From contig NZ_JBBEOI010000013.1 in NCBI RefSeq assembly GCF_037860755.1, positions 1-36,970 of the forward strand: a stretch of 36,970 nucleotides of DNA, written 5' to 3'. Below, piece by piece: positions 1 to 36,970 of the stretch (positions within the stretch are counted from its first letter, which is position 1; every line of letters starts with the position of its first letter). A program made the translations under genes and the position numbers. The DNA is from Aquipuribacter hungaricus (GTDB taxonomy: Bacteria; Actinomycetota; Actinomycetes; Actinomycetales; JBBAYJ01). The notes under the pieces were generated by a model that worked only from the letters and a program-made list of their open reading frames with translations, had not been told where the DNA came from and searched no databases.

Positions 1-147
1 GACCGCGGCCTCCGCGGTCGACGCCTCGGGCGGCCCGGCGGGGCGGGTGGCGGCCCTCCGGCGCCGCGGTGCCCGGGGGGCGGGCGGCGCGTCCGTGCCG
101 TCCAGGGTGGTGCCGTCGGGGGTGGTGCTGTCGTCGTTCTCGAGCAC
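1..147 (-). CDS. rne: Ribonuclease E/G, N-terminal fragment (runs off the left edge)
   Basis: Only the first 49 codons are in the window. The GTG at 145-147 follows a strong Shine-Dalgarno GAGGAG (minus strand, 153-158) with a 5-nt gap. The encoded start is acidic and Ser/Thr-rich (VLENDDSTTPDG) and then becomes basic and proline-rich, with RRRRAATRPAGPP. That basic block closely resembles the disordered N-terminal extension of actinobacterial RNase E/G. Its position directly downstream of ndk in the same direction is the usual actinobacterial order. RNase E/G is the endoribonuclease that starts mRNA decay and processes rRNA. The catalytic S1 and DNase-I-like domains lie outside the window, so the call rests on the N-terminal extension and synteny. 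Reading continues open to base 1. Confidence 0.65.
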   Translation of the reverse strand, partial: MLENDDSTTPDGTTLDGTDAPPAPRAPRRRRAATRPAGPPEASTAEAAV

Positions 148-461
148 TGGTGCTCCTCTTCGACCCCCTCCGGTGCATCGCCGGCGGGGGCGCTCGGCGC
201 GCCACCCTCGGGCGACGCACAAGTCCGTGGTCGTCGCCTCGGTCCCGCTCGGCGCAGACCTGCCGGCGACGGACGCCCGGACGGGTCGCGCCCGGCGAGG
301 ACGGGCGACGCGGTGCGGCGGCCGATGCACAGCGCGCCACCCCGCCCTCGGAGTATGTCACGCGCGGGGTCGTCGGGGGCCAGGTCCGCCCCGCACGGCC
401 GTGTCGGGCCCGCAGCCCGGGGGCTCACCGGCCGCCCCGGGCGCGTGCGGGACCGGGTCCG
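148..461 (-). other. 314-bp gap between ndk and rne; probable rne promoter and leader
   Basis: No convincing gene is seen here. On the minus strand a -10-like CATACT lies at 352-357, which would give a 5' leader of roughly 200 nt ahead of the rne GTG. The open frames on the plus strand across this stretch are GC-driven and have no start context. A long leader on rne would fit the autoregulation known for enterobacterial RNase E, but nothing in the sequence demonstrates it. Confidence 0.35.
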
Positions 462-899
462 TCAGGCGCCGGCGCCGAACCAGATCTCGGTCTCGCGCGC
501 GGCGCTCTCGGCCGAGTCGCTGCCGTGGACGATGTTCTGCTGGACCTTGAGGCCCCAGTCGCGGCCCAGGTCGCCGCGGATCGTGCCCGGCGCCGAGGCG
601 GTCGGCTCGGTGGAGCCGGCGAGGCTGCGGAAGCCCTCGACCACGCGGTGGCCCTCGACGAGCGCGACGACGACCGGTCCGGAGGACATGAACTCCACGA
701 GCGGGCCGTAGAACGGCTTGCCCTCGTGCTCGGCGTAGTGGGCGGCCAGCTGCTCCTGCGTCGCCTCGACCATCCGGAGGCCGACGAGGACGTAGCCCTT
801 GGCCTCGATGCGCCGGAGCACCTCCCCGGTCAGGCCGCGGCGGACGCCGTCCGGCTTGACGATGACGAGGGTGCGCTCGGGGCTTGTCTGCTCGGTCAC
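462..899 (-). CDS. ndk: Nucleoside diphosphate kinase
   Basis: This 145-residue protein has the usual length for bacterial Ndk. It transfers the gamma phosphate from ATP to nucleoside diphosphates through a phosphohistidine, balancing the NTP and dNTP pools in the cytosol. The catalytic histidine is H125 in NIVHGSDS, and the N-terminal VKPDGV loop (K15) contributes to nucleotide binding. The GTG start at 897-899 has GGAGG directly against it, too close for normal Shine-Dalgarno pairing. A TAGGGT -10 box lies 6 nt upstream of the start, so the mRNA is probably leaderless. The stop of the DUF4233 gene is 34 nt upstream, so ndk may be transcribed both from its own promoter and by read-through from folC. 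Confidence 0.95.
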   Translation of the reverse strand: MTEQTSPERTLVIVKPDGVRRGLTGEVLRRIEAKGYVLVGLRMVEATQEQLAAHYAEHEGKPFYGPLVEFMSSGPVVVALVEGHRVVEGFRSLAGSTEPTASAPGTIRGDLGRDWGLKVQQNIVHGSDSAESAARETEIWFGAGA

Positions 900-905
900 C
901 CTCCG

Positions 906-911
906 ACCCTA
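906..911 (-). promoter_or_regulatory. -10 box of ndk (TAGGGT)
   Basis: The minus-strand hexamer TAGGGT is separated from the ndk GTG by 6 nt, so transcription would begin at or next to the start codon. No convincing -35 box was identified. It lies in the 34-nt gap after the DUF4233 stop. Confidence 0.45.
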
Positions 912-933
912 GGGGGCCGGGCCGCCGGCCCGC

Positions 934-1266
934 TCAGAGCGCCGCGCGCTCGCGGTCGATGCGCGTGCCGATGACGACCGCCGCCACCCAGAGCCCGGTG
1001 AAGAGCAGGCCGACACCGACCATCGTCGGCACCCAGATGCCGGTGGCCACGACGACGACCTGCAGCAGCGACCCCCACCAGTAGCCGCCGGGACGCCCGA
1101 CCAGCCCGGACGACAGCACGAGGACGAGGGCCAGGACCGCCCCGCCGCCGACCGCCTGAAGGGTGGACAGCCCCGACAGGTCCTTGGCCACGAGCGAGGC
1201 GAAGACCACGACGAGCGCCTCGAAGACGAGCACGGTCGCGGCCATCACCCGCTTGGGGTCACGCAC
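934..1266 (-). CDS. DUF4233 small integral membrane protein
   Basis: The protein is about 110 residues and mostly hydrophobic, with about four predicted membrane segments (for example AATVLVFEALVVVFASLVA and AVVIGTRI near the end). It matches the DUF4233 family regularly found between folC and ndk in actinobacteria. Its function is unknown. I chose the GTG at 1264-1266, which overlaps the folC stop by 8 nt and gives the N terminus VRDPKRVMAAT. Homologues as I recall them carry a short charged lead like this. The alternative ATG at 1243-1245 would start at MAATVL. The overlap implies translational coupling to folC. The identification rests on hydrophobicity pattern and position rather than on any catalytic motif. 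Confidence 0.8.
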   Translation of the reverse strand: MRDPKRVMAATVLVFEALVVVFASLVAKDLSGLSTLQAVGGGAVLALVLVLSSGLVGRPGGYWWGSLLQVVVVATGIWVPTMVGVGLLFTGLWVAAVVIGTRIDRERAAL

Positions 1267-2965
1267 GCCGGCCCCCGGCGGGCCCGCCGTCCTCCCCGTC
1301 GCCCGGACCGTCACCAGGACCGTCGCCGCCGTCCCAGTAGTCGTCGTGCTCCTCGCGGACCACCCACGGGTCGTCGAGCAGGGCGGAATCCTCGGGGGCG
1401 GCGTGCGGGTCGCCGGCGACGTAGCGGTCCTCGTCGCGCTCGTCGTGCTCGTCGTCGCGGCCGCGGGCGAGCTCCCGGGCCAGCTCGGCGTCCAGGTCGT
1501 CGACCCCGTCCGCGGCGAGCACCCGGGCGCCGGTGTCCTCGGCCACGGCGGAGACGCCCCGGCTCGTGGTGTCCAGCGCCAGGGAGTCCGGGCTGGGGGC
1601 GCCGAGCAGGGTGCGCGCCTCGGCCACGAGGTAGACGGAGCCGGTGACGACGACGCCGGCCGCGACCTCGTCCCCGCCGGAGGCCACCTCGGCCAGCGCG
1701 ACCGCGGTGTCGATCGCGTCGGACAGGTCGGCCCGGACGTGGACACGGTCGTCGCCGTAGACCCCGCGGGCGACGTCGGCGAGCTCGTCGGCGGGCATGG
1801 CGCGGACCCCGCGTGCCGCGGTGACGACGACCTCGTCGAGGACCGGCTCGAACGCGGCGAGGATGCCGTCGACGTCCTTGTCGGCCATGGCGCCGACGAC
1901 GCCGACCAGGCGGGTGCCGGGGAACGCCTCGCTGAGCCCCTCGGCCGCGGCCTCGGCGCCCGCCGGGTTGTGGGCGGCGTCGACGACGACGAGCGGGCCG
2001 CGCCGCACCGGCTCCAGCCGGCCGGGCGAGTCGACGTGGGCGAACGCGTCCCGCACCAGGTCGGGGTCCAGGCCCGTGCCCGCGGCGCCGCCGGAGCCGA
2101 GGAACGCCTCGACGGCGGCCAGCGCGACGGCCGCGTTGCCGGCCTGGTGGGCGCCGTGCAGGGGCAGGTAGACGTCCTCCGCCCCGCCGACGAGGCCCTT
2201 GAGCGTGAGGCGCTGCCCGCCCACGGCGACGTCGCGGGACAGCACGCCGAACTCGATGCCCTCGCGCGCGACGACCGCGCCGACCTCGGCGGCGCGGGCC
2301 ATGAGCACCTCGGCGACCTCGACGGGCTGCTGGGCCGTCACCAGGACGGCGTGCTCCTTGACGATCCCCGCCTTCTGGCCGGCGATGGCGGCGAGGCCGT
2401 GGCCGAGCCAGCGCTCGTGGTCCAGCGCCACCGGGGTCACCACGGCGACCACGCCGTCGACGACGTTGGTGGAGTCCCACAGCCCGCCGAGGCCGACCTC
2501 GACGACGGCGACGTCGACCGGGGCGTCGGCGAAGACCGCGAACGCCATGACCGTCAGCACCTCGAAGAACGACAGCCGGGGCCCGCCCTCGGCGACGGAG
2601 CGGTCGTCGACGATCTGCACGTAGGGGGCGATGTCGTCCCAGGCGGCGACGAACCGCTCGTCGTCCAGCCGCAGGCCGTCCACGACGATGCGCTCCCCGA
2701 CGTGCTCCAGGTGGGGGGACGTGAACCGGCCGGTGCGCAGGCCGTGCTCGCGCAGGAGCCGGTCGACCATGCGCGCGGTCGTCGTCTTGCCGTTGGTCCC
2801 GGTGACGTGGACCACCGGGTACGAGCGCTGCGGCTCGCCGAGGATCTCCAGCACCGCGCGCACCCGCTCCAGCGACGGCTGGGGGGTGTGCTCGGGTGCC
2901 CGGCCGAGGATCTCGGCCTGCACCTGCAGGAAGCGGGGGTCGGTCCCGGGGGGCACGGCAGTCAC
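1259..2965 (-). CDS. folC: Folylpolyglutamate synthase / dihydrofolate synthase, with long acidic C-terminal tail
   Basis: FolC is a Mur-ligase-family enzyme. It adds glutamate to dihydropteroate and to reduced folates, using ATP, to retain folates in the cell. The P-loop HVTGTNGKTT is at residues 53-62, FTSPHL at 81-86, the GLGG-WDSTN motif near 158-167, and the C-terminal-domain signature VVDAAHNP at about 327-334. The family fold ends near residue 455 (TGSVYLVAEARTLLG). A further 113 residues follow, first an alpha-helical stretch and then a strongly acidic low-complexity tail (DDEHDERDED, then GDGPGDGEDG), making 568 residues instead of about 430-460. The GTG start lies 6 nt after a GATACT -10 box, which suggests a leaderless mRNA. 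The gene is first in the folC-DUF4233-ndk unit. Confidence 0.93.
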   Translation of the reverse strand: MTAVPPGTDPRFLQVQAEILGRAPEHTPQPSLERVRAVLEILGEPQRSYPVVHVTGTNGKTTTARMVDRLLREHGLRTGRFTSPHLEHVGERIVVDGLRLDDERFVAAWDDIAPYVQIVDDRSVAEGGPRLSFFEVLTVMAFAVFADAPVDVAVVEVGLGGLWDSTNVVDGVVAVVTPVALDHERWLGHGLAAIAGQKAGIVKEHAVLVTAQQPVEVAEVLMARAAEVGAVVAREGIEFGVLSRDVAVGGQRLTLKGLVGGAEDVYLPLHGAHQAGNAAVALAAVEAFLGSGGAAGTGLDPDLVRDAFAHVDSPGRLEPVRRGPLVVVDAAHNPAGAEAAAEGLSEAFPGTRLVGVVGAMADKDVDGILAAFEPVLDEVVVTAARGVRAMPADELADVARGVYGDDRVHVRADLSDAIDTAVALAEVASGGDEVAAGVVVTGSVYLVAEARTLLGAPSPDSLALDTTSRGVSAVAEDTGARVLAADGVDDLDAELARELARGRDDEHDERDEDRYVAGDPHAAPEDSALLDDPWVVREEHDDYWDGGDGPGDGPGDGEDGGPAGGRRA

Positions 2966-2971
2966 CGCCCC

Positions 2972-2977
2972 AGTATC
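2972..2977 (-). promoter_or_regulatory. -10 box of folC (GATACT)
   Basis: GATACT on the minus strand is separated by 6 nt from the folC GTG at 2963-2965. It follows the hairpin at 3000-3028 that ends the upstream XRE gene. This is consistent with an independent leaderless folC transcript. Confidence 0.4.
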
Positions 2978-2999
2978 GCGGGGCGGCGGGGGGACCGAC

Positions 3000-3028
3000 G
3001 ACCCGGCGGCACGGTCGGCCGCCGGGTC
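3000..3028 (-). terminator. Hairpin terminator of the XRE-TPR gene
   Basis: A perfect 11-bp GC-rich stem (3000-3010 with 3018-3028) and a 7-nt loop lie 30 nt after the regulator stop codon. There is no U-tract, as is common in actinobacteria. It separates the regulator from folC. Confidence 0.6.
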
Positions 3029-3058
3029 ACCGGACGCGGGTGCTCAGCCGGGTGGCCC

Positions 3059-4405
3059 TCAGACGGTGAGGCCGGGACCGGCGGCCGAGCCGACCCGCAC
3101 CGACGACGGCCGGAGCCCGACCGCGTCGAAGGCCTGCTGGAACGCCTCGAGGGCGCCCTCGGTGCGGCCGATGTCCATGAGCCGGTCGCCGAGGTCGCGC
3201 CAGGCCTGCGCGGCCTGGCGGGTGGCGGACATCATCGACAGCGTGTCCGCGGCACGGCGGTACTCCGCCTCGGCGGCCGCGTGGTCGCCCCCGGCGGCCA
3301 GCGCGTCGCCCAGGACCGTGCGCGCGACGCAGGACTCCAGCCGCGGCGTGTCGCCGAGCACGGCGATCGCGGTCTCGGCGGAGGCGCGGGCGGCGTCGGT
3401 CTCGCCGGTGCGCAGGTGGGCGGTGGCGCGGATCCGGTGCCAGTAGGCCATGTCGACCTCGCTGCCGAGCTGCTCCAGCGGCTGGCGGATGGCCAGCAGC
3501 GACTCCACGGCCTCGTCGACCTGGGGCGGCTCGGAGACCAGGAGCAGCGAGGCGAGCGAGAGCTTGAGCCGGAAGAAGTCGCGGGTGTCCGGGCCCTCGG
3601 ACAGGAAGGCCACGGCGCGGCGCGCGTGGTGCAGGGCGCGCTCGACGTGCCCGCTCTCCTCCGCGGCGAGCGCGGCGTTCCAGTGCAGGCTGCCCTGGCC
3701 GACGCGGCTGCCCACCTGCTCGGCGTCCTGGAGCATCTCCTCGGCCAGGTGCTGGGCGTACAGCAGGTCCCCGCGGTGCAGGTGGACGCCGACGAGCGTC
3801 GCGGCCAGGCGCAGGTGCTCGTCGGTGCCACCGGCGCCCAGGCGGGAGGACGCGGCGACGGCGGCGGCCCCCGCGTCGGCGGCCTGGTTGAGGTCGCCGG
3901 CCTGGAGCAGGCTCTGCAGCAGCAGCACGCCGGTCGAGGCGACACCGACGGCGGCGTCGCCGGTGAGGGCCCGGGTGTGCAGCGGCAGCAGCGTGCTGAA
4001 CGCGGACTCCAGGTCGCCGGAGCGCTCCTGGGCCCGGGCGAGCACGAGCAGGGCCTCGTCGTGCAGCCGGCGGGGCGCACCGCGGGCGCCGATGACGGCG
4101 GAGGCGCGGGTCATCGCCTCGTCGAGGTCGCCCGTGACCAGGGCGTGGCGGGCGTGCTCGAGCTCCAGCTCGGGGACGCGCTCCTCGGGGGCGGCGCTGC
4201 CGTGGCGCAGGAAGTGCGCCGACACGTCGAGGCGCTCGGCGAGGCGCTGGAGGACGGCGTCGCTCGGCGTCCGCTTGCCCGACTCGATGAGCGACAGGTA
4301 GCTGGGCGACAGGTCGGACCCGGCCAGCTCGGTCTGGGAGATGCGGCGGTCCTCGCGGACGGCGCGGAGGCGCTCGCCCAGGTCGCCGCTGTCGTGCTCG
4401 GTCAT
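3059..4405 (-). CDS. XRE-family DNA-binding regulator with TPR array (RRNPP-like architecture)
   Basis: The protein has 448 residues. Residues 9-66 form a Cro/C1-type helix-turn-helix (SQTELAGSDLSPSYLSLIESG carries the recognition region). From about residue 80 to 440 I count some nine helix-turn-helix repeats of TPR type, for example ALVTGDLDEAMTRA, AQERSGDLESAFS, LAAEESGHVERALHHARRA and LGDALAAGGDHAAAEAEYRR. An XRE domain followed by a TPR superhelix is the architecture of the RRNPP regulators (Rap/Rgg/NprR/PlcR/PrgX). There the TPR groove binds a short secreted and re-imported peptide. The start has an excellent Shine-Dalgarno GAGGAGG 4 nt before the ATG. A gene for a 45-residue secreted peptide diverges 190 bp away. 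The gene is monocistronic, ended by the hairpin at 3000-3028. The regulator class is clear; the ligand is inferred. Confidence 0.85.
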   Translation of the reverse strand: MTEHDSGDLGERLRAVREDRRISQTELAGSDLSPSYLSLIESGKRTPSDAVLQRLAERLDVSAHFLRHGSAAPEERVPELELEHARHALVTGDLDEAMTRASAVIGARGAPRRLHDEALLVLARAQERSGDLESAFSTLLPLHTRALTGDAAVGVASTGVLLLQSLLQAGDLNQAADAGAAAVAASSRLGAGGTDEHLRLAATLVGVHLHRGDLLYAQHLAEEMLQDAEQVGSRVGQGSLHWNAALAAEESGHVERALHHARRAVAFLSEGPDTRDFFRLKLSLASLLLVSEPPQVDEAVESLLAIRQPLEQLGSEVDMAYWHRIRATAHLRTGETDAARASAETAIAVLGDTPRLESCVARTVLGDALAAGGDHAAAEAEYRRAADTLSMMSATRQAAQAWRDLGDRLMDIGRTEGALEAFQQAFDAVGLRPSSVRVGSAAGPGLTV

Positions 4406-4464
4406 CGGTCCTCCTCGGTCCCCGTCCCCGGCCGGGCGCGGTGGCGCCCAGGGTGAGAACTACG

Positions 4465-4536
4465 CTGTGACAGTAGCGCGCCCCGCTGTGACTGGGACAT
4501 GCTTCGCCCCCGACGGACCCTGTGAGCACACTGTGA
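4465..4536. promoter_or_regulatory. Four CTGTGA repeats between the XRE regulator and the mini-peptide gene
   Basis: The hexamer CTGTGA occurs on the plus strand at 4465-4470, 4486-4491, 4520-4525 and 4531-4536, with start-to-start spacings of 21, 34 and 11 bp. The first copy extends to the perfect palindrome CTGTGACAG (4465-4473). The last two form TGTGA-N6-TGTGA. The repeats fill the centre of the divergent 190-bp control region, where an autoregulating XRE dimer would be expected to bind. Operator function is inferred. The spacing suggests binding on one face of the helix for three of the four copies. Confidence 0.55.
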
Positions 4537-4595
4537 GTCCACTCCGCGCACGCAGCGGATCCGCACGACCACCCTCGATGACCGGGAGAGACTCC

Positions 4596-4733
4596 ATGCC
4601 CAGCACCCCCGTCCGCGCCCTGATCGCCCTGGCCGCCTCCGCGCTCCTCGTCCTGGGGGCCGCGGGCGCCGCGACCGCCTCCGCCCCGGAGACCGCGACG
4701 TTCGGTCCCGGACCGGTCTGCTGCGCCGGCTGA
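4596..4733 (+). CDS. Secreted mini-peptide precursor (45 aa), candidate signal peptide for the XRE-TPR regulator
   Basis: ATG at 4596 follows GGGAGAG (about 4584-4590) with a 5-nt gap, a good ribosome site. The product starts MPSTPVRAL, followed by a hydrophobic core (IALAASALLVLGAAGAATA) and a signal-peptidase I site of AxA type (TASA). The mature C-terminal part would be only about 15-17 residues, ending TFGPGPVCCAG: small, proline/glycine-rich, with two adjacent cysteines. No other domain fits in the product. The gene diverges from the XRE-TPR regulator and is closed by a strong hairpin at 4781-4815. An upstream ATG at 4578 lacks a ribosome site. The size, signal peptide and position match phr/pheromone precursor genes of RRNPP systems. 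The signalling role is an inference, and I do not recognise the family. It could instead be a small cell-envelope or disulfide peptide. Confidence 0.7.
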   Translation: MPSTPVRALIALAASALLVLGAAGAATASAPETATFGPGPVCCAG

Positions 4734-4780
4734 AGCCACCGCTCTTGACCCACCGCGCGCCCGGCGCCCGAGGGCGCGCG

Positions 4781-4815
4781 ACCGCGCGGCCCGGTCCCCG
4801 ACCGGGCCGCGCGGT
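4781..4815. terminator. Bidirectional hairpin between the mini-peptide gene and ileS
   Basis: A perfect 15-bp stem (4781-4795 with 4801-4815) with a 5-nt loop lies 48 nt after the peptide stop and 12 nt after the ileS stop on the other strand. It isolates the peptide transcript. Confidence 0.8.
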
Positions 4816-4826
4816 GCGCCGGACGC

Positions 4827-7800
4827 TCAGGCCCTGGCGAGAGAGACGACGGCCCCGTCCGGGCCGACGTCCCCGGTCTCGACGACGAGGTCGACCGCCA
4901 GGGTCTCCCGCGCCACCAGGTCCCGGTGGGTCTGCGCCGCCGCGGCGCGGCCCTCCGCGACCGTGAGCCGCAGCGCGATCCGGTCGGCGACATGCAGCCC
5001 GGCCTCGCGGCGCGCGTCCTGCACCAGCCGCACCACGTCCCGGGCCCAGCCCTCGGCCTCGAGCTCGTCGGTGACGGTCGTGTCGAGCATGACGAACCCG
5101 CCCGCGGCAAGCGGGGCGACCGCGTCGTGCTCGCCGGCGCCGCGCACGACCGTGCTCAGCTCGTACTCGCCCTCCTGCAGGTCGACGCCGCCGCACACCA
5201 CGGAGCCGGAGCCGTCGAGGCTCCACTCCCCCGCACGGGCCGCACCGATGACCTGCTGGACGGTGCGGCCCAGGCGCGGGCCCGCCGCGCGGGCGTTGAC
5301 CTGCAGCCGCTGCTCGACCTCGACCCCGACCTCGTGGGCCCGCTCGACCGACAGCAGCCGGACCTCGTGGACGTTGAGCTCGTCGCGCAGCAGACCCACC
5401 AGGCCCTCGACGGCGCCGGGGTCGGGCAGCACGACCGTCAGCTGCCGCAGCGGCTGCCGGACCCGGGCACCGGCCGCCTTGCGCAGGCTGAGCGCGACCG
5501 AGGCCGCGGCCCGCACGGTGTCCATGGCGACGACCAGGGCGTCGTCGGCCGGCAGCTCGTCCGGCTCCGGCCAGGCGGCCAGGTGCACGGAGCGCCCGCC
5601 GGTGAGCCCGCGCCAGATCTCCTCGCCCACGAGCGGGAGCAGCGGCGCCCCGAGCCGGCACAGCACCTCCAGCGCGGTGTGCAGGGTGTCGACCGCCTGA
5701 CGGCCCTCGGGGGTCTCGGCCGCCCAGAACCGGTCGCGCGAGCGGCGGACGTACCAGTTGGTCACCGCGTCCAGGGCGTCGCGGAACATGCCTGCGGCGG
5801 CCGCGAGCTCGTCGGCCTCCAGCGCCGCGGTCACCTGCTCGACGGTCCGGCGGACCGTGGCCAGCAGGTACCGGTCGAGCACGTGGTCCGACGCGGTGGA
5901 CGTCTGCCCCACCACCCCGGCCGCGCCCGCGTAGAGCGACAGGAAGTACCAGGTGCTCCACAGCGGCAGCAGCACCTGCCGGACGGTGTCGCGGATGCCC
6001 TGCTCGGTGACGACGAGGTTGCCGCCGCGCAGCACGGGGCTGCTCATGAGGAACCAGCGCATCGCGTCGGCGCCGTCGCGGTCGAACACCTCGCGGACGT
6101 CCGGGTAGTTGCGCAGCGACTTGGACATCTTGCGGCCGTCGTCGCCGAGCAGGATCCCGTGGACCAGGCAGGTGCGGAACGCCGGCCGGTCGAACAGCGC
6201 CGTGGCCAGCACGTGCAGCGTGTAGAACCAGCCGCGGACCTGGCCGTTGTACTCGACGATGAAGTCGCCCGGGTAGTGGTGCTCGAACCAGTCGGAGTTC
6301 TCGAACGGGTAGTGCACCTGCGCGAACGGCATCGACCCGGACTCGAACCAGCAGTCGAGCACCTCGGGCACCCGGCGCATGGTGGAGCGGCCGGTCGGGT
6401 CGTCCGGGTTGGGCCGGGTGAGCTCGTCGACGAAGGGCCGGTGCAGGTCGGTCGGGCGCACGCCGAAGTCGCGCTCGAGGTCGTCGAGCGAGCCGTACAC
6501 GTCGGTGCGGGGGTAGGCGGGGTCGTCGGACACCCACACGGGGATCGGCGAGCCCCAGAACCGGTTGCGGCTGATCGACCAGTCGCGGGCGTTGGCCAGC
6601 CACTGCCCGAACGAGCCGTCCTTGACGTGGTCGGGCACCCAGGTGATGTCCCGGTTGAGCTCGACCATGCGGTCCCTGATCGCCGTGACCTGCACGAACC
6701 AGCTGCTCACCGCCCGGTAGATGAGCGCGTTGTCGCAGCGCCAGCAGTGCGGGTACGGGTGCTCGTACGACTCGTGGCGCACCAGCAGCCCCTTCTCCCG
6801 CAGCGCGCGCGTGATGGGGGTGTTGGCGTCGAACACGTGCTGGCCGACGAAGTCGGAGACCGGCTCGGTGAACTCGCCCTTGGAGTCGACGGGGACGACG
6901 ACCTCGATGCCGGCGGCGTCGGTGACGACCTTGTCCTCCTCGCCGAAGGCGGGGGCGATGTGGACGATGCCGGTGCCGTCCTCGGTGGTGACGTAGTCGG
7001 CCGCGAGCACGACGTGGGCGTTCTCGTGCCCCGCGAAGTAGTCGAACGGCGGGGTGTACCGGCGCCCCAGCAGGTCCGCTCCGGTGAGCCGCTCGACGAC
7101 CTCGGGGGCCTCCCCCAGCTCGCGGGCGTAGGCGGCGACCCGGGCCTCGGCGAGCACGAGCCGCTCGCCGGCCCAGTCCCCCTCGGTGGGGCGGACGACG
7201 ACGTAGTCCACGGCGGGGTTGACCGCGGCGGCAAGGTTGCTCGGCAGGGTCCACGGGGTGGTGGTCCAGATGAGGGCCAGCTCCCCGGTCTCCAGCCGCA
7301 GCCCGACGGTGACGGCCGGGTCCTGGCGGGAGCGGTAGACGTCGTCCATCCGGGTCTCGGTGTTGGACAGCGGCGTCTCGCAGCGCCAGCAGTAGGCCAG
7401 CACGCGGAAGCCCTCGTAGACCAGGCCCTTGTCGTGGAGCGTCTTGAACGCCCACATGACCGACTCCATGTAGTCCAGGTCGAGGGTCTTGTAGTCGTCG
7501 TCGAAGTCCACCCAGCGGGCCTGCCGGGTGACGTAGGACTCCCACTCGTCGGTGTACCGCAGCACCGAGGTCCGGCAGGCGTCGTTGAACCGCTCCAGGC
7601 CCATCTCGACGATCTCGGACTTGTGGGTGATGCCGAGCTGCTTCTCCGCCTCGACCTCGGCGGGCAGGCCGTGGCAGTCCCAGCCGAAGCGGCGCTCGAC
7701 CCGGCGGCCCTGCATGGTGCGGAAGCGCGGGACGACGTCCTTGACGTAGCCGGTGAGCAGGTGCCCGTAGTGCGGCAGGCCGTTGGCGAAGGGCGGGCCG

Positions 7801-8003
7801 TCGTAGAACACGAACTCGTTGGCGCCGTCGGTGCCGGCCTCCCGCGCCTCGACGGAGGCGACGAACGTGCCGTCGGCGTCCCAGTACCGCAGGACGCGCT
7901 CCTCGATCTCGGGGAACCGCGGGCTCGCGGGCACGTCGCCGCCGTGGCGGGGGTAGGCCTGCCCGGCCGGCTGCTGCGGGGCGTCCTGCTGCTGGGTGCT
8001 CAT
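4827..8003 (-). CDS. ileS: Isoleucyl-tRNA synthetase, type 2 (eukaryote-like)
   Basis: This 1058-residue class I synthetase attaches isoleucine to tRNA-Ile. The HIGH-type motif reads HYGH at residues 78-81 ([11 protein letters not shown]), and KMSKS is at 625-629. CWRC motifs occur in the editing/CP1 region ([10 protein letters not shown] and [12 protein letters not shown]). The length of more than 1050 residues, the HYGH signature and the NGLPHYGH context fit the type 2 IleS subfamily. That subfamily is shared with eukaryotes and archaea, and members are typically mupirocin-tolerant (family knowledge, not shown here). The C-terminal third holds the anticodon-binding domain. The ATG start at 8001-8003 has AGAGG 6 nt upstream and is preceded by a T-box leader, so expression should respond to uncharged tRNA-Ile. 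The gene is monocistronic. Confidence 0.96.
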
Positions 8004-8219
8004 CGCGTGCCTCTCGTCGTGCCGTCGCCTGCTGCGACGGGGACGACTGCCCGGGATCCGGACGACCGCGGTACCACCCCGCTTGCCGCCGGTCCTGGGA
8101 CCGACGACCTCTCTGACGGCTATGACGGGCCTTCCCCGGCCGGATCTACTCCGGCGCCGCCGGCTCGCGGCGCCGTTTCTCCCGGCGGCTCCCCGGTGAT
8201 GGCCGGATCGGTGCCTGTG
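8004..8219 (-). promoter_or_regulatory. T-box riboswitch leader of ileS, probably translational
   Basis: The minus strand carries the conserved T-box core GGGGTGGTACCGCG (8067-8080). Its TGGT bulge can pair with the NCCA end of tRNA-Ile. Upstream, in the Stem I region, an S-turn-like AGTA (8147-8150) is followed by the isoleucine specifier codon ATC (8143-8145) in AGTAGATCCGG. The distance from the T-box core to the ileS ATG is only about 64 nt and contains no U-run. The ribosome site AGAGG lies at 8010-8014. This fits the actinobacterial class, in which uncharged tRNA frees the ribosome site rather than preventing termination. The 5' end near 8219 is inferred from the -10 box. Confidence 0.9.
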
Positions 8220-8225
8220 CGGGCC

Positions 8226-8231
8226 ATGGTA
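8226..8231 (-). promoter_or_regulatory. -10 box of the ileS leader (TACCAT)
   Basis: TACCAT on the minus strand sits directly after the multicopper-oxidase terminator hairpin and about 80 nt upstream of the specifier codon. That leaves room for a full T-box Stem I. No clear -35 box was seen. Confidence 0.45.
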
Positions 8232-8271
8232 GCCCCGCCGCGGGAGGTCCGGACGGACCTCGGGCGGGGCT
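8231..8271 (-). terminator. Hairpin terminator of the multicopper oxidase gene
   Basis: Outer arms 8231-8239 and 8263-8271 (9 bp) enclose a second stem GAGGTCC/GGACCTC (8244-8250 with 8255-8261) and a 4-nt loop. It lies 22 nt after the oxidase stop. Confidence 0.75.
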
Positions 8272-8293
8272 CCCCGGCGGCCCGGCGCGCGGC

Positions 8294-9829
8294 TCAGTGG
8301 TGGTGGCCGCCGCCCAGGTCGGGCTCGGGCAGGGGCGGGTCGTCCGGGCCCAGGATGTGCGCCACCGCCATCATCCCCAGGTCGCTGTGGGTGCTGAAGT
8401 GGCAGTGGTACATCGCGCGGCCGGTGAAGTGCCGGAACCGGGTCAGGAAGGTCACGCTGCCCCCCTCCTTGCCCACCAGCACGGTGTCCTCGTACGAGGG
8501 CGAGTCCACCGGGACCCCGTCGACGTGGGTGACCTGGAACGGGTTGACGTGGATGTGGAACGGGTGGACCAGCCCGGTGGGGTTGTGGACCGTCCACTCC
8601 TCGAGGCTGTCGAGCGCGACCACCTGGTCGACGCGGTCGTGGTCGAAGGGCCGCCCGTCCATGCCGAACAGGTTCATCGTCACGTGGCGCCGCCGGTCGA
8701 CGTGCTCGGTCCGCAGGTCGTGCCACGGCTGCAGCAGCGCCGCGACCGGGACGCGGCCGCGGGCCACGGCTCGGCCCTCGCAGCGCACCGTGGCCAGCCG
8801 CGCGGCCGGGAGGACGACCCCGAGACCGACGTCGAAGGCGGCCGTGAGCAGCTCGGTGGTGCCGGCCTCGGTCGCGGTGACGAGCAGGTCGGCCCGCTGG
8901 CCGGCCGCGAGGCGGACCTCGGTGACGGGGACCGGGCGGCGGTAGGGGCTGCCGTCGGCGGCGACCTGCCGGACCTCCAGACCCGGCAGCTGCAGGCGCA
9001 GCACGTCGTTGACGGTGGTGTTGACCAGCCGCCAGCGCTGCGTCTCGCCGGGGCGGATGTCGATGGTCGGCTGCAGCTGCCCGTTGACCAGGCGCACGTG
9101 GCCGTCCTGGCGCACCCGCAGCGGGTCGAGCACGTGGCCGTCGGGGCCGACCTGGGTCGAGTGCAGCAGCAGCACCCGGTCCCGCAGGCCGCGCTGCTCC
9201 AGCGCCGCCTCGCGGGGGGACTGCACGACGAGCGCCCCGGCGAGCCCGGCGAACAGCTGTCGGGCCCCGTCGCCGTGGCTGTGCGGGTGGTACCAGTTGG
9301 TGCCCGGGTGGTGGTCGGGCCGCAGGTCGATCCGGTAGGCCGCCTCGGTACCGGGCGCCACCTGCCGGAAGACGTTGTCCCCGTCGCCCTCGCCGGACAC
9401 GTGGAGCCCGTGGGTGTGGATGTTCGTCGTCGCGCCGAGGTCGTTGACCAGCCGGACGCGCATGCTGTCGCCGGGGTGGACGAGCAGCGTGGGGCCGGGG
9501 AAGCCGCCCTCGTAGCCGAGCACGTGCCAGGTGGCCCCGCCGACCGTCGTCGTCGTCGGCGCGGCGCGCAGGGTGACGTCGAGCACGCCGTCCCGGCTGC
9601 GCAGGACCGGCGGCTCGCGCAGCGGCTCCCCCACCGCGCCGGCGACCCCCGACGAGGAGCTCCCCGACAGCGCGGCCCCGACCGCCGAGGCGCCGGCGGC
9701 CGGGCCCAGCAGGACGCCTGCGGCCCCGGCCGCGAGACCCAGCACGTGGCGCCGGCTGGGCCGCTGACCGTCCCCCCGGGTGCGGCGCTCGTCGTGCTGC
9801 AGGGCGTGGTGCTGGTCGGGCCGGTGCAC
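8294..9829 (-). CDS. Tat-exported multicopper oxidase
   Basis: From the GTG at 9827-9829 (AGGGAG 5 nt upstream) the protein has 511 residues. It begins with a twin-arginine signal (SRRHVLGLA at 25-33, then a hydrophobic stretch ending GASA), so it should be exported folded. All four copper-ligand motifs of the cupredoxin oxidases are present: HTH at 138-140, HPHSHG at 181-186, HPFHIH at 422-427, and [12 protein letters not shown] at 475-486 with Cys476 and Met486 as type 1 ligands. Likely roles are laccase, cuprous or phenol oxidase activity at the cell surface, and the substrate cannot be read. The C terminus ends GGGHHH, which may bind metal. A longer start at 9889 is unlikely, because the promoter at 9879-9908 would lie inside or downstream of it. 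Confidence 0.93.
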
Positions 9830-9878
9830 GGGTGCTCCCTCCGCTCCGGCACGACGGTGTGCACGGAGACCTGGGAGC

Positions 9879-9908
9879 AACTTACGCAAGCCCTCGGCGG
9901 AAGGCGAA
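9879..9908 (-). promoter_or_regulatory. Promoter of the multicopper oxidase gene
   Basis: On the minus strand a -35 TTCGCC (9903-9908) and a -10 TAAGTT (9879-9884) are separated by 18 bp. This gives a start site near 9872 and a leader of about 43 nt ahead of the GTG at 9829. Confidence 0.4.
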
Positions 9909-9967
9909 CGGGGGGTGGACCCGTCGCCACCGCCGGCCTGTGACGGACCGGCCGCCGAGGACCGGTG

Positions 9968-10471
9968 TCAGGCGCGGACGACCTCGATGACCGGCGGGGT
10001 GGCCAGGCTCTTGGCGACGACGCAGTACCGCTCGGTGAGCTGGGCGAGCTTGGCCAGCTGGGCGTCGTCGGCGTCGGCGTCGACGGTGAAGACCAGTCGC
10101 AGGTCGGTCACCCCGACGGGCACCTCGCGGTCGATGCCGAGGGTGCCCCGGGCGTCGAACGACCCGGTGGCCTGGCCCGTCGCCGAGCGCAGGCCGAGAC
10201 CCATGGCGGTGGCCACGCTGCGCAGCGTCACGCCGGCGCAGCCGAGCACGGCGTCCAGCAGCATGTCGCCGGAGCAGGCGTCGGAGCCGTCGCCGCCGGT
10301 GGCCTCGTGCAGGCCGGCGCGCACGCCGCCCGCCCAGCCGTCCACGGTGAAGGTGATGCCGTCCTCGGCGGTGCGGCCCGAGGCGTGCAGGGGCGTCGCG
10401 GCACTGGCGGGGTCGTCCTTGTAGCGCTGCTTGAGGGGGGCCTGGAGCTCGCGGAGCGTGGTGGCGTCCAT
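9968..10471 (-). CDS. OsmC/Ohr-family peroxide-reductase-like protein
   Basis: This 167-residue alpha/beta protein has the OsmC layout. A conserved cysteine sits in LDAVLGCAG (C78), and a second in LTERYCVVAKSL (C150), the pair that reduces organic hydroperoxides in OsmC and Ohr. An additional cysteine lies at 66 (DACSGDM). It probably detoxifies hydroperoxides in the cytosol, but many actinobacterial OsmC-like proteins are uncharacterised. The start MDATTLRELQ (ATG at 10469-10471) is preferred over an in-frame ATG three codons upstream (10480), because the leading sequence of homologues as I recall it begins MDA. Neither start has a good ribosome site. It diverges from valS with 68 bp between the starts and lies upstream of the multicopper oxidase. 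Both neighbours could serve oxidative stress. Confidence 0.85.
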   Translation of the reverse strand: MDATTLRELQAPLKQRYKDDPASAATPLHASGRTAEDGITFTVDGWAGGVRAGLHEATGGDGSDACSGDMLLDAVLGCAGVTLRSVATAMGLGLRSATGQATGSFDARGTLGIDREVPVGVTDLRLVFTVDADADDAQLAKLAQLTERYCVVAKSLATPPVIEVVRA

Positions 10472-10503
10472 GCCCACCATCGTGCCCGACGGCCCCCGTC
10501 CGG

Positions 10504-10533
10504 TTCGGAGCGGAGTCCGTCCTTCGGCACAAT
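10504..10533 (+). promoter_or_regulatory. Promoter of valS with leaderless start
   Basis: A -35-like TTCGGA (10504-10509), an 18-bp spacer and a -10 CACAAT (10528-10533) end 6 nt before the valS ATG. Transcription should therefore begin at the start codon. Confidence 0.5.
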
Positions 10534-10539
10534 GGCGCC

Positions 10540-13125
10540 ATGACCTCCCCCGCGGCGGACCCCGTCGCCTCCCGCGTCCCCGACAGGCCCACCGTCGACG
10601 GCCTGGAGGAGACCTGGGTAGCCGCGTGGGCGGAGCAGGGCACGTACGACTTCGACCGGACCGCGCCGCGCGAGCGGGTGTTCTCCGTCGACACCCCGCC
10701 GCCCACGGTGTCCGGCTCGCTGCACGTCGGCCACGTCTTCAGCTACACCCACACCGACTGCGTCGCCCGGTACAAGCGGATGCAGGGCTACTCCGTGTTC
10801 TACCCGATGGGCTGGGACGACAACGGCCTGCCCACCGAGCGCCGCGTGCAGAACTACTTCGGCGTGCGGTGCGACCCGTCCCTGCCGTACGACCCGTCGT
10901 TCGTCCCGCCGGAGAGCGCGCCCAAGAACGACCGGGACTACCTCAACGTGTCGCGGCGGAACTTCGTCGAGCTGTGCGAGCGGCTCACCGTCGAGGACGA
11001 GAAGGTCTTCGAGTCCCTGTGGCGCCGGCTCGGGCTGTCGGTCGACTGGTCGCGGACCTACCAGACCATCGACGCCGACGCCCAGGCCGCGTCGCAGCGG
11101 GCGTTCCTGCGGGCGCTGGCCAGGGGCGAGGCCTACGCCGCCGAGGCGCCGACGCTGTGGGACACCACCTTCCGCACCGCGGTGGCCCAGGCCGAGCTCG
11201 AGGACCGGGAGCGCCCCGGCGCGTACCACCGCATCGGCTTCCCGCGCCCGGACGGCGAGCCGGTCGTCATCGAGACCACCCGCCCCGAGCTGATCCCCGC
11301 CTGCGTGGCCCTGGTCGCGCACCCGGACGACGAGCGGTACCAGCCGCTGTTCGGCACGACGGTCCGCACCCCCGTCCTCGACGTCGAGGTGCCCGTCCTC
11401 GCCCACCCGCTGGCCGAGCCGGACAAGGGCTCGGGCATCGCGATGATCTGCACCTTCGGCGACACCACCGACGTCACGTGGTGGCGCGAGCTGGACCTGC
11501 CCACCCGCGCACTGATCGGGCGGGACGGCCGCTTCCTCGCCGACGTCCCCGGCTGGGTGACGTCCGAGGCCGGGGTGGCGCTGTACGAGCAGATGGCCGG
11601 CAAGACGGCCCACAGCGGGCGCGAGGTGCTCGTCGCGGCGCTCGTCGAGGGCGGTCACCTGCTCGGCGAGCCGCGGCCGATCACCCACCCGGTGAAGTTC
11701 TACGAGAAGGGCGACAAGCCGCTGGAGATCGTCGCCAGCCGGCAGTGGTACGTCCGCAACGGCGGGCGCGACGCCGCCCTGCGCGAGCGGCTGCGCGAGC
11801 GCGGGCAGCAGATCGTCTGGCACCCCGACCACATGCGGCACCGCTACGACAACTGGGTCGGCGGCCTCAACGGCGACTGGCTGGTGTCCCGCCAGCGCTT
11901 CTTCGGGGTGCCGTTCCCGGTCTGGTACCCGCTCGACGAGGCCGGCGAGCCGCGCTTCGACGCGCCCCTGGTGCCGGACGAGGCGGACCTGCCGGTCGAC
12001 CCCGCCAGCGACGCGCCCGCCGGCTTCACCGAGGACCAGCGCGGCGTGCCCGGCGGCTTCGCGGCCGACCCCGACGTCATGGACACCTGGGCGACCAGCT
12101 CGCTGACCCCCCAGATCGCCGGCGGCTGGGAGCGCGACCCGGACCTGTTCTCCCGGGTGTTCCCGTTCGACCTGCGCCCGCAGGGCCACGACATCATCCG
12201 GACCTGGCTGTTCTCCACCGTGGTTCGCGCCGACGCCGAGCACGACAGCCTGCCCTGGCGCCACGCGGCGCTGTCGGGCTGGATCCTCGACCCGGACCGC
12301 AAGAAGATGAGCAAGTCCAAGGGCAACGTCGTCACGCCGATGGGCCTGCTCGAGGAGCACGGCTCCGACGGCGTGCGCTACTGGGCCGCCAGCGGGCGCC
12401 CCGGCGTGGACACCGCGTTCGACCCGGGCCAGATGAAGGTCGGCCGGCGCCTGGCCATGAAGCTGCTCAACGCGAGCAAGTTCGTCCTGATGAACGATGC
12501 CGCAGGGTCGTCGCTGGCCGACGTCCGCGAGGCCCTCGACCGGGCCATGCTCGCCCGTCTGGCGGGTGTGGTCGACGCCGCGACCGAGGCGTTCGAGGCG
12601 TTCGACTACGCCCGCGCGCTGGAGGTGGCCGAGCAGTTCTTCTGGGACTTCTGCGACGACCACGTCGAGCTGGTCAAGGACCGGGCGTACCGCGGCGACG
12701 AGGCAGCCAAGGCCTCGGCGGTCGCCGCCCTGCGGGAGGCGCTGTCGGTCCAGCTGCGCCTGCTGGCCCCGTTCCTGCCCTTCGCCACCGAGGAGGTCTG
12801 GTCGTGGTGGCAGGAGGGCTCGGTGCACACCTCCGCGTGGCCGACGAGCCAGGGGCTGCGCGAGGTCGCGGGCGACGCCGACCCGGGGATGGGCTCGCTC
12901 GTCGGGCGCGCCCTGGCCGGCATCCGCAAGGCCAAGAGCGAGGCCAAGGTGTCGCAGCGCACCGACGTCGGCGCGGCGGTCGTCGCCGCGCCCGCCGCCC
13001 AGCGCGCCCTGCTCGAGCTGGCGGTGGAGGACCTGCGCGGCGCGGGCCGGGTCGACCGGCTCACGCTCGTCGACGGGGGCGGCGACCTCGAGGTCCGCGA
13101 CGTCGAGCTGGTCCCCGCCGGGTAG
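10540..13125 (+). CDS. valS: Valyl-tRNA synthetase, type 2 (archaeal-like)
   Basis: This 861-residue class I synthetase attaches valine to tRNA-Val and edits mischarged threonine. The HIGH-type motif is HVGH at residues 62-65 ([15 protein letters not shown]), and KMSKS is at 589-593 (KKMSKSKGN). The text around [22 protein letters not shown] is typical of the type 2 ValS subfamily found in archaea, some actinobacteria and Rickettsia. The protein stops after the anticodon-binding domain without the long C-terminal coiled coil of the E. coli enzyme, which fits type 2. The ATG lies 6 nt downstream of a CACAAT -10 box, so the mRNA is probably leaderless. It converges on clpX across a shared hairpin at 13144-13179. 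Confidence 0.96.
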
Positions 13126-13143
13126 CACGGGTCCCGTCACGAC

Positions 13144-13179
13144 GACGCCCCCGGTGCCCTCGCGGGCACCGGGGGCGTC
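13144..13179. terminator. Bidirectional hairpin between valS and clpX
   Basis: A perfect 16-bp GC-rich stem (13144-13159 with 13164-13179) closes on a TCGC tetraloop. It lies 18 nt after the valS stop and 39 nt after the clpX stop. Confidence 0.85.
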
Positions 13180-13218
13180 GGCCGTCCGGGGGGTGGCGGC
13201 CTCAGGCCGTCGTGCGGC

Positions 13219-14499
13219 TCAGGCCGTCTTGTCGCGCCGCTCGCGCTTGCGCGGGGAGTCCTCGCGCGGCACGAGCGTCGGCAGCACGTTCTCCAGCACG
13301 ACCTCGCGGCTGATGACCACGCGGGCGATGTCGTCGCGGCTGGGCAGGTCGAACATCACGGGCATGAGCACCTCCTCCATGATCGCGCGCAGGCCGCGGG
13401 CGCCGGTGCCCCGCAGGATGGCCTGGTCCGCGACCGCGACGAGCGCCTCGGGGGTGAACTCGAGCTCGACGTTGTCGATCTCGAACATCCGCTGGTACTG
13501 CTTGACGAGGGCGTTCTTGGGCCCGGTGAGGATCTGCACCAGGGCGTCCTGGTCCAGGTGCGTGACCGTGGCGAGCACCGGCAGGCGGCCGATGAACTCG
13601 GGGATCAGCCCGAACTTCAGCAGGTCCTCGGGCATGACGTCGAGCATCGCCTGGGTCTCGTCGATCTTGTCGGCGAGCTCGGCACCGAAGCCCAGGCCGC
13701 GCTTGCCGGCACGCTGCTCGACCATCTTCTCCAGGCCGGCGAACGCGCCGCCCACGATGAACAGCACGTTCGTCGTGTCGATCTGGATGAACTCCTGGTG
13801 CGGGTGCTTGCGGCCGCCCTGCGGCGGGACCGAGGCGGACGTGCCCTCGAGGATCTTGAGCAGGGCCTGCTGGACGCCCTCGCCGGAGACGTCGCGCGTG
13901 ATCGACGGGTTCTCGCTCTTGCGGGCGATCTTGTCGACCTCGTCGATGTAGATGATCCCCGTCTCGGCCTTCTTGACGTCGTAGTCGGCGGCCTGGATGA
14001 GCTTGAGGAGGATGTTCTCGACGTCCTCGCCCACGTAGCCGGCCTCGGTGAGGGCCGTGGCGTCGGCGATGGCGAAGGGCACGTTGAGCATGCGGGCGAG
14101 GGTCTGCGCCAGGTACGTCTTGCCGCAGCCCGTCGGGCCGATGAGCAGGATGTTGGACTTGGCGATCTCGACCTGGTCGTCCCGCTTGGGGCCCGAGGCC
14201 CCGGCCTGCACGCGCTTGTAGTGGTTGTAGACCGCCACCGACAGGGCGCGCTTGGCGGGCTCCTGGCCGACGACGTAGTTCTCGAGGAACTCGAAGATCT
14301 CGCGGGGCTTGGGCAGCTCCGTCAGGCCGGCGTCGCCGGCGTCGGCGAGCTCCTCCTCGATGATCTCGTTGCACAGATCGATGCACTCGTCGCAGATGTA
14401 CACACCTGGACCTGCGATGAGCTTCTTGACCTGCTTCTGGCTCTTGCCGCAGAAGGAGCACTTGAGGAGGTCGCTGCCGTCTCCGAGTCGTGCCACCAC
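13219..14499 (-). CDS. clpX: ATP-dependent Clp protease ATP-binding subunit ClpX
   Basis: This 426-residue AAA+ unfoldase recognises, unfolds and threads substrates into the ClpP1P2 chamber. The N-terminal zinc-binding domain has C14, C17, C36 and C39 (KCSFCGK and ICDECID). Walker A is GPTGCGKT at 121-128 and Walker B IIYIDE at 182-187. The C-terminal small AAA domain contains the TGARGLR sensor region (near [15 protein letters not shown]). The start is one of two consecutive GTG codons after GGAAGGA; I use the first. It lies downstream of clpP1-clpP2 but is separated from them by a strong hairpin at 14582-14621, so it probably has its own promoter. It converges with valS. Confidence 0.96.
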
Positions 14500-14581
14500 G
14501 TGTCCTTCCGTTGCGCACCTGTCGGTGCGTGCCTCATGACGGTACCCCGGGTGCGCGCTGCGGGGCAGGTCACCACGCCAC

Positions 14582-14621
14582 CCGGCGCGCCCGGGCGACC
14601 GTGGTCACCCGGGCGCGCCGG
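14582..14621 (-). terminator. Hairpin terminator of the clpP1-clpP2 operon
   Basis: A perfect 14-bp stem (14582-14595 with 14608-14621) is extended by an inner GACC/GGTC pair (14597-14600 with 14603-14606). It begins 21 nt after the clpP2 stop and separates clpP2 from clpX. Confidence 0.85.
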
Positions 14622-14641
14622 ACCGCAGGGGTGCGGGTCTG

Positions 14642-15289
14642 TCAGACCTCGGGGAGACCGCGGGACGCGGTCACCTTGCGGGGCTCGAGCACCTGGTCGA
14701 TGAGGCCGTACTCCAGGGCGCCGGCGGCGGTGAGGATCTTGTCGCGCTCGATGTCGGTCCGGACCTTCTCGACGTCCTGGCCGGTGTGCAGCGCCACGGT
14801 CTCCTCGAGCCAGGTCCGCATGCGCTGGACCTCGTTGGCCTGGATCTCGATGTCGCTGGCCTGCCCGTAGTCCCCGCCGGACATGGCCGGCTGGTGGATC
14901 ATGACGCGGGCGTTGGGCAGGGCGAACCGCTTGCCGGGGCTGCCCGCGGCGAGCAGGACGGCCGCCGCGCTGGCGGCCTGGCCGAGGCAGTACGTCTGCA
15001 CGTCCGGCTTGATGTACTGCATGGTGTCGTAGATGGCCGTGAGGGCCGTGAACGAGCCACCGGGGCTGTTGATGTAGAAGATGATGTCGCGGTCGGGGTC
15101 CTGGGACTCCAGCACGATGAGCTGCGCCATGACGTCGTCGGCGCTCGCGTCGTCGACCTGCACGCCGAGGAAGATGATGCGGTCCTCGAACAGCTTGGCG
15201 TAGGGGTCGAGGCGCTTGTAGCCGTAGGCCGTCCGCTCCTCGAAGGTGGGGAGGATGTAGCGGCTGCTGGGCGCAGGGACCTGGGACAT
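14642..15289 (-). CDS. clpP2: ATP-dependent Clp protease proteolytic subunit ClpP2
   Basis: From the ATG at 15287-15289 the protein has 215 residues, close to the length of mycobacterial ClpP2. The catalytic triad is S107 ([11 protein letters not shown]), H132 (VMIHQP) and D183 (ERDKIL). The [19 protein letters not shown] text and the [14 protein letters not shown] lead are typical of ClpP2. In actinobacteria ClpP1 and ClpP2 heptamers form a mixed tetradecamer that works with ClpX and ClpC1. I prefer the ATG with GGGAG 7 nt upstream. An in-frame GTG at 15346 would overlap the clpP1 stop by 4 nt (GTGA) and add 19 residues, and coupling through that GTG cannot be excluded. The gene is second in the clpP1-clpP2 operon and is followed by the hairpin at 14582-14621. 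Confidence 0.95.
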
Positions 15290-15342
15290 GTGCGTCTCCC
15301 GGGAGGTCAGGAAGGGCTGCGGGCGGCTGGCGCTGAGCTCGT

Positions 15343-16005
15343 TCACTCGGTCCCCCCGCCGCCGGGCACGTCGTGCGAGGACCGGACGACGTGGTCGACC
15401 TGGCCGTAGGCCTGGGCCTCGTCGGCGGTGAACCAGCGGTCGCGGTCGGAGTCGCGGGTGATCGTCTCCACGTCCTGGCCGGTGTGGACGGCGATGAGCT
15501 CGGCCATCTGCTTCTTGATGTGGACGATCTGCTCGGCCTGGATCTTGATGTCCGAGGCCGTGCCGCCCATGCCGCCGAGCGGCTGGTGCATCATGATCCG
15601 GCTGTGCGGCAGGGCGTAGCGCTTGCCGCGCGCGCCGGCCGCGAGCAGGAACTGGCCCATGGACGCGGCGAGGCCCATGGCCACGGTGCCCACGTCCGGC
15701 TCGATGTACTGCATGGTGTCGTAGATCGCCATGCCGGCCGTCACGGAGCCGCCGGGGCTGTTGATGTAGAGGAAGATGTCCTTGGTCGGGTCCTCCGCGG
15801 CCAGCAGGAGCAGCTGCGCGCAGATGGCGTTCGCGTTCTCGTCGCGGACCTCGGAGCCGAGGAAGATGATCCGCTGCGACAGCAGGCGCTGGTACACGCT
15901 GTCGTCGAGGCCGAACTGACCGGGGCCGGACTTCGCGACCGGGGCCTGGACCAGGTCGGTCCCGCCGGCGGTCACGAGGCTGGGCAGGTGGGGCTGGGGC
16001 GTCAC
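15343..16005 (-). CDS. clpP1: ATP-dependent Clp protease proteolytic subunit ClpP1
   Basis: This 220-residue serine protease subunit has S115 ([11 protein letters not shown]), H140 (MMHQP) and D189 (SDRDRW) as the triad, with the same S-to-H and H-to-D spacing as E. coli ClpP. An N-terminal leader of about 28 residues precedes the conserved [12 protein letters not shown] and may be processed, as for other ClpPs. The GTG start at 16003-16005 has GAGGAG 6 nt upstream. It is first in the clpP1-clpP2 operon. A ClgR-type box at 16087-16097 and a -10 TAGTGT at 16039-16044 lie upstream. This fits the known control of clpP1P2 by ClgR in actinobacteria. Confidence 0.96.
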
Positions 16006-16038
16006 GTCGTGCTCCTCACGTCGTCGAGTGCGTCACGG

Positions 16039-16044
16039 ACACTA
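16039..16044 (-). promoter_or_regulatory. -10 box of the clpP1-clpP2 operon (TAGTGT)
   Basis: TAGTGT on the minus strand lies 33 nt before the clpP1 GTG and about 43 bp downstream of the ClgR-type box. No good -35 box is present, as expected for an activator-dependent promoter. A GCCCCCGG/CCGGGGGC inverted repeat (16050-16057 with 16069-16076) occupies the space where the -35 would be. Confidence 0.45.
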
Positions 16045-16086
16045 ACGCCGCCCCCGGACGCCCGACTCCCGGGGGCGCGGGCGTTT

Positions 16087-16097
16087 CGCTGTCGGCG
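16087..16097 (-). promoter_or_regulatory. ClgR-type operator upstream of clpP1
   Basis: On the minus strand CGCCGACAGCG matches the core of the actinobacterial ClgR consensus as I recall it (CGCYNANRGCG) at every position and is followed by AAAC. Its centre is about 60 bp upstream of the inferred start site, an activator position. Confidence 0.6.
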
Positions 16098-16102
16098 CAC
16101 GT

Positions 16103-16143
16103 CGTCGGCCGTGGGCAGACACTGCCCCGCACCACGGCCGACG
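16103..16143 (-). terminator. Hairpin terminator of tig
   Basis: A perfect 12-bp stem (16103-16114 with 16132-16143) encloses a smaller GCAG/CTGC stem. It begins 11 nt after the tig stop and separates tig from the clpP1 promoter. Confidence 0.75.
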
Positions 16144-16154
16144 GTGCTACGCGC

Positions 16155-17603
16155 TCAGGCCTTCTGCGCCCCGTCGGACGCCTGGTCCGACGCCTCGTCG
16201 GTGGAGACCTCGGGGGTCTCGTCGGTGACGTCGGCCCCCTCGGCGGCCTCGGCCGCGGCACCCTCGGACAGCTCGTCGGCCACGCCGTCGGCGGACAGCG
16301 TCTGCGGCACGTCGGGCACGCCCGCGGCCTGCCGGGACAGGCTGGCCTCGAGGTCGACGGTGGCGCCGGAGGCGTCGGTGACGGTGGCGCGCTCCATGGC
16401 GATGGCCAGGGCCTTGCGGCGACCGACCTCCTGCACCATGGCGGGCACCTGGCCGGCCTCGTCGACGGCCTTGGCGAACTCGTTGGGCTCCATGCCGTAC
16501 TGGCGCGAGCTGGAGACGAGGAACTGGATGAGCTCGTCGCGGGAGACCTGGACCTTCTCCTGCTCGGCGATCGCGTCCAGGAGGAGCTGGCCCTTGAGCG
16601 CCTTCTCCGCGTCGGGGCGGATCTCCTCGCCGTGCGGGTCGTCGAGCTCCTTGCCCTCGCCCTCGAGGTGGCGGGCCACCTCGTCGTCGACGAGCGACGC
16701 GGGGACGGGGACCTCGACGGCCTCGAGCAGGGCCTCGATGACCTTCTCGCGGGCCTGGACGCCCTGGTCGACGCGCTTGGTGGACTCCACCTGGGCGCGC
16801 AGGTCGGCGCGCAGCTCCTCGACGGTGTCGAACTCGCTGGCCAGCTGCGCGAAGTCGTCGTCGGCGGCGGGCAGCGCCCGCTCCTTGACGGCCTTGACCA
16901 CGACGGTGATCTCGGCGTCGGCGCCGGCGTGCTCGCCGCCGCGCAGCGGGGAGGTGAAGATGGCTTCCTCATCGGCGGACAGGCCGACGACGGCCTCGTC
17001 GGTGCCCTCGAGCATGGTGCCCGAGCCGATCTCGTAGCTGATGCCGGTGGCGGAGTCGACCTCCTCGCCCTCGACCCGGGCGACCAGGTCGAGCTGGAGG
17101 AAGTCGCCGGTCTGCGCGGGCCGGTCGACGGTCTCCAGCGTGCCGAAGCGGGTGCGGAGGGCGTCGAGGCGCTCGTCGACGTCGGCGTCGCCGACCTCGA
17201 GGTCGTCCACGGTGACGCTCAGCGTCGTGAGGTCGGGGACGGACAGCTCGGGGCGGACGTCGACCTCGGCGGTGAACTTCAGCTCGCCGTCGGTCGCGGT
17301 CGGGTCCGGGACCTCGGACACGTCGACCTCGGGGCGGCCGAGGACGCGGACCGAGTTCTCCGTCACGGCCTGCTGGTAGAACGTCGGGAGGGCCTCGTTG
17401 ATGGCCTCCTGCAGCACGGCGCCACGGCCCACGCGCTGGTCGATGATGCGGCTGGGGACCTTGCCCCTGCGGAAGCCCGGGACCTGGACCTGGGCGCCGA
17501 TCGTCTTGTAGGCGGCCTCGATGCTCGGCCGGAGCTCCTCGTAGGGGACCTCGACGCTCAGCTTGACGCGGGTCGGGGCGAGGGTCTCGACGGTGCTCTT
17601 CAC
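16155..17603 (-). CDS. tig: Trigger factor (ribosome-associated chaperone and prolyl isomerase)
   Basis: From the GTG at 17601-17603 the protein has 482 residues. The ribosome-docking signature GFRRGKVP is at residues 43-50. A central FKBP-type domain follows (roughly 160-245, with GDFLQLDLVARVEGEEV and YEIGSGTMLEG). The helical arm domain comes next, then an acidic Ala/Glu-rich tail (SEGAAAEAAEGADVTDE). Trigger factor binds ribosomal protein L23 and shields emerging chains. Its position just upstream of clpP1-clpP2-clpX is conserved from proteobacteria to actinobacteria. The start is supported by GGAG 8 nt upstream; the open frame extends farther, but into the tRNA-Pro gene. A terminator lies at 16103-16143. 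Confidence 0.95.
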   Translation of the reverse strand: MKSTVETLAPTRVKLSVEVPYEELRPSIEAAYKTIGAQVQVPGFRRGKVPSRIIDQRVGRGAVLQEAINEALPTFYQQAVTENSVRVLGRPEVDVSEVPDPTATDGELKFTAEVDVRPELSVPDLTTLSVTVDDLEVGDADVDERLDALRTRFGTLETVDRPAQTGDFLQLDLVARVEGEEVDSATGISYEIGSGTMLEGTDEAVVGLSADEEAIFTSPLRGGEHAGADAEITVVVKAVKERALPAADDDFAQLASEFDTVEELRADLRAQVESTKRVDQGVQAREKVIEALLEAVEVPVPASLVDDEVARHLEGEGKELDDPHGEEIRPDAEKALKGQLLLDAIAEQEKVQVSRDELIQFLVSSSRQYGMEPNEFAKAVDEAGQVPAMVQEVGRRKALAIAMERATVTDASGATVDLEASLSRQAAGVPDVPQTLSADGVADELSEGAAAEAAEGADVTDETPEVSTDEASDQASDGAQKA

Positions 17604-17719
17604 GGGCAGGGCTCCACTGGGGACGAGGGCAGGCGGACGGTCGCGCCCGACGACGGGCGCGACCAGCCAGCCTACGCGACCGCGTCCCGCACGCCGGTCG
17701 GGCGGCGTGCGGAGCACCG

Positions 17720-17793
17720 TCGGGGTACCCGGATTCGAACCGGGGGCCTTCCACTCCCAAAGCGGACGCGCTACCAAACTGCGCCACACCCCG
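17720..17793 (-). tRNA. tRNA-Pro (anticodon UGG)
   Basis: A 74-nt cloverleaf is readable on the minus strand. The acceptor CGGGGTG pairs with TACCCCG, the D-arm is followed by an anticodon stem TCCGC/GTGGA with loop TTTGGGA (anticodon TGG), and the T-loop is GGTTCGAATCC. The discriminator is A and no CCA is encoded. A proline tRNA upstream of tig is a common actinobacterial arrangement. No integrase lies nearby. Confidence 0.95.
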
Positions 17794-17826
17794 TGCCCGG
17801 CGGTCGGTCCAGCCCCGCCGGCACGG

Positions 17827-18345
17827 TCAGGGTAGTGCGTCCGGGGCCTGCTCCCCCGGGTCCGGCAGGTCCGTGGGCGGCGGGCCGAGGAGGACGACCG
17901 GGATCCGTCGCGCGGTCAGGGCCCGGTAGCGGGCGAAGCCGTCCCAGGTCGCGGCCATCGCGGCCCAGCCGGCCTCCTCGTCCTGGCCCGCGGCCGTCGT
18001 GGCCGCCGTCGACCAGACCCGGTCCAGCAGCTGCACCTGCACGGCGGGGGCGGCCACGAGGTTGAGGTACCAGGCCGGGTGCCGCTCCGCCCCGCCGGCG
18101 CTGGCGACGACGACGAGCCGCTCCCCCGCCGCCGTGCGGGCACGGGCGTAGACCAGCGGGACCGTCCGCAGCCGGCCGGACCGGCGACCGGTGGTGCCGA
18201 GCAGCAGGTGCGGGCGCCCGTGCCAGCGGTGGCCCTCGGCCCCGGCGGTGCGCCGGTACACCTCGACGTGCTCGGCTGCGTCGGCCCACGCGCGCTCGGC
18301 GGCGGGGCCCGCTGCTGCTCCGGTGCCCGGCGCAGGGACGCTCAC
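17827..18345 (-). CDS. Deazaflavin (F420)-dependent nitroreductase/quinone-reductase-family protein
   Basis: The protein has 172 residues and belongs to the split-beta-barrel family of Ddn-like proteins (PF04075). The signature runs LLLGTTGRRSGRLRTVPLVYAR, followed by VVVASAGGAERHPAWYLNL and a valine-rich strand. The GRxSGxxRxxPL and GG...HPxWYxNL texts are typical of F420H2 binding in this family. Members reduce quinones, nitroaromatics or other substrates, and the substrate here cannot be told. The GTG start at 18343-18345 overlaps the stop of the DUF2071 gene by 4 nt (GTGA), so the two are translationally coupled. The last residues are proline-rich. An F420 requirement would imply that the organism makes F420. 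Confidence 0.85.
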   Translation of the reverse strand: MSVPAPGTGAAAGPAAERAWADAAEHVEVYRRTAGAEGHRWHGRPHLLLGTTGRRSGRLRTVPLVYARARTAAGERLVVVASAGGAERHPAWYLNLVAAPAVQVQLLDRVWSTAATTAAGQDEEAGWAAMAATWDGFARYRALTARRIPVVLLGPPPTDLPDPGEQAPDALP

Positions 18346-19115
18346 GTGCGCGTGCCGGGCGGCAGCGCCGTGGCGGGCACGGGCGCACCGAAGCGGGTGC
18401 GCACCCCGGGCGAGCAGAGGACGGAGTCGGGCGCCCGGTCGGCCACGCCGTGCAGGCCGGCGGCGGCGAGCAGCCCGTCGTCCAGGCCCAGCAGCTCCGC
18501 CCGGTGCAGGGGCCACGGCTCGTGGGTGTTCGGGACGTGGACCAGCCGGCCGGCGATGCGGGTGTGCAGGCCGTAGCGGGCGGTGAGGAACTCCGCGAGG
18601 CCGGCGTCCGGGTCGTCGGGCGGCAGCGGCGCGCCGAGCCGGACCGTCGCGGTGGACGACGCCCCCCTCGGCCCCGGCCACAGGCGCCTGCTCGCGTAGC
18701 GGAGCACGTCGCCCTCGCGCGAGCCGGTCATCCGGGCCCAGGCGTACGGCAGGGCGAACACGGCCCGGGCACCCAGGACGACGCCGAGCCGCTGGGCGTC
18801 GAGGGAGCAGAAGGCGACGTCCCGCCGGCCCTCGGCGTCCACGGTGTACGTGCGGACGTTCCACTCCACGAACGAGCCCAGCCACGGCACCCCGGGCAGC
18901 CGGCCGGGCCCGGCGTCGAGCAGGCGGAACGGGATGAGGCCCACCCAGGCGCTGCCGTCGTAGGTGTCGACGGCGCAGCCCCGAGGCACGAGCGGCTCGA
19001 CGTCGGCGACGGGCACCCGCCAGTGCAGGAACACGAGGTCCGCCCACCGCTGCCCCATGATCGGCGCCCCGGCGAGCGGCGGTGCGGCCGGGCTGACGGG
19101 ACGCAGGTCCACCAC
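18342..19115 (-). CDS. DUF2071 (YqjF-like) family protein
   Basis: From the GTG at 19113-19115 the protein has 257 residues. It opens VVDLRPVSPAAPP and contains WADLVFLHWRVP, the LVPRGCAVDTYDG segment, GLIPFRLLDAG, and FVEWNVRTYTV, which together match the DUF2071 or YqjF fold (an acetoacetate-decarboxylase-like barrel). The function is unknown. The open frame extends 79 codons farther upstream, but that part reads across the divergent gene's control region and lacks protein-like features. A TACCGT -10 box (19123-19128) ends 7 nt before the chosen GTG, suggesting a leaderless mRNA. A GTG three bases later is an alternative. It overlaps the deazaflavin-type reductase gene by 4 nt, and the pair is likely one operon. 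Confidence 0.82.
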   Translation of the reverse strand: MVDLRPVSPAAPPLAGAPIMGQRWADLVFLHWRVPVADVEPLVPRGCAVDTYDGSAWVGLIPFRLLDAGPGRLPGVPWLGSFVEWNVRTYTVDAEGRRDVAFCSLDAQRLGVVLGARAVFALPYAWARMTGSREGDVLRYASRRLWPGPRGASSTATVRLGAPLPPDDPDAGLAEFLTARYGLHTRIAGRLVHVPNTHEPWPLHRAELLGLDDGLLAAAGLHGVADRAPDSVLCSPGVRTRFGAPVPATALPPGTRT

Positions 19116-19170
19116 GCCCGCGACGGTAGCCCCGAGGAGTCGCGGCGGCCCGGCGGGGTAGGAGCCCGGC

Positions 19171-19713
19171 ATGCCCTCCCCGCCGCCACGGACCCCGCGC
19201 ACGGTCACGGACCTGGTCACGGACGCTGCGGCCGGCGCCGCCGCGGGGGCCCTGGCGACCGTGCCCATGAGCGGGCTCATGCTGCTGGCCCAGCGCCTCG
19301 GCCTCATGGGGGTGCAGCCGCCGAGACGGATCACCGACGCTGCCCTGGGCACCGTCGGCGCACGGCCGTCCGAGCGGGCGCGACGGGCCCTGACGGCGCT
19401 GGACCACCTGGCCTTCGGTGCCGGTGCCGGTGCGGTGTTCGCCGTGCTCCAGCGGGCGGTCCCCCGGGCCGTGCCGCGGCCGCTGCTGGGTGCCGCCCAC
19501 GGGCTGCTGGTCTGGGCCGTCTCCTACGCCGGCTGGGTCGCGGCCGCCGGCATCATGCCGCCGGCCCACCGCGACCGGACGGACCGGCAGACCGCGATGG
19601 TCGCCGCCCACCTGGTCTACGGCTCGGTCCTCGGTGCGGCCACCGCCCGCCTGCTGCGCCCGCACGCGCCGACCCCGCACGCGCCGACCACGGGGCCGCG
19701 GCCGGTACCGTAG
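19171..19713 (+). CDS. Small integral membrane protein (DUF1440/DUF6789-like)
   Basis: The protein has 180 residues and about four hydrophobic segments: AAAGALATVPMSGLMLLAQ, FGAGAGAVFAVLQ, GLLVWAVSYAGWVAAAG and LVYGSVLGAATARLL. The PPRRITDAAL segment after the first helix and the conserved HLAFGAGAG region resemble the DUF1440/YagU and DUF6789 families of inner-membrane proteins of unknown role. GGAG lies 7 nt before the ATG at 19171. It diverges from the DUF2071 gene and is followed by tRNA-Gly in the same direction. The family assignment is from memory of the pattern and is uncertain; that it is a real membrane protein is well supported. Confidence 0.7.
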   Translation: MPSPPPRTPRTVTDLVTDAAAGAAAGALATVPMSGLMLLAQRLGLMGVQPPRRITDAALGTVGARPSERARRALTALDHLAFGAGAGAVFAVLQRAVPRAVPRPLLGAAHGLLVWAVSYAGWVAAAGIMPPAHRDRTDRQTAMVAAHLVYGSVLGAATARLLRPHAPTPHAPTTGPRPVP

Positions 19714-19754
19714 GGCGCGTCGCCCGGGCCGGTCTGAGCCGTCACGGACGGTAC

Positions 19755-19825
19755 GCGGGCGTAGCTCAATGGTAGAGCCTCAGTCTTCCAAACTGATGGT
19801 GCGGGTTCGATTCCCGTCGCCCGCT
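19755..19825 (+). tRNA. tRNA-Gly (anticodon UCC)
   Basis: A 71-nt cloverleaf: the acceptor GCGGGCG pairs with CGCCCGC, the D-arm is GCTCAATGGTAGAGC, the anticodon stem TCAGT/ACTGA has loop CTTCCAA (anticodon TCC), and the T-arm is CGGGTTCGATTCCCG. The discriminator is U and no CCA is encoded. Confidence 0.96.
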
Positions 19826-19859
19826 CCGCGCTCTCCCATGGCCCACCGGCCCGACCCGG

Positions 19860-19891
19860 CCCGGGACCCCGCGTCGCCGCCGGGTCCCGGG
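19860..19891. terminator. Hairpin between tRNA-Gly and the GH2 gene
   Basis: A 10-bp stem CCCGGGACCC/GGGTCCCGGG (19860-19869 with 19882-19891) with a 12-nt loop lies between two convergent transcripts, 8 nt after the glycosidase stop. Confidence 0.65.
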
Positions 19892-19899
19892 TCCGGGGC

Positions 19900-22467
19900 T
19901 CAGCGGCCCGAGGCGAAGAGCTCCGCCACCTCGGCGGCACCCAGGGCGCGGTCGTAGGCGTGCACCTGGTCGAGCGCGCCGGGCCACGGGTCCACGGCCC
20001 GGCCGTCGAACTTCGCCCGCCCCACGGTCAGCGGGCCGTCCGAGACGTCGCCGGCGGCGCACGAGGTGAACGACCCCTGGCGCTGCCCGTCGACATAGAG
20101 CACGTACTCCCCGGTGGAGACGTCGCGCGTGCCGACCAGGTGGTACCAGCGCCCGACCACCGGCGCCTCCGTGCCCAGCGCCCGCTGCGAGGCGGTGCTG
20201 AACGCGAAGCGGTTCTCGGGTCCGGTCTTCTGCAGGAAGAACGCCGAGCGGACGGGGCCGTCCTGCGCCACCGCGGTCGTGAAGAAGCCCTCGCGGTCCA
20301 GCTTCACCCAGGCGGCGACGGAGAAGCTGCCCGTGGTGTCGACGACCGGCCCGGCGGTCTCCGCCCAGTCGTCGGTGCCGTCCAGCTGCAGGCCCGCACC
20401 GGTCCGCCCGGGCGACCAGGTGGCCCCGCCGCGCAGCGACAGGTCGGCGTCCCCGACCACGTCCTCGGCCACGTCCCCGGTGCCCTCGTCCGCCGGCCAG
20501 GAGCCGACGCCCTCCAGGCCCGGTGTCCCCGGCCCCGGGTCCGGCCGGGGCCCGCCCGTGCCGTCGGCGGAGGCGGTGACCTCCTCGTTGACGGCCCGGA
20601 CCCGCGCGAAGTCCATCTTCTCGACCTCGCGGTCGTAGGTGACGAAGCCGTTGACCTCGGCCTCGACGTCCGTCAGCTGGGTGTAGATGCTCCCGGACAG
20701 CGCGCAGCTGCTGGCGAGGGACTGCAGGTCGCGGGCGACCTGGACGTACCGGTCCGTCAGCTGCTCGCTGCTGGTGGTCAGCTCGTAGGCGAACGAGCGG
20801 CCGTCCTTGAACCACTCGTGCTCCGCGCCGGTCTTGAGGCCCAGGCCGCCGTGCTCGCCGTCGACGGCCGCCCGGGTGGCGTCCGGCTGCGGCGAGGCGG
20901 GACCGACGTACTGGTGGAAGTCGACGATGTCGCCGCGGCCGGAGTCGCCGAGGGAGTCGCAGCAGTTGACCCCGGAGTGGGCGTCGACGAGCCGGGTCGG
21001 GTCCTGGGCCTTCACCTCGTCGGCCAGGCGGCCGGTCTCCTCGCGGGACCACTCGCCCCAGCCCTCGTTCATCGGCACCCAGGCGACGATCGAGGTCCAG
21101 CTCTTCTTCTCGCGGACCATCTCGTCGAGCTCGGCCTCGAACTGCTGCTGCGCGGCGACCGGGGGGCGGCCTCCTGTCCTCATGGACGGCATGTCCTGCC
21201 AGACCATGAGGCCGAGCTCGTCGGCGTGGTGGTACCAGCGGTCCGGCTCCACCTTGATGTGCTTGCGCACGGTGTTGAAGCCGAGCTCCTTGTGCAGCTC
21301 CAGGTCCGACCGCAGCGCCTCGTCGGTCGGCGCGGTGCTGAGCCCGTCGGGCCAGAAGCCCTGGTCGAGCGTCGCGTTGTGGAACAGGACCTCGCCGTTG
21401 AGCGTGATCCGGTTCCTGCCGTCCTCGCCGGGGGCGATCGCGATCTCGCGCAGGCCGACGTAGGAGCCGACGCTGTCGACGACCCTGGTGCGGTCCAGCA
21501 CGCGGACCCGGAGGTCGTAGAGGGTCGGGGTGTCGGGGGTCCAGAAGCCCGCGCCCGGCATGGGGAGCGTGAGCGGGACGTTCGGGGCGCCGGTGACCCG
21601 GCCCACCACCCGGCCGGTGCCGCGCTCGGTGGCGACGACGTCGACGCGCTGCCGCGAGGCGCCGGGGACCTGCACCGTCACCGCGACGGACGAGGTGTCG
21701 ACGTCGGGGACCAGGTCGACGCTCTCGACGGCCGCCGCGGGTCGCGGCTCCATCCACACCGTCTGCCAGATGCCCGAGCTGCCCTGGTAGAAGATCCCGC
21801 CGTCACCGCGCTCGCGCTGCTTGCCCACGGGCTGCCAGGTCTGGTCGGTGAGGTCCTCGACGCCGACGACGAGCTCCTGCGGGCCGCTGCGGGTGAGCAG
21901 GTCGGTGACGTCGACGGAGAACTTGTCGTAGCCGCCGCGGTGCCCCGTGGCACGACGGCCGTTGACGTAGACGGTGGCGTCGTAGTCGACCGCCCCGAAG
22001 TGCAGGACGAGGCGCTGCTGGGTGGCGCGGGTGCCGACCCCCCAGCCCGCGGGGACCTCGAAGGTGCGCCGGTACCACATCCGGTCCATCGACCGCTGGA
22101 TGCCGGACAGCGCCGACTCGACCGGGTAGGGCACGAGGACGCGCTCCTCGAGGTCCTCGCCGAACGGCAGGCCGTCGCCGAAGCGGGAGGGCTCGCGGAG
22201 CTGCCAGACGCCGTTGAGGTTCTGCCAGCGCTCGCGGGTGAGCTGCGGCCGCGGGTACTCCGGCAGCGCGTTCGCGGGGCCGACCTCGGCTGTCCAGCGG
22301 GTCGCCAGCGGCGGGACCTTCTTCTCGTACGCCGGCGCCGCCGCCGTGGCGGGGCCGGCACCGGAGACGAGGCCGCCGAGCACGAGCGCGACGGCCGTGG
22401 CGAGCGCGGCGGTCCGGGGTGCGGGCCGGCGCCGGGGACGTGGTCCGGCGGTGGGGGGACGGGGCAT
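19900..22467 (-). CDS. Secreted glycoside hydrolase family 2 enzyme with C-terminal LamG domain
   Basis: The protein has 855 residues. A signal peptide covers about residues 1-44 (arginine-rich start, hydrophobic core, ending ATAAA). A GH2 sugar-binding jelly roll follows (about 75-230, including YRRTFEVP and VNGRRATGHRGGYDKFSVDVT), then an immunoglobulin-like domain (about 240-340) and the TIM barrel (about 345-620). E468 in MNEGWGEW is the likely acid/base and E538 in VDGEHGG the candidate nucleophile. A linker leads to a concanavalin-type LamG domain at about 655-850 (FSVAAWVKLD, RWYHLVGT, YVLYVDGQ, ALDQVHAYDRALGAAEV). The substrate is a beta-linked sugar, perhaps a galactoside, mannoside or glucuronide; the class cannot be fixed. 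GCAGGAG precedes the ATG by 8 nt. It stands alone. Confidence 0.9.
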   Translation of the reverse strand: MPRPPTAGPRPRRRPAPRTAALATAVALVLGGLVSGAGPATAAAPAYEKKVPPLATRWTAEVGPANALPEYPRPQLTRERWQNLNGVWQLREPSRFGDGLPFGEDLEERVLVPYPVESALSGIQRSMDRMWYRRTFEVPAGWGVGTRATQQRLVLHFGAVDYDATVYVNGRRATGHRGGYDKFSVDVTDLLTRSGPQELVVGVEDLTDQTWQPVGKQRERGDGGIFYQGSSGIWQTVWMEPRPAAAVESVDLVPDVDTSSVAVTVQVPGASRQRVDVVATERGTGRVVGRVTGAPNVPLTLPMPGAGFWTPDTPTLYDLRVRVLDRTRVVDSVGSYVGLREIAIAPGEDGRNRITLNGEVLFHNATLDQGFWPDGLSTAPTDEALRSDLELHKELGFNTVRKHIKVEPDRWYHHADELGLMVWQDMPSMRTGGRPPVAAQQQFEAELDEMVREKKSWTSIVAWVPMNEGWGEWSREETGRLADEVKAQDPTRLVDAHSGVNCCDSLGDSGRGDIVDFHQYVGPASPQPDATRAAVDGEHGGLGLKTGAEHEWFKDGRSFAYELTTSSEQLTDRYVQVARDLQSLASSCALSGSIYTQLTDVEAEVNGFVTYDREVEKMDFARVRAVNEEVTASADGTGGPRPDPGPGTPGLEGVGSWPADEGTGDVAEDVVGDADLSLRGGATWSPGRTGAGLQLDGTDDWAETAGPVVDTTGSFSVAAWVKLDREGFFTTAVAQDGPVRSAFFLQKTGPENRFAFSTASQRALGTEAPVVGRWYHLVGTRDVSTGEYVLYVDGQRQGSFTSCAAGDVSDGPLTVGRAKFDGRAVDPWPGALDQVHAYDRALGAAEVAELFASGR

Positions 22468-22574
22468 GCGGACGTCTCCTGCTCGTGCGGGGCGTCGACA
22501 GAGCCCGGCGGCAGCGGCAGAGGAGCCTGCCGCCGCCCGTCGACCCCCCGTCGGCTCGCGCCGTCGCGAGCACC

Positions 22575-22606
22575 CCTATCCCAGGCCCCCGGGCCCACCC
22601 TGTCAA
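22575..22606 (-). promoter_or_regulatory. Probable promoter of the GH2 gene
   Basis: A consensus -35 TTGACA is at 22601-22606 on the minus strand, with a -10-like GATAGG at 22575-22580. The 20-bp spacer is longer than ideal, so activation or an alternative -10 is possible. No sugar-operon repressor operator was recognised. Confidence 0.4.
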
Positions 22607-22729
22607 CGCCCTGCCGACAACCCGTCACAGCCTGTCCTTCTGCGGCGCCGGCCTGCACCTCCCACGGGCTCGTGGCGGACCTCCGGTCGGGCCACGTCCG
22701 GCCACGAGCTCGTCGGCGTCCTCGACGAG

Positions 22730-22855
22730 GTGGGCCTGGGGTCGAGACCCGCCCGTCGTCGCGCTCCGTGGGTGGTCGGGGCGGTGCTCGCGCTGGCCGT
22801 CGCGGGCCGGCTGCGGCGCGCGCGGCGGGCCCGCAGCGGTGAGGTCCCCGTGTGA
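22730..22855 (+). CDS. Possible small membrane protein (41 aa), unsupported by family
   Basis: Within the 461-bp gap between the GH2 and APC genes, a frame from GTG at 22730 to TGA at 22855 encodes a basic lead (SRPARRRAPW), one hydrophobic segment (VVGAVLALAVAG) and a basic tail (RLRRARRARSGEV). The charge pattern looks like a single-pass membrane peptide, and third positions are GC-rich. There is no good ribosome site and no recognised family, and GC-rich DNA readily yields such frames. The rest of the gap holds the GH2 promoter, a TGTGA repeat and the APC promoter; nothing else is seen. Confidence 0.2.
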   Translation: MGLGSRPARRRAPWVVGAVLALAVAGRLRRARRARSGEVPV

Positions 22856-22866
22856 CGTCTGTGTGA
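22851..22866 (+). repeat. TGTGA-N6-TGTGA direct repeat upstream of the APC transporter
   Basis: Two TGTGA copies (22851-22855 and 22862-22866), 11 bp apart, lie about 70 bp upstream of the inferred APC start site. The same arrangement occurs at 4521-4536 beside the mini-peptide gene. It may be an operator. Confidence 0.35.
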
Positions 22867-22917
22867 CGGCTGATGACCGGGGGCCGCAGGACCTTCCCGC
22901 AGGACCCGCCGACGCAG

Positions 22918-22923
22918 TACAAC
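22918..22923 (+). promoter_or_regulatory. -10 box of the APC transporter operon (TACAAC)
   Basis: TACAAC ends 5 nt before the ATG at 22929, and no ribosome site precedes the ATG, so a leaderless or nearly leaderless mRNA is likely. The -35 region is weak. Confidence 0.45.
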
Positions 22924-22928
22924 CGACC

Positions 22929-24335
22929 ATGTCCAGCGACACGACGGATGCGAGCACGAGCCCCCCGACCGAGGGGCTGACCCGGTCCATCACCGGTCGG
23001 CTGCTGTTCTTCTACGTCCTGGGCGACGTGCTGGGGTCCGGCGTGTACGTCCTCATCGGCCTCGTGGCGGGCGCGGTCGGGGGCGCGTTCTGGATCGCGT
23101 TCGCCGCCGGCGTCGCGCTGGCCACGATCACCGGCCTCGCCTACGCGGAGCTGGCGACGAAGTTCCCGCAGGCCGCGGGCGCCTCGCTGTACGTCGGCAA
23201 GGCGTTCAAGAACCCGGCGCTCACCTTCCTGGTGACGATCTGCTCGCTGTCGGCGGTGTTCGCCGCCTCGGGCTCCCTGGCCACGGGCTTCGCGCGGTAC
23301 TTCGGCTCGGTGTTCGGCCTCGTGCCGACCCTGCTCGTCACCCTGGTGTTCATCGCCCTGCTCACGCTGGTCAACTTCGTCGGCATCACCGAGTCCGTCG
23401 TCGTCAACCTCGTCATGACCATCGTCGAGGTGACCGGGCTCGTCGTCGTGGTCGTCATCGGCATCCTCGTCGTCGCCCGCGGCGACACCGACTTCTCGGT
23501 CCTCACGTCGTTCACCGCCGAGGGCAACCCGGTCTTCGCCGTGGTCGCGGGCGTCGCGCTCGCGTTCTTCGCCATGACGGGCTTCGAGAACGCGGCCAAC
23601 GTCGCCGAGGAGACCATCGACCCGTCGCGGAACTTCCCGCGGGCCCTCATCGGCGGCATGCTCGCGGCCGGCGTCATCTATGTCCTCGTGGCCGTGTCCG
23701 CCGCCCTCGTCGTGCCGGTCGCCACGCTCGCGGGCGCCGACGCCGCGCTGCTGGAGGTCGTCCGCGCCGACGTCCTCCCGGGACCGGTCGGCGTGATGCT
23801 CACGATCTTCGCCTTCATCGCCATGGTGGCCATCACCAACACGACGCTGGTGTCCGTGGTCACCCAGTCCCGCATCCTCTACGGCATGGCGCGGGTGGAC
23901 GTCGTGCCCGCGGTGTTCGCCAAGGTGCACCCCACCCGCCGCAGCCCCTACGTGGCGCTGCTGTTCAGCGCGGTCGTCGTCGGCGTGCTGCTCGTCCTCG
24001 GCGACCTGGTGACCCGGGCGGGCGGCGCCGACCTGGTCGGCCGGCTCGCCACGGTCACGGTGGTGTTCCTGCTCTTCATCTACGCCCTCGTCATCGTCTC
24101 GGCCCTACGGCTCCGCAACGAGGTCGGGTCCGGGGACTCCTACCGCGCCAACACCGCGCTGCTGTGCGTCGGCGTGGTCGGCAACGCCGTCCTGCTCGTC
24201 TACGTCGTCGTCGACGACCCCGGCTCGCTGTGGTGGGTGGCCGGCCTGCTGGCCCTCGGGGCCGTCCTGTACCTGGCCCAGCGCGTGGTCGCCGGCCGCC
24301 GCACGGCCACCCTCTCGACGGACCGGAGGTCCTGA
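22929..24335 (+). CDS. APC-superfamily amino acid permease
   Basis: This 468-residue membrane protein has about 12 hydrophobic segments. TM1 carries the unwound-helix text YVLGDVLGSGVYVLIG, and the start of TM6 reads AFFAMTGFENAANVAEE, the typical substrate-binding breaks of the APC fold (basic-amino-acid/polyamine antiporter-like group). It should import or exchange an amino acid or amine; the substrate cannot be read. The cytosolic N terminus is short and Ser/Thr-rich. The ATG lies 5 nt after a TACAAC -10 box. A universal stress protein gene follows after a single intervening base, so the two form an operon. UspA-domain partners are often paired with APC transporters and may regulate them. 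Confidence 0.9.
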   Translation: MSSDTTDASTSPPTEGLTRSITGRLLFFYVLGDVLGSGVYVLIGLVAGAVGGAFWIAFAAGVALATITGLAYAELATKFPQAAGASLYVGKAFKNPALTFLVTICSLSAVFAASGSLATGFARYFGSVFGLVPTLLVTLVFIALLTLVNFVGITESVVVNLVMTIVEVTGLVVVVVIGILVVARGDTDFSVLTSFTAEGNPVFAVVAGVALAFFAMTGFENAANVAEETIDPSRNFPRALIGGMLAAGVIYVLVAVSAALVVPVATLAGADAALLEVVRADVLPGPVGVMLTIFAFIAMVAITNTTLVSVVTQSRILYGMARVDVVPAVFAKVHPTRRSPYVALLFSAVVVGVLLVLGDLVTRAGGADLVGRLATVTVVFLLFIYALVIVSALRLRNEVGSGDSYRANTALLCVGVVGNAVLLVYVVVDDPGSLWWVAGLLALGAVLYLAQRVVAGRRTATLSTDRRS

Positions 24336-24336
24336 C

Positions 24337-24786
24337 GTGCACGTCATCGTGGCGACCGACGGGTCGCGCCAGTCCTTGCTCGCCGCCCAGCAGCTCATGG
24401 CCATCGCCGACGTCTCCAAGGTCACCTCGGTGTCGGTGGTCGCCGTGGTGAGCCCGCTGGCGACCGTGCCGTTCGCCAACGAGCTCGGCGGGGAGGGCGA
24501 CGACCCGGCGGGGGCGGCGCTGAGCTTCCGCGCCGAGGCGCACGCGGCCACCGGCGTCGTCATGGCCGCGCTGCAGGACTGGGGCGCGGCGCAGGTGGAC
24601 CGGCGCGTCCTCAGCGGGTCCCCGGCGGCGGAGATCGTGCGGGCGGCCAAGGAGTCCTCGGCCGACCTCATCGTCGTGGCCAGCGGCAGCGGCGGCCTCA
24701 GCGACACCATCCTGCTGGGCAGCACCGCACAGCGGGTGCAGCACTCCGCCCCCTGCCCGGTGCTCGTCGCGCGCCCCAAGGCCTGA
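24337..24786 (+). CDS. Universal stress protein (UspA family)
   Basis: This 149-residue single-domain protein starts [18 protein letters not shown], the usual first strand and Asp of the Usp fold. The ATP-binding signature lies near the end in [20 protein letters not shown], followed by the closing strand CPVLVARP. Such proteins bind ATP and form dimers that modulate stress responses or partner transporters. The GTG start at 24337 has GGAGG upstream, within the end of the permease gene, and only one base separates it from the permease stop. That argues for a functional pair. Confidence 0.92.
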
Positions 24787-24823
24787 CGGCCTGCACCGGC
24801 GAGGCCTGCCGGGGCGGCCTCCG

Positions 24824-24829
24824 TACCCT
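24824..24829 (+). promoter_or_regulatory. -10 box of selO (TACCCT)
   Basis: TACCCT ends 6 nt before the selO GTG. The GGAGG that touches the GTG is too close for normal pairing. The same layout of -10, CGGAGG and GTG is seen at ndk. A CCTCCG/CGGAGG inverted repeat flanks the hexamer. Confidence 0.45.
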
Positions 24830-24835
24830 CGGAGG

Positions 24836-26356
24836 GTGAGCACCTCGCCCTCCCCCACCTCGCCGTCCGCCACCTCGTCGTCGGTCACCGTCGCCCTCGA
24901 GCACCGCTTCGCCGACGAGCTGCCGGAGATGGCCGTGGCGTGGCAGCCCGCGCCCGCGCCCGGGCCGCGGCTGCTCGTGCTCGACGAGGGGCTCGCCGCC
25001 GAGCTGGGGCTCGACCCGGCCTGGCTGCGCAGCGAGGACGGCGTCCGGCTGCTCACCGGCGAGCGCGTGCCCGAGGGCGCCCTGCCGGTCGCCCAGGCGT
25101 ACTCCGGGCACCAGTTCGGCGGGCTGTCCCCGCGCCTCGGCGACGGCAGGGCGCTGCTGCTGGGCGAGCTCGTCGACCGCCACGGGCGGCTGCGCGACCT
25201 GCACCTCAAGGGCTCCGGCCGCACCCCGTTCGCCCGTGCCGGGGACGGCCTGGCCGCCGTCGGGCCGATGCTGCGCGAGCACGTGGTCGCCACGGCCATG
25301 CACGCGCTCGGCATCCCGACGACCCGGTCGCTGGGCGTGGTCGCGACCGGGCGCCAGGTGCGCCGCGAGACCTGGCTGCCGGGGGCCGTGCTGGCCCGGG
25401 TGGCCTCCAGCCACCTGCGCGTCGGCAGCTTCCAGTACGCCGCGCTCACCCGCGACGACGACCTGCTGCGCCGCCTCGTCGACGTGGCCGTGCGGCGCCA
25501 CCACCCGCAGGCCGCCGACGCCCCGCGCCCCGCCCTGGCGCTGCTCGAGGCGGTCGTCGCCGTCCAGGCCGACCTGGTCGCCCGGTGGATGCTCGTCGGC
25601 TTCGTCCACGGCGTCATGAACACCGACAACATGACCGTGTCCGGGGAGACCATCGACTACGGCCCCTGCGCGTTCATGGAGGCTTTCGACCCGGGCACCG
25701 TCTACAGCTCCATCGACACCGGCGGCCGCTACGCCTACGGCAACCAGCCCGTCGTCGCCGCGTGGGACCTCGCCCGGCTCGCCGAGGCGCTGCTCCCGCT
25801 GCTGGGCGACGACGAGGACGAGGCCGTGGCGGCGGCCACGGCCGTGCTCGACGGCTTCCGCGCCCGCTACGCCGCCGCCTGGCACGCCGGGATGCGCGCC
25901 AAGCTCGGGCTGCCCGCCGGCACGGACGACGGCGTCGCCGGGGCGCTGGCGGAGGACCTGCTCCCGCTCCTGCAGGCAGGCCGGGTCGACCACACGTCCT
26001 TCTACCGGCGCCTGGCCGACGTCGGGCGGGCCGGCAGCCCGGTCGTCGTCGCGGCGGCGACCCTGTTCCCCGCCCTGGAGGACGCCGACGCGGTGGCCGG
26101 GGCGCAGGCCTGGGTCTCCCGCTGGCAGGCCACCGGACCGGACGCGGAGGCGATGGACCGGGTCAACCCGGTGTACGTGCCCCGCAACGCCCTGGTCGAG
26201 GAGGCGCTCGACGCCGCCACCGCGGGCGACCTCGGTCCGCTGACGACGCTGCTGGAGGCGGTGTCGTCGCCGTTCGACCGGCGCGCGGGCCTGGAGCGGT
26301 ACGAGCTGCCGTCCCCCGGAGGCGCCGACGGCTACGTGACGTTCTGCGGGACCTGA
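24836..26356 (+). CDS. selO: SelO-type protein adenylyltransferase (YdiU family)
   Basis: This 506-residue pseudokinase-fold enzyme transfers AMP to Ser/Thr/Tyr of target proteins and is linked to redox stress in other bacteria. The family motifs are [19 protein letters not shown] (about 88-106), [16 protein letters not shown] (123-138, with K125), the catalytic HGVMNTDNM (258-266, N265) and metal-binding D274 in [12 protein letters not shown]. The C terminus ends in VTFCGT, placing a cysteine where eukaryotic SelO has selenocysteine; no UGA recoding is needed. The GTG start is favoured by a TACCCT -10 box 6 nt upstream. The last 25 nt overlap the end of the convergent YibE/F gene, so the two transcripts have complementary 3' ends. 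Confidence 0.95.
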
Positions 26357-27600
26357 GCCGCCGGTCGCAGCCCGGCCGCGACGCTCGCGGCCGCCACCGC
26401 GGTGGTGACCGGGATCGCCAGGATCATCCCGATGGACCCCACCGCGGTGCGGGCGATCTCCTCGGCCACCGCGCCGGAGGTGAGGACCTGCTCCAGCGGC
26501 TGGTCGTAGAGCCCCAGCAGCAGCATGGTGGGCAGCGCGGCGCCCGCGTACGCGAAGGCGATCGTGTACACGGTGGAGGCCAGGTGGTCCCGGCCCACCC
26601 GCATCCCCGACCGGAACAGCTCGCCGAAGCGCGCCGCCGGGGCGAGGGCCCGGATCTCCCAGACCGCCGACACCTGCGTGATGGTGACGTCGTTGAGGAT
26701 GCCGAGCCCGGCGACCACGAGCCCGCAGAGGATGATCCCGCGCAGGTCGGTGCCGGTGGTCAGCGCGCTGAGCTCGTAGGCGTCCTCGTCGGTCAAGCCG
26801 TCGAGGCTGGCCGCCGAGGACGCCCAGACGGCCAGGCCGGTGGTGGCGAGCAGGCCGAACACGGTCCCCACGAGGGCCGCCGTCGTCCGGGTGGAGAAGC
26901 CGTGCGCCAGGTAGAGGACGACGGTCAGGAGCGGGACCGACACGCACAGCGCCACGAGGACGGGGCTCTCGCCCTGGCGCAGCGCCGGCAGGACGACGTA
27001 GGCCAGCGCCACGTACGTGAGCGCGAGGCCCGCCACCGCGGCGGCCCCCTGGGCGCGGCCGACGGCGACGACGAGCAGGACGAAGCCGACCGCGAGCGCG
27101 ACGAGGGCCCGCGACCGGTCCGCGTCCACCCAGGAGTAGACGACCTGGTCCGGGTCGGCCTCGACGACGGTGCCCTCGACGGAGACGGTGGCGTTGCGGC
27201 CGAGCACGACGCGCTCCCCCGGCTCGACGCCGGCGGTGAACACCTGCGGCGCGAGGGGCACCTCGACGACGTCGCCCTCCTCCGGGCCCGACAGCAGGCG
27301 CACCGAGGCGCTGGCGCACAGCACCGACAGCGGGACCGAGCCGTCCTCGAGCAGGTCGGCCGGAGCGCCCTCGCACACCTCGCCGGCGGAACCGAGGACC
27401 TCGCCGCGCACCTGGACGTTGTCGGACATGTCGACCAGGGGCCCCGTCCCCGCCACGGCCGCGTCGGCGGAGGGCCACAGCACGGCGAGGCCGACGAGGC
27501 TGCCGAGCACGAGCGGCAGCAGGATCCCGAGCATGACGACGAGGGGCCGCCGGCTGGCGACCGACCCGTCGCCGGCGTCGGGGCCGTGGCGCCCGCTCAC
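26332..27600 (-). CDS. YibE/F-like integral membrane protein
   Basis: From the GTG at 27598-27600 the protein has 422 residues. One N-terminal membrane segment ([23 protein letters not shown]) is followed by an extracytoplasmic beta-rich domain (about 55-150) and then about seven membrane helices. It includes the family texts [16 protein letters not shown] and [15 protein letters not shown], which match YibE/F proteins of unknown function found in Firmicutes and actinobacteria. A 15-codon frame upstream overlaps the start by 4 nt (27597-27644). An in-frame GTG at 27649-27651 could add 17 charged residues. No ribosome site supports either start. It ends inside the 3' end of selO on the other strand (25-nt overlap). 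Confidence 0.85.
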
Positions 27601-27644
27601 CGGCGTCCGGTCACGGGGAGGGGGCTCACGTCGGTCGTCGTCAC
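27597..27644 (-). CDS. Possible 15-aa leader peptide coupled to the YibE/F gene
   Basis: GTG at 27642-27644 to TGA at 27597-27599 encodes [15 protein letters not shown]. Its stop overlaps the YibE/F GTG as GTGA. A CACACT -10-like box (27652-27657) ends 7 nt before the leader GTG, which would make it leaderless, while the YibE/F start itself lacks a ribosome site. Coupled translation is plausible but unproven. The near-palindrome at 27645-27659 may instead be an operator. Confidence 0.25.
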   Translation of the reverse strand: MTTTDVSPLPVTGRR

Positions 27645-27720
27645 GGCGCACAGTGTGCCCAGCCGGGGCGCGTGCCTGCCCCAGACGGTGCGACGGGCCG
27701 TGCTGGGGGAGGATCGGCGC

Positions 27721-29187
27721 ATGGACCCAGGGGCGCACGCGCAGCCCGGGGACGCCGGGGCCGCCGTCCCGCGCTCGCTCACCCTGCCCCCCGACCCGGC
27801 GTCGGCCGCCCGTGCCCGGGCGATGCTGCGGCAGGTGCTCGACGCCGCCGGCCGGCAGGAGTGGCTGGACACCACGGAGCTGGCCTGCAGCGAGCTCATC
27901 ACCAACGCGATCGTCCACGCGCACACGGAGATCGTCGTCACCGTCACGGTCGGCCCCGACGAGGTGCTCGTCGAGGTGCGCGACTCCAGCCCGATGCTGC
28001 CGGTGCAGCGCTCCTACGACAGCTACGCCACCACCGGGCGCGGCATGGGGCTGGTGGCCGTCCTCGCGGCCGAGCACGGCATCCGCGACGCCGGCCCGCA
28101 CGGCAAGACGGCGTGGTTCGTCGTGCGCGGGACGCCGGACGCCGGCGACGGCGACGACCTGCTGGCGGCGTGGGACGACTCCGCCTGGGACGAGGCCACC
28201 CGCGACGCGGTGCAGGCGAGCGCCCGCGAGGAGGACCCGGCCGGCGCGGAGGTCGTCCTCCTCGGCATCCCGCCCACGCTGTGGTTCGCCGCCCGCGAGC
28301 ACCACGACGCGATCCTCCGCGAGCTCATGCTCCACCTGGCCACGGACCACGCGGGGCTGCACGAGCCCGGCTCCCCCGACAGCCCGGACGGCACGGACGG
28401 CACGGCTGCCGCCGTCGACCTCGCGGCCGCCGACCTGGCCCGCAGCACCATCTCCACCGCCCTGTGGGCCGCGGTCGACGCCCGCCTCGGCCCCCGGCCG
28501 GCGGGCACCCGGCTCCCCGCGCCCACCGACCGCGCGTCGCTCGCGCTCGAGCCGTACGACCTCCGGCTGCGCGTCCCGGACGAGGTGGCCGCCGCCTTCC
28601 CCCGCCTGAAGCAGGTCCTCGACCTCGCCGAGCTGCTCGCCGCCGAGGGCCGGCTGTTCGTGCGCCCCGCCCTGCCGGAGGTCGTGGCGGTGCGCGACTG
28701 GGCGTGCGGCCAGGTCGTCGCCCAGCACGGCGGGGCCCGGCCCGAGGCCTGGGAGGGTGCCGCGCACGATCGCTTCGTCGCCGCCGGCGTCCCCGTGCCG
28801 CGTGCGCACCCGGAGTGGGACACCGCCGAGGTCCGCTCCTCCCCCCGGGCGGTCGTGGCTGCCGACGACGCCGGCCGCGTCGTCGCGGTGAGCCCGTCGA
28901 TGGCCGCCCTGGTCGGGTGGGACGTCGGCGACCTCGCCGGGCAGCGGATCGTCGCGCTGGTGCCCGCCCGGCTGCGCGAGGCGCACGTGGCCGGGTTCAC
29001 CCGCCACCTCGCCACGGGCGAGACGGTCATCCTGGGCCTCCACGTGACGCTGCCCGTGCTGCACGCGGACGGGCACGAGGTCGCCTGCCGGGTGCTCATC
29101 GAGCCCGCACCCGGCGCCCCCGAGGGCACCGGCCGGTTCCTGGCGTGGTTCGACCCCGCCGGCGACAGCGGCGGGGGCCTCGGGTGA
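27721..29187 (+). CDS. HATPase-PAS regulator (anti-sigma-kinase-like ATPase fused to a PAS domain)
   Basis: The protein has 488 residues. Residues about 20-137 form a GHKL ATPase of the RsbW/SpoIIAB type. The N box is ELACSELITNAIVHAHTE (N62), the G1 box VRDSSP (D88) and the G2 box TTGRGMGLV (105-113). A middle region (about 160-370) is helical, with LGIPPTLWFAAREHHDAILRE, and I do not recognise it. Residues 373-478 form a PAS sensor (AVVAADDAGRVVAVSPSMA, LVGWDVGDLAGQRI). There is no H-box, so it is not a classical histidine kinase. It may phosphorylate an anti-anti-sigma factor or act through binding. GGGGGAGGA precedes the ATG. The stop overlaps the next gene's GTG (GTGA). A SpoIIE-type phosphatase lies 5 kb away. 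Confidence 0.8.
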   Translation: MDPGAHAQPGDAGAAVPRSLTLPPDPASAARARAMLRQVLDAAGRQEWLDTTELACSELITNAIVHAHTEIVVTVTVGPDEVLVEVRDSSPMLPVQRSYDSYATTGRGMGLVAVLAAEHGIRDAGPHGKTAWFVVRGTPDAGDGDDLLAAWDDSAWDEATRDAVQASAREEDPAGAEVVLLGIPPTLWFAAREHHDAILRELMLHLATDHAGLHEPGSPDSPDGTDGTAAAVDLAAADLARSTISTALWAAVDARLGPRPAGTRLPAPTDRASLALEPYDLRLRVPDEVAAAFPRLKQVLDLAELLAAEGRLFVRPALPEVVAVRDWACGQVVAQHGGARPEAWEGAAHDRFVAAGVPVPRAHPEWDTAEVRSSPRAVVAADDAGRVVAVSPSMAALVGWDVGDLAGQRIVALVPARLREAHVAGFTRHLATGETVILGLHVTLPVLHADGHEVACRVLIEPAPGAPEGTGRFLAWFDPAGDSGGGLG

Positions 29188-30398
29188 CCGCCCTCCCGGT
29201 GCTGGACGTCGCCGCGCTGCGGGCCCGGTTCCCGCAGCTCGTCGGGGGGTCCGCGCACTTCGACGGCCCCGGCGGGACGCAGACCCCCGACGTCGTCGCC
29301 GACGCGGTGCGCGCCACCCTGCTGGCCCCCCTGGCCAACCGGGGCACCCTGACGCGCGCGGCCCGCAACGCCGAGGCCGTCGTCCAGGGCGCCCGGGCCG
29401 CCCTGGGCGACCTGCTCGCCGTCCCGGCGCAGACGGTCGTCGTCGGCCGCAGCGCCACCCAGCTCACCTTCGACCTGGCGCGGACCCTGTCGGCCGGCTG
29501 GGGGCCCGGCGACGAGGTGGTCGTCACGCGCCTGGACCACGACGCCAACGTCCGCCCCTGGGTGCGCGCCGCCGAGGCCGTCGGCGCCACCGTGCGCCGG
29601 GTGCCCTTCGACCCCGCCACCAGCGAGCTGGTCCCCGAGGACGTCGCGGCGCAGCTGTCCCCGCGCACCCGCCTGGTCGCCGTCACCGGCGCCTCGAACC
29701 TGCTCGGCACCCGCCCCGACCTGCCGGCCGTCGCGGCGCTGGTCCACGAGGTCGGTGCCCTGCTCCACGTCGACGGCGTGCACCTGGCCCCGCACGCCGT
29801 GGTCGACGTGCCCGCCACGGGCGCGGACACCTTCGTCTGCTCGCCGTACAAGTTCCTCGGTCCCCACCACGGGGTGCTCACGGGCCGCGCCGGGCTCCTG
29901 GAGGAGCTGCGCCCCGACAAGCTGGACCCCAGCAGCGACGCCGTGCCGGAGCGGTTCGAGCTCGGCACGCTGCCCTACGAGCTGCTCGCCGGCACCACGG
30001 CCGCGGTCGACCTGCTGGCCGGCCTCGTGCCCGCCCCCGACGGGACGGACCGCCGCAGCCGGCTCGTGGCGTCGATGGGCGCCGTCGGACGGCACGAGGA
30101 CCGGCTGCGCGCCCGCGCCGAGGACGGGCTGCGGGACCTCGGCGCCACCGTCCGGTCCCGGGCGGCCCGCCGCACCCCCACCCTGCTGTGCACCTTCGAC
30201 GACCACCGGCCCGCCGACGTCGCCCGCGCGCTCGCGGCCGTCGGCGTCGACGCCCCGGCGGGGCACTTCTACGCCCAGGAGGCCTCGCGCTGGCTGGGGC
30301 TCGGCGACGAGGGCGGCCTGCGCGTCGGGATGGCGCCGTACACCGACGACGACGACGTCGACCGGCTGCTCGGCGCCCTGGCGGACGTCCTGCGCTGA
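29184..30398 (+). CDS. Class V aminotransferase (cysteine-desulfurase-like family)
   Basis: This 404-residue PLP enzyme starts VTALPVLDVAALRARFPQL, followed by FDGPGGTQTPD. The PLP lysine is K223 in CSPYKFLGPHHG, with HVDGVHLAPH supplying the aspartate that contacts the pyridine nitrogen and RLDHDANVRPW in the cofactor pocket. This is the NifS/CsdA-like group whose members include cysteine desulfurases and isopenicillin-epimerase-like enzymes. No conserved catalytic cysteine loop of IscS type is evident, so desulfurase activity is not assured. The GTG start overlaps the HATPase-PAS stop by 4 nt, implying coupling. The gene ends 10 nt from the end of the convergent 57-residue gene. Confidence 0.88.
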   Translation: MTALPVLDVAALRARFPQLVGGSAHFDGPGGTQTPDVVADAVRATLLAPLANRGTLTRAARNAEAVVQGARAALGDLLAVPAQTVVVGRSATQLTFDLARTLSAGWGPGDEVVVTRLDHDANVRPWVRAAEAVGATVRRVPFDPATSELVPEDVAAQLSPRTRLVAVTGASNLLGTRPDLPAVAALVHEVGALLHVDGVHLAPHAVVDVPATGADTFVCSPYKFLGPHHGVLTGRAGLLEELRPDKLDPSSDAVPERFELGTLPYELLAGTTAAVDLLAGLVPAPDGTDRRSRLVASMGAVGRHEDRLRARAEDGLRDLGATVRSRAARRTPTLLCTFDDHRPADVARALAAVGVDAPAGHFYAQEASRWLGLGDEGGLRVGMAPYTDDDDVDRLLGALADVLR

Positions 30399-30408
30399 GC
30401 GGCGGGGC

Positions 30409-30582
30409 TCAGCGGCCCCCGCGCTCCCGCGCCCGGCGCTCGAGGTCCGCCCGCTCGCGCCTCATCCGCTCGCGCGGGTCGTGGCCGGGGCCCAGGGCCG
30501 CCGGGCCCGCCACCGTGAGCAGGGCGTACTGGATGTTCCAGCGCACCCGGTACCAGAAGCCGAGCCTGCCGTCGTGGGCCAT
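30409..30582 (-). CDS. Small basic protein (57 aa) of unknown function
   Basis: The product starts MAHDGRLGFWYRVRWNIQ, continues with the moderately hydrophobic YALLTVAGPAALGPG, and ends in an arginine-rich helix (DPRERMRRERADLERRARE). No family is recognised. The ATG lies 6 nt after a TACCCT -10 box (30589-30594), matching the leaderless pattern in this window. The gene sits just downstream of efeB in the same direction (16 nt from its stop) and may be expressed from its own promoter or as the end of the iron operon. The amino-acid pattern, with aromatic residues in front and a charged C-terminal helix, looks like a real small protein. Confidence 0.6.
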   Translation of the reverse strand: MAHDGRLGFWYRVRWNIQYALLTVAGPAALGPGHDPRERMRRERADLERRARERGGR

Positions 30583-30598
30583 GCCGGGAGGGTAGTCC

Positions 30599-31894
30599 TC
30601 AGGCGAAGAGCTGCTGGCCGACCCAGCCGCCCTCGGGCGCCCCGGGCGGCACGGCGAACAGGCCCGAGCCGACGTGCTGGAGGTACTCCATGAGCCCGTC
30701 CTGCGCGGACATCCGCGTCTGCATCGGCACGTAGTGCGTCGCCGGGTCGCGGACGAAGGCGAGGAAGAACAGCCCGGCGTCCAGGCGCCCCAGCGGGGTG
30801 ATCCCGTCGGTGTAGTTGTAGCCGCGCCGCAGCATCCGGACGCCGCCGTTGGTGCTCGGGTGGGCGAGGCGGACGTGCGCGTTCTCGGCGACCAGCGGGA
30901 GGCCGCCACGGCCGGCCATCGCCAGGTCCGGCTCGTCGTGCTCGGTGCCGCCGGACAGCGGCGCGCCCTCGCCCTTGGTCCGGCCGACGACGGCCTCCTG
31001 CTCGCGCAGCGACGTGCGGTCCCACGGCTCGATGGTCATGGCGATCCGCCGGGCGACCAGGTACGAGCCGCCGGCCAGCCACGCGGTCGAGGCGTCGGTG
31101 TCGGCGTCGGGGACCCAGACGTGCTCGGCGAGCGCGTCGTCCTGCTGGGCGGTGATGTTGGCGGTGCCGTCCTTGAACCCGAACAGGTTGCGGGGCGTCA
31201 CCTGCTCGTCCGACGTGGTCGCCGTGCGGCCGAAGCCGAGCTGGGACCAGCGCAGCGAGGCGGTGCCGAAGGCGATCCGGGCGAGGTTCCGGACGGCGTG
31301 CACGGCGACCTGGGGGTCGTCGGCGCAGGCCTGGACGCAGAGGTCGCCGTCGCTGCGGGCCGGGTCCAGGGCGTCTGCCGGGAAGTGCGGCAGCCGCTCC
31401 AGCGACGCGGGCCGGCGGGCGGCCAGGCCGAAGCGGTCGGTGCCGTCGGCGGTCTGGAACAGGCCGGGCCCGAAGCCGATGGTGATCGTCAGCCCGGCGG
31501 GCGGCAGGTCCATCGCCTCGCCGGTGTCGTCCGGCGGCGCGTCGTAGGCGCCGGAGGCGGGGTCGCCCTCGCCGGCCGGTGCACCGCGGGTCATCCGCTC
31601 CGCCGCCACCGACCACGCCTGGAGCATGGCGACCAGGTCGTCGCGGCTGGTGGTCGTCACGTCGAAGGCGGCGAAGTGCAGGTGGTCCTGGGCGGGCGTG
31701 GTGATGCCGGCCTGGTGCGGCCCGTGGAACGGGTAGGCCGTGCCGTCGCCGGCGCCGCGGTCCGGGCGCAGGACGTCGTCCAGACCGGTGGCCGCCGCGG
31801 TCGCGGCGGCACCGACGCCCAGCGCGAGCCCCCCGGCACCGGCGCCGGCGAGGCCGAGCAGCCGGCGACGGCTGACGCCGCTCACGGACGGCAC
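30599..31894 (-). CDS. efeB: EfeB, Tat-exported DyP-type heme peroxidase
   Basis: The protein has 431 residues. A twin-arginine signal (SRRRLLGLAGAGAGG, residues 8-22) directs folded export. The DyP signature GFKDGTAN has its catalytic Asp at residue 242, and NAHVRLAHP carries histidines, one of which is the likely heme ligand. The C terminus (MSAQDGLMEYLQHVGSGLFAVPPG) is typical of EfeB. In the EfeUOB system it is thought to oxidise ferrous iron or release iron from heme outside the membrane. The GTG start lies 19 nt after the efeO stop in the same direction. A second GTG three codons on would also keep the Tat motif. It belongs to the operon controlled by the DtxR-type box at 34019-34037. 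Confidence 0.94.
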   Translation of the reverse strand: MPSVSGVSRRRLLGLAGAGAGGLALGVGAAATAAATGLDDVLRPDRGAGDGTAYPFHGPHQAGITTPAQDHLHFAAFDVTTTSRDDLVAMLQAWSVAAERMTRGAPAGEGDPASGAYDAPPDDTGEAMDLPPAGLTITIGFGPGLFQTADGTDRFGLAARRPASLERLPHFPADALDPARSDGDLCVQACADDPQVAVHAVRNLARIAFGTASLRWSQLGFGRTATTSDEQVTPRNLFGFKDGTANITAQQDDALAEHVWVPDADTDASTAWLAGGSYLVARRIAMTIEPWDRTSLREQEAVVGRTKGEGAPLSGGTEHDEPDLAMAGRGGLPLVAENAHVRLAHPSTNGGVRMLRRGYNYTDGITPLGRLDAGLFFLAFVRDPATHYVPMQTRMSAQDGLMEYLQHVGSGLFAVPPGAPEGGWVGQQLFA

Positions 31895-31913
31895 GCCACG
31901 GGCGCGGCAGCCA

Positions 31914-33128
31914 TCAGGCCAGCACCGCCGAGGTCAGCCGCGACAGCGGCTCGGACAGGGCGTTGACCGCGTCGGACAGGCCGCGGACCTCGGCCTCGTC
32001 GAGCTCGGTGTACAGGACGTACCCGTCGCCGGAGCGCTGGGCGTCCAGCAGGACCTGCAGCTCGTCGAAGCGGGTCGCGATCTCGTCGGCGAGGGCCTCG
32101 TCCTTGGTCCGCAGCAGCGGCTCCAGGCCCTCGAAGCCGACCCGGGCGCCGTCGACGTTGCCCTGGAAGTCCCACAGGTCGGTGTGGGAGAAGAACTCCT
32201 CCTCGCCGGTGACCTTGCCGGTGGCGACCTCGTCGAGCAGACCCTTGGAGCCGTTGCCGATCTGGTCGGCGGTGAACGTCATGTCCCGGGTGCGGTCGTA
32301 CAGCTCCTGGGTGTCCGCGACGAGCCGGTCGGCCATCTCGGTGCGGCCGGCGGTGTCCAGGCCGACGTAGCCGGCCTCGGCCTCGGCGGGCCACAGGTCC
32401 TTCTCCAGCCGGTGCCAGCCGGTGAACTCGTCGCCGGGGGCCAGGTCCGCCTCGCGGGCGTCCATGCTGGGGTCGAGGTCGCCGAAGGACTCCGCGACGG
32501 TCTCGATGCGCTCCCAGTGCAGCCGGGCGTCCGGGTAGAGCGCGCGGGCCTCGTCGTCGGAGCCGGCCACGTAGAGGTCCCGGAACTGCTGGGTCTTGGC
32601 CAGCAGCTGCTCGGTCTGGTCGCGGACGTAGGCGGCGTAGGCGGTGCTGGCCTCCTCGACGAGGACGGCCTCGTCGCCGGTCGGCGCCAGGTCCGCGCCG
32701 GAGTCGGTGACGGTGAACGCGGCGCGGATGCCGTCGCCGACCATGCCGGGCTTGCACGCGGTGAAGTACTCCCCCGGCGGGGTGGCCACGACGAGGTCGC
32801 GGGACAGGCCCGGGGCGATGTTCTCGACCTCGCCGACGATGCGCAGGCCGTCCTCGGCGAGCAGGTAGAACTCGGTGACCTCGTCGCCGGTGTTCGTCAC
32901 GGCGAAGCGCAGGGTGCCCGAGGGCGCCTCGGTCTCCGAGACCTCGCAGGAGGAGTCGGTGGCGTCGACCGCGAGCGCCCCGGCCCCGGTGCCCTCGGAG
33001 TTGTCGGTGCAGCCGGCGAGCAGGACGAGCGAGAGCGCGGCCGGCACGGCGGCGGCGCGGCGCGCGGCGGGACGGAGCAGCACAGGGCGGAGCAGCGCGG
33101 GACGGACAGCTGTGGGACGGGCGTTCAC
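31914..33128 (-). CDS. efeO: EfeO, lipoprotein of the EfeUOB iron uptake system
   Basis: The protein has 404 residues. A basic N-terminal region and a hydrophobic core end in the lipobox LLAGC (C40), so it is a membrane-anchored lipoprotein. Residues about 45-150 form a cupredoxin-like domain (GTLRFAVTNTGDEVTEFYLL, PPGEYFTACKPGM). The remaining part is a helical M75-peptidase-like domain containing the HxxE metal motif HWERIE and a GWHRLEKDLW segment. It is thought to bind iron extracellularly and hand it to EfeU. The GTG start overlaps the efeU stop by 4 nt (GTGA). It is transcribed with efeU and efeB. Confidence 0.94.
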   Translation of the reverse strand: MNARPTAVRPALLRPVLLRPAARRAAAVPAALSLVLLAGCTDNSEGTGAGALAVDATDSSCEVSETEAPSGTLRFAVTNTGDEVTEFYLLAEDGLRIVGEVENIAPGLSRDLVVATPPGEYFTACKPGMVGDGIRAAFTVTDSGADLAPTGDEAVLVEEASTAYAAYVRDQTEQLLAKTQQFRDLYVAGSDDEARALYPDARLHWERIETVAESFGDLDPSMDAREADLAPGDEFTGWHRLEKDLWPAEAEAGYVGLDTAGRTEMADRLVADTQELYDRTRDMTFTADQIGNGSKGLLDEVATGKVTGEEEFFSHTDLWDFQGNVDGARVGFEGLEPLLRTKDEALADEIATRFDELQVLLDAQRSGDGYVLYTELDEAEVRGLSDAVNALSEPLSRLTSAVLA

Positions 33129-34003
33129 GCCGTGACCTCCGAGGTCGTGGTGGGGGTGGCGGCGGCGGTGCCACCGGGGGCGGGACGGGGGCGGGGCCAG
33201 GCGCGGCGCAGGAACAGCGCCATGGTGGGCAGGACGTAGCCGACCCACGCGACGGCCTCGAGGACCGTGGTCGCCGGGGAGAAGTTGAAGACGCCCTTGA
33301 GCAGCACGCCGTACCAGGAGGTCGGCGGGACGACGTGGGAGACGTCGAAGGCGAGCGTGGTCAGGCCCGGCAGCACGCCGGCCTCCTGCAGGTCGTGGAC
33401 GCCGTAGGCGAGCACGCCGCCGGCCACGACGACGAGGAAGGCGCCGGTGACGAGGAAGAACCGGGACAGGTCGATCCGCAGCGCGCCGCGGTAGACGAGG
33501 TACCCGAGCACGACGGCGGTGAGGATGCCCAGGGCCGCCGCGAGCAGCGGCGCAGAGCCGGCCCCGGCGGCGCCGGCGGTGGCGCGGGTGGCCGCCCACA
33601 GGAACAGCGCGGTCTCCAGGCCCTCGCGGCCCACGGCGAGCGCGGCGACGACGACGACGCTGCGGCGCCCGGCCTCGGCCGCCCGGTCGACCTGGCTGCG
33701 GAGCTCCCCGGAGATGGTGCGGGCGGCCGCGGCCATCCAGAACACCATCCACGTGACGAAGCCGACGGCGACGATCGACAGCGAGCCGCCGATGAGCTCC
33801 TGCGCCTCGAACGTCAGCCCGCGCGGGCCGTAGGTGAGCGCGGCGCCCACGCCCATGGAGACGAGCGCGGCCGCGGCGACGCCGGTCCACACCCAGGGCA
33901 GCAGGGCGCGACGGCCGCTGCGGACCAGGTAGGCCACGAGGATGCTGACGACGAGCGCCGCCTCGAGCCCCTCGCGGAGCCCGATCAGAAAGGTGCCGAC
34001 CAC
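33125..34003 (-). CDS. efeU: EfeU, Ftr1-type high-affinity iron permease
   Basis: This 292-residue protein has about seven membrane helices. It carries the two REGLE motifs that define iron permeases of the Ftr1/EfeU family: REGLEAAL at residues 10-17 and REGLETALF at 126-134. The glutamates are needed for iron passage in studied members. The cytosolic tail is proline/threonine-rich. The GTG at 34001-34003 has no good ribosome site. A DtxR-type box begins 16 nt upstream of the start, so the promoter must overlap the box and the leader is very short or absent. It is first in the efeU-efeO-efeB operon. Confidence 0.94.
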   Translation of the reverse strand: MVGTFLIGLREGLEAALVVSILVAYLVRSGRRALLPWVWTGVAAAALVSMGVGAALTYGPRGLTFEAQELIGGSLSIVAVGFVTWMVFWMAAAARTISGELRSQVDRAAEAGRRSVVVVAALAVGREGLETALFLWAATRATAGAAGAGSAPLLAAALGILTAVVLGYLVYRGALRIDLSRFFLVTGAFLVVVAGGVLAYGVHDLQEAGVLPGLTTLAFDVSHVVPPTSWYGVLLKGVFNFSPATTVLEAVAWVGYVLPTMALFLRRAWPRPRPAPGGTAAATPTTTSEVTA

Positions 34004-34018
34004 CGTGACCCATTCCCG

Positions 34019-34037
34019 TGAGGGTTGCCTTACCTGA
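34019..34037 (-). promoter_or_regulatory. DtxR/IdeR-type iron box upstream of efeUOB
   Basis: TGAGGGTTGCCTTACCTGA (plus-strand reading) matches the DtxR/IdeR palindrome consensus TTAGGTTAGCCTAACCTAA at 14 of 19 positions by my count. It lies 16 bp upstream of the efeU GTG, where a bound repressor would block transcription when iron is plentiful. Confidence 0.7.
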
Positions 34038-34081
34038 CGGGTGGACGGTACGGCACGGCAGGCGGTGGGGTCGACCGGGGG

Positions 34082-35215
34082 TCACTGCCTCCAGACGACG
34101 ACCACGGTCCGGTCGTCGTCGGCACCCGCGCGGGGCGCGTCGACGCCGGCCTCGGCCGCGCCGGCGAAGCCGCGCCGCACGTGGCGCACCAGCTGCCCGG
34201 TGAGCCGGTCCAAGCCGTAGGCCAGGTCCCGGCCGCGGTTCTCCACGACGCCGTCGGTGTAGAGGACCATCGCGTCGCCGCGCTGCAGCCGGCCGCGGAC
34301 CTCGGCGTACCCGCCGCCCGCGAGCAGCCCCAGCGCCGGCTCCTGCACCGCGGGGACGACCTCCCACGCACCCGAGCCCGCCCGGTGCTGCACGGGCGGC
34401 GGGTGCCCGGCGGTGCGGACCGCGTACTCCCCCGTCGCCGGGTCGAGGACCAGGTGCAGCGCGGTCGCGAAGCCCTCCTCCCACTCCTGGCGCAGCAGGT
34501 AGGCGTTGGCCGCGGGCAGGAACTCCGCGACCCGGGAGCCGGCGAGCAGCCCGCTGAGCCCGCCGGACAGCAGCAGCGCGCGCGTCCCCGCGGCCTGGCC
34601 CTTGCCGGACACGTCGACGACGACGACCTCGAGCGCGCCGGCCCAGTCGACGTCCTGCGGGCCGAGCTCCCGGGAGCGGCCGGTGCTGGGGCGCACGACG
34701 GACAGGACGAAGTCGCCGGAGAACCCCTCCCCGTTGGCCGAGCGCTGGGCGACCTCCATCCGGACGCCGTCCGGCAGCCGTGCCGGCAGGGCCTGGGCGC
34801 GCAGCCGGTCGCGGAGGTCCACGAGCATCTGCTGGCCGGTGTTGCCCTGGACGCCGAGCACCTCGCGGGTGCGGACGAACCCGGCCATGAGCACGGCGCT
34901 CAGCACGATGATGACGACCACCCCGGGCGTCACCTTGTACTCCGTGCTCCACCGCAGCAGCCCGGAGACGGCGACGCACGCGGCGATCACCGGGTACAGC
35001 AGCAGCAGGTACCTCAGCTGGAGGAAGTAGCCCGCCAGCAGCACGAGCAGCACCGCCGACGCGGTGGGCACCCACGTGACGAACGTGCCGCTGGCCACGG
35101 CGAACAGGACGCTGAGGCCGGCGAAGACGAGGAAGACCGCGGGCTGGTTGTGGGGCCATCCCCCGGTCCAGCCGGCCGCCCTCGCGCGCACGGCGGCAGC
35201 ACGGGACCGGGGCAC
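34082..35215 (-). CDS. Membrane-anchored PP2C-type (SpoIIE/RsbU) serine phosphatase
   Basis: The protein has 377 residues. The first 120 contain about four membrane helices (AVFLVFAGLSVLFAVA, SAVLLVLLAGYFL, LLLYPVIAACVAVSGLL, VVVIIVLSAVLMAG). The SpoIIE-type phosphatase domain covers about 150-377: GDFVLSV carries a metal Asp, VVVVDVSGKGQAAGTRALLL is the core, TAGHPPP follows, VLYTDGVVE is the second metal site, and DDDRTVVVVW closes the domain. These enzymes dephosphorylate anti-anti-sigma factors in partner-switching stress pathways. No linked sigma or STAS gene is in the window, though an RsbW-like ATPase lies at 27721. A TAGGCT -10 box lies 6 nt upstream of the GTG start. It precedes efeUOB in the same direction. 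Confidence 0.92.
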   Translation of the reverse strand: MPRSRAAAVRARAAGWTGGWPHNQPAVFLVFAGLSVLFAVASGTFVTWVPTASAVLLVLLAGYFLQLRYLLLLYPVIAACVAVSGLLRWSTEYKVTPGVVVIIVLSAVLMAGFVRTREVLGVQGNTGQQMLVDLRDRLRAQALPARLPDGVRMEVAQRSANGEGFSGDFVLSVVRPSTGRSRELGPQDVDWAGALEVVVVDVSGKGQAAGTRALLLSGGLSGLLAGSRVAEFLPAANAYLLRQEWEEGFATALHLVLDPATGEYAVRTAGHPPPVQHRAGSGAWEVVPAVQEPALGLLAGGGYAEVRGRLQRGDAMVLYTDGVVENRGRDLAYGLDRLTGQLVRHVRRGFAGAAEAGVDAPRAGADDDRTVVVVWRQ

Positions 35216-35221
35216 GCGGCG

Positions 35222-35227
35222 AGCCTA
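35222..35227 (-). promoter_or_regulatory. -10 box of the SpoIIE-type phosphatase gene (TAGGCT)
   Basis: TAGGCT on the minus strand ends 6 nt before the GTG at 35213-35215. No ribosome site is present, consistent with a leaderless mRNA. Confidence 0.45.
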
Positions 35228-35309
35228 GGGGCCGGTGCCGCCCGCAGCGAGGACCGCGAGCGTGACGCACCGGGCACGCTGCGTCCTCACCCGTCCGGGG
35301 GCCGACCGG

Positions 35310-36128
35310 TCAGGCGGCCTGGCAGACGGGGCACCAGTACAGCCGCCGGCCGACGAGGTCGGCGACCTGCACCGGGGTCCCGCAGAGCCGGCACGGCAGG
35401 CCGTGGCGGCGGTAGACGTAGAACCGGTCCTCGCGGCGCGCCTGCCCGCTCACCCGGTCCCGGTGCTGCCGCTCGGTGGTGACGATGTGGCCCGCCCGCA
35501 CCCCGGCGCGCATGAGCACGACCAGGTCGTCCCAGACGTGCTGCCAGTCCGCCTCGGCCACGGCGCTGCCGGGCAGCATCGGCGCCAGGCCGGCCCGGAA
35601 CAGCACCTCGGCGCGGTAGACGTTGCCGACGCCCGCCAGGACGGACTGGTCCATGAGCAGCGCCGCGACCGCCTGGCGGGACCGGTGCACCCGCTCCCAG
35701 GCGCGCTCCGGCTCGGCGTCCTTGCGCAGCGGGTCCGGGCCCAGGCGCGCGAGCAGCGCAGCGCGGCCGGCGTCGTCCATGAGCTCGCACGCGGTGGGGC
35801 CGCGCAGCTCGGCCCAGGCCGGCTCGTCGCCGGGCCCGACCAGCCGCAGCCGGAGGGCGCCGCGGGGCTCGGGCGGCTCGCCGGTGCCGAGCAGCCACTT
35901 CCCGTACAGCCCCAGGTGGACGTGGAGGAACCGGTCGCTGCCGGGCGGGGCGTCGAAGCGCAGCAGCAGGTGCTTGCCCCAGGCCTCGGCCCGGTCCATG
36001 ACCAGCCCGTCGATGGCGGCGGCGCCCGCGGCGAAGCGGCCCTGCGGGCTGTCGGCCCGGAGCTCGACGCCGCCGAGGTGGGCGGACAGCTGCCGGGCGG
36101 ACCGGTGGACGGTGTGGCCCTCGGGCAT
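35310..36128 (-). CDS. Fpg/Nei-family DNA glycosylase/AP lyase (Nei2-like)
   Basis: This 272-residue base-excision repair enzyme removes oxidised bases and cuts the abasic site. It begins MPEGHTVHR, which after removal of Met gives the catalytic Pro1-Glu2. The MPEGHT form marks the actinobacterial Nei group rather than Fpg (MPELPE). The helix-two-turn-helix lies in MDQSVLAGVGNVYRAEVLF, and the C-terminal zinc finger uses CRLCGTP and WCPVCQ. K52 in WGKHLLL is a conserved DNA contact. The ATG at 36126-36128 starts 52 nt after the rpiB stop in the same direction, so the two are probably co-transcribed. Confidence 0.94.
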   Translation of the reverse strand: MPEGHTVHRSARQLSAHLGGVELRADSPQGRFAAGAAAIDGLVMDRAEAWGKHLLLRFDAPPGSDRFLHVHLGLYGKWLLGTGEPPEPRGALRLRLVGPGDEPAWAELRGPTACELMDDAGRAALLARLGPDPLRKDAEPERAWERVHRSRQAVAALLMDQSVLAGVGNVYRAEVLFRAGLAPMLPGSAVAEADWQHVWDDLVVLMRAGVRAGHIVTTERQHRDRVSGQARREDRFYVYRRHGLPCRLCGTPVQVADLVGRRLYWCPVCQAA

Positions 36129-36180
36129 CAGGCGGTGCCGGGGGCCGGGCGGCGGCGGGCGCCCGCGGGGTGGGGTCGGC

Positions 36181-36651
36181 TCACGCGGGCAGCGGCGGCA
36201 GCTCGCCGTCGCTCTCCCACCGGCTCAGCTGGTCGATGCGGCGCTGGTGGCGCGGGTCGCCGCTGAAGTCCTCGGCGAGGAACGCCCGGACGAACCCGGT
36301 CGCCTCCTCCGCCGTGTGCATCCGGGCGCCGACGGAGACCACCTGCGCGTCGTTGTGCTGGCGGCCGAGCCGGGCGGTCTGCTCCGACCAGGCGAGCACG
36401 GCGCGCACGCCGGGCACCTTGTTCGCCGCGATCTGCTCGCCGTTGCCCGAGCCGCCGACGACGACGCCGAGGCTGCCGGGCTCGTCACGGGCGCCCAGGG
36501 CCGCCCGCAGGCAGAAGGGCGGGTAGTCGTCGGCGGGGTCGAGCACGGCGGGACCGTGGTCGACGACGTCGTGGCCGTCGTCGGTCAGCGCCTGCACGAG
36601 GTGCTGCTTGAGGTCGAAGCCTGCGTGGTCGGACCCGATGTGGACTCGCAC
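36181..36651 (-). CDS. rpiB: Ribose-5-phosphate isomerase B
   Basis: This protein interconverts ribose 5-phosphate and ribulose 5-phosphate in the pentose phosphate pathway. The RpiB/LacAB signatures are HIGSDHAGFDLK at the start, GVVVGGSGNGEQIAANK in the middle and NDAQVVSVGAR later. No cysteine occupies the catalytic position before SGNGE, where some RpiBs have one; as I recall, the mycobacterial type also lacks it. I chose the GTG at 36649-36651 (VRVHIGSDH, 156 residues), because CACAAT on the minus strand ends 7 nt upstream and the family usually starts M-x-V-H. The ATG at 36658-36660 would add three residues but lies within the proposed -10. It diverges from a DUF429 gene through a shared promoter element. 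Confidence 0.93.
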   Translation of the reverse strand: MRVHIGSDHAGFDLKQHLVQALTDDGHDVVDHGPAVLDPADDYPPFCLRAALGARDEPGSLGVVVGGSGNGEQIAANKVPGVRAVLAWSEQTARLGRQHNDAQVVSVGARMHTAEEATGFVRAFLAEDFSGDPRHQRRIDQLSRWESDGELPPLPA

Positions 36652-36657
36652 GGGTGG

Positions 36658-36664
36658 CATTGTG
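36658..36664. promoter_or_regulatory. Shared symmetric -10 element for rpiB and the DUF429 gene
   Basis: The 7-mer CATTGTG reads as -10 CATTGT on the plus strand (36658-36663) and CACAAT on the minus strand (36659-36664). Each hexamer ends 7 nt before a GTG (36671 plus, 36651 minus). Both transcripts would be leaderless. Confidence 0.45.
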
Positions 36665-36670
36665 TCGGAC

Positions 36671-36970
36671 GTGCGGGTGGTCGGGGTCGACGGGGTCCGG
36701 GGCCGGTGGCTCGCGGCGCTCGTCTCGCTCGACCCCGAGGGGTCCGCGCCGGCCACGGTGACCTGGGACCTGGGCAGCGCGGCCGCCGTGCTCGGTCCCG
36801 CGGCCGGGGAGGACGTCGCCGCGGTGGGCATCGACGTGCCGGTCGGGCTGGTCCCCGCCGGCCACCGGGAGGCCGAGCAGCAGGCCCGGGCGCTCCTGGG
36901 CGGCTCGGCCAGCAGCGTCTTCGCCACCGCCCCGCAGCCCGCCCTCGCGGTCGCCCGGCGCCTCGGCGGC
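36671..36970 (+). CDS. DUF429 family protein, N-terminal fragment (runs off the right edge)
   Basis: One hundred codons are visible and the frame is open to the window end. The product starts VRVVGVDGVRGRWLAAL, followed by a strand-rich region, AAVGIDVPVGL and FATAPQPALAVARRLGG. The GVDG-RG-W start and GIDVPVGL text are the ribonuclease-H-like strands of the DUF429 family, whose function is unknown. I chose the GTG at 36671 because homologues begin directly with this motif and a -10-like CATTGT ends 7 nt upstream. A GTG at 36662 would add three residues but lies within that element. Its start is 20 bp from the start of rpiB on the other strand. Confidence 0.8.
   Translation, partial: MRVVGVDGVRGRWLAALVSLDPEGSAPATVTWDLGSAAAVLGPAAGEDVAAVGIDVPVGLVPAGHREAEQQARALLGGSASSVFATAPQPALAVARRLGG

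Follow-up and report, generated by a model that had tools for sequence, protein, structure and literature searches.

A regulator with XRE and TPR domains paired with a short peptide precursor: a candidate RRNPP-like signalling module recurring in Actinomycetota

Signalling of the RRNPP type, in which gene-encoded peptides act inside the cell, is regarded as a feature of Bacillota and of their mobile elements. The RRNPP regulators of Firmicutes have the same protein architecture as the regulator described below and are paired with peptides that are encoded alongside them, exported, processed and re-imported. In the Bacillus cereus group, the receptor PlcR, which has an XRE helix-turn-helix (HTH) domain and TPRs, is encoded beside the small secreted precursor of PapR. 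ComRS and PlcR-type systems control competence or development in Bacillota, and the XIP peptides of streptococci carry a conserved residue pair, WW. The gamma-butyrolactone system of Streptomyces (A-factor/ArpA) also serves cell–cell signalling in the phylum considered here, but there an enzyme makes the signal, a small molecule whose intracellular receptor belongs to another family; it is not a gene-encoded peptide.

The RRNPP signature, as given in the accessible part of one survey, consists of a small propeptide (10–100 aa) that is secreted through Sec and a receptor of ∼ 250–500 aa with TPRs, the two genes being adjacent (−60 to 400 bp); the survey deals with Firmicutes and viruses only and describes actinobacterial signals as typically small molecules (PMC10075063). 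In a 2022 paper on RRNPPA evolution, the words actinobacteria, phylum, other phyla, outside Firmicutes, non-Firmicutes and cysteine are absent (PMC9765709). Gamma-butyrolactones are named as actinobacterial signals in the accessible sections of two papers (PMC4748050; PMC13220807), the first of which calls them the best-known cell–cell signal system of the phylum and has a table with 'TPR' among the predicted quorum-sensing genes of Streptomyces, Rhodococcus, Saccharopolyspora and Thermobifida, with no peptide. For competence of Micrococcus luteus, environmental signals are favoured over secreted-peptide feedback, at least in the part of the study available (PMC12849477). No description of an actinobacterial system like the one reported here was found among the papers listed in searches of open-access literature; subscription papers and preprints were largely outside the search.

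We analysed a 36,970-nucleotide stretch of Aquipuribacter hungaricus DNA (hereafter the window; contig NZ_JBBEOI010000013.1), in which an XRE-TPR regulator gene diverges from a mini-ORF for a short peptide, with 190 bp between the two starts (Table 1). We consider it likely that this locus is an RRNPP-like two-gene peptide-signalling module that recurs through Actinomycetota; peptide binding, maturation and re-import are inferred.

Table 1. Features of the regulator/mini-ORF locus (window coordinates)
Feature	Position	Strand	Basis
Inverted repeat able to form a hairpin, downstream of the regulator; lacks a T-run	2995..3033	.	Stem scan
XRE-TPR regulator, 448 aa, candidate peptide receptor	3059..4405	-	Pfam domains, AlphaFold2 model, homologues
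Codons for nine TPR helix pairs, residues 73–429, putative peptide groove	3119..4189	-	Pfam, AlphaFold2
Codons for HTH domain, residues 6–68	4202..4390	-	Pfam HTH_3 4.7e-11; AlphaFold2 helices
Intergenic direct repeats, CGCTGTGAC twice and ACNCTGTGAG twice	4463..4538	.	Repeat scan, word enrichment
Operator-like site CTGTGACTGGGACATGCTTC, conserved in genus, once per genome, no binding data	4486..4505	.	Genome scans
Shine-Dalgarno-like GGGAG of mini-ORF	4584..4588	+	7 bases 5' of ATG
Secreted mini-ORF, 45 aa, candidate pheromone precursor	4596..4733	+	Scan, congener conservation, tail selection
Signal-peptide part, residues 1–30, cleavage inferred between ATASA and PET	4596..4685	+	Crude scorer
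Predicted mature tail PETATFGPGPVCCAG; vicinal Cys codons 4719–4724	4686..4730	+	FGPGPxCC / YGPGPxCC in congeners
Perfect 16-bp hairpin, stems 4781–4796/4800–4815, between mini-ORF and converging tRNA synthetase gene	4781..4815	.	

A first-pass annotation had described the regulator as a 448-residue XRE protein with about nine TPRs, and the ORF, its Pfam families and the modelled helix pairs agree with that description. Pfam matches were obtained for HTH_3 and HTH_31 and, over the cut-off, for TPR_2, TPR_16 and TPR_14. The AlphaFold2 model (mean pLDDT 93.1, built on 25 sequences) predicts a compact five-helix DNA-binding domain followed by nine helix pairs, so that the estimated number of repeats was right. 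Two residues, W242 and N243, are each kept in 25 of the 27 rows of the regulator alignment. The genome carries a single full-length copy of the regulator, the sole other match being to the HTH alone.

The mini-ORF encodes MPSTPVRALIALAASALLVLGAAGAATASAPETATFGPGPVCCAG, which ends in FGPGPVCCAG. The divergent 45-residue ORF and its good ribosome site, both claimed earlier, hold up, and AGGAG is found 5' of the mini-ORFs in genomes G001 and G002. The N-terminal part looks like a signal peptide to a crude N/h/AxA scorer, from which export is inferred; the inferred cleavage after ATASA would leave 15 residues, within the 15–17 expected for the mature tail. The window peptide matches no family in Pfam or NCBIfam, and a search of NCBIfam with the peptides of three relatives gave nothing over the cut-off.

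Four of the five parts of the RRNPP signature are met by the observed gene pair, namely the sizes of propeptide (45 aa) and receptor (448 aa), the TPRs (Pfam families plus nine helix pairs) and adjacency (190 bp), whereas secretion is supported only by the crude scorer. In gene content the locus resembles PlcR-PapR, as it also places an XRE HTH + TPR receptor beside a small secreted precursor. A profile of the regulator family matched PlcR over residues 1–187 (E 5.9e-8) and a fold search with the regulator model found the PlcR-PapR7-DNA structure (E 9e-6); PlcR was absent among the 50 matches listed by the VIA fold comparison. The window system differs in its phylum, in having nine repeats, in the variable orientation of the peptide gene and in its CC or WP codes, and binding of the peptide is inferred. 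The TPR superhelix is similar in length to that of Rap with the competence and sporulation factor (4gyo; Z 23.6 over 336 residues) and the regulator also resembles apo-NprR (5dbk; Z 22.4 over 347 residues), but identity is only 8–12% among the alignments listed, and no phosphatase activity or Spo0F partner is known for the window regulator. The ComR-ComS (XIP) system likewise combines an XRE-TPR receptor with a short peptide that has a conserved residue pair, and Cellulomonas-like loci lie near comEC; against this, there is no evidence of competence genes as targets and the window genome lacks a second copy of the operator. In both the sequence and the fold comparisons, eukaryotic or unrelated TPR proteins outscored the RRNPP receptors. 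Fold alone therefore does not identify a pheromone receptor and descent from RRNPP remains open; with the parts of the signature that are met, the locus is best described as working like an RRNPP system, a candidate new branch and not a proven member.

Among genomes of relatives, 36 of 59 contained a match to the regulator at E 1e-3, mostly to the HTH alone. Strong full-length relatives were found in two congeners (80–81% identity) and four more distant genomes (37–44%), and all six had a neighbouring upstream secreted mini-ORF with a Cys pair. The congener tails, ..EAFGPGPMCCAG and ..TEAYGPGPACCTT (ends FGPGPMCCAG and YGPGPACCTT), and those further out, ..NANYACCAP, ..DARPATCCTKG and ..GGSMPCCRGF.. 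(with a longer tail after it), are all encoded divergently; in locus L005 the mini-ORF (tail ..GTITCCSR) lies on the regulator's own strand, and in L006 the Cys pair is further from the C-terminal end. It had been stipulated beforehand that the absence of a mini-ORF from most close homologues, or mini-ORF codons and tail that were less conserved than the DNA, would make the pairing accidental. With six of six homologues paired and the genus tail kept as protein, the pairing is not accidental.

Profile searches extended the distribution of the regulator. At E 1e-12, 48 of 396 genomes sampled from the order had a match, the weakest ones being limited to the HTH; at E 1e-25, matches were obtained in 100 of 394 genomes sampled from the class and in 38 of 396 from the phylum. 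These samples overlap. A scan of named genomes gave 27 loci, including ones from Kineosporia, Streptomyces, Kitasatospora, Kutzneria, Umezawaea, Cellulomonas and Nocardioidaceae. Regulator and mini-ORF pairs with clade-specific tails were found in records of all of these groups except Cellulomonas, and in further families, so that the module is wider than the first-pass annotation knew.

Mini-ORFs were counted by a fixed criterion: ATG or GTG start, a Shine-Dalgarno core of at least 4 nt, basic N-terminus, uncharged hydrophobic 10-mer, 26–100 aa and a distance of no more than 800 bp, with a CC tail defined as CC within the last 18 residues. A secreted mini-ORF with a CC tail was found near 81 of 157 regulators (two cases being doubtful: L209, and L080, where the first regulator is truncated and the peptide listed belongs to its neighbour) and any secreted mini-ORF near 122. 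The loci comprise the best-scoring matches plus 40 hand-chosen from the 103 class-level matches that had no locus; they are not a random sample and favour high-scoring matches. We dropped 19 duplicate loci and 20 background stretches before counting; 157 is still a slight overcount because the near-identical pairs L042/L110 and L043/L111 were left in. L042 (JAJAYQ010000108.1) is filed as a Spirochaetaceae MAG, yet its regulator is at near-zero distance from that of the actinobacterial L110 and the contig is probably misbinned. No secreted mini-ORF met the strict criterion at 35 regulators, some of which are contig edges or start-codon misses. In the Cellulomonas loci L048 and L052 no mini-ORF was found, the only signal-peptide-like match in L048 being the end of rpsT. 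A relaxed look added CC-tail ORFs for L043/L111, L044, L208, L118, L188, L203 and L006, and a GNWPDPM ORF for L087.

By the same fixed criterion, 400 kb of the own genome (G000) contained 38 mini-ORFs, none of them with a CC tail. With a looser scorer, 437 kb yielded a single chance CC ORF in addition to the target, and 223 kb of homologue flanks lying more than 900 bp out yielded none. Among 21 control loci with XRE genes that lack a full TPR match, 16 were usable; two of these had any secreted mini-ORF and one had a chance CC, in a 90-residue ORF. These background scans, together with conservation, rule out a chance ORF in GC-rich DNA.

Both arrangement and tail type track the clades of the regulator tree. 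When only the first CC ORF per regulator is counted, 49 lie divergently upstream (48 of them within 400 bp), 17 convergently downstream, 13 upstream on the same strand and two downstream on the same strand, so adjacency is observed to persist despite changes in gene order. We also observed two paired duplications (L034 and L051), each with two regulators and two mini-ORFs whose tails differ. In the tandem cluster L035, several copies of the regulator are accompanied by only one CC mini-ORF. At four loci of a family that we call Micromonospora-like as a guess only (L124, L128, L132 and L135), two CC precursors with similar ends (GDFCC/SDFCC; GSYCC/SDYCC) flank one regulator. Peptides of the CC family are 30–72 aa long (median 43). 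AxA sites are present in 71 of the 81 distinct CC peptides, compared with a mean of 57 and a maximum of 69 in 500 shuffles; they are not enriched in the 21 W-type peptides (16 vs. a shuffle mean of 12.9 and maximum of 19). The Streptomyces flavotricini locus L044 and the S. goshikiensis plasmid locus L208 have, besides a CC ORF (..DIPLCC), a second downstream ORF with NNTGSxFxPR in both.

Sister branches have the same gene pair with Cys-free tail motifs such as NWP, PWPK and WNHPG. In one Cys-free branch, (I/V/T)GNWPDPM is found two to three times, in tandem, at L010, L011, L083, L084, L086 and L087 and at least once at L088. Families outside the class have ORFs of 28–35 residues with ends such as GYPWPK, GFPWPK, ANWPHH, ANWPKH and GWPKH. 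The shortest of them (28–30 residues) consist of a hydrophobic leader and about six residues, e.g. MRRMRYLLVSLAALASVLWAGAANWPHH, and we infer that such a product would be hard to see as anything other than a signal.

Two groups of regulators depart from these patterns. Among the distant relatives of the large-genome family f37, L156, L159, L162, L163 and L166 have a divergent secreted mini-ORF in which a conserved core after the hydrophobic stretch, AAN(A/I/T)GP (AAAAGPH in L162), replaces the conserved C-terminus; no such mini-ORF was seen at L157 and L207, and those of the weaker f37 matches that were inspected lacked a CC peptide. A second regulator paralogue (family f35; L191–L196 and L198) has no CC mini-ORF, and a secreted mini-ORF is not a typical neighbour in its clade (L191–L198). 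All seven of these f35 loci have a conserved 52-residue membrane-like ORF ∼ 660–673 bp upstream on the same strand.

Selection on the tail was observed within the genus, where the last ten codons have a pN/pS of 0.36 vs. 0.89 for the rest and differences mostly at third positions (6, 6 and 13). Tails were also more constrained than the rest in family f38b (0.30 vs. 0.52), family f9 (0.61 vs. 1.25) and the GNWPDPM branch (0.21 vs. 1.00), but not in the Micromonospora-like set (0.53 vs. 0.50). Values for the rest are inflated where lengths differ, because rows were aligned from the C-terminus without gaps. The residues before CC correlate with regulator distance over all pairs (Spearman 0.15, reached by no shuffle), whereas beyond a distance of 0.8 the correlation is 0.05, a value reached by 61 of 500 shuffles. 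Residues before CC follow the regulator only among close relatives, and deep co-evolution of tail and receptor is unsupported.

The intergenic region contains CGCTGTGAC at 4463 and 4484, 21 bp apart, and a second repeat pair, with CTGTGAG, at 4520 and 4531, 11 bp apart. The repeats noted earlier at 4465–4536 are real, but clear conservation in the genus is confined to the vicinity of 4486–4505. There, CTGTGACTGNGNCATGCTTC is conserved and was observed exactly once in each of three congeneric genomes, allowing up to two mismatches. At up to two mismatches, the genome contains only the local site for the operator 20-mer; the scan thus points to no regulon, and an operator-based regulon was set aside. 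In the window-Kineosporia clade, the sequences upstream of 13 regulators contain the word TGTGAC 18 times (at most five in 100 shuffles); it occurs 15 times in the Micromonospora-like clade (shuffle maximum nine) and nine times in the Cellulomonad-like clade (six). It is not enriched in the Nocardioidaceae-like set (four vs. six), and the four copies in the Streptomyces set merely equal the shuffle maximum. These counts are descriptive only since related sequences are not independent. Further clades have conserved upstream blocks of their own, e.g. TTAAC..GTTAA arms or ACATTTTACAATGT. Each unit had also been thought to be closed by its own hairpin. Hairpin-forming repeats are present, but a scan found no stem with a T-run after it, and so they are not standard intrinsic terminators.

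A Mur-ligase C domain gene, which we take to be folC, and a gene for a nucleoside diphosphate kinase flank the module on one side; a class I tRNA synthetase gene, presumably ileS, and a multicopper oxidase gene do so on the other. The oxidase gene lies beyond the tRNA synthetase, at 8297–9886, with no apparent link to the module. None of these four scanned neighbours, all ordinary metabolic or tRNA synthetase genes, is a modification, export or immunity gene of the sort expected beside a RiPP or bacteriocin precursor. For the homologues this check is partial as many neighbouring ORFs have no Pfam match (seven of nine in one scan); nameable recurrent neighbours are seryl-tRNA synthetase, ribosomal protein S20, comEA/comEC-like genes, DNA polymerase III delta and LepA. 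A viral scan matched 23 stretches and confirmed none; with the window copy among ordinary genes, a mobile or phage origin for it was rejected. Regulator homologues were found in 16 actinobacterial plasmid records. An unannotated phage record from human faeces (MT836207.1, 185–1093) has a partial relative, which matches 68% of the regulator at 32% identity; a version carried by phages would be interesting. In a Micrococcales MAG (L032), Cellulomonas endophytica (L048) and C. marina (L052), the regulator is downstream of comEC and near rpsT and lepA homologues; L032 also has comEA-like and holA-like genes and is the only one of the three with a CC peptide, and L048 has a holA-like gene. A competence regulon was considered on account of this proximity. 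No operator link was found and competence stays a lead for that reason.

In the mechanism that we propose, the mini-ORF product would be exported through Sec and cut by signal peptidase, perhaps with further trimming, to a short peptide whose code is the C-terminal FGPGPVCCAG. The peptide or a fragment of it may re-enter through an oligopeptide permease; three SBP_bac_5 (oligopeptide-type) binding proteins are encoded in each of the three congeneric genomes. Inside the cell, it would bind the concave groove of the TPR domain, whose fold is predicted, and alter binding of the divergent regulator at the CTGTGAC sites of the shared intergenic region, so that the pair would control itself and probably other targets too. 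Tail binding in a quorum-type circuit, which the first-pass annotation had also proposed, remains an inference, as do maturation, re-import, the direction of regulation, the regulon and action between cells vs. within the cell.

Alternatively, the regulator might control the peptide without sensing it, the TPRs binding something else and the peptide acting as an antimicrobial, surface-active or metal-binding effector. The operator-like site in the peptide's promoter region, the absence of binding data, the potential of the CC pair to chelate metal and the position of the regulator near an amino acid adenylation (NRPS-type) gene on one Streptomyces plasmid can all be cited in favour of this explanation. 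We regard it as unlikely, given that the leader plus about six residues of several branches would be too short for most effectors, that tails vary by clade and some are Cys-free, and that no modification or immunity gene was seen among the scanned neighbours.

The Cys pair itself could be central, if the peptide worked outside the cell as a redox or metal probe and the regulator read its oxidised or loaded form. CC tails are indeed spread across a very broad clade, CC forms the final two residues in 52 of 79 CC-tail peptides and, in 77 of the 81 distinct ones, no other Cys is present after residue 20. Yet the Cys-free tails of sister branches with the same gene pair make this explanation very improbable, and a disulfide with the receptor was rejected for want of a conserved partner, as Cys occupies no regulator column in more than 14 of 27 rows and occurs once in the window regulator. 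The suggestion that the CC pair adds disulfide chemistry remains possible for CC tails; since related branches do without Cys, it cannot be general. There is also very little to recommend a pair of the toxin-antitoxin or phage-repressor kind, in which the XRE regulator would keep a small membrane-active toxin or membrane-stress peptide repressed: the peptide is short and hydrophobic, with a basic N-terminus, and diverges from an XRE repressor-like gene, but in the window genus and f38b constraint is stronger on its polar tail than elsewhere, CC peptides show an enrichment of AxA sites, the tRNA synthetase neighbour is kept in the window copy and both congeners, and a toxin repressor needs no nine-repeat TPR domain.

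Under the signalling interpretation that we prefer, recurrence of the pair with short conserved peptide ends suggests a so far unrecognised chemical language in the phylum. A broader proposition, which the present evidence leaves evenly balanced, is that Actinomycetota have an ancient RRNPP-like pheromone family of their own, with clade-specific codes, in which the shortest precursors would be freed by signal peptidase alone and some members may control competence or development. The C-terminal Cys pair of the largest group is possibly redox-gated, other groups having WP or GNWPDPM motifs instead. The proximity to comEC makes a link to natural transformation, as with ComRS, worth testing. Because the tails can be read from the sequence, the open question becomes directly testable. 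If the proposal is true, antibiotic producers such as Streptomyces and Kitasatospora would have many predictable peptide signals that could be synthesised and tested at once, and the peptide tails would be possible triggers of silent gene clusters.
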